Of a stretch of DNA of 41,063 nt, positions 1-41,063 are shown in pieces. Positions within the stretch are counted from its first letter, which is position 1. The number at the start of each line of letters is the position of its first letter. The notes under the pieces were generated by a model, which saw only the letters and a list, made by a program, of their open reading frames with translations, searched no databases and was not told the DNA's origin. Location of the stretch: the IMG/VR virus record IMGVR_UViG_3300027985_000501, positions 1 to 41,063 of that record; one strand, given 5' to 3'. Origin of the DNA: a virus. Both the position numbers and the translations under genes were made by a program.

Positions 1-2515
1 GAACCTCCATCCCACCGAGGCGACGCTCGACTACGCATGGGACAGCCCGGGCGGGAACAGGGACGGCGCTCTCTCCCATTACGCGGGGCAGACCTCCGAC
101 ACCGTGGTCACGCCGAGCGTAGCCTCCCAGACGATCACCGCGGTTCTGACATGGAGCGGCGCCGGATCGGGGGGAGCTAGTGGCGGTGGGGAAGGTAGCG
201 AACCCATTGCCACGTTCTACGACGCTGCTACCGACACGGCCCTCTATCTCGATGTGGACCGGACGGCGGGTGAGGAGGCAACGGGCGAAGTCACCGGCGG
301 CGGGATGCAGTATACCCGCTCCGTCACGACGAGCCCGGCCGATCCTGCGATCATCATCCGCGACTTCGATGTCAATGGCCTGCGCAAGAGCATCAACTTC
401 GGCGCGGCCCGCACGGAGTGGCATGCTCCGGGCATGATCGGCCTCACCGGCGGGCACCATGGCCATGCGGTTGCGATGGACCCAGAGGACGCAGATCGCG
501 TCGTCTGCGCCCAGTCCGTGGGCTCCAGGACCGTATTCGGAGACATGGCGGACTACAACGGGCTCTACCTGAGCACGGATGGCGCCACCACGTTCACCCC
601 GACGCAGGTAGTCAGCCTCGTCGGGACGACGAATGCCAGCCCGAACCGGCACTCTCACCAGACGCTGGCCTATGCGCCGGGCGGAACGCCTTCGACGCGC
701 ACGTGGTATTTCATCGTCACGCGGGATGACAGCACCCACACAACGAACAACTGCGAGTTGTGGCGTTCCACGAATGGCGGGACGAGCTGGACGCGGCTTT
801 GGGTCATAACCCTGTCCTCGAGCAACTTCGGAGACAAGGTCGCTGCGGCGGCCGTGACGCTCAACGGCACGCTCTGGCTTGGGACCGACACCGGTCTGTG
901 GTATGCGAGCGACCCGACCAGCTTCGCGAACTTCACGAAGCACTCGTCAGTGCCGGCCGACGACGTGCGGTCCATCCGCACATTCGAGGACAGCAACGAG
1001 ATATGGCTGACCTGCCGGAACAACGGCGTCTACCACGGCTTCGGAACCAGCATCAGCAAATGGACGGCATGCCCGAGCACTGACCCGTATTTCCTCGACG
1101 TGAGCCGGGCTAACCGATCGCGCGTGCTTGTGTTCGATCCTTATACCGCGTTCTACTACACGCACGACGCCGGCGCGACCTGGGGCACGACCTCTATGCA
1201 TTCGCGCATCGGGTTCGGGAGCAGCTACGAAACCAGCGTGTCTCAGGACAACATGATGATACGATGGCACGAGAGCGATGCGGATGTGGTATGGCTGTCC
1301 GGCGCCCAGATGTCGATGCTCTCTACCAACGGCGGGCTCGATGCCTACCCGGATGCCGCCTACGACAGCACCATCGACGCCTACTGCCTCGACCAGCACC
1401 CGACTGATCCGCTTGTATACGCGCTTGGCTGCCAGGATGTTAAGGGGCTCTACACGTGGGACGGCTTTATGTCGAACACGCGCGGTCTCATCACGAGCAA
1501 TGTCTACAACAACGAGGGATACCCCAAGCGCGGCGAGGGCGTGCTCAATCACCCTGGCATCTGGGGCAATGCGTTCGGCTATTTCGGGACATACGGCGGC
1601 GGCAAGGTGCACCCGTGCTGGCACATGACGGACGACAGCAGCATCCCGGGCCGGTATTCCTACCTCCACACGGCGCTGGCCGACATCTCGAACTACGCCA
1701 AGAGCCGCCACCACACGAGCAACCCGCTTATTGGCTATATGGGCAAGCAGCGGATCACGTTCACCGACACGGTGACGTATCCGAGCGTAACGGCTTCGAC
1801 TGCGAGCCCATGGAACCTGATCACCGACAGCATCGCGACGCTGCCTTATCTTTTCCTGGACATGGTTACAGAGCAGCCGGACGTGATCTGGATGTCGCAA
1901 TCGTCCAGCGTGATCGCCCGGTCGAGCAACCGTGGCGTGAGCGTGGATGCGACGGTTTCCGCCACGCAGTCAGACTGGTGGGCTATCGATGGGAACACCC
2001 AGTCCATCGGCGTGCCGCACGACGACAAGACCACGATCTATCTCTGTGGCCGGTCCGGGCTCAAGCGTGTGACCGGCATCGGCGGGACGCAGAGCGTCTC
2101 GACCATCCTCGACATCCGGGATTATCAGGGGCCGTCCAAGATCGCCGGGGCACCGTCCTGGTCCCCGACCTGGATCGGGGAATACGCGGTCACGTCGTTC
2201 TCGATCGACCCGTTCAATGAGCAGCACGGGATTGCCACCTTCATCAACGACGGCGGCGTCACCCTGCTCGAGACGTTCGACCTGCTCGACAGCGCGCCGA
2301 CTTGGACGGCGCCGGCCACCACGGCAGGCGGGCGTTCCGTCGTGCCGCGCGTCAGCAGGCATGGGGAGTTCCTGCACCTGACTGGCGACTACGTGACGTG
2401 GGGCCTGCACGGCTTCCATGTGCTGCGCAGGCAGGCGGCGCACGACAGCATTCCAGGCATTCCGGCGAGCATCTTCGACCTTCAGAAGGCGTTCCTTGTG
2501 GCGGCAACCGCATGA
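1..2515 (+). CDS. Large tail/spike protein with BNR (Asp-box) repeats, 3' part
   Basis: The frame is open from base 2 with no start, so the 5' part lies outside. It joins in phase with the gene running off the right edge (40393-41063), giving about 1,061 residues in total. The segment has Asp-box/BNR signatures (S-x-D-x-G-x-x-W/F type): STDGATTF near 571, STNGGTSW near 766, THDAGATW near 1160 and a shorter STNGG near 1321. These repeats mark sialidase-like beta-propellers, so a carbohydrate-binding or glycan-cleaving role on the virion surface is likely. A Gly/Ser-rich linker lies near 155-205. The stop overlaps the terminase start (ATGA), so the two are coupled. It could be a tail spike, an appendage or a head spike; the nearby spike-base gene makes the last possible. 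Enzyme activity cannot be judged from sequence alone. Confidence 0.75.
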   Translation, partial: NLHPTEATLDYAWDSPGGNRDGALSHYAGQTSDTVVTPSVASQTITAVLTWSGAGSGGASGGGEGSEPIATFYDAATDTALYLDVDRTAGEEATGEVTGGGMQYTRSVTTSPADPAIIIRDFDVNGLRKSINFGAARTEWHAPGMIGLTGGHHGHAVAMDPEDADRVVCAQSVGSRTVFGDMADYNGLYLSTDGATTFTPTQVVSLVGTTNASPNRHSHQTLAYAPGGTPSTRTWYFIVTRDDSTHTTNNCELWRSTNGGTSWTRLWVITLSSSNFGDKVAAAAVTLNGTLWLGTDTGLWYASDPTSFANFTKHSSVPADDVRSIRTFEDSNEIWLTCRNNGVYHGFGTSISKWTACPSTDPYFLDVSRANRSRVLVFDPYTAFYYTHDAGATWGTTSMHSRIGFGSSYETSVSQDNMMIRWHESDADVVWLSGAQMSMLSTNGGLDAYPDAAYDSTIDAYCLDQHPTDPLVYALGCQDVKGLYTWDGFMSNTRGLITSNVYNNEGYPKRGEGVLNHPGIWGNAFGYFGTYGGGKVHPCWHMTDDSSIPGRYSYLHTALADISNYAKSRHHTSNPLIGYMGKQRITFTDTVTYPSVTASTASPWNLITDSIATLPYLFLDMVTEQPDVIWMSQSSSVIARSSNRGVSVDATVSATQSDWWAIDGNTQSIGVPHDDKTTIYLCGRSGLKRVTGIGGTQSVSTILDIRDYQGPSKIAGAPSWSPTWIGEYAVTSFSIDPFNEQHGIATFINDGGVTLLETFDLLDSAPTWTAPATTAGGRSVVPRVSRHGEFLHLTGDYVTWGLHGFHVLRRQAAHDSIPGIPASIFDLQKAFLVAATA

Positions 2516-3879
2516 TCGGCATAGCGGAAACGAACGAGCGCCGCATCGACCTGGGCAGGATCCGCTTCACGGAGAAGCAGCAACTTCTGCGCTGGAAGGT
2601 GGCCAATCACAAGCACACGCTCGCGGTGGGGGGCAGCCGTAGCGGTAAGACCTTCACGCTATGCGCCGAGATCCTTGCCCGCGCCATGACCGCGCCGGGC
2701 TCGCGGCACCTGATCTACCGTCGCTACCGCGCCTCGGCCGTGGCCGCCATCGGCAAGGACACGCTGCCGAAGGTCGCACAGCTTATCGGCCTTGTGCCGC
2801 CGCACGCACGGGCTTCCGACCTGCTCACGTGGCATGATCAGGAAGCCTACTATTCGCTCTGGAACGGCTCCGAAATCTGGATCGGCGGCGTGGACGAGAG
2901 CAATATCGACCGCATTCTGGGCCGCGAATACGCCACCCTGTTCGGCAACGAGGCGTCCGAGTTCTCGTTCTCGACACGAGAGCAGGTGCTGACCCGCCTT
3001 GCGCAGAAGGTGGCAATGGAAGACGGCGGCGAGCTTCCCCTTCGGGAATACTGCGACCTGAACCCCACGACCACGGCCCATTGGACCTACGCCCTGTGGC
3101 TGCGTGGCGTCAATCCAGAGACGCGCGACCCGATCGACCGGGAGAACTACGCACACCAGTTCATCAACCCGACCGACAACATGGCGAACCTGCCCGCCGA
3201 TGTGCTCGAAACGCTCAAGCACATGAGCGGCCGGGCCCGGCGCCGGTTCCTGCTCGGGCAATACACGGCCGAGGCAGAGAACGGCCTGTGGCGGAGTGCC
3301 ATCATCGGCCGGGCCGAGGCCCCTGAAACCCTGGACCGCATCCTGGTGGCCATCGACCCCGCAGCCAGCACGGCGGCAGGCGCGGACGAGACTGGCGTTG
3401 TCGTGGTCGGAGAGGTCGGCGAGCCCGGGCACAAGCGCGTCTACGTGCTCGAGGACGCTAGCGGCAAATACAAGCCTCAGCAATGGGCAGCCGTGGCCAT
3501 GCGCATGGCCTCTGTCTACGGGGCGGATGCGATAGTGGCCGAGGTCAACAACGGCGGTGACATGGTGGAGGCGGCCCTGCGCGCCGCGGGCTACGAGGGC
3601 CGCGTCCTCAACGTCCACGCGAGCAAGGGCAAGGTCATGCGGGCCGAACCGGTGGTCGCCCTCTATGAGCGGGGGCTGGTCTACCATACGCAGGAGTTCC
3701 CGCAGCTCGAGGAGCAGATGCTCTCGATCACGCTCGATTTTGACCGCCGGGCGCAAGGCTATTCTCCCGACCGAGTTGACGCGCTGGTCTGGGCCATAAC
3801 GGCCTTGCGCGGCGCTGTCCAGAGCCAAGGGGGCAAGACGGCCGCAAAGCCGCGCATCGCACCGCGCCGAAAACGCTAG
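2512..3879 (+). CDS. terL: Terminase large subunit (DNA packaging ATPase/nuclease)
   Basis: A 455-residue protein, of usual length for this family. The N-terminal ATPase shows a Walker A motif GGSRSGKT at residues 40-47 and an LFGNEASEF segment where Walker B and the catalytic acid are expected. The C-terminal RNase H-like nuclease has AIDPAAS (Asp about 282), an AEVNNGGD segment and the hallmark DRVDALVWAI (Asp 420 and 423). TerL pumps DNA into the prohead through the portal and cuts the concatemer. The ATG at 2512 overlaps the upstream stop (ATGA). A longer upstream extension of this frame is only a shadow of the previous gene. The small subunit candidate is at 38322-38753, separated from TerL by the spike genes, which is an unusual spacing. 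Confidence 0.96.
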   Translation: MIGIAETNERRIDLGRIRFTEKQQLLRWKVANHKHTLAVGGSRSGKTFTLCAEILARAMTAPGSRHLIYRRYRASAVAAIGKDTLPKVAQLIGLVPPHARASDLLTWHDQEAYYSLWNGSEIWIGGVDESNIDRILGREYATLFGNEASEFSFSTREQVLTRLAQKVAMEDGGELPLREYCDLNPTTTAHWTYALWLRGVNPETRDPIDRENYAHQFINPTDNMANLPADVLETLKHMSGRARRRFLLGQYTAEAENGLWRSAIIGRAEAPETLDRILVAIDPAASTAAGADETGVVVVGEVGEPGHKRVYVLEDASGKYKPQQWAAVAMRMASVYGADAIVAEVNNGGDMVEAALRAAGYEGRVLNVHASKGKVMRAEPVVALYERGLVYHTQEFPQLEEQMLSITLDFDRRAQGYSPDRVDALVWAITALRGAVQSQGGKTAAKPRIAPRRKR

Positions 3880-3933
3880 ACAAACCCGCCACTGCGTGGT
3901 AGACTGGCGCCACGCCCAGAGATTGGAGACACC

Positions 3934-4113
3934 ATGGCCGCCCTCTTTTCCAAGGTCAAACCCGAGAAGACCCCGCTCCCGACCGAGGACGATGCGGCCA
4001 TGGCGCGCGAGGAAGAGCTGCGCCGGGCGCGCCGACTGCAACAGGCCCGGGCCGCGACCGTCCAGACCGAAACCGCCGTGCCCACGGCCGCGAAGAAGCT
4101 GACCGGATCGTGA
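3934..4113 (+). CDS. Small charged protein between terminase and portal
   Basis: A 59-residue ORF beginning MAALFSKVKPEK and ending KKLTGS. The ATG follows a GGAG ribosome site with 5-base spacing. The middle is rich in Glu, Arg and Ala (AREEELRRARRLQQAR) and should form one amphipathic helix. The TGA stop overlaps the GTG start of the portal gene (GTGA), indicating coupled translation. Small helical proteins are often found here in podovirus genomes and may assist head-tail joining. The function is not known. Confidence 0.75.
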   Translation: MAALFSKVKPEKTPLPTEDDAAMAREEELRRARRLQQARAATVQTETAVPTAAKKLTGS

Positions 4114-5756
4114 GCGAACCCCTCGACCTCCTTCGGCAGTTCGACGCGCGGGCGTCCAATCGCGCGAATTGGGAGACGCTGTGGTCTCTTGTCGCGCGGA
4201 TGGTCATCCCCCGGCTCGACGACATCCTGACCGAGCACATGCCCGGAACGGAGCGCAATCTGGATGTGGGCGACGCATTCCCGCAGCTCGCGCTCGGGCG
4301 TTTCGCCGCAGCGCTCGAGAGCGGGCTCGTGCCTCGGACCTCGCTCTGGCACAATGCCAGCACGGGCCACGAGGAGATGGACCTCGACATCCCGATTGCC
4401 AAATACCTGGAAGACGTGAGCAAGACGCTATGGCGCCTGCGCTACCGTCCGAGGTCCAATTTCTCCGGGCAGGTCAACGAATACTTCACCGGCCTCGGCG
4501 CGTTCGGCACCAGCGTGATGTATGTCGAGCCGGTCCCCAACGGGACCGGGGCTTACTACATGACCCTGCCACTGCGGGATTGCTACATCGCCACGAACCA
4601 GTTTCGCCAGATCGACAGCCTCTACCGTCGCGTCCGCATGACCGCGCGCCAGTGCGTCCAGAAGTTCGGCAAGGACGCGCCGAAGGACGCGCACGACGCG
4701 CTCCAGCAGGGCAAGCCGGACGAGAAGGTGGGGGTTTACCATTTCGTCGCGCCGCGCGTGGACTTCGAACCGGGCCGGCTTGACGACATAGGCATGCCGT
4801 TCACTGACTGGTATGTGACCCGGTGCGAGGGCGGGCAGTTCGTCCGCGAGAAATCGGGCTATCACGAATTTCCCTTCGCCGTGGCGCGCTACCAGACTGC
4901 GACCTACGAGGATTACGGGCGCTCGCCCGCCATCTTCGCCCTGCCTGACATCCGCATGCTGCAGGTTCTCAAGACCAGCATCATCGACCAGGTGGACCTC
5001 TCGCTGGACCCGCCCATCCTTACGGCCAATGACCGCGCGCTGTCCGAGTTCGCGATGACGCCGGGCACGATCCAGCCGGGAGGGATCGACGATAACGGCC
5101 GCCCGGCCGTGATGCCGGTCAATCTCGCCGGCCGCGTGGACATCGGTCTCGAGCTGCTGCAGGATGTGCGGACGCAGATTGATGACGGGTTCCTCGGTCT
5201 CTACTTCCGCACGCTGGTGGAAAACCCCAGCATGACGGCGACGCAGGCCATGTTGCTCGCGCAGCAGCAGGGCCAGCTAATGGCGCCAATGGTCGGGCGC
5301 CTCCAGACGGAATTCCTCGACCCGCTGCTCCGCCGCGAGGCAGGCATCGCCTTCCGGCAGGGGCTTCTGCCGGAGGTGCCCGGCAAGCTGGCCGAATACC
5401 TCAAGGCGCGGCGCGAGCCCCTGAGCATCGTCTACGACAGCCCCATGACCCGGGCCATTGAGAGCGAGGGGGCCGCGGCCCTGCTTCGCTCGTTCGAGGC
5501 GCTGGCACCGCTCGCGCAGCAGGATCCGAACGTGTTCCGGCGCATCGACATGAACGAGGCCGTCAAGATCATCCTCAAGGGCATGGGCGCCCCGGCATCC
5601 GCCATCAAGTCCGACGACGACATGGAGGTCGAGAAGGAACAGCAGGCCGCCATGGAAATGGCGCAGATGGCCCTGCAGGCAGCGCCGGTGGCCGCGCAGA
5701 CCGCCAAGGATCTGGCGACCGCCCAGAACCAACTTCAGAGCAACCCACAGGTTTGA
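4110..5756 (+). CDS. Portal / head-to-tail connector protein (T7 gp8-like)
   Basis: A 548-residue protein starting at GTG 4110. It resembles the bacteriophage head-to-tail connecting family (Pfam Head-tail_con): N-terminal helical part (LLRQFDARASNRANWETLW), the segment RSNFSGQVNEYFTGLGAFGTSVMY, the PLRDCYIATN strand, and a long helical C-terminus ending in a Gln/Ala-rich tail (EKEQQAAMEMAQMALQ). The protein forms the dodecameric ring at the portal vertex through which DNA is packaged, and seats the tail tubular proteins. Length and position directly after TerL agree with this. It is preceded by a coupled small gene and followed by a very short ORF. Confidence 0.93.
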   Translation: MSEPLDLLRQFDARASNRANWETLWSLVARMVIPRLDDILTEHMPGTERNLDVGDAFPQLALGRFAAALESGLVPRTSLWHNASTGHEEMDLDIPIAKYLEDVSKTLWRLRYRPRSNFSGQVNEYFTGLGAFGTSVMYVEPVPNGTGAYYMTLPLRDCYIATNQFRQIDSLYRRVRMTARQCVQKFGKDAPKDAHDALQQGKPDEKVGVYHFVAPRVDFEPGRLDDIGMPFTDWYVTRCEGGQFVREKSGYHEFPFAVARYQTATYEDYGRSPAIFALPDIRMLQVLKTSIIDQVDLSLDPPILTANDRALSEFAMTPGTIQPGGIDDNGRPAVMPVNLAGRVDIGLELLQDVRTQIDDGFLGLYFRTLVENPSMTATQAMLLAQQQGQLMAPMVGRLQTEFLDPLLRREAGIAFRQGLLPEVPGKLAEYLKARREPLSIVYDSPMTRAIESEGAAALLRSFEALAPLAQQDPNVFRRIDMNEAVKIILKGMGAPASAIKSDDDMEVEKEQQAAMEMAQMALQAAPVAAQTAKDLATAQNQLQSNPQV

Positions 5757-5767
5757 GGTATCAACGC

Positions 5768-5848
5768 ATGCCGCTCGTATGGTATATCGCCTGGGTGATG
5801 TGGCTCTATGGCCCTCGCGCCAATGAGCCCATGAGGCAGGCAGTGTGA
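5768..5848 (+). CDS. 26-residue hydrophobic peptide
   Basis: ATG at 5768 follows a TGAGGT ribosome-site-like sequence. The product is MPLVWYIAWVMWLYGPRANE and ends in RQAV. The stop overlaps the GTG start of the next gene (GTGA), the same coupling used across this genome, which argues it is translated. The first 14 residues are very hydrophobic and Trp-rich, so it may insert in a membrane. It could also serve only as a coupling leader. No family is recognised. Confidence 0.5.
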   Translation: MPLVWYIAWVMWLYGPRANEPMRQAV

Positions 5849-6087
5849 CCCAACAGCATCGTGACTTGCGCCTAGATTGGCGCCGCTGCTTCATGCAGGA
5901 TGGCAGCTTGACCCCGGAGGGCCGCGCGGCCCTCGCGGACATGGAGGCCTATTGTTACCAGATCAAGACGACGTTCGCTCTCGACAATGACGGCGCGGCG
6001 GACGCGCTTACCATGGCGATGCGCGAGGGGAGGCGTCAAGCCTTCCTCTACATGCGCCATCGCATTCTCGCACCTTTGGAGGAGTAA
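5845..6087 (+). CDS. Small phage protein resembling the Bbp19 family
   Basis: An 80-residue protein with a GTG start coupled to the preceding peptide. It contains a segment (RRCFMQDGSLTPEGRAALADMEAYC) resembling a small podovirus family named after Bordetella phage Bbp19, which sits between portal and scaffold genes. That family has a conserved core of the type FxxxGxxxLxDLxxFC. It is soluble and mostly helical, with no known activity. The position between portal and scaffold supports a role in virion assembly. The family assignment is from memory of the pattern only. Confidence 0.7.
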   Translation: MTQQHRDLRLDWRRCFMQDGSLTPEGRAALADMEAYCYQIKTTFALDNDGAADALTMAMREGRRQAFLYMRHRILAPLEE

Positions 6088-6090
6088 CCC

Positions 6091-6864
6091 ATGACCGAAG
6101 CAATGCTGACCGAAGCCGAGACGCCGGCGACTGCGACCGAAACGCCCGCCGCCTGGTACCCGGACGAATACAAGGGCCTCGTCGAGGCCAAGGGATGGGC
6201 GAGCCCGGCCGACGCGCTGTCGAGCTACCACAGCCTCGAGAAGATGCGCGGCGTTCCGGCCGAGCGGCTGGTGACGCTGCCCGAGGGGGCGACCGGCGAC
6301 GAGGCCCTCAAGGCGGTGGCGCAGGCGCGCGGGCTCCTGCCCGAGGCCGCCGACAAATACACGAACAAGCTCGGCGAGGGCATGGCGGATGGCTTCTATT
6401 CGGCCGCGGCCGAGAAGGCGCTCGCTCTCGGGCTGACCGATGCGCAGTTCGGCGGCATGCAGGAAATGCTCGTCGGCACCGTGGCTCAGGTCAAGCAGGC
6501 GGAGGCCGCACGCGTTGACGCCGCGTTCGAGACCTGGAGCAGCGCGCACCCGGACGCGGTGACGCAGGTCAAGGCCATGCTCACGTCGGTTCAGGCGGAT
6601 GAGGCATCGGTTGCCGCGGCGCTCTCGGGCGACAAGGCGGCGCTGTTCGATCTCCTCGGCAAGGTGGCGGCGCGCGGCGCGGAGCGTGGTCTGGTGGCCA
6701 GCGATGCGACGGACACATCCCTCAGCAGCGCCAAGGCGGAAATCGCCCGTCTCCGGGCCGATCGGGATTTCATCGCACAGCAGACCTCGAGCAATGCGCA
6801 GGTCAAGCGCGCGGCCGACGAGCGGCTCGAAAAGCTCTACAAGATGGCGTATCCCGAAAGGTGA
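6091..6864 (+). CDS. Capsid scaffolding protein
   Basis: A 257-residue, acidic, Ala/Glu-rich protein with no membrane segment. The N-terminus carries a Pro/Thr/Glu-rich stretch and then a conserved-looking YPDEYKGLVEAKGWASPADALSSYHSLEKM, followed by long helices and a basic C-terminal end (AADERLEKLYKMAYPER). This arrangement (disordered start, helical middle, basic helix at the end for coat binding) is typical of podovirus scaffolds. It sits just before the coat gene, apart from the antisense island. The start follows a GGAG site (ggaggagtaaccc). The function is inferred from composition and position. Confidence 0.8.
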   Translation: MTEAMLTEAETPATATETPAAWYPDEYKGLVEAKGWASPADALSSYHSLEKMRGVPAERLVTLPEGATGDEALKAVAQARGLLPEAADKYTNKLGEGMADGFYSAAAEKALALGLTDAQFGGMQEMLVGTVAQVKQAEAARVDAAFETWSSAHPDAVTQVKAMLTSVQADEASVAAALSGDKAALFDLLGKVAARGAERGLVASDATDTSLSSAKAEIARLRADRDFIAQQTSSNAQVKRAADERLEKLYKMAYPER

Positions 6865-6865
6865 A

Positions 6866-6885
6866 AGGGGCGCATTAGCGCCCCT
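6866..6885. terminator. Hairpin between convergent scaffold and antisense-island genes
   Basis: A perfect 8-bp stem (AGGGGCGC / GCGCCCCT) with an ATTA loop lies just after the scaffold stop, and its loop contains the stop codon of the leftward gene at 6875. Each strand gives the same stem, so it can act in both directions. There is no clear T-run, so full rho-independent termination is uncertain. Confidence 0.5.
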
Positions 6886-7012
6886 CAACCTGCTCGATAT
6901 AGCCCACCTCGCGGCCGAAAAAAGACGCCTTTCCGTCATCATGCAAGAGGTAGAACATGAGACCGATAGCCGTCCACAGGCCGAGATTGAAACCGATCGT
7001 AAAGCCGTTCAT
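6875..7012 (-). CDS. Small membrane protein (45 residues)
   Basis: The start at 7012 is chosen because a GGAGG site lies 8 bases upstream; a longer form of the frame has no such site. The N-terminus (MNGFTIGFNLGLWTAIGLMFYLL) is a single likely transmembrane segment followed by a charged tail (HDDGKASFFGREVGYIEQVEGR). It is the last gene of a four-gene leftward island embedded in the rightward structural block. Its start overlaps the stop of the gene before it (ATGA). The function is unknown. Small one-span proteins in such islands can act on host membranes or lysis, but nothing here shows which. Confidence 0.65.
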   Translation of the reverse strand: MNGFTIGFNLGLWTAIGLMFYLLHDDGKASFFGREVGYIEQVEGR

Positions 7013-7092
7013 TCTTCGTCCTCCGACTTGGCCGCTATCCACAGCCCATAGGCCCAGAGCAGAACGGCCGTGGTGAAGATGGCGCCGGTCAT
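7009..7092 (-). CDS. 27-residue membrane peptide
   Basis: Reads MTGAIFTTAVLLWAYGLWIA and then a charged end (AKSEDEE). A GGAGG site precedes the ATG, its start overlaps the stop of the 63-residue protein (ATGA), and its stop overlaps the start of the next membrane protein. One transmembrane helix is likely. Double coupling plus a good ribosome site makes it a believable microprotein despite its size. Confidence 0.6.
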   Translation of the reverse strand: MTGAIFTTAVLLWAYGLWIAAKSEDEE

Positions 7093-7280
7093 TCCCCGCC
7101 CTCCTCATAGGAGAAGTGCTCGTTGATGGCGGCGAGCATGGTAAGGTCCACAATGCCATCTAACACAATGCGTATGTGCCCGTTATCATCGGTATACGCC
7201 TTGGACGAATAGCACGTCTCGCCCAACACGCCATACTCTGGGGCCAGGAAGAGCCAGTCAAGATCCCCCGCCGTGATCAT
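7089..7280 (-). CDS. Small acidic protein of unknown function
   Basis: A 63-residue protein beginning MITAGDLDWLFLAPEYG, with ATG overlapping the stop of the lipoprotein gene (ATGA), and a GGGGA sequence just upstream. It is acidic and rich in hydrophobic residues but has no membrane span. Two Asp/Asn/Gly-rich turns (DDNGHIRIVLDG) suggest a beta-rich small domain. No family is recognised. It is the second gene of the antisense island. Confidence 0.65.
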   Translation of the reverse strand: MITAGDLDWLFLAPEYGVLGETCYSSKAYTDDNGHIRIVLDGIVDLTMLAAINEHFSYEEGGE

Positions 7281-7612
7281 TCCCCGCATCCCTTCATCCG
7301 CGTTTCCGCTGCGATCTTGACCGCCTTGGCTTCGGCCAGATCGCCCTTGGCGTTGCCGCCCATCATGCGCCCGACCGGAAGGCCGAGGGCCAGCACGCCG
7401 ATGGTGTCGGCCGCCGCGGCCCCGTTCTGCCGGTCCGAGAGACTGTCGACATCCGCCCGGGCCTGCGCCAGCGTCTCGGCCGCTTTCTGGCAGGAGAGCG
7501 CCTGATAGGTGTTCGCCGGGATGGCGGCCGAGGGCTCGACCATGCCGGCGGTGGGGGAGCAAGCCGCGGCCCCGAGGGCAGCGAGCATTGCGAGAGTGGT
7601 TGCAAGTTTCAT
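7277..7612 (-). CDS. Small secreted lipoprotein
   Basis: A 111-residue protein with a signal peptide (MKLATTLAMLAALGAAAC) and lipobox LGAAAC, so Cys 18 should be lipidated. The mature part contains YQALSCQKAAETLAQARADV, a KQ/QNxAAxxD-like helix and GLPVGRMMGGNAKG. This resembles small alphaproteobacterial lipoproteins that pair a helix with a glycine-rich hydrophobic hairpin. A GGAGG site precedes ATG 7612. It is the first gene of the antisense island, downstream of its own promoter (7637-7665). A surface or periplasmic role such as superinfection exclusion is possible; the resemblance to host-type lipoproteins suggests acquisition from a host. Confidence 0.75.
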   Translation of the reverse strand: MKLATTLAMLAALGAAACSPTAGMVEPSAAIPANTYQALSCQKAAETLAQARADVDSLSDRQNGAAAADTIGVLALGLPVGRMMGGNAKGDLAEAKAVKIAAETRMKGCGE

Positions 7613-7636
7613 GGTATCCTCCTTTACTTCCCCTCC

Positions 7637-7665
7637 TTCATACTGAAAACCGCGCCGCCCGTCAA
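7637..7665 (-). promoter_or_regulatory. Promoter of the antisense island
   Basis: On the minus strand TTGACG (7665-7660) and TATGAA (7642-7637) are separated by exactly 17 bases, a near-consensus sigma-70 promoter. It lies just upstream of the lipoprotein gene start at 7612. The same -10 hexamer and spacing recur at 37717 and 29634. Confidence 0.7.
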
Positions 7666-7678
7666 CGAAAATTCGTCC

Positions 7679-7707
7679 TTGACTGAATGGCATTTCATGT
7701 GTATGCT
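7679..7707 (+). promoter_or_regulatory. Promoter of the capsid gene
   Basis: TTGACT (7679-7684) and TATGCT (7702-7707) are separated by 17 bases. The -35 box is only 13 bases from the -35 box of the leftward promoter. The DNA between the two is partly symmetric (GTCAACGAA...TTCGTCCTTGAC), so one regulator could control both. Confidence 0.7.
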
Positions 7708-7846
7708 ATCCGCACTGGACAAGTCATGGAACCCCAGTGACCGCCTGAGAGCAGGCACGCGCGGCCCGATGGCCGAAGGATAGCCCCCGCAAGGACAAGG
7801 CTGGCCGAGCATCGCCACATATGCAACGGACAGCCGGAGGATTTCC
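7708..7846 (+). promoter_or_regulatory. Structured 5' leader of the capsid mRNA
   Basis: About 140 untranslated bases precede the capsid ATG. Consecutive hairpins can be drawn: CACTGG 7713-7718 with CCAGTG 7734-7739; GCCTG 7743-7747 with CAGGC 7752-7756 (loop AGAG); CGGCC 7762-7766 with GGCCG 7771-7775 (loop CGAT); and AGCC 7782-7785 with GGCT 7799-7802. The GGAGG site near 7836 is unpaired. The leader may stabilise the capsid mRNA or control its translation. Confidence 0.5.
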
Positions 7847-8734
7847 ATGTCCATCAATCTCCCGCAGCACGCAATCGTCAAATACGCCGACGACGTGCGC
7901 TCTCTGCTCCAGTATCAGGGCTCCAAGTTCCGCCCCTACGTGACCGAGGCCATGTACAAGGGCAAGGCCGCTTCGCCCGTCGATCAGTATGGCGCGATCC
8001 TCATGGAGGAAATCACGCAGCAGTTCGAGGAAGCGACCCGGACTGACTTCTCGGTTGACCGCCGGTGGGTCTATCCCCGCAACTTCTCGTCCAACCCGAT
8101 GGCCGACACCTTCGACATCATGACCCTCGGCCGCGTGCCTGACTACCTCGCGCCCAATGCCGTGGTTGGCGCAAAGCGCAAGATCGACGAAATTCTCGCC
8201 GCTGCGTTTTTCGCCGATGCGAAGACCGGCGTCGAGGGCGGCTCGACCGAGGCTTTCGACACGACCAACTTCCGGGTGGACGCCGCTGTCGGCGCGACCG
8301 CAGACACCACGCTCAACGCCGAGAAGGTCTTCATGGGCCTCCAGCTCATGCAGGACGCCGAGGTCGACACGGAAATGGAGGATGTGACGCTCGCGATCAC
8401 GCCGCTCCAGAACCGCAAGTTTCTGGCCGACAGCCGCGTGAGCAACTCGGACTTCATGAAGTTCGGCGGCGTGATCGTCAACGGTCGCGTGACCAACTTC
8501 GCGGGCGTCAACGTGATCGTCTCGACCCTGACCCCGGAGAATTCGAGTTACACGCTCTGCCCGCTTTGGGTCAAGTCCGGCATGCACCTCGGCGTCTGGA
8601 ATGACATCCAGGTCAACCCGAGCCCGCGGCCCGACATCAAGGGCACGCCGATGCAGTTCGAAACCATCATGTCGATGGGCGCCACCCGCCTCGAGCAGGG
8701 TCGTGTCGTCCAGATCGAATGCACGAAGTCCTGA
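7847..8734 (+). CDS. Major capsid protein
   Basis: A 295-residue protein resembling the phage capsid family called Phage_capsid_2 in Pfam. It has an N-terminal arm (MSINLPQHAIVKYADDV), a central part with the pattern TDFSVDRRWVYPRNF and PDYLAPNAVVGAKRKIDE, and a C-terminal beta-rich part (FGGVIVNGRVTNFAGVNVIV, MGATRLEQGRVVQIEC). An HK97-type fold is expected for this family. The ATG follows GGAGGATTTCC, a very strong ribosome site that fits high expression. It follows the scaffold gene and has its own promoter and leader. The C-terminal half is a plausible decoration-protein contact, but this cannot be seen directly. Confidence 0.9.
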   Translation: MSINLPQHAIVKYADDVRSLLQYQGSKFRPYVTEAMYKGKAASPVDQYGAILMEEITQQFEEATRTDFSVDRRWVYPRNFSSNPMADTFDIMTLGRVPDYLAPNAVVGAKRKIDEILAAAFFADAKTGVEGGSTEAFDTTNFRVDAAVGATADTTLNAEKVFMGLQLMQDAEVDTEMEDVTLAITPLQNRKFLADSRVSNSDFMKFGGVIVNGRVTNFAGVNVIVSTLTPENSSYTLCPLWVKSGMHLGVWNDIQVNPSPRPDIKGTPMQFETIMSMGATRLEQGRVVQIECTKS

Positions 8735-8749
8735 GGAGACTGACCGAAA

Positions 8750-9247
8750 ATGGCTGACGTCAACGCAACCGAGATCGCAAATCTCCTCACCCTCCCCCGC
8801 GGCACGACCGGCCCGGGGTATGATGGCAAGCTGCGCTCGACCGTCGGGACTCTCGAGGTCTCGACCTCGGTCGATGCGACGCACCAACTTCGCTTCGCCC
8901 TCGTGCCGACCAACGCAGTGCCCCGCGCGCTGCGCGTCTACTCGGACAGCGCGATCACGTCGGGCGCCATCGACATCGGCGTGTATCTCTACGACGAGAT
9001 CGACGGCACCTTCACCGTGGCCGATGCGGATCTGTTCGCCTCCGCCCTCGCGGTTGGCAGCGGCCTGACCGGCGCCAATCAGATGCGCGAGAGCGGCGTG
9101 ATCGACATCTCCGAGGTCGGCCTGCCCCTCTGGCAGCTTGCCGGCGCCACGGCTGACCCGGGCGGGCTCTATGCCATCGTCGGCACCGTGACCACGGACA
9201 TGGGCGCGGCCGGCACCATCTCGGTCGAATTCGACTACGTGGTGTAA
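8750..9247 (+). CDS. Virion structural protein, possible head decoration
   Basis: A 165-residue protein rich in Gly, Ala, Thr, Asp and beta-branched residues, with no signal peptide or membrane span. The pattern (RFALVPTNAVPRALRVYSDS, GAIDIGVYLYDEIDGTFTVADADLFA, GTISVEFDYVV) suggests a compact beta-sandwich. It begins 15 bases after the capsid stop, with a GAGGAG site. It lies between the coat and tail tubular genes, where decoration or minor head proteins are common. No named family is recognised. Confidence 0.7.
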   Translation: MADVNATEIANLLTLPRGTTGPGYDGKLRSTVGTLEVSTSVDATHQLRFALVPTNAVPRALRVYSDSAITSGAIDIGVYLYDEIDGTFTVADADLFASALAVGSGLTGANQMRESGVIDISEVGLPLWQLAGATADPGGLYAIVGTVTTDMGAAGTISVEFDYVV

Positions 9248-9249
9248 CG

Positions 9250-9447
9250 ATGGCGGACCGCTATCTGGGCATCAATCTGGGGGCTGACGGCGGCACGATC
9301 GCCGTTGGCTCCTCCACCACTTCGAAGGATGTGGAAATCGTCTACGACGCAGCCGTCGTGGACATCCAATCCCCCACCGGCCGACAGCAGATCGCACTGG
9401 CCCTCGAGCTTCTCGAAGACTACATCCGTCTTGGCCACGGGCTCTGA
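9250..9447 (+). CDS. Small virion-module protein
   Basis: A 65-residue ORF (MADRYLGINLGADGGTIAVG...) starting 2 bases after the previous stop and ending 3 bases before the tail tubular A gene. It is Gly/Asp-rich at the start, with a helical end (QIALALELLEDYIRLG). The tight spacing supports translation. The function is unknown; a minor head or connector role is suggested only by its neighbours. Confidence 0.7.
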   Translation: MADRYLGINLGADGGTIAVGSSTTSKDVEIVYDAAVVDIQSPTGRQQIALALELLEDYIRLGHGL

Positions 9448-9450
9448 GCC

Positions 9451-10077
9451 ATGGCGTCCGAAACGGACATTGCAAATGCGGCGCTCTCCAAACTCGGGGA
9501 GCGCCGTATCACGTCGCTTGCCGACGACAGCAAGCCTGCCCGGGCCATGGCCGAGCGGTATGAGCGCCTGCGCGACCTCGAGCTTTCGACCAACTCGTGG
9601 CGTTTCGCCTGCGTGCGCACCAGTCTGCCCGCGCTTTTGGCCGCGCCCGCGTGGGGCTTCTCGGTTGCATACCAGCGCCCGGCCGACGATCTGAAACCCC
9701 TGCTTGTGGGGGGCTCGATCTATGCCACGTTCTCCAATCCCTCGATCTACAGCGTCTGGGCCACGCGCGCGCCGGACGAAATGCTCTATGAGATCGTCGG
9801 GGACGAGATCCACACGGATCTTGGCGCCCCCCTGCAATATGAATACGTGAAGCGTGAGCCCGACACTTCCAAGTTCTCGCCGATGTTCGTCGAGGCGCTG
9901 GCCTGCCGGCTGGCCATGGACGCCTGCGAGGAGCTGACGCAATCCTCGTCAAAGATCCAGGCCGCCGCGGCCATGTATCAGGACGCAATTGACGCAGCCG
10001 TGAAGGGCAACGCCCTGTGGAGCCCGCCCAAGCCGAAGCCCATGGGCCGCCTGCGCCGGAGCCGGTTCGGATGGTAA
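9451..10077 (+). CDS. Tail tubular protein A (T7 gp11-like)
   Basis: A 208-residue protein with the family signature: N-terminal SETDIANAALSKLGERRITSLADDSKPARAM, a middle W-R-F segment (LSTNSWRFACVRTSL), a YQRPADDLKPLLVGG strand, and a C-terminal helical FVEALACRLAMDACEELT. Tail tubular A forms the ring that joins the portal to the nozzle. The stop overlaps the start of the tail tubular B gene (ATGGTAA), so they are coupled, as in T7-type genomes. Confidence 0.92.
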   Translation: MASETDIANAALSKLGERRITSLADDSKPARAMAERYERLRDLELSTNSWRFACVRTSLPALLAAPAWGFSVAYQRPADDLKPLLVGGSIYATFSNPSIYSVWATRAPDEMLYEIVGDEIHTDLGAPLQYEYVKREPDTSKFSPMFVEALACRLAMDACEELTQSSSKIQAAAAMYQDAIDAAVKGNALWSPPKPKPMGRLRRSRFGW

Positions 10078-12305
10078 GTGCATCTCCCGCCCTTGCGGCG
10101 CTCAACGCGGGCGTCTGGTCGCCCGACATCGAGGGCCGTATCGACATTGAGGGCTACGCGGCTTCGTGCTCGGAAATGGTCAACTTCCTCTGCACCGTGC
10201 AGGGGCCGGTGAAGCGGCGCGGCGGCACGCAGTTCGTGAACGAGGTCGAGGACAGCGCGAACCGATCGTGGCTTGTCCCTTTCGTCCGCAACCGCGAGAC
10301 GGCCTATGTCGTGGAATTTGCCGACAACGTGTGCCGGTTCTACGTCGACCGGGCCGTGGTGACGAGCGGCGGTTCGCCCTATGAGATCGCCAGCCCATAT
10401 GCCGCTAGCGACCTTGTGGACGCGGACGGGCATTTCATGCTGTCCGTGGTGCAGGACCTCGACAACCTCTACATCGCGCATCGCTCTGGCGAGTTCCCGC
10501 TTTACGTGCTGGCCCGGACCTCCAGCACGTCCTGGTCTTTCAGCCCCGTGACGCTATACGGAGGACCGTGGGGCGACTACAACACGGACTCAGCCAAGAC
10601 CATCTACGCCTCGGGCACCGCCGGGTCCGTGACCCTTACCGCGGGCGTTGCGACCTTCTCTGCCTCGGATGTCGGGCGCCGCCTGTGGCTCGAGTTGGAC
10701 AGCGACGAGACCTCTGCGTGGCAGGCCGACACGGGCGTGAACACTAACGACATCCGGCGCGCGGGCAAGCGATACTACCAGTCGCAGGAGACGGACACCA
10801 CCGGCACGACCGAGCCGACACACACTCATGGGACGCAGCATGACGGGGGGGTGATCTGGCGTTTCTGGGCGACCAGCTACGCCATATTCGAGATCACCGG
10901 GTACACCAACTCCACGACCGTCACGGCGGATGTGAAGCGTGGCGACCTGTGGCGCAGTAGCCGCGTTCCTCCAGGCCTTACATCCTCTTCGACCGCATCC
11001 GACCGGTGGCGCTGGGGCGCATGGGACGAGATCAGCGGGTATCCGACCGTGCTTTCCTTCTTCCGGCAGCGCCTTGTGGCCGCCATGGGCTCGCGCCTGG
11101 ACTTCTCATGGGTGGGCGACCCGACCGTGTTTTCCCCGTTCGACTTCGGGGAGACGACGGACGAAGTTGCCTTCAACATCGCCCTGCAGAGCCGGGAGAC
11201 CGATGACATCGTTGGCCTTACCGAGGGCGCGTCCCTGCTAGTCCATACCGAAGGCGGCGAGATTACGGTGGGTGTCCAGACGGACAGCGAACCGTTTTCG
11301 ACCACGAACAAGACCTATTCGACCGGCACGAACTATGGCGCCGAGCCTGTTACGCCGACCCGCGCGGGCACGTCCGCGCTCTTTGTGGAGGCGGGCGGCC
11401 GGTCCCTGCGCGCTGCCGAATACAGCGTAGAGAGCGACGGGCTTGTGGCGGCGGATGTCACCCTGCGCGCCTCGCATCTGACCGAAATGTCGCAACTTCT
11501 CGGCATCGCCCTTCAGCGCCGGCCGCAGCCATTCCTCTGGGCGCGGATCGGCGACGGGCTCGCGGCTCTGACCTATGACCAGACGAGCAACGCGCGGGGC
11601 TGGTCCACGGCTCAGATCGCTGGGGCGGATGCGGTCGAGAGTATCGCCATTGTCCCCGGGCCATCGCAAGTTGACGATGACGTGTATCTCATCGTGCGGC
11701 GCACGATCGACGGCAACACCGTGCGGTATATTGAAGTCGTGACGCCGCCTTGGGCGCCGGCCGACGCGCAGGAAGACGCGACGTATTTCGACAGCCATCT
11801 CGTCTACGATGGCGCGGCGGCCACGACCATTTCCGGCCTTGACCATCTGGAAGGCGAGGAGGTCCACATCCTCGCGAATGGCGCCTACCACCCGCCCCGC
11901 ACCGTAAGCGGGGGCGAGATCACGCTCGACCGGTCCACGACCAAGGCGTGCATTGGGCTACAGGCGCCCGCGTGGTTCATCACCGCGCGGATGGAGGCTG
12001 GTGCCCGCGATGGCACGGCGCAGGGCAAGACCAAGCGGATACCCGATGTCATGGCCCGCGTGCGCAACACGCGCGGCGGCTACATGGGCCCGGACCTGCA
12101 AACGCTCGACCCGGTGCCGGATCTGAACTGGCGCGATCCCGCCACGCCAATGGGTGACCCGGACCCGCTCTATTCTGGCGATGCGCTGCTGCCATGGCCG
12201 GGCGGCTACGAGACAGACGGAAGGATGGCGTTCTATGTCGATGGTGGCTTCCCCGCAACCGTGGTGGCTCTTTTCCCGCAAGTCTCTACATCCGAAGCGC
12301 GGTAG
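10071..12305 (+). CDS. Tail tubular protein B (T7 gp12-like nozzle)
   Basis: A 744-residue protein; the ATG at 10071 overlaps the previous stop. Family features include the N-terminal LNAGVWSPDIEGRIDIEGYAASC, NFLCTVQGPVKRRGGTQFV, the YVVEFADNVCRFYVD strand and a long beta-rich body (FFRQRLVAAMGSRLDFSWVGD). These match gp12-type nozzle proteins, which close the tail tube and hold the fibres. The length matches the family (T7 gp12 is 794 residues). It is followed after one base by the GNAT-like gene. A longer upstream frame from 10017 overlaps tail tubular A and is not used. Confidence 0.93.
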   Translation: MVSASPALAALNAGVWSPDIEGRIDIEGYAASCSEMVNFLCTVQGPVKRRGGTQFVNEVEDSANRSWLVPFVRNRETAYVVEFADNVCRFYVDRAVVTSGGSPYEIASPYAASDLVDADGHFMLSVVQDLDNLYIAHRSGEFPLYVLARTSSTSWSFSPVTLYGGPWGDYNTDSAKTIYASGTAGSVTLTAGVATFSASDVGRRLWLELDSDETSAWQADTGVNTNDIRRAGKRYYQSQETDTTGTTEPTHTHGTQHDGGVIWRFWATSYAIFEITGYTNSTTVTADVKRGDLWRSSRVPPGLTSSSTASDRWRWGAWDEISGYPTVLSFFRQRLVAAMGSRLDFSWVGDPTVFSPFDFGETTDEVAFNIALQSRETDDIVGLTEGASLLVHTEGGEITVGVQTDSEPFSTTNKTYSTGTNYGAEPVTPTRAGTSALFVEAGGRSLRAAEYSVESDGLVAADVTLRASHLTEMSQLLGIALQRRPQPFLWARIGDGLAALTYDQTSNARGWSTAQIAGADAVESIAIVPGPSQVDDDVYLIVRRTIDGNTVRYIEVVTPPWAPADAQEDATYFDSHLVYDGAAATTISGLDHLEGEEVHILANGAYHPPRTVSGGEITLDRSTTKACIGLQAPAWFITARMEAGARDGTAQGKTKRIPDVMARVRNTRGGYMGPDLQTLDPVPDLNWRDPATPMGDPDPLYSGDALLPWPGGYETDGRMAFYVDGGFPATVVALFPQVSTSEAR

Positions 12306-12306
12306 C

Positions 12307-12738
12307 GTGCGGGTCACGCCGCTGCCCCGCAGTGACGATGTGTGGCGGGCCCTGCAGGCGCTCCCCGCGATCCCCGAGGACACAGGCACATGCCTGGGCG
12401 ACGCGCCGGTCGATCTTTATGGCCATGCGTGGGCCATGCTGGTGGATGGGGCCCCAATCGCGGTCGGCGGTATCGAGCCTGACGAGGGAGACGCGGCCGA
12501 GGCGTGGCTTGTGCCCGGTGCCGATCTGCGCCCCTACGCCGCCGACCTTATCCGGTCCGTGCGGGTGGCGCTCTCCCGAGCGCCATACCGGCGCATCACC
12601 GCGCATGTCATGACCGATGGTTTCGCGCGCGGGCATCGGTTCGCCCTATCACTCGGGTTTTCTCTTGTCAACCCACGGGTTCCGTGCTATCATCCGTCCG
12701 GGGCCGACATGTCCCTTTACGTCTTGAAGAAGGATTGA
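12307..12738 (+). CDS. GNAT-fold internal virion protein (T7 gp13-like)
   Basis: A 143-residue protein with a GTG start just after the gp12 stop. It shows a GNAT-like arrangement: acetyl-CoA domain strands (AWAMLVDGAPIAVGGI), an AYAADLIRS helix, and a C-terminal helix plus strand (MTDGFARGHRFALSLGFSL). The T7 gp13 internal protein also has this fold and is thought to help assembly of internal proteins. The position between gp12 and the gp14-like gene is the T7 order. No ribosome site is evident, so translation may be coupled to the upstream stop. Confidence 0.75.
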   Translation: MRVTPLPRSDDVWRALQALPAIPEDTGTCLGDAPVDLYGHAWAMLVDGAPIAVGGIEPDEGDAAEAWLVPGADLRPYAADLIRSVRVALSRAPYRRITAHVMTDGFARGHRFALSLGFSLVNPRVPCYHPSGADMSLYVLKKD

Positions 12739-12742
12739 CCCC

Positions 12743-13261
12743 TTGGCATTCGTTGCCCCCCTGATCGGATCGCTTGGGAGCGCGCTCGGCGGCGGAACCG
12801 CGGCCGCCGCAGGCGCCGGCGCGGGGGCCGCGAGCGGCATACTCGGGACCGGCATCTCTGCCGGCACGGCCCTCTCCGCAGGCAGCGCGCTCCTCTCCGG
12901 GGTCGCAGCTTCCCAACAGGCCAAGAACCAAGCCGACCTCATGAAGGACGCGGCGCAGCAAAACCTCCGCGCCGCTGCGATCGAGGCCGCAAAGACGCGC
13001 CGCAAGAACCGCCAGATGGCCGCGCGCGAGCGCGCGGGCGCCGTCGAGAGCGGCACCTTCTCCGGCACCACGCTCGACATCCTGGACGATAACGCCGTCA
13101 CCCGCGAGATGGACGCGCTCACCATGGAATACAACGGCCGCACGCGCAACGCGGCGGCCCAGGCCGAGGCCGGCTCCATGCGTGTGCAGTCGCCGCTCTA
13201 TCTGGCCGGGGGGCTCATGACCGGCGCGGGCCGTCTGATCGACCCGTTCAATTTCCAGTGA
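12743..13261 (+). CDS. Internal virion protein B (T7 gp14-like)
   Basis: A 172-residue protein with a TTG start 4 bases after the upstream stop, preceded by an AAGGA site. The N-terminus is glycine/alanine-rich and strongly hydrophobic (PLIGSLGSALGGGTAAAAGAGAG). Then come a long helical Ala/Arg/Lys region (KDAAQQNLRAAAIEAAKTRRKNRQMAARERAG) and a C-terminal LYLAGGLMTGAGRLID. Gp14-like proteins are ejected into the host and insert in its outer membrane to form part of a DNA channel. The composition and order fit this. Confidence 0.8.
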   Translation: MAFVAPLIGSLGSALGGGTAAAAGAGAGAASGILGTGISAGTALSAGSALLSGVAASQQAKNQADLMKDAAQQNLRAAAIEAAKTRRKNRQMAARERAGAVESGTFSGTTLDILDDNAVTREMDALTMEYNGRTRNAAAQAEAGSMRVQSPLYLAGGLMTGAGRLIDPFNFQ

Positions 13262-13268
13262 GGGCTTG

Positions 13269-15935
13269 ATGGCGCCACGTCTCGAAATCGCGCAGCCCGA
13301 AGTCGCACTCGGCGCAACGCCTGTCGTCAACATCCAGACCGGCGGCACGGCCGCGCTGGCCGCGGGCATGCAGTCTCTCGCCGACCCACTCCAGCGGCGA
13401 GAGCAGAACCGCACGGCATCGGATGCGATGAAGGCCGAGGCGGAGATACGCGCCGGCTGGGCGCAACACCAGATCGACCTCGAGAACAACATGGCTGCGG
13501 ACGGGTCCGGCTATGCGGACAGCTACGAGGCCGAGTGGGAGAAATACACCACCAGCGCACTCGCGGGCTACTCGCCAGAGGTCCAGAACCGCGTTCGCGA
13601 TCGGCTCTACGTGACCGGTCAGGAAGGCGCCGCCAAGGCCAGAGCGACGCAGGCCGCGCAGTCCGCCGTCTATCAGGCGGACAGCGTGAACGATGCCGTG
13701 CGGCAAAATGGCAACGTGCTCCTCGGTGACCCGTCGCAGTTCGCGGAAATCCACGCGAGCGTGATCGAGGGCCTGAACGAGCTGGACCTCCCGCCCGACA
13801 AGAAGATTGAATTCGAGAACAAGGCCACCGAGCAGCTAGCCAAATCCGCCGTTGAGGGCGCGATTGCCGCCGACCCCGAGGCCGCGCAGAAGGCCATCGA
13901 CAGCGGAGAGTGGGACGCCTACCTCGACCCGAACGTCAAGGCCGTGCTTCAGACGCAGGCCAAGACCGCGGCCGAGGCGAAAATCGTCGAGCGCAAGGGC
14001 TCGGCCATTGCGAAGCGAATGGAGCCGACCGCCCCCGCCGGCGGCGCCAAGGGCATCATCAAGCGCGAGGAGGGCGCCTATCAGGAGCGCCCGTTCTGGG
14101 ACCGGAACCATTTCCGCGGCGGCTATTCGTCCGACACATGGACCCCCGTGGCCGGCGCCACCATGCCCCGCGACGCCCGGACCACGGACGGCCGGGCGGT
14201 CCCTGCCGGGACCGTCATGGACGGGCGGACTTCTGTCGTCGTGCGCAAGGGCGATACCATTTCCGTCGCGGATGCCGAGAACGATCTGGACAAACGGATC
14301 GCGGACGCGAACCGCGCCGCCGTCGGCATGTGGGGCGGGGCCTATGCCGCGCTGCCGCAGCAGGCCAAGGACGCCATCCTCTCGGTGCTCTACAACTATG
14401 GGACCGGCAACGACGGGGTGAACGCCTCGCTCGGCAATGCGATGGCGACCGGCGACCTGAACGCGCTTGCATCCGTGGTGGAAGGGTTGAGCGCCAATCC
14501 GGCGCGGCGCAAGCGCGAGGCGGAAATGATCCGCACCGCCGACCCCGATGCGGTGATGAATTCCGAACTGGCCGATGTGGAAGACCCCGACCTGCGGGAC
14601 CGCATTCGTCGGCAGGCCGCCCTGGATTACGCCCTTGGCGCCGATGCGCGGGCGCAGCAGCAGGCCGCGCTCGAGTTCGACCGGCAACAGCGCGTGGCCG
14701 ATCTGGACATCGGCCTGTCTCGCGGGCAGGTGACATATGACGACCTGACCGAGGCCCGCGACACGGGCGACATCTCGCCGTCCGAATGGGCCTCGCGGGT
14801 CAATCAACTGGACCAGCTTGTGGCGGGGAAGACTGAAGACGCCCGGGCCCTGAACAGCGCCGTGGCGCGCATCGCGGCCGGGGACGAGTTCACGCCCGGC
14901 AACGCCGATGACATGAAAGGCGTGGATGCGGTCTACGCCGCGAGCGACCGTTCGCTCGCCAGTGGCGTGCTTCTCACGGAACAGACTGGCATCGCCCCGA
15001 GCACGTTCGTCAAGCAGCTCGACGCCGGGATGGCGCAGGGCGACGCAGAGGCATTCGCTGCCGCCGCGCAGCTCTACCTGCACAAGCCGAATGCCTTCTA
15101 TGGGAACAAGGACGCCGAGGCCCTGCAGAAGCAGGTGAGCGAGTTCAACGCCCTGCTTGGACTGGGCCGCTACACCGCGGAGGAAGCCGCCGCGCGCGTG
15201 GCGCGGGTGGGGGTTTCCGCTGAGACGCGGGCGGCCGAAGACAAGATCATCGCCGCCGAGCTGAAGGACGCCGAGGTTTCCGCGGCCACGATCGCCAAGA
15301 CCTTCGCATCTGGGCTCCCGATCATCGGGCGCGGCACGCCCGAGATTTCTTCGGAGAGCGGGGCGCAGCTCGAGGTGGATTACCGGGCCGCCTACCGGCA
15401 GGCGCGCATCGACGGATACCCTCCGAAGGAGGCTGACCGGATTGCGACTGAGCGGCTCAAGGAGAATTGGGACGTGTCCGAAATGGCGGGCGGCCGGCTG
15501 GTCAAATACCCGGCCGAACGTTACTCGACGCGCCCGCAGGACATCCCACAGCAGGTGCTGGAAGGGCTGCCAGAGGGCTCGTCCGCGCCCACTCTTATCC
15601 CCAACTATCTGACCGAGAGCGACGTCAAGGCGGGGCGCCCGCCGCGATACCAAGTCTTTTACACGGATCCGGCCGGCACGTTGCAGCGCGACCCGCGCAT
15701 GTTCACGTCCGATGCGACTTCCATATCGCCCGAGGCCCGCGCTCAGTTCGGCATGAGCGATGCGGAGCTGCGCCGCGCCTATGTCTCGCGCGGCCTGCGG
15801 CCGCCCGCCAGCCGGGAGAAGCGCCTTGCGGGCTTCCAGCAGATGAAGCTGTTCGAGGACGAGACCGGCCAGACCTACGGGCCGGATACCAAGGCGGCCT
15901 ATGACGAGTGGCTCGCAAATCGAGGAGGCGAGTGA
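13269..15935 (+). CDS. Internal virion protein with muramidase domain (T7 gp15 position)
   Basis: An 888-residue protein. The first 250 residues are helical. A lysozyme-like domain lies at about residues 255-425: catalytic Glu in KREEGAY (about 267), WDRNHFRGGYSSDTW, the helix DAENDLDKRIADANRAAV, and LPQQAKDAILSVLYNYGTG with a C-terminal RRKREAEMI. This is the GH24-type pattern of phage muramidases; the spacing E-x9-D and the following RGGYSSD fit. The rest is helical, as expected for an ejected protein. In T7 the muramidase sits in gp16 instead, so the domain has moved. Function: local opening of peptidoglycan during DNA entry. The start is ATG 13269; the TTG 3 bases earlier is an alternative. 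The stop overlaps the next ATG. Confidence 0.85.
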   Translation: MAPRLEIAQPEVALGATPVVNIQTGGTAALAAGMQSLADPLQRREQNRTASDAMKAEAEIRAGWAQHQIDLENNMAADGSGYADSYEAEWEKYTTSALAGYSPEVQNRVRDRLYVTGQEGAAKARATQAAQSAVYQADSVNDAVRQNGNVLLGDPSQFAEIHASVIEGLNELDLPPDKKIEFENKATEQLAKSAVEGAIAADPEAAQKAIDSGEWDAYLDPNVKAVLQTQAKTAAEAKIVERKGSAIAKRMEPTAPAGGAKGIIKREEGAYQERPFWDRNHFRGGYSSDTWTPVAGATMPRDARTTDGRAVPAGTVMDGRTSVVVRKGDTISVADAENDLDKRIADANRAAVGMWGGAYAALPQQAKDAILSVLYNYGTGNDGVNASLGNAMATGDLNALASVVEGLSANPARRKREAEMIRTADPDAVMNSELADVEDPDLRDRIRRQAALDYALGADARAQQQAALEFDRQQRVADLDIGLSRGQVTYDDLTEARDTGDISPSEWASRVNQLDQLVAGKTEDARALNSAVARIAAGDEFTPGNADDMKGVDAVYAASDRSLASGVLLTEQTGIAPSTFVKQLDAGMAQGDAEAFAAAAQLYLHKPNAFYGNKDAEALQKQVSEFNALLGLGRYTAEEAAARVARVGVSAETRAAEDKIIAAELKDAEVSAATIAKTFASGLPIIGRGTPEISSESGAQLEVDYRAAYRQARIDGYPPKEADRIATERLKENWDVSEMAGGRLVKYPAERYSTRPQDIPQQVLEGLPEGSSAPTLIPNYLTESDVKAGRPPRYQVFYTDPAGTLQRDPRMFTSDATSISPEARAQFGMSDAELRRAYVSRGLRPPASREKRLAGFQQMKLFEDETGQTYGPDTKAAYDEWLANRGGE

Positions 15936-18889
15936 TGCCGTTCACCTACGATCGAGCGCCCGCGCTCGGGCCGCTTAACCTCCCGGCCCCGGCGGCGAAG
16001 AGGGACGCCCCGTCCTTCTTCGCCGACACCGTGCCCGCGGCGTTCCGGCAGGAAAACCTTGTCACGAACATGCTGCTCGACGATCTGCGCGAGGCGGGCC
16101 CATCGTCGCCCATGTCGAGCGAGGAAGTGCTCGCCGGGATAGAGGGCACGAAATACGCCGGCTTCCTGGATGAGTTCGACGACGTGGTGACGACGCGCGA
16201 GTTCGATCGGCGCAAGCGGCTGATCGACCGGGAGCTTGCGGACCGGCAGACGCTGGCGGACAGCGGCGTGTCGGGCTTTCTCGCATCCATGGGCGCGGGC
16301 GTCCTCGACGCGCCGTCGCTGATACCCGGCGCGGCCGCAGTGCGCGGCGGGAGCGTGCTGGCCAGCGCGAGCCGCGTGGCCCTCGCATCCGGGATAGAAG
16401 CCGCGGGCACTGAGGCCGCTCTGCAAGGGATGCAGCAGACCCGCACCGCCGCGGAGAGCGCCGTTGCGATTGGCGGCTCCGTGGTGCTCGGCGGTATCCT
16501 CGGGGCCGGTGCTGCGGTTGCTCTAGGCCGCACCGAGGCGGGCCGGGCGGTATTTGCCGCGGCCGCGCGCGAGATCGACAACAACGTGCGGATCGTCTCT
16601 GACATTGAGGCCGGGCGCATCGTGCCCGAGGCCAAGTCGGGCGGCGCAGCGGCCGTAGCCCCAGCGGCGAACGAGAACTTCCTCCTGCCCACGAAGTCGG
16701 CGCAGGCGCTTCTCGACTACACCCCCGCGGGGCTGTCCTTCAATGCCCGAATGGGCAAGTCCCAGAGCGCAGCGGCCAAGCGCGTCGGCAACCAGCTTCT
16801 CGGGAACGAATACGCCTGGGCCGATATCGAGAACGTGAACACGGGCGCGAGCGTCGAGTATCGCGTCAAGACGCAGGTCGATAGCGCCATTGGGCGGCTC
16901 GTCACCGATCTGGACCGGGCCAAGAAGGAAGCCGGCATGACACGCAAGGAGTTCGCCGAGCGTGTCGGCCGGGCAATGGACAACGGCGACCTGGACGAAA
17001 ACCCCATCGTCATCCGGATGGCGCAGGACATCCGGCGCAACATCGTCGAGCCCGAGACGCAGCGGCTCATCCGCGCCGGCATGCTGGACGAGCAGACTGT
17101 GGCGCTCGGGCCGCTCAATGCCAAGAGCTATTTTCCGCAGGTGTGGATCGCGGATGCGATCGACGCCAATACACCGGAATTCATGCGGCGCATGAAAGCC
17201 TTCCTCCGCAAGCAGCCCGAGGCCATGAAGGGCGCGGACGAGGCGGACATCGACCAGATTGCGCAGGAGATTACCTACAAGCTGACGAACCAGCAACACC
17301 AGGACGACCCTTTCAATGTCGTGATTGGGGAGCGGGGGCCATTCAAGGAACGTACCCTGCACGTCAATCCGGACGACTTCCGGGAGTTTCTGGACAAGGA
17401 CGCCGAGCACGTGCTCGAGCGCTGGCTGCGCACCACGACGGCGGACCGGGAGCTACAGGAGACGTTCGGCGATCGCAAGATGTTGAACGTCATCAAGGAA
17501 GTGCGCGACGAATACGACGCCCTCAAGGCTGCGGAGGGCACGACCGAGGCTGCGCGCAAGAAGCTCAACAAGGAACGCGACGCCGTGATTGGCGCCATTG
17601 AGGCGGCGCGCGACATCATGCGCGGCAACTACATGGCGGAGGCCAAGCAGTCCAAGCTCTATCGCGCAGCGGCCGTGGCCAAATCCGTGAATGTCGCAAC
17701 CATGCTCGGCGGGATGACGATCTCCGCATTCACGGACGCGGCCAAGCACATCATGACGGATGGCCTGGGCGCCGCCTTCTCCGAGGCCCTCCCGGCGCTC
17801 ATGAAGGATCTACGGGCGGTCTCGCTCTCGAGCGCCGTGCGCAAGCGACTGGCCGCCGAGGCGGGTATCTACGAAAAGGTGCTGGCCAGCCGGTTCACGG
17901 AAATGGCCGACGTGATGAACCCGAATGCGCGCCGGTCCCCGTTCGAAAGCTTCGTGGACAACATGACCAAGGCGACCACGCGCTTGTCTGGCGTGGGCCT
18001 CTGGAACCAGTGGCACAAGCAGGCAGTCATCGGCGTGACGATGAACAAGCTCGGCCGCATGGCGAAGAAGGCCGATCTGTCCGAGATCGACGCGACCTTC
18101 CTGCGCCGGAACAACATCAATACCGCCACGTGGAACAAGTTTGCAGACCACCTCAAGGCGCATGGCGAAATGGTGGACGGCCAGCTTGACCCGCATCTTG
18201 AAGCGTGGCCAATGGACCTGAAAGCCGAGTTCACCGCCATGCTGCGGAAAGAGGCCGACACTCAGATCACGACGCCTGGCATCGGGGACAAGATCCCGAG
18301 CGTCGAGCGGAACCCGAGCTTGTCGCTCGCGACGCAGTTCAAGAGCTTCGCCCTGTCCGCCTGGAACAAGACCACGCTCGTCGGCCTGCAGGGCGACCAG
18401 AAAGCCTTCATGCAGGCGTCCATCTTCGCCACGGCATTCGGGATGTTCGTCTACTACCTCAAGTCCCTGGAAAGCCCGAAGGGGGCCTCCGACAACCCCG
18501 GCACCTGGATCGCCGAGGGGCTGGACCGGTCCGGCATGATCCCGATGATTTTCGAGATCAACAACATGGCGGAGCGGCTCGGCATCCCCGGCATATACGC
18601 CGCACTCGGCACGCTCGGCGGCGACACGGCGCAGACCGCTTCGCGCTACCAGATGCGGTCCCCGCTTGGCGCGGCCTTCGGCCCATCCGCATCCCTGCTC
18701 GAGAACATGTTCACCCTCGGCACGCTGCCAATGCGTTACGGGAACGCCGTAGCGGAGGGCAAGGATTTCAACCCCAACTCCACCCTGCGAGCGGGCCGCA
18801 ACCTGATCCCGGGCGGGCGTCTGCCCGGAGTGCGCGGCGCGCTCGACCTCTACATCATGCCTGAACTTCTCGACGAACCGACCTACTAG
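15935..18889 (+). CDS. Internal virion protein D, DNA-ejection protein (T7 gp16-like)
   Basis: A 984-residue protein (ATG 15935, GGAGG site upstream, stop of the previous gene overlapping). Two glycine/alanine-rich hydrophobic stretches lie near residues 118-170 and 180-200 (FLASMGAGVLDAPSLIPG, GGSVVLGGILGAGAAVALG); they could cross or bind the host membrane. The middle is helical with many charged residues. Near the C-terminus is a stretch of the type SLATQFKSFALSAWNKTT and a Gly/Pro-rich end. This composition and length (T7 gp16 is about 1,318) match internal proteins that form the periplasmic and membrane part of the channel. No lytic domain is seen here, since the muramidase is in the preceding gene. 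Confidence 0.85.
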   Translation: MPFTYDRAPALGPLNLPAPAAKRDAPSFFADTVPAAFRQENLVTNMLLDDLREAGPSSPMSSEEVLAGIEGTKYAGFLDEFDDVVTTREFDRRKRLIDRELADRQTLADSGVSGFLASMGAGVLDAPSLIPGAAAVRGGSVLASASRVALASGIEAAGTEAALQGMQQTRTAAESAVAIGGSVVLGGILGAGAAVALGRTEAGRAVFAAAAREIDNNVRIVSDIEAGRIVPEAKSGGAAAVAPAANENFLLPTKSAQALLDYTPAGLSFNARMGKSQSAAAKRVGNQLLGNEYAWADIENVNTGASVEYRVKTQVDSAIGRLVTDLDRAKKEAGMTRKEFAERVGRAMDNGDLDENPIVIRMAQDIRRNIVEPETQRLIRAGMLDEQTVALGPLNAKSYFPQVWIADAIDANTPEFMRRMKAFLRKQPEAMKGADEADIDQIAQEITYKLTNQQHQDDPFNVVIGERGPFKERTLHVNPDDFREFLDKDAEHVLERWLRTTTADRELQETFGDRKMLNVIKEVRDEYDALKAAEGTTEAARKKLNKERDAVIGAIEAARDIMRGNYMAEAKQSKLYRAAAVAKSVNVATMLGGMTISAFTDAAKHIMTDGLGAAFSEALPALMKDLRAVSLSSAVRKRLAAEAGIYEKVLASRFTEMADVMNPNARRSPFESFVDNMTKATTRLSGVGLWNQWHKQAVIGVTMNKLGRMAKKADLSEIDATFLRRNNINTATWNKFADHLKAHGEMVDGQLDPHLEAWPMDLKAEFTAMLRKEADTQITTPGIGDKIPSVERNPSLSLATQFKSFALSAWNKTTLVGLQGDQKAFMQASIFATAFGMFVYYLKSLESPKGASDNPGTWIAEGLDRSGMIPMIFEINNMAERLGIPGIYAALGTLGGDTAQTASRYQMRSPLGAAFGPSASLLENMFTLGTLPMRYGNAVAEGKDFNPNSTLRAGRNLIPGGRLPGVRGALDLYIMPELLDEPTY

Positions 18890-18898
18890 GGAACCGAC

Positions 18899-21286
18899 AT
18901 GTCCATCACAACCACCAGCAACCGGTCCGCGCACGCAGGCGATGGCAGCACGGTTACCTTTGCCCACAGCAAGCGCTTTCTTGCGGCGGCCGACCTCAAG
19001 GTCTACGTCGTCACGGGGGGCGTGCCGGACCTCAAGGCCCTGACGACGGACTACAGCGTCGCGGGAGTGGGCGATGACGCGGGCGGGTCCATCACATTCA
19101 CGACGGCCCCCGCGTCTGGAGCGTCTGTCATCATCCTGACCGACCCGGCAAACACGCAGCTCACGGAATACACCGACACCGACCCGTTCCCCGCCGAGAG
19201 CACCGAAGACGCGCTCGACAAGCTGACGCTCGAGGTGCAGGCGCTGCGCGAAATCGCGGGCCGGTCTGTCACCTCCGACGTGGACGGCTCCGGGTACGCC
19301 CTGCCGGCCCCCGCTGCAGGCATGGCGCTCGGCTGGAACGATGATGCGGACGCGCTGACGAACGTCCTGTTGGGAAGTGAGGACACGCCATTCCCCTCGC
19401 CGGCCGCATACAATTTCCTCGCATGGGATGCAGCGGCGGCGGAGATTGCGAATGCTCGCACGGCCATGACCGCGACCAGCATCGCGACGCTCGTGGCCAT
19501 CCTGAACGCCGGGCACGTTGCTCGGCTGGACCCGTCGCAGACCTACACCTTCTCCGCGGCGATCACGATCCCGGACGGGGCCGTCATCGTCGGGAGCGCG
19601 CCGGTCACCTACACCGGGTCCGAGACGGCCACCTATATCACGATCGGCGACAACGTGGTGTGGGAGGATCTGGATCTCACGGCGCCGGGGGCGGTCGGGG
19701 CCTCGGGGAGCGCGCACATCCTGATCGGTTCCGGATATCGCGGGCGGCGCATCCGCGCGCGTGCGACGACGGGAACCAGCACCGGGGCGCTTCTCTTCGC
19801 AGATGCTGATTTCCGGGTGGACGAGTTCGATACCGAGGGTTACGGCAGGCCGATAATCCTTCAAGACATCACCGGGGCGGAGGCCGCGCGCAGCGGCGCC
19901 TACATCGGTTATTTCCGGGTCCGGGATCACATCCGGGCCTTCCGCTCGATCAACTACAGCGATTGGGTCATCGGCTTCGCGGACATCGCGGACACCCATC
20001 CGAGCGCCGTCCTCGGCACAGCCGGGCAGAACCCCTTCCTGATCACCGGCGGATCGCGTTGGCACATCTGTGGAGGACGTATCGCTGGCGCCCCCGAGCA
20101 CGCCATCCGCGTCGCGGGGGACGCTGGCGCGGCTCCAGCGGACTGGTCCATTTCCAATGTGACCTTCGTGGATACGTATCTTAGCGCGATCAAGATCAAC
20201 GCCGATCTCTATGTGAACAGCGGGCGCATCTCGAACATCCTGTGCGTGAATTCCCGCGCCTCGGCGCCCGGAAACAACGGCGCCGTCCTGCGCCTGTCGC
20301 ACTGCAAGGACATCGTGGTGGACGGGGTGACCGTGATCCTCGGTTCCGGCGGCACCTACACCTTCTACGATCTTTTGCGTGTGAACGACGTGGATGGCAT
20401 CACGGTCCGCAACGTCAAGGCGGAAGGTCTCTATGGTCGCGTCATGACCTACGACGCGGATCAGGACATCGCGGACGGGCTCGGAGGCGGTCCGTGCAAG
20501 AACATCCTGCTGTCGGACATCAACGTGGATCTCACGGTGTCCAACCACTCCGAGGCGCTTGCGACCGTAAGCACGACGGCCGGGGAGACGTTCGGGAATT
20601 TCCTATGGATCGGCGGAACCGTCGTGCTCCCGCCCAGCGGCGGCATCTACACCCGAGCGGGAACCGGCGGCCTCGAGGCCAGCACGGAGCGCGCCATCCG
20701 CTGCGTGCACTTCGTGTCTACCGGCGCGACGCCGACGTTTTCCGGGGCTGACGTCGGGGAGTTTTCCGTCAGCTTGGACGTGAACGGGGTGCACTATGCC
20801 GGCCGGTCCGGGGACGCCAATCTGGCCGGCAAGGGTCAGTTCGTCGTCGGGGCCTCCGAGGGGTTTTCGGCGCTGGATGTTAGCAGCAACCCTGCGGGGC
20901 TGTTCGTCACCGCTCCGAATGCAACTAGCGGGTCTGGCGCGCAGGGGCCCGCTCTGGTGTTCTCCCGCGTCGGGTCAAGTCGGAGGGGCGCCGCGATTGT
21001 GGCCACTCAGGCAACCGCGTCCGGAGAGCAGATGCGACTGGATTTTTATGCAGGATCTAGCGCCACGGCGACTGATGCTCTCATCCAGGCCATGTGGCTC
21101 AACTACAATGGCGTGATGAACCTTGTGCCTGCCACCAGCGAAATCCGTATCGCCGGTACGAAGGTTCTTGATGCGCAGCAGGCGGCCATTGCGGATCTTG
21201 CCGGAGGCGCGACATTGGCGGATGTCATTGCGAAGATGAACGCGGTTCTTGCCATGCTCAGAAACATGGGGATCATTGCGACATGA
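18899..21286 (+). CDS. Tail fibre or tailspike protein
   Basis: A 795-residue protein. The N-terminus (residues 1-150) matches the T7-type tail-fibre attachment domain: DGSTVTFAHSKRFLAAADLKVYVV, GGSITFTTAPASGASVIILTDP, and SAEDALDKLTLEVQALREIAGR (a helical coiled linker). The middle (about 200-580) has short repeated strands of the beta-helix kind (NVTFVDTYLSAIKINADLYV, CKDIVVDGVTVILG, DVDGITVRNVKAEG), as in pectate-lyase-like tailspikes, so sugar binding or cleavage is plausible. A helical C-terminus follows. The ribosome site is weak. The stop overlaps the start of the next gene (ATGA). Confidence 0.85.
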   Translation: MSITTTSNRSAHAGDGSTVTFAHSKRFLAAADLKVYVVTGGVPDLKALTTDYSVAGVGDDAGGSITFTTAPASGASVIILTDPANTQLTEYTDTDPFPAESTEDALDKLTLEVQALREIAGRSVTSDVDGSGYALPAPAAGMALGWNDDADALTNVLLGSEDTPFPSPAAYNFLAWDAAAAEIANARTAMTATSIATLVAILNAGHVARLDPSQTYTFSAAITIPDGAVIVGSAPVTYTGSETATYITIGDNVVWEDLDLTAPGAVGASGSAHILIGSGYRGRRIRARATTGTSTGALLFADADFRVDEFDTEGYGRPIILQDITGAEAARSGAYIGYFRVRDHIRAFRSINYSDWVIGFADIADTHPSAVLGTAGQNPFLITGGSRWHICGGRIAGAPEHAIRVAGDAGAAPADWSISNVTFVDTYLSAIKINADLYVNSGRISNILCVNSRASAPGNNGAVLRLSHCKDIVVDGVTVILGSGGTYTFYDLLRVNDVDGITVRNVKAEGLYGRVMTYDADQDIADGLGGGPCKNILLSDINVDLTVSNHSEALATVSTTAGETFGNFLWIGGTVVLPPSGGIYTRAGTGGLEASTERAIRCVHFVSTGATPTFSGADVGEFSVSLDVNGVHYAGRSGDANLAGKGQFVVGASEGFSALDVSSNPAGLFVTAPNATSGSGAQGPALVFSRVGSSRRGAAIVATQATASGEQMRLDFYAGSSATATDALIQAMWLNYNGVMNLVPATSEIRIAGTKVLDAQQAAIADLAGGATLADVIAKMNAVLAMLRNMGIIAT

Positions 21287-21486
21287 CCGACGAAGAAGAA
21301 CACAGGCTGTTTCGGAGCCTCGGCGAGATCGAGGCCAAGATAGACGCGCTACTCGTCGCGCAGGGGCGTGTGACCGCGCTAGAGGAGAAGGTGGCCCGTC
21401 ACGGGCAAACGCTCCATGCCGGGGGCGCCCTGCTCACCATGGCCGTGATCTTCAAGGACGCCATCCTGCAGCGGCTGGGATTTTAG
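21283..21486 (+). CDS. Small coiled-coil membrane protein, possible holin
   Basis: A 67-residue protein coupled to the tail fibre (ATGA). The N-terminal half is a heptad-like helix (SLGEIEAKIDALLVAQGRVTALEEKVARHG); the C-terminal third is one likely membrane helix (GGALLTMAVIFKDAILQRLGF). This design resembles hemolysin XhlA-type or small holin-like proteins, which assist lysis. A separate holin candidate lies on the other strand (24514-24729), so this may be a second holin, an antiholin or a fibre accessory. Confidence 0.65.
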   Translation: MTDEEEHRLFRSLGEIEAKIDALLVAQGRVTALEEKVARHGQTLHAGGALLTMAVIFKDAILQRLGF

Positions 21487-21497
21487 GGAAATACCGG

Positions 21498-21548
21498 TTG
21501 ACATGGCCCTCCTGAAAGCGCAACATGAGTTAAGAAAAGGAGGCCATC
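21498..21548 (+). promoter_or_regulatory. Weak promoter and hairpin leader before 21549
   Basis: TTGACA at 21498 has a weak -10 (CAACAT, 3 of 6) after 17 bases. TGGCCCTCCT (21504-21513) is nearly complementary to the AGGAGGCCA that contains the ribosome site of the next gene, so the site could be masked by a stem. The same TGGCCCTCCT arm occurs at 38206. Confidence 0.4.
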
Positions 21549-21854
21549 ATGACACACCACATCCCTAATCTCTCGGAGAACGCCGCCACGGCCGAACAGG
21601 AAGCCCGCCGGCTTCTTGCCTCGGCTACCGCATGCCTCAAGACGAACATGATCGGCCAGCCCGAGGAGGTCCGCATCATGACGCGGCGCCTCCTCCTCTC
21701 GGCGCTCGCCATGACTGACCCGGAATACAGGGAGATTGTCGCCGCCCTGCGCGATAGCGAATTCCTGATCTCGGACCGCGAGCATCAGGCGAATTGCTAT
21801 GACGCCATCACGCAGGCGGCCTACAAGCTGCTTGCCGACTACGAGGAGTTCTGA
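21549..21854 (+). CDS. Hypothetical protein, 101 residues
   Basis: Reads MTHHIPNLSENAATAEQEARRLL and so on; ATG 21549 follows an AGGAGG ribosome site. It is helical, soluble and acidic, with a leucine-rich core (MTRRLLLSALAMTDPEYREIVAALRDSEFLI). No family is recognised. The leader hairpin suggests translation is controlled. It lies near the end of the rightward operon with a second small gene, possibly host-takeover or late functions. Confidence 0.7.
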   Translation: MTHHIPNLSENAATAEQEARRLLASATACLKTNMIGQPEEVRIMTRRLLLSALAMTDPEYREIVAALRDSEFLISDREHQANCYDAITQAAYKLLADYEEF

Positions 21855-21855
21855 C

Positions 21856-22071
21856 ATGCGCTGCACGCCCGCGCCGATGGAAGCTGCCTTCGAAACCGTC
21901 ATCGCCCTGCGCCGCGCCATCGCGGCCGGGGAAACCGAGACGGAGATAGAAGCCCGTCTTGAGGCCCTGGACCGTCTCGTGCCGAAGCCGGGTAAGGTGC
22001 CGAAGGCCTTCGTGGATTGCATGATCCGAATTCTGGACCAGTGCGAAACCATGCACGCGGCGCGGGGATAA
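21856..22071 (+). CDS. Hypothetical protein, 71 residues
   Basis: ATG 21856 follows immediately after the upstream stop (ctgacATG). The product is helical and rich in Glu/Arg/Ala (AFETVIALRRAIAAGETETEIEARLEALDRL) with two cysteines near the end. Its stop codon lies in the loop of the terminator hairpin, so this is the last gene of the rightward operon. No family is recognised. Confidence 0.65.
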   Translation: MRCTPAPMEAAFETVIALRRAIAAGETETEIEARLEALDRLVPKPGKVPKAFVDCMIRILDQCETMHAARG

Positions 22072-22084
22072 CCCCGCGCCTTTT
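22059..22084 (+). terminator. Intrinsic terminator of the rightward block
   Basis: A perfect 9-bp stem (GGCGCGGGG / CCCCGCGCC) with an ATAA loop is followed by TTTT. It is the clearest rho-independent terminator in the window, and closes the structural block just where the leftward operon ends. On the opposite strand no T-run follows the stem. Confidence 0.85.
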
Positions 22085-22089
22085 CGCTT

Positions 22090-22215
22090 TCAGAAGTCCT
22101 CGTTGTGGGGCTCGCACCAGACGATGCGGGGCCGCGGGGCGAAGAACGCGGCGGCGTTGCGAGCAAAGCCGGTAGCGCACGCCACGACGACCACGAAGAT
22201 GGCGTATTCGGTCAT
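22090..22215 (-). CDS. Small membrane protein, 41 residues
   Basis: Reads MTEYAIFVVVVACATGFARN and ends in VWCEPHNEDF; the start overlaps the upstream stop (ATGA). A hydrophobic segment at residues 4-17 suggests one short membrane helix, with a basic C-terminal part. It is the last gene of the leftward operon. The function is unknown. Confidence 0.6.
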   Translation of the reverse strand: MTEYAIFVVVVACATGFARNAAAFFAPRPRIVWCEPHNEDF

Positions 22216-22571
22216 TTCAGCGCCTCCAGGTAGCCGATGCAGAATTCGAGAAGCTCCATGCGAAGATCCCCGTACGGATTGTCCCCCGGTTGCGCGCCGG
22301 GCCAGAACGAATGCCTGCCCCTCATCGCGTCGGAATACGCGTCGTAGGCGTCCCTGTCGTCTCCAGAGGGGACCGGGTAAAGGCGACCCCCGCTCGATTT
22401 CGGCCACTTGCGCATGATCTCGTCCAAGCGCAGGAACTCCTCGCCGCGAGTGATGCCTAGGCTTTGTGCCACATGGCATATGCCACGCATATACCGCCGA
22501 TCCTCTTGGTTTCTGACCTCTAGGCGCACTCTGCGCAAGGCGAGCAGCAAAACTAGGTCAACGTGGTCCAT
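22212..22571 (-). CDS. Hypothetical protein, 119 residues
   Basis: Start at 22571 with a GAGGAGG site. The N-terminus (MDHVDLVLLLALRRVRLEVRNQEDRRYMRG) is helical and basic; the C-terminal half is rich in Asp, Gly and Pro. No membrane span or known motif is visible. It overlaps the following membrane gene, so the two may work together. Unknown function. Confidence 0.65.
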   Translation of the reverse strand: MDHVDLVLLLALRRVRLEVRNQEDRRYMRGICHVAQSLGITRGEEFLRLDEIMRKWPKSSGGRLYPVPSGDDRDAYDAYSDAMRGRHSFWPGAQPGDNPYGDLRMELLEFCIGYLEALK

Positions 22572-22598
22572 CGCAGTTCCTCCTCTTCAAACTGCTTC

Positions 22599-22627
22599 AC
22601 AATCTCATGGATGCCGTAGGAAGTCAA
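22599..22627 (-). promoter_or_regulatory. Possible promoter for the last two leftward genes
   Basis: On the minus strand TTGACT (22627-22622) is followed after 17 bases by GATTGT (22604-22599). The -35 is good, the -10 is weak (3 of 6). It sits between the metallophosphoesterase stop and the start at 22571. Confidence 0.35.
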
Positions 22628-23746
22628 TCAGAAGTGGCGGGACATCCGGGAAAATTCCCCGAGCTTCTTGTCGAACGATACCCCGACCATTGTCGACCGG
22701 GCAGAGTAGGCGTGCTTGGCCGCGTAGGCGTCCTTCGGGCACACGGCCCGGAGCTGCTCCCATAGCACGCCTCCGATGTCCTTGGCCTTGAAGTGGTGCA
22801 GATGGCCGGTGTATAGATGGCGGAATTGGCCCGAGCCCCCGCGCCACGCGGGGCACAGATCTGCCATGCGCAGGACGAGACGCTCGGGCGTCACGCCGTC
22901 GCCATGATGCGCGGCGATCAGGACGTTGCCCCATTCAAAGAAGAAATGCGCGCTAGGGTCCGTCATGATCTCGACCCTTGGGGTATCCCTGTAGCGCTGC
23001 TTGAGCGCGAGCGTAACGGCCATGGCGGTATATGGGTCGTGGTTTCCGGTAAGGCCGCGGTAGATTACCCGCTCGTGCGTCTGCGCGGCCCATTCGATGG
23101 CCCGCGCCAGTATCTCGATAGAGGCGTCCACCGTCTTGTAGTGGCGCCCGTCAATGTCAAGAGCGTGCTTGCTGGCCGGCGTCCTGGCCTCATCGCTCTC
23201 GGCGTGGTTGAAGTCGCCCAAATTCAGGACGAGGGCCGTCCCGGCCGCGGGCATGGAATTCAACAGCCCCGCCACGCCAGACGTAACTCGAGCGCAGGCT
23301 TTCTTCAGGTCGTAGTCCTCGCCGGTTTCCTTGCCCCAAGAGTGCATCCCGACATGCGCGTCCGGGATAGGGATGACGTTTAGCACGTCGAAATCCAGGC
23401 GGCCGTCTGGCGCTGCGATTGGCGGCGCGGGCTCCAGGCTCTCGAATGCGGTGGCGATCTCGGCGAGCGCATCGCGCTCCTGTTCGGCGGCAAGGTCCCG
23501 CTTCCAGAACACGCTGTGCCCGTCTACCTTTGCCCATCCGTGACGTGCCTCCAGCCCGTCCAGATTGGTGGCCTCGAGGGCGGCCTCTACCCCGGGCGAG
23601 GTCTCCGCCTCGCGCTTGGCCCGGGCGCCGCGAAGCGCCTGTGAGACTGTGGCGTTGGAGACGCCAAGGCGCTTCGCGATCTGGCGTAGTGATAGCCCCT
23701 CGGCGCGCAGCGCCTCACACTCGGCTTGTCTGGGGGACAGCTTCAT
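22628..23746 (-). CDS. Calcineurin-like metallophosphoesterase with N-terminal HTH
   Basis: A 372-residue protein, start ATG 23746 with an AAGGAG site. The metal-binding motifs of the superfamily are present in order: D-x-H (IPIPDAHVG), GD (LNLGDFNH), GNHD (GLTGNHDPY), H (AAHHGDG) and GHLHH (YTGHLHHF). A helix-turn-helix lies at the N-terminus (LSLRQIAKRLGVSNATVSQAL). It should hydrolyse a phosphoester, perhaps on nucleic acid. The HTH makes it look like a DNA-targeting nuclease or phosphatase; the fusion is unusual. It lies next to the lysis genes. The true substrate cannot be told. Confidence 0.85.
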   Translation of the reverse strand: MKLSPRQAECEALRAEGLSLRQIAKRLGVSNATVSQALRGARAKREAETSPGVEAALEATNLDGLEARHGWAKVDGHSVFWKRDLAAEQERDALAEIATAFESLEPAPPIAAPDGRLDFDVLNVIPIPDAHVGMHSWGKETGEDYDLKKACARVTSGVAGLLNSMPAAGTALVLNLGDFNHAESDEARTPASKHALDIDGRHYKTVDASIEILARAIEWAAQTHERVIYRGLTGNHDPYTAMAVTLALKQRYRDTPRVEIMTDPSAHFFFEWGNVLIAAHHGDGVTPERLVLRMADLCPAWRGGSGQFRHLYTGHLHHFKAKDIGGVLWEQLRAVCPKDAYAAKHAYSARSTMVGVSFDKKLGEFSRMSRHF

Positions 23747-23940
23747 TCGCCGCGCTCCTTGTCGTGTAGGCGGCGGCAGTGGCCCACCTCGGTCCATATG
23801 AAGAACGCCGCCCAGTCGAGAAACCAGACTGCCCACCACAGGCGCAGGCGGTAGGCTCGACCACATAAGGTCTCGCCGGGCCTACCGCGCAGGAGGTGGC
23901 GGTTGACCGCGGCGCTTACACGGGCGAGCCGGGTATCCAC
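23743..23940 (-). CDS. Small membrane protein next to the spanins
   Basis: A 65-residue protein with a GTG start 1 base after the upstream stop. Basic N-terminal half (VNRHLLRGRPGETLCGRAYR), then one Trp/Phe-rich hydrophobic segment (LWWAVWFLDWAAFFIW) and a charged end. The stop overlaps the metallophosphoesterase start. Proteins with the RHLLRGRPGETLC pattern are common in alphaproteobacterial prophages; their role is unknown. Confidence 0.7.
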   Translation of the reverse strand: MDTRLARVSAAVNRHLLRGRPGETLCGRAYRLRLWWAVWFLDWAAFFIWTEVGHCRRLHDKERGE

Positions 23941-23941
23941 G

Positions 23942-24160
23942 TCACCGGGCCCTGCACGCGCGGATCTCGGCCCGCACGGCCGCGTAGTCGCCTGTCAGCC
24001 GTATGAGCACCGCGTCCGCCGGCAGGGTGGCAAGCTCGTCCGCCGCCCGCGTCTGCGTCTCTGCGTCGTAGGCATAGAGTGTTGGGCAGACGTCAGAACT
24101 TCCCGTCGCGCAGGCGGTCAGTGACACCGCTGCGGCTGCGATCCACAGAGGCATTCGCAT
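23942..24160 (-). CDS. o-Spanin lipoprotein (Rz1-like)
   Basis: A 72-residue secreted lipoprotein: MRMPLWIAAAAVSLTAC with lipobox LTAC. The mature part has the CPTLYAYDAETQTRAADELATLP...IRLTGDYAAVRAEIRACR pattern of outer-membrane spanins. The gene is overlapped out of frame by the i-spanin gene (24093-24160), as in lambda Rz/Rz1. The pair links the inner and outer membrane and fuses them in the last lysis step. ATG 24160 is preferred because AAGGA lies 8 bases upstream; a GTG is 1 codon earlier. Confidence 0.8.
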   Translation of the reverse strand: MRMPLWIAAAAVSLTACATGSSDVCPTLYAYDAETQTRAADELATLPADAVLIRLTGDYAAVRAEIRACRAR

Positions 24161-24296
24161 CACGCAAATCCTTTCCCTTGTCGGCCTGAGCCTCGGCCGA
24201 TTTCCGGCCGCTGCGTTCCACGATCGCCCGCCAGACGGCGAGCACGAGGGCGAGGATGAGCCCGCCTATGGTTGCGAGCGTGGTGAGAAGGCTCAT
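24093..24296 (-). CDS. i-Spanin (Rz-like) inner-membrane subunit
   Basis: A 67-residue protein with one N-terminal membrane segment (LLTTLATIGGLILALVLAVWRAI) and a charged helical tail (RSGRKSAEAQADKGKDLRDANASVD), the design of an i-spanin, though short. It overlaps the o-spanin gene in another frame, supporting the assignment. The start overlaps the stop of the preceding gene. It sits downstream of holin and endolysin genes, the usual lysis order. Confidence 0.72.
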   Translation of the reverse strand: MSLLTTLATIGGLILALVLAVWRAIVERSGRKSAEAQADKGKDLRDANASVDRSRSGVTDRLRDGKF

Positions 24297-24517
24297 CGCC
24301 TTACCTCCCCCAGCACGGTGGCGTGCCGTGCTATCGCCTCCACGACGTCGGCGGCGTTCTCCTTGATGATATGCCGCTCCGGGTCCCCCCGCAGCCAGAG
24401 AAAGCTTATGCCCCCCTCCAGCTGTTGCATCATTTGGATCTCAGAGACGCGCACGAGACGCGCGGCTTCGCTGCCCGCGAACAGGCAAAAGGTAAGTTCG
24501 ATGAAATCTGGTTTCAC
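24293..24517 (-). CDS. Hypothetical protein in the lysis cassette
   Basis: A 74-residue protein with a GTG start (GGAGGG site upstream; GTGA overlap with the holin-like stop). The sequence (KPDFIELTFCLFAGSEAARLVRVSEIQ, FLWLRGDPERHIIKENAADVVEAIA) is mixed alpha/beta with no membrane span. No family is recognised. Its place between the holin-like and spanin genes suggests lysis timing or an accessory function. Confidence 0.65.
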   Translation of the reverse strand: MKPDFIELTFCLFAGSEAARLVRVSEIQMMQQLEGGISFLWLRGDPERHIIKENAADVVEAIARHATVLGEVRR

Positions 24518-24729
24518 TTCTTCGCCCTCCCGATCACGACATTCTTCGTCGGCCGCATGCGCTCGCGGTAGGCGAGCGCCAGCGTGATGAGCGGGACGAG
24601 GGCGAACAGCCGATCCGCCCATACACCCGCGTCCAGGTCGTGGCCGAGCATGTTTGCGATCATGCCGGCGGCCGTGGCGACAGCGAACCAGAAACTGCGC
24701 GTCTTCCAGATCTCAATTTCGCCGTTCAT
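24514..24729 (-). CDS. Holin-like protein
   Basis: A 71-residue protein with two hydrophobic segments (SFWFAVATAAGMIANMLG and LFALVPLITLALAY) separated by a short polar linker, and a basic C-terminal tail (RERMRPTKNVVIGRAKK). Size, two-span layout, charged end and location directly after the endolysin fit a class II-type holin. The start overlaps the endolysin stop (ATGA). The assignment rests on topology and context, since holins are diverse. Confidence 0.72.
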   Translation of the reverse strand: MNGEIEIWKTRSFWFAVATAAGMIANMLGHDLDAGVWADRLFALVPLITLALAYRERMRPTKNVVIGRAKK

Positions 24730-25376
24730 TTCTTCCTCTCGAACAGCTTGGCGAGGGCCGTGAGCAGGGCCGACAGGAAGTCGGGTTTGGGCGCCGCAGG
24801 CTCCTTCACGGCGGGCTCCGGGTGGTATAGGTTCCAGCATTCCCGCAGTACGGCCTCGGTCCGTTCCGGCGAGATCAGGGCCTTGTTGAGCCCGTCGCCG
24901 CTGTAGTAGCTCTGCCCGCGAACCAGATCCCGCTTCGCGCCCTTGGTCGGCGCGAGCACTGGGAAGCTTGCCCACATGCGGGCGATGTGCAGGGCGAAGG
25001 TGGCGAGGCCGCTGCCGAGAAAAAACCCCTCCGCCCGGTATGGGTCGATCAGACCCAGTGCGAGAAGATCCTGCATTTTAGGGGAGAACTTCTTGCCGAG
25101 GATTTCAGGCCGGGCGATGGCGAGGCCCTTGAGCGTCAGATAGATGAACTGGTAAGCGCCGGCGGCGGTTGACTTCGCCCCCTTCTGCCGGATGCCGTGC
25201 TGCCAGGACAGCACTTCCCCCACCGTCATTTCCGTGATGCGCCCCGTGGGGCGCCACGACATCGGAACGCCGTGGTAGAGGACGTCATAGCTTTCCGGGT
25301 CATCCCTCCCCGTTTCCGTCTCGCGGATAAGCTCCAGCAGTGGCTGCAACGCCGCGGTCATGCGTGCCTCGTCCAT
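24726..25376 (-). CDS. Endolysin (muramidase, lambda R/GH104-like)
   Basis: A 216-residue protein, start ATG 25376 with GGAGGCC upstream. It has LLELIRETETGRDDPESYDVLYHG, TEMTVGEVLSWQ and the hallmark STAAGAYQFIYLTLKGL, followed by QDLLALGLIDP. This is the pattern of lysozyme-fold endolysins such as lambda R (GH104; catalytic Glu in RETETG). No signal peptide, so it depends on the holin. The C-terminus has a hydrophobic-basic helix (FLSALLTALAKLFERKK) that may bind the membrane or outer membrane. It heads the lysis cassette. Confidence 0.86.
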   Translation of the reverse strand: MDEARMTAALQPLLELIRETETGRDDPESYDVLYHGVPMSWRPTGRITEMTVGEVLSWQHGIRQKGAKSTAAGAYQFIYLTLKGLAIARPEILGKKFSPKMQDLLALGLIDPYRAEGFFLGSGLATFALHIARMWASFPVLAPTKGAKRDLVRGQSYYSGDGLNKALISPERTEAVLRECWNLYHPEPAVKEPAAPKPDFLSALLTALAKLFERKK

Positions 25377-25378
25377 AT

Positions 25379-25744
25379 TCAGGCCTCCTTCTCGGCGTCC
25401 AGCGCCATCTGGTGTTCGCGCTCCGTGCGGTGGCAGAGCATTTCGAAGTCGATCTTGGTTCGGATGACCTCGACCTTGTGCCCGCATTCGAGCAGGTGCT
25501 TGATCATGTCGCGCTGCCGAGGCGTCACCCGGCCGCGCAGCGTCTTCATTTCGACCCACAGGTTCCACGCCGGGATGAACAGATCTGGCACGCCGGGAAC
25601 GACGCCTTCTGCCTTGAGCTTGGCCGCCGTCCGCATGTCACGCTTCCCGCCGTTCGGGATGGCGAAGATCTTGTATTTGAACGTGCGCCGAAACCACGTG
25701 ACGCACAGGCATTGCAGTTCGTGCTCGGACTGTTTCGGTTTCAT
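25379..25744 (-). CDS. VRR-NUC domain nuclease
   Basis: A 121-residue single-domain protein. It has the VRR-NUC arrangement: basic helix with Cys (ELQCLCVTWFRRTF), AIPNGGKRD, AAKLKAEGVVPGVPDLFIPAWN, WVEMKT (Asp and Glu-x-Lys of the PD-(D/E)XK core), then TPRQRDMIKHLLECGHKVEVI. The family includes phage and FAN1-type nucleases acting on branched DNA. It sits near the polymerase, so recombination or resolution of replication intermediates is likely. The upstream TTGCGC / TAAGAT could be a weak promoter. Confidence 0.88.
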   Translation of the reverse strand: MKPKQSEHELQCLCVTWFRRTFKYKIFAIPNGGKRDMRTAAKLKAEGVVPGVPDLFIPAWNLWVEMKTLRGRVTPRQRDMIKHLLECGHKVEVIRTKIDFEMLCHRTEREHQMALDAEKEA

Positions 25745-25783
25745 GTCGACATCTTATCCTGTTTCTGGCCCGCGCGCAAGCGG

Positions 25784-26014
25784 TCAGTTGAGCCGCCCGG
25801 CGCGCGATACTTCGCTCGCCCCCAGGACATCCTCGAATTCACCCGGCATGACTGGAACAAGCCGGACCTCATCTTCTGACATGCCGACCACCTGCCACGC
25901 GGAGGCCCCGAGTTCCTTGGCGCAATGCCTCAGAAACACGCGAAACGTAACGTCGTAGAGAGCGCCTGCATGCGCTCGTATGGCGGCGAGGCGAAGGGTT
26001 GAAGTGCGTGTCAT
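25784..26014 (-). CDS. Hypothetical protein, 76 residues
   Basis: Start ATG 26014 with a GGAGG site; its start overlaps the stop of the preceding gene. Basic N-terminus (MTRTSTLRLAAIRAHAG) then FLRHCAKELGASAWQVVGMSEDEVRLVPV. Soluble and mixed; no family recognised. A 39-base gap separates it from the VRR-NUC gene. Confidence 0.65.
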   Translation of the reverse strand: MTRTSTLRLAAIRAHAGALYDVTFRVFLRHCAKELGASAWQVVGMSEDEVRLVPVMPGEFEDVLGASEVSRAGRLN

Positions 26015-26193
26015 TCTTCTCCCTCCGGGAACAGGCTCCATTCGCGGGCGGCGTCTACAAAGAGCCCCGCGTCCTGTATGGCCTCATCTGCGACGCAGCC
26101 AACTTCTACCGCCTTCATGCCCGCGCTTTCCGCCATACGAGCGATGAAAATTGCCTCCGCCACGCGGAGCTTGCATTTATCGCATTCACTCAT
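26011..26193 (-). CDS. Small CxxC protein
   Basis: A 60-residue protein starting MSECDKCKLRVAEAIFIARM; the Cys-x2-Cys near the N-terminus and another Cys at about residue 33 (VGCVADEA) could bind zinc. The start at 26193 is chosen because AAGGAG sits 6 bases upstream; an ATG 5 codons earlier overlaps the polymerase stop (ATGA) and is an alternative. It is the first gene after the promoter at 26232-26260. Confidence 0.6.
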   Translation of the reverse strand: MSECDKCKLRVAEAIFIARMAESAGMKAVEVGCVADEAIQDAGLFVDAAREWSLFPEGEE

Positions 26194-26204
26194 CGTCTTC
26201 TCCT

Positions 26205-27083
26205 TCATTCCTCTGATCCTTCCGCGTAATACCTATATCCACTCCCGGCCTCCGCGTCAAGCGGCAGCCCGGCGGCCCAACCCGGGACGCGCTCCATCTC
26301 GGCTTTCAACCGGGCGGCGGCCGTCTCAGCGTGGCGGGCCTCGCACTCCTGCACGATCTCATCGTGCGTGTGCGCGACTGTCCAGGCGAGGGATGTGTCG
26401 TCCTCGAGCCGAACGAGCTTCTCCCGGAGGATGGACGCGGCGGCCCCCTGCGTGCAGTTCTCGATCATGGCGCCCCGCCATAGCGCCGTGCGGCCATAGG
26501 TCGCGTGCGTGTAGACGAGTGTCGGCTCAGGCTGCCCCTCGAAACGCTCTACCGTCTCGATACGCATCGTCGGATAGACGAGCGGCCGGCCGCATGGGAG
26601 GAAGACGAGCAGCGAACCCCCGAACAGGCCGCCGTGATAGACGACAGTGCAGCGCCCGGCCGGGAAGAACTTGCCGGGCTCGCCAATGGCGTTGAAGGCC
26701 GCGCGCTCGAGGGCCGCCCCGAAAGCTTGCGCCCATGGGTTAGCCTCGCGCCACCGGGCGACTATCTGCTTGCCTTCATGCTCTGGAAACATGGACACGC
26801 CATAGTTGCGGGCCATGGCGTTCAGCGCGCCGATGCCGCCGAGGAAGCCAAGCGAGAGCACGGGCACCTTGCCGAGAGACTGGCGGCGCGGATCGTTCTT
26901 GTCGGTAACAGGCTCCCCCGCGATATCCGAGGCGCAGGAGAGATATACATCTTCGCCCCGCTCGAACATGCCGAGGAGGCGCAGGATGCTCTCGTCCGCC
27001 TGCGGTGTGCAGCCCCAAGCCAGCCAGGGGGCCATGCGCGCCTCGATGGCCGACCAGTCGCACCAGACGAGGCGCTTACTCAT
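26205..27083 (-). CDS. DNA polymerase family A, C-terminal (palm) gene of a split polymerase
   Basis: A 292-residue protein with the catalytic motifs of family A polymerases: motif A CDWSAIEARMAPWLA (Asp 9), motif B RRQSLGKVPVLSLGFLGGIGALNAMAR (the GKVxxLxLGYxGG variant of many phage polymerases) and motif C HTHDEIV (Asp 241). It begins one residue before motif A, so it lacks exonuclease and thumb, which are in the upstream gene (27243-28457). Together the two make a full polymerase with nothing missing. The ATG overlaps the stop of the small gene between them. Subunits are expected to assemble. Confidence 0.9.
   Translation of the reverse strand: MSKRLVWCDWSAIEARMAPWLAWGCTPQADESILRLLGMFERGEDVYLSCASDIAGEPVTDKNDPRRQSLGKVPVLSLGFLGGIGALNAMARNYGVSMFPEHEGKQIVARWREANPWAQAFGAALERAAFNAIGEPGKFFPAGRCTVVYHGGLFGGSLLVFLPCGRPLVYPTMRIETVERFEGQPEPTLVYTHATYGRTALWRGAMIENCTQGAAASILREKLVRLEDDTSLAWTVAHTHDEIVQECEARHAETAAARLKAEMERVPGWAAGLPLDAEAGSGYRYYAEGSEE
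26232..26260 (-). promoter_or_regulatory. Internal promoter for the lysis and nuclease genes
   Basis: On the minus strand TTGACG (26260-26255) and TATAGG (26237-26232) are exactly 17 bases apart, inside the 3' end of the polymerase gene. It would start transcription just before the CxxC gene and lead into the VRR-NUC and lysis genes, allowing separate timing of lysis. Confidence 0.5.
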
Positions 27084-27241
27084 CTCTCCCCTGCCCATAT
27101 TTCGCCCGCCACCCCGATAGCGCCCCCGACCACCATCACGGCTAGCGCCCCCGCCCACTCGCCGCGAACGATCATGGTCGTGGCCAGAGATACCTCGCAC
27201 AAATCGAACCAGGTATACCGGGGCCTGAATATGCGTTTCAT
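27080..27241 (-). CDS. Small membrane protein between the two polymerase halves
   Basis: A 53-residue protein (MKRIFRPRYTWFDLCEVSLA...) with a basic N-terminus and a hydrophobic, Gly/Val/Ala-rich segment (AGALAVMVVGGAIGVAGEIWAG) that likely crosses the membrane. The ATG follows GGGAG with 7-base spacing, and the stop overlaps the polymerase C start. It begins one base after the stop of the N-terminal polymerase gene. Its placement between polymerase parts is exceptional. It might anchor the enzyme at the membrane or be an inserted gene that split the polymerase. No family recognised. Confidence 0.65.
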   Translation of the reverse strand: MKRIFRPRYTWFDLCEVSLATTMIVRGEWAGALAVMVVGGAIGVAGEIWAGER

Positions 27242-27242
27242 A

Positions 27243-28457
27243 TCAATCTCCCGCCGTGATTGTCGTGCGGAGAAGCTTTGACATCTCCGCCAAGGTGCAT
27301 GCGGCCTTCTGAGCTTCCGGCACAGAGCCTTTGACCTTGGCGCGAACCAAGTTGTGCGGCTGGAGCCCGCCGGCCGTGTAGCGCCCTGTCTGCTGCGCTC
27401 CGCCGAAAACATACATGCCGCGCAGGCGGCCGTCCTTGCTGGCGCGGGCTATGGCCGCTGCATATTTGGCCGTAGCCGCGGCGGCGCCCTCCTCCATGAG
27501 GTCCAACATGTCAACGACGTGCGCGATATCTTCTGCCTGCGGGTGCTCGAGCAGGCGCTCCCGCCATTCCCGCCGCGTCGCCCGGTCAAAGCACGGGCGC
27601 TCCTCCGTGTAGAAGCCAACGCCATCGGAGCGCCGCTTCTTGAATTGCTTGGTGACGTGTTCGTCTTCGGCCAGCAATCCCGCCCGGCTCAACTCCAGCT
27701 CGAACCACTGGCGTGCGGCGGCCGACTGTTTGGGCGTCTGCACCGCGCCGAAGGTCAGGTATTCCAGCTCCGCCGACACTTCGGCCCCGACCTCGGCCAC
27801 GCGGGAAACCGCTTCCCGGCACCAGTCCAGATCGACACGCACGCCGCGCCGGTTGATGGTCTCGGACACCTCGTATTCCCGCCAAATGCGCTCTGGCAGG
27901 GTCGGGAATAGGCGGAGTTGTCGGCGCATTTCCTCGACGTCCATGTCGCCATAGACGAGCATTTCCTCATAGAGCGCCTGGAATGCATCGGTGTCTGGGA
28001 TGGCCTCGTCCTCATCGCGGATTTTCCACAGCGGGTGGAACGTCTTGTTCGGGAGTTTGGCGCCGCCCGTCGCCTTGGCTACCGCGCCGAGCGCGCCGGG
28101 TAGGTTGAGCGCCCGGCACACCACGGCGCTGTCACGGAGCTGGCCGGGGCGCAGGTGGGGGAAGTCGTATCGCTCGGCGCAGGCGTTCCAGATGGTGAAG
28201 TCGAAGGCAGCGTTGTGCGCCCAGCCGCGGGCGCCATCCTCGATTGCGTCGAGCAGGTCGGCGAACGCCTCATTGATCTGCTCGTCATCCTGCGGCCCGG
28301 GCGCGAACGCGCCCCGCCAGTGCGACACCGGCCCGTCGTCGAAAGCGAAGTGCGCCGACAGAATGCGCAGCGTCGGGTCTTCTGCCATGGCATAGACGCC
28401 GACCTTCTTGACGTCCGCCCGGCTGCGCGTCTCCAGGTCCAGGAAGAATTCAGTCAT
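27243..28457 (-). CDS. DNA polymerase family A, N-terminal exonuclease/thumb gene of a split polymerase
   Basis: A 404-residue protein. The 3'-5' exonuclease shows FLDLETRS (Asp 7, Glu 9), AHNAAFDFTIW (Exo II) and VYGDMDVEEMRRQL (Exo III). After that comes the thumb/fingers segment ending in FGGAQQTGRYTAGGLQPHNLVRAK and LLRTTITAGD, which in intact phage polymerases runs straight into motif A. Motif A begins in the separate gene 26205-27083. So the polymerase is split at that exact point. The start overlaps the NUMOD gene end by 8 bases. Confidence 0.9.
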   Translation of the reverse strand: MTEFFLDLETRSRADVKKVGVYAMAEDPTLRILSAHFAFDDGPVSHWRGAFAPGPQDDEQINEAFADLLDAIEDGARGWAHNAAFDFTIWNACAERYDFPHLRPGQLRDSAVVCRALNLPGALGAVAKATGGAKLPNKTFHPLWKIRDEDEAIPDTDAFQALYEEMLVYGDMDVEEMRRQLRLFPTLPERIWREYEVSETINRRGVRVDLDWCREAVSRVAEVGAEVSAELEYLTFGAVQTPKQSAAARQWFELELSRAGLLAEDEHVTKQFKKRRSDGVGFYTEERPCFDRATRREWRERLLEHPQAEDIAHVVDMLDLMEEGAAAATAKYAAAIARASKDGRLRGMYVFGGAQQTGRYTAGGLQPHNLVRAKVKGSVPEAQKAACTLAEMSKLLRTTITAGD

Positions 28458-28779
28458 ACCACGTCACTACGTAGCTTTTGACCCTGATGTAATCCAGCCC
28501 CGCTTTCTTCGCGCTGGCGCGGGCTTTGCTCAGGGTGGAGTGCGAGACGCCGATATGCTCTGCGGCGTCCTTGAGGCAGTGGAAGTCCGTCAATACGTCC
28601 AGCACATCGTCATAGACCGTGACTGGCCGCCTGTTCCCGCCGCCGCCGCCGAGCCCGCACGTGGCCAGACGGCCCTCGTTCCGGGCGTTGTGGATCGCGA
28701 CTACAGAGACGCCGATCGCCTTCGCGGCGGCCGTCATGGACGGGTAGTAGATGCCTCTGATGGTGATAGGTGTGGGCAT
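28450..28779 (-). CDS. NUMOD1-like DNA-binding protein without nuclease domain
   Basis: A 109-residue protein with two similar halves: TIRGIYYPSMTAAAKAIGVSVVAIHNARNEGRL and a second one (DFHCLKDAAEHIGVSHSTLSKARASAKKAGLDYIRVKSY), each resembling the helix-turn-helix module NUMOD1 that homing endonucleases use to grip DNA. A Gly-rich linker (GLGGGGGNRRP) joins them. No HNH or GIY-YIG nuclease is attached. It sits just before the split polymerase, overlapping its start. A regulator or a degraded homing element are the two main options. Confidence 0.7.
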   Translation of the reverse strand: MPTPITIRGIYYPSMTAAAKAIGVSVVAIHNARNEGRLATCGLGGGGGNRRPVTVYDDVLDVLTDFHCLKDAAEHIGVSHSTLSKARASAKKAGLDYIRVKSYVVTWYD

Positions 28780-28800
28780 GCCTTGTCCTTCTTGCGTGGG

Positions 28801-28824
28801 GAACGGGGGCGTGAGCCCCCGTTC
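28801..28824 (-). terminator. Hairpin after the ssDNA-binding-like gene
   Basis: A perfect 10-bp stem (GAACGGGGGC / GCCCCCGTTC) with a 4-base loop lies 5 bases past the stop of the gene at 28830. No T-run follows, so it may slow polymerase or protect the 3' end of the upstream message rather than fully stop transcription. It marks the only clear operon break in the replication genes. Confidence 0.55.
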
Positions 28825-28829
28825 GGACT

Positions 28830-29585
28830 TCAGTCGATCTGCGCGGCGCGCCGGCGGCGCGGGGCCTCTTCCTTGGGGGCCGTGGCCTCGGCCGCCATGC
28901 GGGCGCGGAGCGCCGCTTCCGTGCCGTCTTCCACATCGTCGTCCGCCGGGGGCGCGATGGCCGTCTTGGCCGCGCGGCCCTCCACCGCCGTGCCCGGGGC
29001 AGACTTCACGTTGTCAGACCACCCGACGATTTCATAGGTCGGGACGTTCACGCGCCGCCCCCGCTTGGACTGATAGCTGCGCACGCCGAGCGTGATGATC
29101 GGGTTGGGATGGCTGTAGCCCTCCTCGGCAATGTGCGCGAGGATGTCCTTGGCCAGCTTTCCGACGAAGTCATGCATCCCCCCGGTCGCCGCCCACCATT
29201 CGAACGTGATGCCGTTCTCCTTGCCAGAGAGGCCCGCCATCATGACGCCGACCTGAAACTCGTACGTGTCGTTCTTGGCCCCGATGGCAGGGGGCAGCGT
29301 GGTCACGTCGGGCAGGGGCTGCGCGATCTTGCAACGGGTCTCGTGGATGAGCTTTCCCTTGCCGTCATCCCGATCCTCCCAAGCGATCCATCCATGGCCG
29401 AGGCTGGACGCCGCGACGATGAATTTGCTGGCGAGGGATACCTCGGTTTTCGCCTTGCCGTAGAGGTAGACGGGGTCGTCCTGCGACAGTTTGAGATACT
29501 GCACGCCGCCTTCCTGAAGCGGGGCGGTATTCAGGAAATTCTGGAGCCCCTCGGCCAGTCCGGTCATGCTCAGTTCGTTCGTCAT
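28830..29585 (-). CDS. Probable ssDNA-binding / replication protein
   Basis: A 251-residue protein without a recognised name. It is beta-rich in the middle (GVQYLKLSQDDPVYLYGKAKTEV, SSLGHGWIAWEDRDDGKGKLIHE, YEFQVGVMMAGLSGKENGITFEW, NPIITLGVRSYQSKRGRRVNVPTYEIVGW) and ends in a long, disordered Ala/Glu/Asp tail. Phage proteins of this shape in replication operons are often ssDNA-binding (OB-fold core plus tail). Unusually the tail ends basic (RRRRAAQID). It has its own promoter, a purine-rich leader and a terminator-like hairpin, fitting high expression. The assignment is from context. Confidence 0.5.
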   Translation of the reverse strand: MTNELSMTGLAEGLQNFLNTAPLQEGGVQYLKLSQDDPVYLYGKAKTEVSLASKFIVAASSLGHGWIAWEDRDDGKGKLIHETRCKIAQPLPDVTTLPPAIGAKNDTYEFQVGVMMAGLSGKENGITFEWWAATGGMHDFVGKLAKDILAHIAEEGYSHPNPIITLGVRSYQSKRGRRVNVPTYEIVGWSDNVKSAPGTAVEGRAAKTAIAPPADDDVEDGTEAALRARMAAEATAPKEEAPRRRRAAQID

Positions 29586-29589
29586 TCTG

Positions 29590-29610
29590 TTCTCTCTTCT
29601 CTCTTCTCTC
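29590..29610 (-). repeat. Three tandem heptamers in the leader of the 28830-29585 gene
   Basis: TTCTCTC on the plus strand occurs three times in direct succession; in the mRNA this is GAGAGAA x3, just upstream of the ATG. The purine run offers several weak ribosome-binding options and replaces a classical GGAGG. Confidence 0.7.
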
Positions 29611-29618
29611 TCACCGGA

Positions 29619-30287
29619 TCATTCCGGCTCTTCTTCATACCGCCCCGCGACGCCCAGGTCAAGGGCTACTTGCGCCGCCATTGCGATCAGCAGGGCCCTG
29701 AATTCTGGTGGGGTCCCGATGCGCGGCGTGCTGTCCTTGCCCCCGCCTTGAAACGCCAGTTCGCCCGCGCGCTTGCAATATTCCAGCCCGTACTTGTCGA
29801 GCGCCCATCGCGGAAACTTCGCGGCTGTTTTGCCCCAGCGAAGCTCAGGACGCGAGCCACCGACGCGATAAAGCAGGGTCGGCTTGCGAGCGTAGTGCCC
29901 ATATTGGCCTTGCTCAACGCAGCACGTCCACCCGATCCCATCTCCGGCTGGATACCACCCACCTTTGCGCGGCGGGACGGACAGCCCGAAATGGGGCCAC
30001 GCATGGCTTCCCCATGGATGCTCAAGAACGCCGCCCCACGATCTGACCGCAGACAGCGCCGCGGCGAAACACCCGCCGTCGTCGCCTTTGACCTTGCGTT
30101 CTCCCGTGCGCTTGATCCATAGCGGTTGCCCAGCCCAGAACTTGCCCCATCTCTGGCACGGCGGATGGGCGACAACCGGGTGCGGCCCTGCATACTGCCG
30201 CGCGTCTCTCGCCTCATCCCATGGATCAACGTCCGGCAATCCGTAGTAGCTGCCCCCGGTCTGGACGTATAGCGCCGCGATCGTCAT
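29619..30287 (-). CDS. DNA-methyltransferase-like protein of unknown activity
   Basis: A 222-residue protein, start 30287 with an AAGGAG site. It contains PHPVVAHPPCQRWGKFW, with a PPCQ loop like that of cytosine-5 methyltransferases, then GGVLEHPWGSHAWPHFGL and GWTCCVEQGQYGHYARKPTLLYRVG. Phage proteins of this type resemble a truncated C5 methyltransferase but lack an obvious SAM-binding FxGxG motif, so the activity is uncertain. The first half is too short for a full enzyme. It is bounded by two 21-base direct repeats (finding) and its 3' end contains the promoter of the next gene. The end of the coding region is therefore unusual. Confidence 0.65.
   Translation of the reverse strand: MTIAALYVQTGGSYYGLPDVDPWDEARDARQYAGPHPVVAHPPCQRWGKFWAGQPLWIKRTGERKVKGDDGGCFAAALSAVRSWGGVLEHPWGSHAWPHFGLSVPPRKGGWYPAGDGIGWTCCVEQGQYGHYARKPTLLYRVGGSRPELRWGKTAAKFPRWALDKYGLEYCKRAGELAFQGGGKDSTPRIGTPPEFRALLIAMAAQVALDLGVAGRYEEEPE
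29634..29662 (-). promoter_or_regulatory. Promoter of the ssDNA-binding-like gene
   Basis: TTGACC (29662-29657, minus strand) and TATGAA (29639-29634) are 17 bases apart, inside the 3' end of the upstream gene. The -35 box is part of the 21-base direct repeat. Same -10 as promoters at 7637 and 37717. Confidence 0.7.
29657..29677. repeat. 21-base direct repeat, copy 1
   Basis: Identical over 21 bases to 30314-30334, 657 bases away. On the plus strand it begins GGTCAAGGG and ends TTGCGCCG. It lies in the 3' part of the methyltransferase-like gene and contains the -35 box of the next promoter. Confidence 0.9.
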
Positions 30288-30313
30288 TATAGTCTCCTTA
30301 TATGGGTGCCCCC

Positions 30314-30334
30314 GGTCAAGGGCTACTTGCGCCG
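30314..30334. repeat. 21-base direct repeat, copy 2
   Basis: Identical to 29657-29677. Here it covers the stop and last codons of the helicase gene and a TTGACC that lacks a -10 at the usual spacing. Outside the 21 bases the two copies share little. Confidence 0.9.
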
Positions 30335-31933
30335 GCGGCGAATTTCCCTCAGGCGCGCCGCCTCTACCAGGACATGCCCGTCCTGCATCTTCACCTTCAC
30401 CGTTGCGGGGCAATACAGATGCGGCCATTCTGCCAACGCGCCGTCGGCCGTCTCCGCCGTGCCTCCGAACGTGCGCCAGCGGGCAATGGCGCCCGCCCGA
30501 TCCGGGCCGCCGAATTCCAGCTTCTCAGCAAGCTCCACGCCGTCCTCCACGTCGTATCGCACGATCACGCCGCCCGCGCCGTCGCCAAAAGCCCCCCACC
30601 CCCGCACTTCGACCCATCCCCGGAGCATGGGGCCGTGGGTCAGGCATTCGGCCACGGTCGGCGGAAACCAGTATCGGCACTCCGGGCACTCCTTGCTCTG
30701 CGGGGCGCAAAGCTCGTGGCACCTCGGGCATTCCTTCTCAGCTGGGGCATCGCCCGGCACGTAGATGGCGCCGCAGTGCGGGCATTTGTCCAGGTGTGCG
30801 GCGTATTCAGTGTCGCAGGTGCGGCAACAGCGGGGCGGCGTCGTCTCTATGTGCGGGTCCTCAGGCATCCCGAGCCGGGAGATGTTGCCTCCGTAGTCCA
30901 GGACAAGGCAGTCACGTTTGCCCGGCGCCAGTCGGGTCCCGCGCCCGCACATCTGGACATACAGGTTTGCAGACTTGGTGGCCCGCGCGAGAACCACCGC
31001 GTCAATTCCTCGCGCGTCGAAACCTGTCGTGGCCACGGCCACATTGATCAGAGCCGCCACCCGCCCAGCCTTGACATCCGCAACGATCTCGGCGCGTTCG
31101 GCATCGCCCGTGGTCCCAAGTAGCAGGCGCGTGCTCAGACCGCGCGCCGCCAGAAGGTCGGACATGGCCTTGGCGTGGCGCTTGCCCGATGCGAACACAA
31201 TGCGGCATTTCCGCCCGGCGGTCTTGGCCATGATGTCGTCGGCCATGGCCTCGGCGATCTGCATGGCGGCCTCGTCCAGATCGGCCTCGACGTATTCGCC
31301 CGCCCGCGTGCGGACGCTCGACAGGTCAATGGCCAGCTCGGTCGGCACCGCGACCAGAGGCGACAGGTAGCCGAGATCGGTCAGCTTGCCCATAGTGACG
31401 CGGTATGCCAGCGTGTCCGCCAGCGCGTCCGCGCCCTCGTAGAGCAGGCCATTGTCCATCCGGTATGGCGTGGCCGTCAACAGGACCACCAACTTCGCGC
31501 CCAGCGCCTCGAGCACCTTGCGGTATTGCGCGTCCTCGCGCGGCGGAATGCGGTGCGCCTCATCGACAAAAACCACGTCGCGCGGGGGCAACGCCCCCTT
31601 GGCCCGTAGGCGGGCCGCGAGCGACTGCATGGACGCCGAAATGATCGGGCTCACAATGTCCTTCGCCTTGAGCTTGGCCGAATACCGGCCGCAGTAGCCC
31701 CCGAGATCGACGACAGCCTGCGCGTTCTGCTCTACAAGCTCCGTCACGTGGGCAAGGATGGCGACCCGGTGCCCTGCTTCCTGGAAGTCCATGGCGAGCT
31801 GACCCATGATCGGGGACTTGCCGCCCCCGGTCGGGATTTCGATGAGGGGCCGGCGCGAGCCGGCTTCCACCGCATCGTGCAGCGCGTTGAGCGCATCAAT
31901 CTGGTAGTCTCGGAACTCGAAAGCCACCGTCAT
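30323..31933 (-). CDS. SF2 DEAD/DEAH-type helicase with zinc ribbons
   Basis: A 536-residue protein. Helicase motifs are in order: Q-like FRDYQIDAL, motif I PTGGGKS, Ia, motif II DEAH, motif III TATP, motif IV-V (IVFASGKRHAKAM, NVAVATTGFDARG) and motif VI QMCGRGTR. After the helicase core two Cys-x2-Cys zinc-ribbon-like segments follow (CCRTCDTEYAAHLDKCPHC and CPRCHELCAPQSKECPEC). The protein likely unwinds DNA or RNA in replication or recombination. The start overlaps the primase-helicase stop (ATGA); the last codons overlap a 21-base repeat. The zinc part is an unusual addition for a phage helicase of this size. Confidence 0.88.
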   Translation of the reverse strand: MTVAFEFRDYQIDALNALHDAVEAGSRRPLIEIPTGGGKSPIMGQLAMDFQEAGHRVAILAHVTELVEQNAQAVVDLGGYCGRYSAKLKAKDIVSPIISASMQSLAARLRAKGALPPRDVVFVDEAHRIPPREDAQYRKVLEALGAKLVVLLTATPYRMDNGLLYEGADALADTLAYRVTMGKLTDLGYLSPLVAVPTELAIDLSSVRTRAGEYVEADLDEAAMQIAEAMADDIMAKTAGRKCRIVFASGKRHAKAMSDLLAARGLSTRLLLGTTGDAERAEIVADVKAGRVAALINVAVATTGFDARGIDAVVLARATKSANLYVQMCGRGTRLAPGKRDCLVLDYGGNISRLGMPEDPHIETTPPRCCRTCDTEYAAHLDKCPHCGAIYVPGDAPAEKECPRCHELCAPQSKECPECRYWFPPTVAECLTHGPMLRGWVEVRGWGAFGDGAGGVIVRYDVEDGVELAEKLEFGGPDRAGAIARWRTFGGTAETADGALAEWPHLYCPATVKVKMQDGHVLVEAARLREIRRRRK

Positions 31934-33927
31934 CCCCCTTCAATCCGTCCGAGCACGGCCTTGCCCGCCTCGTCAACCATTGGCATTTCCGCCGCCTCCA
32001 TGAACGCCGCCCAATTCTGGCCCTTGCATACCTTGTGGGTCTTGTCGAGCTGCAGCACCTGTTGGCGAACGAGCCGTTTATAGGCCAGATCCCATCTGGC
32101 CACGGCGAGACTACCGCTTTCGCCCGGCTTTGTCCAGCGCTGTAGCATGGCGCTCCGCAGGTCGGCCTCCAGCACGCCTTCCGGGGCATCCCGCACCGCT
32201 CTGGCGATCTCGCCTGCGTCCCCGCCGATGTCGTTGCGCCACGCCTCGGCCATGGCCTCGCGCTCCTCGGCGTGCCGCAGGGTGGATACCTTGTCCTCTC
32301 CTAGCATGTGCGACTTGAACAGGAAGTGCAGTTCCTCGCCGGCTTCGCCCTCCTTCTGCTTGGTTGTAATAAGCTTTACAACCCCTTCGCCCTCGTTCTT
32401 GATCTGAAATTCGCTGTCCGTCGCCGCCCGGAGCGCGCCAGATCCGCGCGGCCGGTTCGGCGCCCCCTCGCCCGTGTGGTGCAGGACGAGGCAGGTGGCG
32501 TTAAATTCCGTCTGGAAAGTCCTCAGCGCGTTGACAAAGGCGTTCATGTCCTTCGTCGCGTTCTCGTCCCCATCCCCGAAACAGCGGGCCAGAGTATCAA
32601 ACACGATCAGCGCAGGTGGCTTCCCATGCAGGGCCAAGGCAAGCTCATAGGTCTCTACTACCAAGGCGCGCCAATCCCCTTCATCCAGCATGCGCACGGC
32701 CGGGATGCAGAAGAACGGGACCGCTGGCAGGTCAGGCGCCCATGGCGCCGGCCTGGACAGATCGACCCCCCGTTCCATGGCCCAGGCCGTGGCCCGGCGC
32801 AGAATGCCGTTGTGCCCCTCGCCCGCCAGATAGATGACCGGGCCTGGCTTCACCTGCTTGCCTGCGTATTCGGTTCCAGTCGCCACGGACAGCGCCATGT
32901 CGAGGGCCGCGTAGGTCTTTCCAACGAACGACGGGCCATACATCATGGAGAGCGAGCCCCGCTCGAACATGCCGTCGATCAGCCAGTCCATCGGTTTCGG
33001 TTCGGTCAGCCCGATGAACCGAAACCTGTCCGGCAGAGGCGGCGCCTCCGGGGCCGTCTCGGGATGAGGCGCGCTCCCGTGCTCCGTAGCTTCGCCCAGC
33101 GCCGCCCCAAGCCTCGCGATCCGGGCTATCTGATAGGCGGCGTCGGTCTTTCCTTGCAGCGCCTCCCAGCCAACCGAGGTATATGGGCTTCCTTCGACCT
33201 GGTCGCAGGTGCGCTCTGTGGCGACGGCGTCATACCCGCCCGGCCACTGGCGGGACCATTCGTGGAAGAGTTCGCGCCATTCCACATTCCCGCCGCAGGC
33301 GGCATGGAGCATCCCGCCCGTCGCCTTCCAGGTGGCGAAGTCCACCTCGGCGCCGTTCTGGATGTGCTCAAGCGCGTCCCGGACGTCATCGATGGAGGGC
33401 GCCATGAGTTCTTCTGGTGGCGGAGCCCGACGCGCCGCCACCAGAACGCGCTCGCCCAGCCATTGCGGCAGAGGGGCGATATCTGAGCCGCTTGCCACTT
33501 CATAGTGGCGGCCGCCAACAACCGAGGGAGGCGCCAGCACATACCCGCCGCGGCCACGGGTGTCGATGCCCGGGCCGAGGGCGCTTTCCGAGGTGGAACG
33601 CCCTTCGCCATCGAAGTAGAGGTGGCGGCCCCCGCTCGGGGTGCGAACCTCGTAGGTCTGGGGCGTGCCGGGAAGCGTGGCCCATGTCTCGCTCCCGGTC
33701 TTTCCGTTCTTGTCGTCCAGATCGACGACTAGCAGCCCGGAGAGGCCGGTCGCGATCCCGATGTTGTAATCGGGGTTCTTCTCCCACCACTCGCGGATGG
33801 TGTCGGGGTTAGTGGTGCTAAGCGTGAAGCCGCCCTTCACGGCAGGCGTCTTCCCGTTCGGCACGCAGGGGAAGACATGGAAGCCCGCGGCAGCATGGGC
33901 GAGGGCCGCGTCAAGGAGCGATGTCAT
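31930..33927 (-). CDS. Primase-helicase (Prim-Pol plus RepA-type ATPase)
   Basis: A 665-residue, two-domain protein. The N-terminus is a bifunctional primase-polymerase domain: IATGLSGLLVVDLDDKNG (metal-binding Asp pair), TPSGGRHLYF, GIDTRGRGGYVLAPPSV. From about residue 300 a RecA/RepA-like ATPase follows: GPSFVGKT (Walker A), VIYLAGEGHNG, LIVFDTLARCFGDGDEN (Walker B) and LVLHHTGE. It would prime and unwind at the fork. The C-terminus has a winged-helix-like segment (GEIARAVRDAPEGVLEADLRSAMLQRW). ATG 33927 has no strong ribosome site, but the preceding stop lies just upstream (TGATCATG). Confidence 0.92.
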   Translation of the reverse strand: MTSLLDAALAHAAAGFHVFPCVPNGKTPAVKGGFTLSTTNPDTIREWWEKNPDYNIGIATGLSGLLVVDLDDKNGKTGSETWATLPGTPQTYEVRTPSGGRHLYFDGEGRSTSESALGPGIDTRGRGGYVLAPPSVVGGRHYEVASGSDIAPLPQWLGERVLVAARRAPPPEELMAPSIDDVRDALEHIQNGAEVDFATWKATGGMLHAACGGNVEWRELFHEWSRQWPGGYDAVATERTCDQVEGSPYTSVGWEALQGKTDAAYQIARIARLGAALGEATEHGSAPHPETAPEAPPLPDRFRFIGLTEPKPMDWLIDGMFERGSLSMMYGPSFVGKTYAALDMALSVATGTEYAGKQVKPGPVIYLAGEGHNGILRRATAWAMERGVDLSRPAPWAPDLPAVPFFCIPAVRMLDEGDWRALVVETYELALALHGKPPALIVFDTLARCFGDGDENATKDMNAFVNALRTFQTEFNATCLVLHHTGEGAPNRPRGSGALRAATDSEFQIKNEGEGVVKLITTKQKEGEAGEELHFLFKSHMLGEDKVSTLRHAEEREAMAEAWRNDIGGDAGEIARAVRDAPEGVLEADLRSAMLQRWTKPGESGSLAVARWDLAYKRLVRQQVLQLDKTHKVCKGQNWAAFMEAAEMPMVDEAGKAVLGRIEGG

Positions 33928-33929
33928 GA

Positions 33930-34256
33930 TCAGAGCGACCTACGGCATCCACGGGCGCCAGTCTGGGGCTCCATAAAGGAAAATTCCGGCAGGCCGTCAC
34001 GGGCCCTCGCCTTGAGCAGGTCGCGCGTCGAGGGGCTGTCATCCAGCCCGGCGAGACGGATCACATCCCCGCCGTCCTTCGAATAGATCCAAGTGTCAAA
34101 GTCCCTGCGGCCGATCTCGAGGAGCCGCTTGCGCTTCCACGCAGCCGGCGGGCGTTTGCTGGTAGAATGGCGCCACGGGTTATGCGCATGGCGGATGGCC
34201 TCCACCAGGACGGCAATCCATAGCGCGCGGCAACTATCGACCGTGACGTGCTCCAT
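33930..34256 (-). CDS. Hypothetical protein upstream of the primase
   Basis: A 108-residue protein, start chosen at ATG 34256, which overlaps the stop of the gene before it (TGATG). Parts: CRALWIAVLVEAIRHAHNPW, KRKRLLEIGRRDFDTWIYSKDGGDVIRLAGLD. The RDFxTxxxxAGxDxxxV-like segment is found in several phage proteins of unknown role. Basic and helical; possibly DNA binding. Confidence 0.65.
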   Translation of the reverse strand: MEHVTVDSCRALWIAVLVEAIRHAHNPWRHSTSKRPPAAWKRKRLLEIGRRDFDTWIYSKDGGDVIRLAGLDDSPSTRDLLKARARDGLPEFSFMEPQTGARGCRRSL

Positions 34257-34492
34257 CACGCTTCTCTCCATCCGTCCGGCTGCGTGGACGGCTTGCCCTC
34301 GGAGTTGCGCCCCCAGCACACACCATCGCACCAGTCAGCGGGGGGCTCAACATCATCAGCGATGGCCCACGTCTCGAAGTCACCGCCGTCCCAAACCCAT
34401 TGGATCAGGAACACCCCCTCGCCGGGGATACGGGCGAGGATGGCGCATCCATCCCGCGGCGCGGTTTCCATCGGCCGCCATTCATCGGTCAT
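34256..34492 (-). CDS. DUF551-like small protein
   Basis: A 78-residue protein that begins WRPMETAPRDGCAILARIPG, the core pattern of a small phage family (WRPIETAPxDGTxIL), with FLIQWVWDGGDFETWAI and an end GWREA. GGAGGGCG precedes ATG 34492. These proteins are common in alphaproteobacterial phages but have no proven function. Confidence 0.75.
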   Translation of the reverse strand: MTDEWRPMETAPRDGCAILARIPGEGVFLIQWVWDGGDFETWAIADDVEPPADWCDGVCWGRNSEGKPSTQPDGWREA

Positions 34493-34683
34493 GCCACGCC
34501 CTCCTTATTGTTGGCGCGATAATTCGCCCACGCCATGCGTCGGGCCATGAAGCGGTCGCAGCACGCCGGACCCTCCACCTCTCCGCGTTCCCAGCAATAC
34601 ATCTCATCGCTTTCGCGCCAGACCACCCGATACCCGGGCGGTAGTGTCTGGTTTTTGGAAAAACGGATCACGTCAATACGCAT
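34489..34683 (-). CDS. Hypothetical protein, 64 residues
   Basis: Reads MRIDVIRFSKNQTLPPGYRV and then WRESDEMYCWERGEVEGPACCDRFMARRMAW. Three cysteines and several Trp/Tyr; basic C-terminus. GGAGG site upstream; stop overlaps the DUF551-like start. Unknown function. Confidence 0.65.
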   Translation of the reverse strand: MRIDVIRFSKNQTLPPGYRVVWRESDEMYCWERGEVEGPACCDRFMARRMAWANYRANNKEGVA

Positions 34684-34780
34684 AGCTCTGGACCTCCGGC
34701 GTCACGCGCACGCAGCTACGGTCGACGGTCGCCCACCCCTCAGCCTCTTCCGCGCAACAGTCGCATCCATAGTATATCAT
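34673..34780 (-). CDS. 35-residue Cys-rich microprotein
   Basis: ATG 34780, 2 bases after the nuclease stop, reads MIYYGCDCCAEEAEGWATVD and ends SYAY. It overlaps the next gene start by 11 bases. CxCC and a later Cys suggest metal binding. The ribosome site (GGGGAT) is modest. It fills the only gap in an otherwise continuous chain of coupled genes, which supports it. Confidence 0.5.
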   Translation of the reverse strand: MIYYGCDCCAEEAEGWATVDRSCVRVTPEVQSYAY

Positions 34781-34782
34781 GG

Positions 34783-35901
34783 CTACATCCCCTGTATCTT
34801 CGCCAGCGCCTCGAGCCCGGCGCCGTTCACACGGACGGCTGGGGCCTTGTCGCTCTCCGGCGCCACCTTGAGCGCGCCCGGTGTCGTCTCAGCGAGGCCG
34901 TCGCGCAGCGGGCGCCGTTTACCGAGCCGCTTTTCGGCCTGCGCCGGGCTCACGACCTTGCGCTCCTGCCACGGGTTTACCTGATTTCCATTCAGGAAGT
35001 CAACTGCATCCTGCTCGTCCACCCACTTCCGGGCGCCCCGTCCGCGCACCAGCTTGTATCCGGGCACGTCGATGCCTCGGCCGAGCAGGTCGAGGGCCAG
35101 CTCCTCGGCGGCTGCGATGATGTCGCGGGCGTCCTGCGCCGCGTCCAGGATGGCGGGCAATGTGTCGGCAGCCGCCATGCGCTTGCGCAGCGTCTCCAGC
35201 GCCGCGGTCTTGATCGGGCAGATGACGCGGGCCGGGCACCACCGGCAGTGGTCGCCTGAGGACATCTCGTCGCGCCGGCTGTAGACCGCCCGATGCAGGG
35301 CCGTTTCGAACAGGTCGAGTTCGGCATCGGTATATACAGCCGTGTGGTCGTAGCCGAGCCGGGGCTGGACGAATGTGGCCTGATAGTAGCCATCGCCATT
35401 CCGGCCATGCTCCGCCCTCTGGGAGCACAGCAGGAACATGGCCTGAGGGTTCCCCTCGGCCGAGACAGGCACGCCGGCGCCGAATTTCCAGTCCACGATC
35501 CCGCGCAGCGTCCCGTCATCGTGCAGCGTCACCACGTCCGCCGTTCCGAAGGCGCCGTCTATCCCGGGGAAGGCGCCCCGCCGCTCGACGAAGAATTTCT
35601 CCGGGTCCAGCCGGTCGATCGCGTCCAGGCAGGGCACGATGCATTCTTCGACCAGATCCTTCGTGATCATCATGCCATAGAATTCGGAGCCTACCAGCTC
35701 GTGCGCGAACATCCCGTGAAGCAGGGCGTGCTCCACGGCCATGTGCAGGGCGGACCCCTCGGCGGCATAGGGGCTTTCAGGCGCCGGCGGGCACATCGCC
35801 GCCAGATCAATGGATCGGGGGCAAGCCAGCACGCGCTTCGCTGTGCTGGAGCCTACCACGCTGGAGTGCGCTGCTACCGCAGTGGCGGCAAGTTCAGTCA
35901 T
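34783..35901 (-). CDS. RecB-like PD-(D/E)XK nuclease (DUF2800 type)
   Basis: A 372-residue protein. Features: CPRSIDLAAMCP near the N-terminus, a SALHMAVEHALLHG helix, GIDGAFGTADVV, GIVDWKFGAG (the D-x-K catalytic core), QATFVQPRLG, and HCRWCPARVICP, a Cys cluster that together with the first Cys may bind Fe-S, as in Cas4/AddB-type nucleases. Such phage exonucleases make ssDNA for recombination. ATG 35901 has an AAGGAG site 10 bases upstream; its start overlaps the preceding gene by 8 bases. Confidence 0.88.
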   Translation of the reverse strand: MTELAATAVAAHSSVVGSSTAKRVLACPRSIDLAAMCPPAPESPYAAEGSALHMAVEHALLHGMFAHELVGSEFYGMMITKDLVEECIVPCLDAIDRLDPEKFFVERRGAFPGIDGAFGTADVVTLHDDGTLRGIVDWKFGAGVPVSAEGNPQAMFLLCSQRAEHGRNGDGYYQATFVQPRLGYDHTAVYTDAELDLFETALHRAVYSRRDEMSSGDHCRWCPARVICPIKTAALETLRKRMAAADTLPAILDAAQDARDIIAAAEELALDLLGRGIDVPGYKLVRGRGARKWVDEQDAVDFLNGNQVNPWQERKVVSPAQAEKRLGKRRPLRDGLAETTPGALKVAPESDKAPAVRVNGAGLEALAKIQGM

Positions 35902-36112
35902 CGCCCAGCAACTCCTTCTTGAATTCGTCCAGCGCGTCAACAAGGCACTCGATTTCGCGCCTGTGCAGGCGCTTGCGCAGGAAATGCCCGTCCAGATGCC
36001 CCTTTATGGGGTCATTCAGCGCGAAGCGCCAGAACGACAGTAAAAATTCGGGGTCCGAATTAATCTCGTCGTGGATGTCCTGTGGGTCCAGTTCGACGGT
36101 AAGCTTGGCCAT
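35894..36112 (-). CDS. Hypothetical protein, 72 residues
   Basis: Reads MAKLTVELDPQDIHDEINSD and so on; acidic, helical, with HLDGHFLRKRLHRREIECLVDALDEF. GGAG lies upstream of ATG 36112. It overlaps the nuclease start, so the two may be linked, for example as a partner or inhibitor. No family recognised. Confidence 0.65.
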   Translation of the reverse strand: MAKLTVELDPQDIHDEINSDPEFLLSFWRFALNDPIKGHLDGHFLRKRLHRREIECLVDALDEFKKELLGDD

Positions 36113-36113
36113 G

Positions 36114-36929
36114 TCAATTCTCCTTCTCTTCAGACTTCACTAGCACAGGCAGGGCGCGTTCGTCAACAAGCCTTTCGGCCGCCATGGCGCTGTCGGCCCG
36201 GCCGAGGTAGAAGATGAAATCGGCGAGGTATTCGCGGCCCCACATAGAAAACGGGCCTGTGTTTCTGGCGTCATAGTAGTCCGCCATTTCCCGCAAAGTC
36301 TTTCCTGCGAAGCCTGCTTCCACGTGATCAGCCCATCGGTCCAGGTCGCAGTGGGAGATGAAACGCCCAAAAAGTTCCGACCACACTTCCGTGCTGGTGT
36401 TCCCGGGGGCGTCCCAATCCAGGCCCAGGCGATCCATGTCAAGCCCGGACTTGACCCAGCGGTTCAACATATCCCGCTGGTGGCCCCCATCGTCCTCGGC
36501 CGGTTCGATGGCCGGTTTTCCGACCGGCACCAGAGTGTAGCCGGAAGCATCGTCGCCCTCGATTGCGAAACCATGAGCCGCGGCGTGGTCGCGGGCGTGC
36601 GAGAGCGCCCTTCCAACCGCCGCCGCGCTCTGTTGCGCATGGGCGGGTTGGCCTTTTCCCTTGGAATATGCGATCCCGCGGGCCTTGTTCAGCTCCTCGC
36701 GCGTAATGCCCGGGCGGCGCTTGATCTCGGAAAGTAGCCAATGCGAGACCGCCTTTCCCTCGCACGCGCGCAGCATTGTTTCTATGGTCCCGTCCGGTTC
36801 GATGGTCGCTTGCTTCCGGGGCGCTTGGGCGCGGTCCTGGGCGGACCCGAACAGCGCTTGCACCGTGGCTCGCAGGGCCTCGCCTTGCGCGAGCAGAGCG
36901 TGGATCAGCATCTTCTCTTCGTCGGTCAT
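36114..36929 (-). CDS. Hypothetical protein, 271 residues
   Basis: Start ATG 36929 with GGAGAA; it overlaps the previous stop. The sequence begins TDEEKMLIHALLAQGEALRA (helical), then TMLRACEGKAVSHWLLSEIKRRPGITREELNKARGI, resembling a winged-helix DNA-binding segment, and ends with an aromatic-rich part (DRWADHVEAGFAGKTLREMADYYD, WGREYLADFIFYLG). A role in early regulation or replication is suggested by its place only. Confidence 0.65.
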   Translation of the reverse strand: MTDEEKMLIHALLAQGEALRATVQALFGSAQDRAQAPRKQATIEPDGTIETMLRACEGKAVSHWLLSEIKRRPGITREELNKARGIAYSKGKGQPAHAQQSAAAVGRALSHARDHAAAHGFAIEGDDASGYTLVPVGKPAIEPAEDDGGHQRDMLNRWVKSGLDMDRLGLDWDAPGNTSTEVWSELFGRFISHCDLDRWADHVEAGFAGKTLREMADYYDARNTGPFSMWGREYLADFIFYLGRADSAMAAERLVDERALPVLVKSEEKEN

Positions 36930-37159
36930 TTCGTTCTCCGCAGGTTGGTGAGGTGCCGCAGGGCTTCCATGTAGCGCCGCCGGTCCGCCCGGGCGCCCTC
37001 CTCGCCCCTCCGGGCGAGGTGCGGCATGTTCTGTTCGCGGCAACGCTCGTTCGCCTCATCATATGCTGCGACGCGGCGCGCAAGGGTGGCAAGTTCGGCC
37101 TCCCAGAACGCAATCCGGGCCTCGAGCGTGAGACGTGGTCCGTCGACAGGGAGGGTCAT
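36926..37159 (-). CDS. Hypothetical protein, 77 residues
   Basis: MTLPVDGPRLTLEARIAFWE and then helical, Arg/Glu-rich (LATLARRVAAYDEANERCREQ, RADRRRYMEALRHLTNLRRTK). Start 37159 overlaps the upstream stop (ATGA). A strong coiled-coil is likely. Unknown function. Confidence 0.65.
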   Translation of the reverse strand: MTLPVDGPRLTLEARIAFWEAELATLARRVAAYDEANERCREQNMPHLARRGEEGARADRRRYMEALRHLTNLRRTK

Positions 37160-37338
37160 GCCGCGTCCTCCAGACGCCCGGCCAGCCGCACCAGATCCGA
37201 CACGTCCCGCCCTATCGCCATCTTCAGCATGGCATCCCGCTGGGCCGCCCACATCGGGAAATCCCGCGCCGGCCCGGCCGCGGCCTTATGGTGGAATTCG
37301 AGCGCGGCGAGCAGTGCGCCGGCCTGTTTCTCGTCCAT
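37156..37338 (-). CDS. First gene of the leftward operon, 60 residues
   Basis: MDEKQAGALLAALEFHHKAA... with GGAGG site before ATG 37338. Helical and mildly basic; no family recognised. It is the first gene after the early leftward promoter (37386-37414), so it is among the first proteins made after infection; small immediate-early products commonly act on host functions. Confidence 0.65.
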   Translation of the reverse strand: MDEKQAGALLAALEFHHKAAAGPARDFPMWAAQRDAMLKMAIGRDVSDLVRLAGRLEDAA

Positions 37339-37385
37339 TTGTTAACCTCCATTCAGCGCCCGGCAAGAGCGCCCGGCGTCCGAAC

Positions 37386-37414
37386 TAACTACCATCACAC
37401 TACCAACCTGTCAA
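37386..37414 (-). promoter_or_regulatory. Leftward early promoter overlapped by ACTACC repeats
   Basis: TTGACA (37414-37409, minus strand) is perfect. After 17 bases comes TAGTTA (weak -10). ACTACC copies at 37399-37404 (spacer) and 37388-37393 (overlapping -10) suggest an operator that controls the promoter. Confidence 0.55.
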
Positions 37415-37525
37415 CATTTTTCGGTGGTAGTTTCTTTGGTAGGTAACGCCCGCCCCCGCATTGCATGTTTTCAACGGCTTAGCCGCGGGCGGGGGGCATA
37501 CAACTACCTACCCAACTACCTACCC
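37388..37525. repeat. ACTACC repeat cluster including a tandem 12-mer
   Basis: Direct copies at 37388-37393 and 37399-37404, inverted copies (GGTAGT/GGTAGG) at 37426-37431 and 37438-37443, and two exact tandem copies of AACTACCTACCC at 37502-37513 and 37514-37525. The change of orientation and the tandem unit resemble iterons or operator sites for one DNA-binding protein. Confidence 0.75.
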
Positions 37526-37530
37526 GTCCC

Positions 37531-37702
37531 CTTAGATTAAGAGAGCTAAAGCTCTCTAAGCCTCCTAAGAGGCTTAGAAGAGCATAGCTCTTAGCGCTTA
37601 CGCTTAGCCGCGGGGCGGCGCTAGGGCGCCTACCGCGGCACGCGAAGCGGGCTTAATCGAGGCGGCGCTCACGCGCCGCGGATGGGGGACCAAACCCCGC
37701 GG
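37531..37702. other. Array of seven hairpins; candidate replication origin
   Basis: Stems: AGAGAGC/GCTCTCT (37540-37557), CTAAGCCTC/GAGGCTTAG (37556-37577), AAGAGC/GCTCTT (37578-37592), AGCG/CGCT (37593-37604), GGCGC/GCGCC inside CCGCGG/CCGCGG (37608-37638), GCGGCGC/GCGCCGC (37662-37679), GGGG/CCCC inside CCGCGG/CCGCGG (37676-37702). CTTAG/CTAAG recurs and allows competing folds. The first half is locally AT-richer than its surroundings. No ORF with a ribosome site is found here. Confidence 0.65.
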
Positions 37703-37716
37703 TGCGAAATTTCCTG

Positions 37717-37745
37717 TTGACCGCCGATGCGCGATGCGGTATGAA
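37717..37745 (+). promoter_or_regulatory. Rightward promoter for the 37771 gene
   Basis: TTGACC (37717-37722), 17 bases, TATGAA (37740-37745). Nearly identical to the promoters at 7637 and 29634. It lies 26 bases upstream of ATG 37771, after a clear ribosome site (AGAAGGAGAG). Confidence 0.75.
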
Positions 37746-37770
37746 TGGGCCAGCAGAAGGAGAGACTGAC

Positions 37771-38130
37771 ATGGACTGGAACAAATTCACCTACGAAGAC
37801 TTCTTGGCGGACCTTGCGGAGTTCAAGCGCGGCACTCCGGAAGGCGTCAAGGCCGACGCCGGGAAGCCCCGTCCGTCCCTGCTGTTCGCATCCATGCCCG
37901 ATGCGGTGCGGGCTGTGATCGACGTGCTCGAGCACGGGGCGCGGAAGTATGCGCCGGATAACTGGCGGCACGTTCCCGAGGCCCGTGCCCGATACCTGGA
38001 CGCCGCCTTGCGGCACATGCTGGCCCATGCGGCCGGGACGCCAGACGATGAAGACAGCGGGCTCCCGCACCTCGCCCATGCGATCTGCTCCCTGCTGTTC
38101 GTTTTGCAGTTGACAGCCGAAAGGGAATAG
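37771..38130 (+). CDS. dATP/dGTP diphosphohydrolase-like protein (DUF5664)
   Basis: A 119-residue protein. It shows GVKADAGKPRPSLL, VIDVLEHGARKYAPDNWRHVPEARARYLDAALRHMLAH and EDSGLPHLAHAICSLLFVL. These are the motifs of a phage family described as dATP/dGTP diphosphohydrolase-like (DUF5664, MazG/phosphohydrolase-like fold). It would adjust the nucleotide pools during replication. It is the first rightward gene from the control region. The coding 3' end contains the next promoter (38110-38138). Confidence 0.85.
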   Translation: MDWNKFTYEDFLADLAEFKRGTPEGVKADAGKPRPSLLFASMPDAVRAVIDVLEHGARKYAPDNWRHVPEARARYLDAALRHMLAHAAGTPDDEDSGLPHLAHAICSLLFVLQLTAERE

Positions 38131-38138
38131 ACTAGAGT
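38110..38138 (+). promoter_or_regulatory. Promoter of the terminase/late block
   Basis: TTGACA (38110-38115), 17 bases, TAGAGT (38133-38138): a perfect -35 and a 4-of-6 -10. It overlaps the end of the preceding gene and lies just upstream of a palindrome and a terminator-like hairpin, so late transcription from here may be controlled. Confidence 0.7.
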
Positions 38139-38140
38139 TC

Positions 38141-38160
38141 GAGCATGCCATGACATGCTC
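38141..38160. promoter_or_regulatory. Palindrome at the late promoter
   Basis: GAGCATG (38141-38147) and CATGCTC (38154-38160) are perfectly complementary, with CCATGA between. Placed at the expected transcription start of the late promoter, it could be an operator. One of the ATGACA motifs lies within it. Confidence 0.5.
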
Positions 38161-38205
38161 CGCCTGTCATAGCCCGGGGGTTTCCCTCCTTCCCCTCGGG
38201 TAAAC

Positions 38206-38257
38206 TGGCCCTCCTGCCTGCTCTCCATTGTCACCAGGAAGGAGGGCCAACTTTTTT
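38206..38257 (+). terminator. Terminator-like hairpin in the late leader
   Basis: TGGCCCTCCT (38206-38215) pairs with AGGAGGGCCA (38240-38249), loop 24 bases, followed by TTTTTT (38252-38257). It would end transcripts of the 37771 gene or act as an attenuator between the late promoter and the small terminase gene. Confidence 0.6.
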
Positions 38258-38321
38258 CAAACTGGCCCTTCCGCAGCGGGCGAACATGTGTCATAGGTGG
38301 GGCATGACACAGGATTTTGGC

Positions 38322-38753
38322 ATGACAAAGGCAGGACAACCCAGGAAGCGCCCGGCGCGGCCCTACGAGGGACGGCCGACGAATTATCGCCCCGAGCTTT
38401 GCGACAAGGTTATCGAAGGCGTGGACAAGTGGGGCCTGATCAGCCTCCGGGCCATTGCGGCGTACATCGAAATCCCGTCAAGCAAGCTGCGGGAATACTC
38501 TGCAGCGCACCCCGAGTTCCGAGCCGCGCTTGATTACGCGAGGGACCGTAGCGTCATGTTCTGGGAGACGAAAGGTCGTGATCCGTCATCGGGTTACAGT
38601 CCGCCGGTTGCGCTCCATGCCCTGCGGAATTCGGACCCGGAGGCGCATGACGAGTTCCTGCGGCGCGGCAAGGCGGGCGTCGTCTCGGCTCCGGTCGTTC
38701 ACGTGCACACCTCACCGGCACCTGCCCCGAAGGTCGAGACCGATGGCAAGTGA
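38322..38753 (+). CDS. Probable terminase small subunit
   Basis: A 143-residue protein. N-terminal basic tail (RKRPARPYEGRPTNYRPELCDKVIEGVDKWG), then a helix-turn-helix-like segment (SLRAIAAYIEIPSSKLREYSAAHPEFRAALDYARD), then a C-terminal variable part. This resembles small terminase proteins that recognise the packaging site. ATG 38322 is preferred (AGGA 7 bases upstream); ATG 38304 and 38286 are alternatives, the former lying inside a GTGTCAT/ATGACAC hairpin. It is not adjacent to TerL, with the spike genes between them. The nearby ATGACA repeats may be its binding sites. Confidence 0.72.
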   Translation: MTKAGQPRKRPARPYEGRPTNYRPELCDKVIEGVDKWGLISLRAIAAYIEIPSSKLREYSAAHPEFRAALDYARDRSVMFWETKGRDPSSGYSPPVALHALRNSDPEAHDEFLRRGKAGVVSAPVVHVHTSPAPAPKVETDGK

Positions 38754-38952
38754 GCTGGCCCACCTCGACCCCATGCTCGAATGGTTCGACCCGGAAGGCC
38801 CTTTCCGCAAGCGATTTGTGGACCTGGTGCGGGATGTCTGCCGCCGGTGCCCGCGCGGCCCGGAGCGCAATGCGGCGCTGGGCGCGATCATCGAGGCCGC
38901 CGAGACGGCGGAAATTCTGACAATTCTCGCGGAGACGAAAGTCAATGGCTGA
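38743..38952 (+). CDS. Hypothetical protein overlapping the small terminase end
   Basis: A 69-residue protein (MASELAHLDPMLEWFDPEGP...) with ATG 38743 inside the end of the terminase gene. Helical and acidic, with RFVDLVRDVCRRCPRGPERNAALGAIIEAAETAEILTILAE. The end overlaps the next gene (ATGGCTGA). Unknown; a small packaging partner is possible. Confidence 0.7.
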   Translation: MASELAHLDPMLEWFDPEGPFRKRFVDLVRDVCRRCPRGPERNAALGAIIEAAETAEILTILAETKVNG

Positions 38953-39205
38953 CCTGTTCAACGCCTTCGGGCCCGACATTAACGCGCCTGCCGGCTATGC
39001 GGCGGTCGTGACCCCGGGCGCCACGGCGCTCGACTTCGTGACGCGCGCGATCTACGTCGGCGCGGCGGGTGACGTGGAAGTGACCATGCTCGGCGGCGGG
39101 GATCTTGTATTCACGTCTGTCCCGGCCGGCACTCTCCTGCCGATCCGCGCGACGCATGTGCTCTCGGGCTCGACGACGGCCGCTGTCGTCATCGCGCTGT
39201 GGTGA
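38945..39205 (+). CDS. Head-spike base-like protein (Rhodobacter GTA type)
   Basis: An 86-residue beta-rich protein with AAVVTPGATALDFVTRAIYVGAAGDVEVTMLGG and VPAGTLLPIRATHVLSGSTTAAVVIALW. This is the pattern of the spike base protein family known as RCAP_rcc01079 in the Rhodobacter capsulatus gene transfer agent. In the agent it forms the base of head spikes. The next genes could encode the spike itself. The match was judged by eye. Confidence 0.8.
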   Translation: MADLFNAFGPDINAPAGYAAVVTPGATALDFVTRAIYVGAAGDVEVTMLGGGDLVFTSVPAGTLLPIRATHVLSGSTTAAVVIALW

Positions 39206-39209
39206 TGCC

Positions 39210-39881
39210 GTGATCGACATTGGCGTATCCCTCAACGCCGCTGCGTTCCGCTATCGGAGCGGAGGCGGTGGGGCATCGCCGGCCCCGACCCTGGTCGATT
39301 TCGTCTATGCCCGCGTGACCTCGACCGTGTTCCTGCCCGCGGCCCAGACGGTCAACGACCAGCTAATCGTGCTCGCGCTCTACGAGTTCGACGACGTGGA
39401 CGGGACGAGCGTTATCGACCTGCCCTCCGGCTGGACAAACGCCGGGACTATGGTGTCAGGCTCGGGCTCTGCTCGGCTGTGTTGGAGGATCTGGCACACT
39501 GGCGACCCAACCACGGTCAGTATCACGGGCATTGGCGCCACCGCGTCCTACACCTGTTGCGCGTTCTCCGGGGCGCACGAGACCACGCCGTTGTCGAATA
39601 TCGTGGCGACGTTCAGTGAGGGGCCGGGCATCACGATCCCCGCCATCGCCGTGGACGGCAACGGGCTGGCCATGTGCAGCGCCTACGTCCGGCAGAACAC
39701 CTCGACGATTGTGCACCCGTTGCTGACCGTGCATCACACCGAGTATTCCGGCACGGGCTACCAGCGCCCATCGCTTGCCATCTCAGACACGCCGGGAGCG
39801 AGCTACGCCGCGCAGCCCGTTCTGGCCGGCATCAGCCTCAGCGGCGGCTACATCTTCACGGCGTGCGTGAACCCGACATGA
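39210..39881 (+). CDS. Putative spike or structural protein with jelly-roll-like core
   Basis: A 223-residue protein with a GTG start 4 bases after the spike-base stop. It has a Gly-rich linker (SGGGGASPAPT) and a beta-rich body (NDQLIVLALYEFDDVDGTSVIDLPSGWTNAGTMVSG, RLCWRIWHTGDPTTVSITGIGATASYTCCAFSGA). Repeated short strands suggest a jelly-roll or lectin-like fold for glycan binding. It is the likely partner of the spike base. No database family named. Confidence 0.7.
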   Translation: MIDIGVSLNAAAFRYRSGGGGASPAPTLVDFVYARVTSTVFLPAAQTVNDQLIVLALYEFDDVDGTSVIDLPSGWTNAGTMVSGSGSARLCWRIWHTGDPTTVSITGIGATASYTCCAFSGAHETTPLSNIVATFSEGPGITIPAIAVDGNGLAMCSAYVRQNTSTIVHPLLTVHHTEYSGTGYQRPSLAISDTPGASYAAQPVLAGISLSGGYIFTACVNPT

Positions 39882-40024
39882 ACCAGAAACCCATCGCTAT
39901 CGCCCTAATTCGGGACGCCAATGGGCGCCCGGTATTCGACAACCCCGGCAAGCTCCCTGAAGACGTGAAGGCGGCCTATGCGCGCCTCATGACGCCGGAA
40001 GAGATCCAGGAGTTTTTCGGATGA
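39878..40024 (+). CDS. Small protein, 48 residues
   Basis: MNQKPIAIALIRDANGRPVFDNP and so on, with ATGA overlaps at both ends, so translation is coupled to both neighbours. Possibly an assembly partner of the spike genes. Contains LPEDVKAAYARLMTPEEIQEFFG, helical. Unknown function. Confidence 0.65.
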   Translation: MNQKPIAIALIRDANGRPVFDNPGKLPEDVKAAYARLMTPEEIQEFFG

Positions 40025-40389
40025 TCCTCACGACTGCAGCGCGAAACGCCATGACCGACGCATTCGTCGACCTGATCGACGCGGGCGCCGGCGCCGGAAC
40101 GCTGGTGTTCGAGACCAGTGGCGACGTTGAGGTCGCGACGCTGACCTTCTCGGACCCGGCATTCGGATCGGCCGCATCTGGCGTTGCCACCGCGTCCGCC
40201 ATTACCTCGGACACGTCGGCAACCGGCGGGACCGTCGCCCAGGCGAGCATCTACGACAGTAACGCAACCAAGGTCGTGGAGCTGTCGGTGGGAACCTCGG
40301 GCACCGACATCGTCATCTCGTCTACCACTATCGGTGCGGGCGCTACCGTGTCCTGTTCGTCCCTGACCTTCACCATGCCCGCGAGCTGA
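40021..40389 (+). CDS. Structural protein of the spike/fibre module
   Basis: A 122-residue protein. N-terminal helix (TTAARNAMTDAFVDLIDAGAGAGTLVFETSGD), then Ala/Ser/Thr-rich strands (VATLTFSDPAFGSAASGVATASA, VVELSVGTSGTDIVISSTTIGAGATVSCSSLTFTMP). Proteins of this form are typical of phage head or tail decoration. Its neighbours are the spike genes and the large BNR protein. Confidence 0.7.
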   Translation: MILTTAARNAMTDAFVDLIDAGAGAGTLVFETSGDVEVATLTFSDPAFGSAASGVATASAITSDTSATGGTVAQASIYDSNATKVVELSVGTSGTDIVISSTTIGAGATVSCSSLTFTMPAS

Positions 40390-40392
40390 CCC

Positions 40393-41063
40393 ATGGCGAT
40401 GCAGCTTGGCTTGCAGATGTCGCTCCCCGGGCTTCACCGGCGGGTGGGTGGCGGCGGAGGCGGCTCTGGTTCGATCGGCGCCACTGGCGCACTCGTGCTC
40501 CCGGCGTTGACTGCGCTCGGGGCCGTCACGCCTTCCGTGGCTTCGACGGGAGCGGTAATCCTCCCATCCCTGACGGGCGCCGGGACCATGGCGCTGTCGG
40601 TATCCGCCTCGGGCGCGATCACGCTGCCGCTCGGCACGTTCGTCGGCGTGGCGTCCGCGGCCGGGTCTGACCCGGCAACCCTCACGAGCTACTCCTACAC
40701 CACAGGCGCACTGCCGACGGCCATAACCCCGGCGGCGGGCTCGACCTTGATCTGGGGCCGGATGCGGACATACGCGGCGGACGAGACAACCACGTCGCCC
40801 TATACCGACCTGTCGCCTCCCCTCGGGGCGACGTTCTCCATGTCGATGTGCTATGTCGTGGCGGACGGGACGACGGAATATTCCTGCCCGTATGCGGTCA
40901 ACGCGACGCGAGACTACTTCCGCATCGTCGTGGCGGCGAACGACAGCACCTTCTCGCCGGCGGATTTCATCGCCTACTACACCGACAGCGCGACGGACGC
41001 GCACTTCGGTGCATCTGCGGCGGACGCGGACCTGACCGTTGCCGTCGTCGGCCTGCGTGAGCC
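40393..41063 (+). CDS. Large tail/spike protein with BNR repeats, 5' part (runs off right edge)
   Basis: ATG 40393, 3 bases after the preceding stop; the frame runs off the end with two bases of a codon left, exactly completing the frame open from base 2. The N-terminus (MAMQLGLQMSLPGLHRR) is followed by a Gly-rich linker (VGGGGGGS) and short repeats of the form GA-x-x-LPxLT (TGALVLPALTALGA, TGAVILPSLTGAGT, SGAITLPLGTF), then a beta-rich domain (STLIWGRMRTYAADETTTS, CPYAVNATRDYFRIVVAAND). The repeats may be a flexible arm that attaches the protein to the virion. The C-terminal BNR part is at 1-2515. Confidence 0.78.
   Translation, partial: MAMQLGLQMSLPGLHRRVGGGGGGSGSIGATGALVLPALTALGAVTPSVASTGAVILPSLTGAGTMALSVSASGAITLPLGTFVGVASAAGSDPATLTSYSYTTGALPTAITPAAGSTLIWGRMRTYAADETTTSPYTDLSPPLGATFSMSMCYVVADGTTEYSCPYAVNATRDYFRIVVAANDSTFSPADFIAYYTDSATDAHFGASAADADLTVAVVGLRE

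Follow-up and report, generated by a model that had tools for sequence, protein, structure and literature searches.

A candidate replication origin of two-way repeats and palindromes at the head of a phage replication operon

We propose that the gene-free segment 37380-37710 of virus record IMGVR_UViG_3300027985_000501 is the replication origin of the phage, of a displaced repeat-plus-palindrome kind tied to PrimPol/RepA-like helicase-primases (probability roughly 0.6). The proposal is based on the coincidence of three top-of-record signals (structure, repeats and AT content), on the repeat-palindrome elements that relatives of the helicase carry at the 3' end of its gene, on the annotated origin of Streptococcus thermophilus phage Sfi21, which has the same properties, on the pRN1 stem-loop, which tolerates displacement, and on two precedents for a place at the operon head. 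The stretch of DNA analyzed was the whole record of 41,063 bases, which is without terminal repeat.

Gene context and anatomy of the segment

Podovirus-like packaging and tail proteins are encoded on the + strand of the record. A leftward replication block runs from ~37.3 kb down to 22 kb and contains genes for a DUF2800 exonuclease, a PrimPol + AAA_25 helicase, a DEAD-type helicase, a nucleotidyltransferase and a family A polymerase. The DNA polymerase is split into two ORFs on the - strand (27243-28457 and 26205-27200), both matching phrog_17. The segment separates this block from a rightward gene and occupies the divergent promoter region (Table 1). A DNA similarity search of the record against known phages gave no match, a portal-based search of viral and genome contigs found no relative, and the exact hairpin pattern of the element had no match in viral_contigs.

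Table 1. Features of the candidate origin and associated genes
Feature	Position	Strand	Remark
PrimPol + AAA_25 (RepA-like) helicase	31930-33927	-	putative initiator/helicase/primase
AT-rich 60-mer	37382-37441		candidate unwinding element; overlaps promoter-like site
Repeat pair A	37384-37408	+	ACTAACTACC 37384-37393, ACTACCAACC 37399-37408
Leftward promoter-like site	37386-37414	-	TTGACA 37414-37409, weak second hexamer TAGTTA 37391-37386
Repeat pair B	37423-37445	-	GGTGGTAGT and TTGGTAGGTA, reverse orientation
GC-rich inverted repeat	37449-37493		CCCGCCCCCG / CGCGGGCGGG, includes first GGCTTAGCC
CTTAG/CTAAG cluster	37478-37607		7 copies in both orientations: 37478, 37531, 37573, 37590, 37603 (+); 37556, 37565 (-)
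Repeat pair C	37501-37524	+	perfect tandem 12-mer CAACTACCTACC x2, inverted relative to pair B
Nested palindromic fold	37527-37690		~60 pairs, 0-1 G-U; outer stem TCCCC 37527-37531 / GGGGA 37685-37689; inner stem GATTAAG 37535-37541 / CTTAATC 37652-37658
Arm P2	37542-37591		single long hairpin, or three local hairpins (37540-37557, 37555-37578, 37578-37592)
Arm P3	37595-37649		rod with CCGCGG 37608 / CCGCGG 37633
Arm P4	37662-37679		hairpin GCGGCGC TCAC GCGCCGC
Rightward promoter-like site	37717-37745	+	TTGACC-17-TATGAA, ahead of the 37771-38130 gene; read from sequence
dGTP diphosphohydrolase-like gene	37771-38130	+	dATP/dGTP diphosphohydrolase N-terminal domain

In a scan of the record by 160-nt windows, the one starting at 37521, inside the segment, had the strongest structure (z -6.5, rank 1 of 1,023), and possession of the top structured window is a property of the repeat-palindrome origin class. 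Folding of 37520-37720 gave z-scores of -6.2 and -5.9 for the + and - strands as RNA, and -6.9 with DNA parameters. The second most structured place in the record, 6841-7000 (z -5.3, AAAGGGGCGCATTAGCGCCCCT), lies directly after the stop of ORF 6091-6864 and is terminator-like. CTTAG was at the top of a record-wide repeat scan (log10 P ~-15.6) and AACTACC scored -11.0, compared with -8.0 for the best elsewhere; note that the top two-way repeat cluster of the record consists of only four AACTACC copies, and that CTTAG is just a 5-base core. All four AACTACC copies are located in 37380-37710 with none elsewhere in the record, and the CTTAG/CTAAG cluster holds seven of the record's nine copies. 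The AT-rich 60-mer, which the initial annotation did not include, is the most AT-rich of the record (40% GC vs. ~65% genome-wide). The structure, repeat and AT peaks thus coincide within ~300 bases, and we estimate that two independent peaks would fall so close together about once in a hundred times (from 500/41,063).

The dense array of hairpins and repeats that had been described here is real, as indicated by the rank of the fold and the concentration of CTTAG/CTAAG copies. ACTACC copies were found in both orientations (37388+, 37399+, 37503+, 37515+ and 37426-), together with the perfect tandem 12-mer, a 13-base direct repeat (37477/37602) and five CCGCGG palindromes (37483, 37608, 37633, 37676 and 37697). 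The CCGCGG cluster alone is not significant (~0.23 such clusters expected by chance). Five of the seven hairpins listed previously are solid (-5 to -21 kcal/mol), but two are weak (~-2). The alternative pairing of CTAAGAG with CTCTTAG does exist, but the minimum-energy fold is the single nested structure 37527-37690.

The left part of the element carries three pairs of ACTACC-type sites in the orientations (+,+), (-,-) and (+,+), and pair A sits on the leftward promoter-like site. We rate this promoter-like site as weak, since it was read from the sequence and the promoter scan did not report it. The AT-rich part and the ACTACC pairs might just as well serve as promoter and operators, which weakens the origin reading. 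The segment might then be an early/late control region with no role in replication, in which the ACTACC pairs are operators for a phage repressor acting on the early promoter that faces left, with the palindromes as additional protein-binding sites. The placement of pair A on TTGACA, with pair B just upstream, and the position of the segment between two divergent operons are consistent with such a region. However, it leaves unexplained the 164-nt nested palindrome, which is located between the promoters and not on them, and the relatives of the helicase link such elements to the replication gene. We consider a control region of this kind unlikely as the sole function; control and origin roles are compatible and can coexist.

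Strand symmetry of the palindrome and other possible functions

The fold 37527-37690 comprises 61 pairs on the + strand, a single one of them G-U, and 60 on the - strand, none of them G-U; the two strands give equal stability. The G-U share of shuffled sequences averages 8%, and was as low in 4 of 300 shuffles (+) and 0 of 300 (-), although a reduced G-U share may simply accompany high fold stability. The low G-U content and the strand symmetry favor DNA palindromes over RNA. A structured non-coding RNA (regulatory or replication-priming) transcribed from 37527-37690 would account for the z-score of -6.2 as RNA, and mycobacteriophages offer examples of prophage origins based on RNA (PMC7157519). 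Against it stand the strand symmetry and the near absence of G-U pairs, an Rfam scan of the element in which no family reached the gathering threshold, a promoter scan in which none was directed into the fold, and the absence of a clear terminator for such a transcript. We regard this RNA as quite unlikely, and the conformation-switching RNA suggested in the initial annotation is, for the same reasons, not supported.

A packaging (pac/cos) or genome-end site for the terminase is very improbable: a TerS-like gene (38286-38753) is found 600 bases downstream and the missing terminal repeat would fit, but a separate inverted ATGACA cluster at the TerS-like gene is a better candidate and the helicase-linked comparison favors replication. 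That cluster (38131-38340) runs from just before into the TerS-like ORF. It comprises two inverted ATGACA/TGTCAT pairs (38150+/38165- and 38289-/38304+) plus 38322+, and these sites surround an inverted repeat GGCCCTCCT..AGGAGGGCC, followed by AACTTTTTTC and repeated AAACTGGCCCT. It is possibly a packaging site or a terminator.

Elements associated with related helicase genes

The comparison was made via the PrimPol + AAA_25 helicase gene, whose presence in the record is a further property of the class. Loci brought in by replication genes and 79 further loci were clustered at 70% identity into 51 clusters. In 41 of the 51 (2.35 expected), the helicase gene has the best two-way 7-8-mer repeat cluster at its 3' end; for the most structured window this holds in 31 (1.94 expected). 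Scanning the loci for folds often placed the windows of strongest structure directly downstream of the PrimPol/RepA-like helicase gene; fold z-scores discriminated across loci, whereas hairpin counting did not. The elements of the relatives are built from one 7-8-base word, present in many copies and both orientations, which forms the stems. The word differs by lineage (GCGTGACA, TGGTATCA, ACTAGCGT, ACCCGCAA, ACTACAAA, CGGGACAA and others). Within the L235 family, changes in the central palindrome are paired, with 5 of 8 pairs altered on both sides and 94.6% of cells paired vs. 21-67% in slid controls, and the repeat word changes in concert (GTACCGA to CATCCGA, GCACCGA and TTACCGA).

The lineage-specific words often share a GACA core (GTGACA, GGGACA, CGGACA; loci L187, L199, L201, L144, L183, L210 and L228), as if one ancestral repeat had diverged. 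Several exceptions among the loci (L207, L224, L193 and L217) gave no clear element in the locus parts examined. The downstream gap of L197 contains CGGGACA x7; its upstream repeat was rejected as an origin because it belongs to a long tandem GGCGCCGACAAGGTT-type array (894-1374, ~15-base period) that is probably coding (pentapeptide-like repeats). A long inverted repeat in L086 (3990-4125, z ~-10), with GGCGACGAGCCGATATTTGTTGCCGCCGATATTG and its reverse complement close together, is not adjacent to any helicase relative.

With z -6.5 and a repeat score of -11, the element lies inside the range of the positive clusters. As in relatives L187, L153, L151 and L185, two-way short repeats and palindromes make up the top signal of the locus. 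However, the elements of those relatives consist of one word in 5-15 copies forming the stems at the gene 3' end, whereas 37380-37710 has two weaker words and sits where the replication operon begins, ~3.6 kb upstream of the helicase gene. At its stop the helicase gene shares four bases with the gene that follows, leaving no gap for the usual downstream element. Two relatives, L136 and L145, are likewise without a downstream element and have one at the replication operon head instead. L136 carries TACAGCA x6 around GTATCCCTATAGGGGGGATAC at 354-530, with the top z of the locus, and the stop of its helicase gene (10,649-12,631) also overlaps the next gene (gap -3). The repeats of L145 are found at 368-540, with the top z in that part of its record. 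We infer that 37380-37710 fits the same operon-head type; this step is central to the proposal and is chiefly what keeps our confidence in the origin reading from being higher.

The origin reading is further weakened because the element lacks the chief hallmark of the class, a place at the helicase gene 3' end, and because its repeats are weaker than in most relatives. GC skew, a check proposed in the initial annotation, has no turning point and did not discriminate; it is uninformative on the origin and detracts from the reading to that extent. The C-terminal region of the helicase was modeled by AlphaFold at low confidence (below pLDDT 50), which also counts against the reading, and a winged helix in this region was dropped for the same reason.

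Known origins and a proposed mechanism

The Sfi21 record annotates a replication origin, 302 bp and non-coding (34487-34784), directly after orf382. In a positive control made without using this annotation, the fold and repeat scans ranked the origin first (z -6.57 vs. -4.24 for the next elsewhere; top repeat tile). The Sfi21 PrimPol is homologous to that of the record (33% over 146 aa). Like 37380-37710, the Sfi21 origin is non-coding, is the top structure and repeat region of its genome, and belongs to a PrimPol-containing replication module. It differs in its GTAAC-type repeats and in its place directly after the helicase/primase gene, orf382, whose product is a protein of its own without detectable similarity to the helicase of the record. 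The Sfi21 origin is a phage-encoded resistance element; cloned origins of this type are characterized by replicating autonomously upon infection and by inhibiting the phage. Together with the elements of the helicase relatives, this annotated origin supports the earlier suggestion of a replication origin with structured sites.

Replication of the Sulfolobus plasmid pRN1 requires a 100-nt stem-loop that lies downstream of the PrimPol-helicase gene and still works if moved, and a stem-loop origin of this type was also proposed for Bordetella phage BIP-1 (PMC4234260). The pRN1-type origins have a poorly conserved sequence and a conserved stem, and tolerate displacement (PMC4234260); they resemble 37380-37710 as structured non-coding elements serving a PrimPol-helicase. 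However, each is a single ~100-nt stem-loop without iterons, downstream of an SF3 helicase gene, whereas 37380-37710 has a multi-branched fold, another helicase type and another place. The RepA-like helicase and the two-way repeats set the present class apart from pRN1. RSF1010 oriV combines iterons and the ssiA/ssiB hairpin priming sites with a RepA-type helicase (PMC4234260), and by description is like 37380-37710; RSF1010 uses three separate proteins and two ssi stem-loops, whereas the hairpins here are nested.

If 37380-37710 is the origin, its ACTACC and CTTAG repeats may be bound by a small early protein or by the helicase-primase, the latter through its C-terminal region, after which the AT-rich 60-mer would melt. 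The palindromes of 37527-37690 would extrude, or fold when single-stranded, into structures for loading of the ring helicase and for priming. PrimPol would then prime and the phage family A polymerase extend, and origin firing would be linked to early expression through transcripts that start at the overlapping leftward promoter. More tentatively, the element may be a displaced multi-branched origin with two repeat words, one bound by an initiator or repressor at the promoter and the other inside the 164-nt nested palindrome. It could come from a widespread, fast-evolving class whose repeat words and palindromes evolve together with the PrimPol/RepA-like helicase; we hold this fuller account possible, at somewhat less than even odds.

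Origins are known for only a minority of environmental phages, and the comparison yields a simple location rule: search the 3' end of the PrimPol/RepA-like helicase gene for a two-way repeat with a palindrome or, if the gap there is closed, search the operon head. The first half of the rule held in 41 of 51 lineages. The rule makes the origin and the specificity of its initiator directly testable, including for Sfi21-type decoy origins that interfere with phage.
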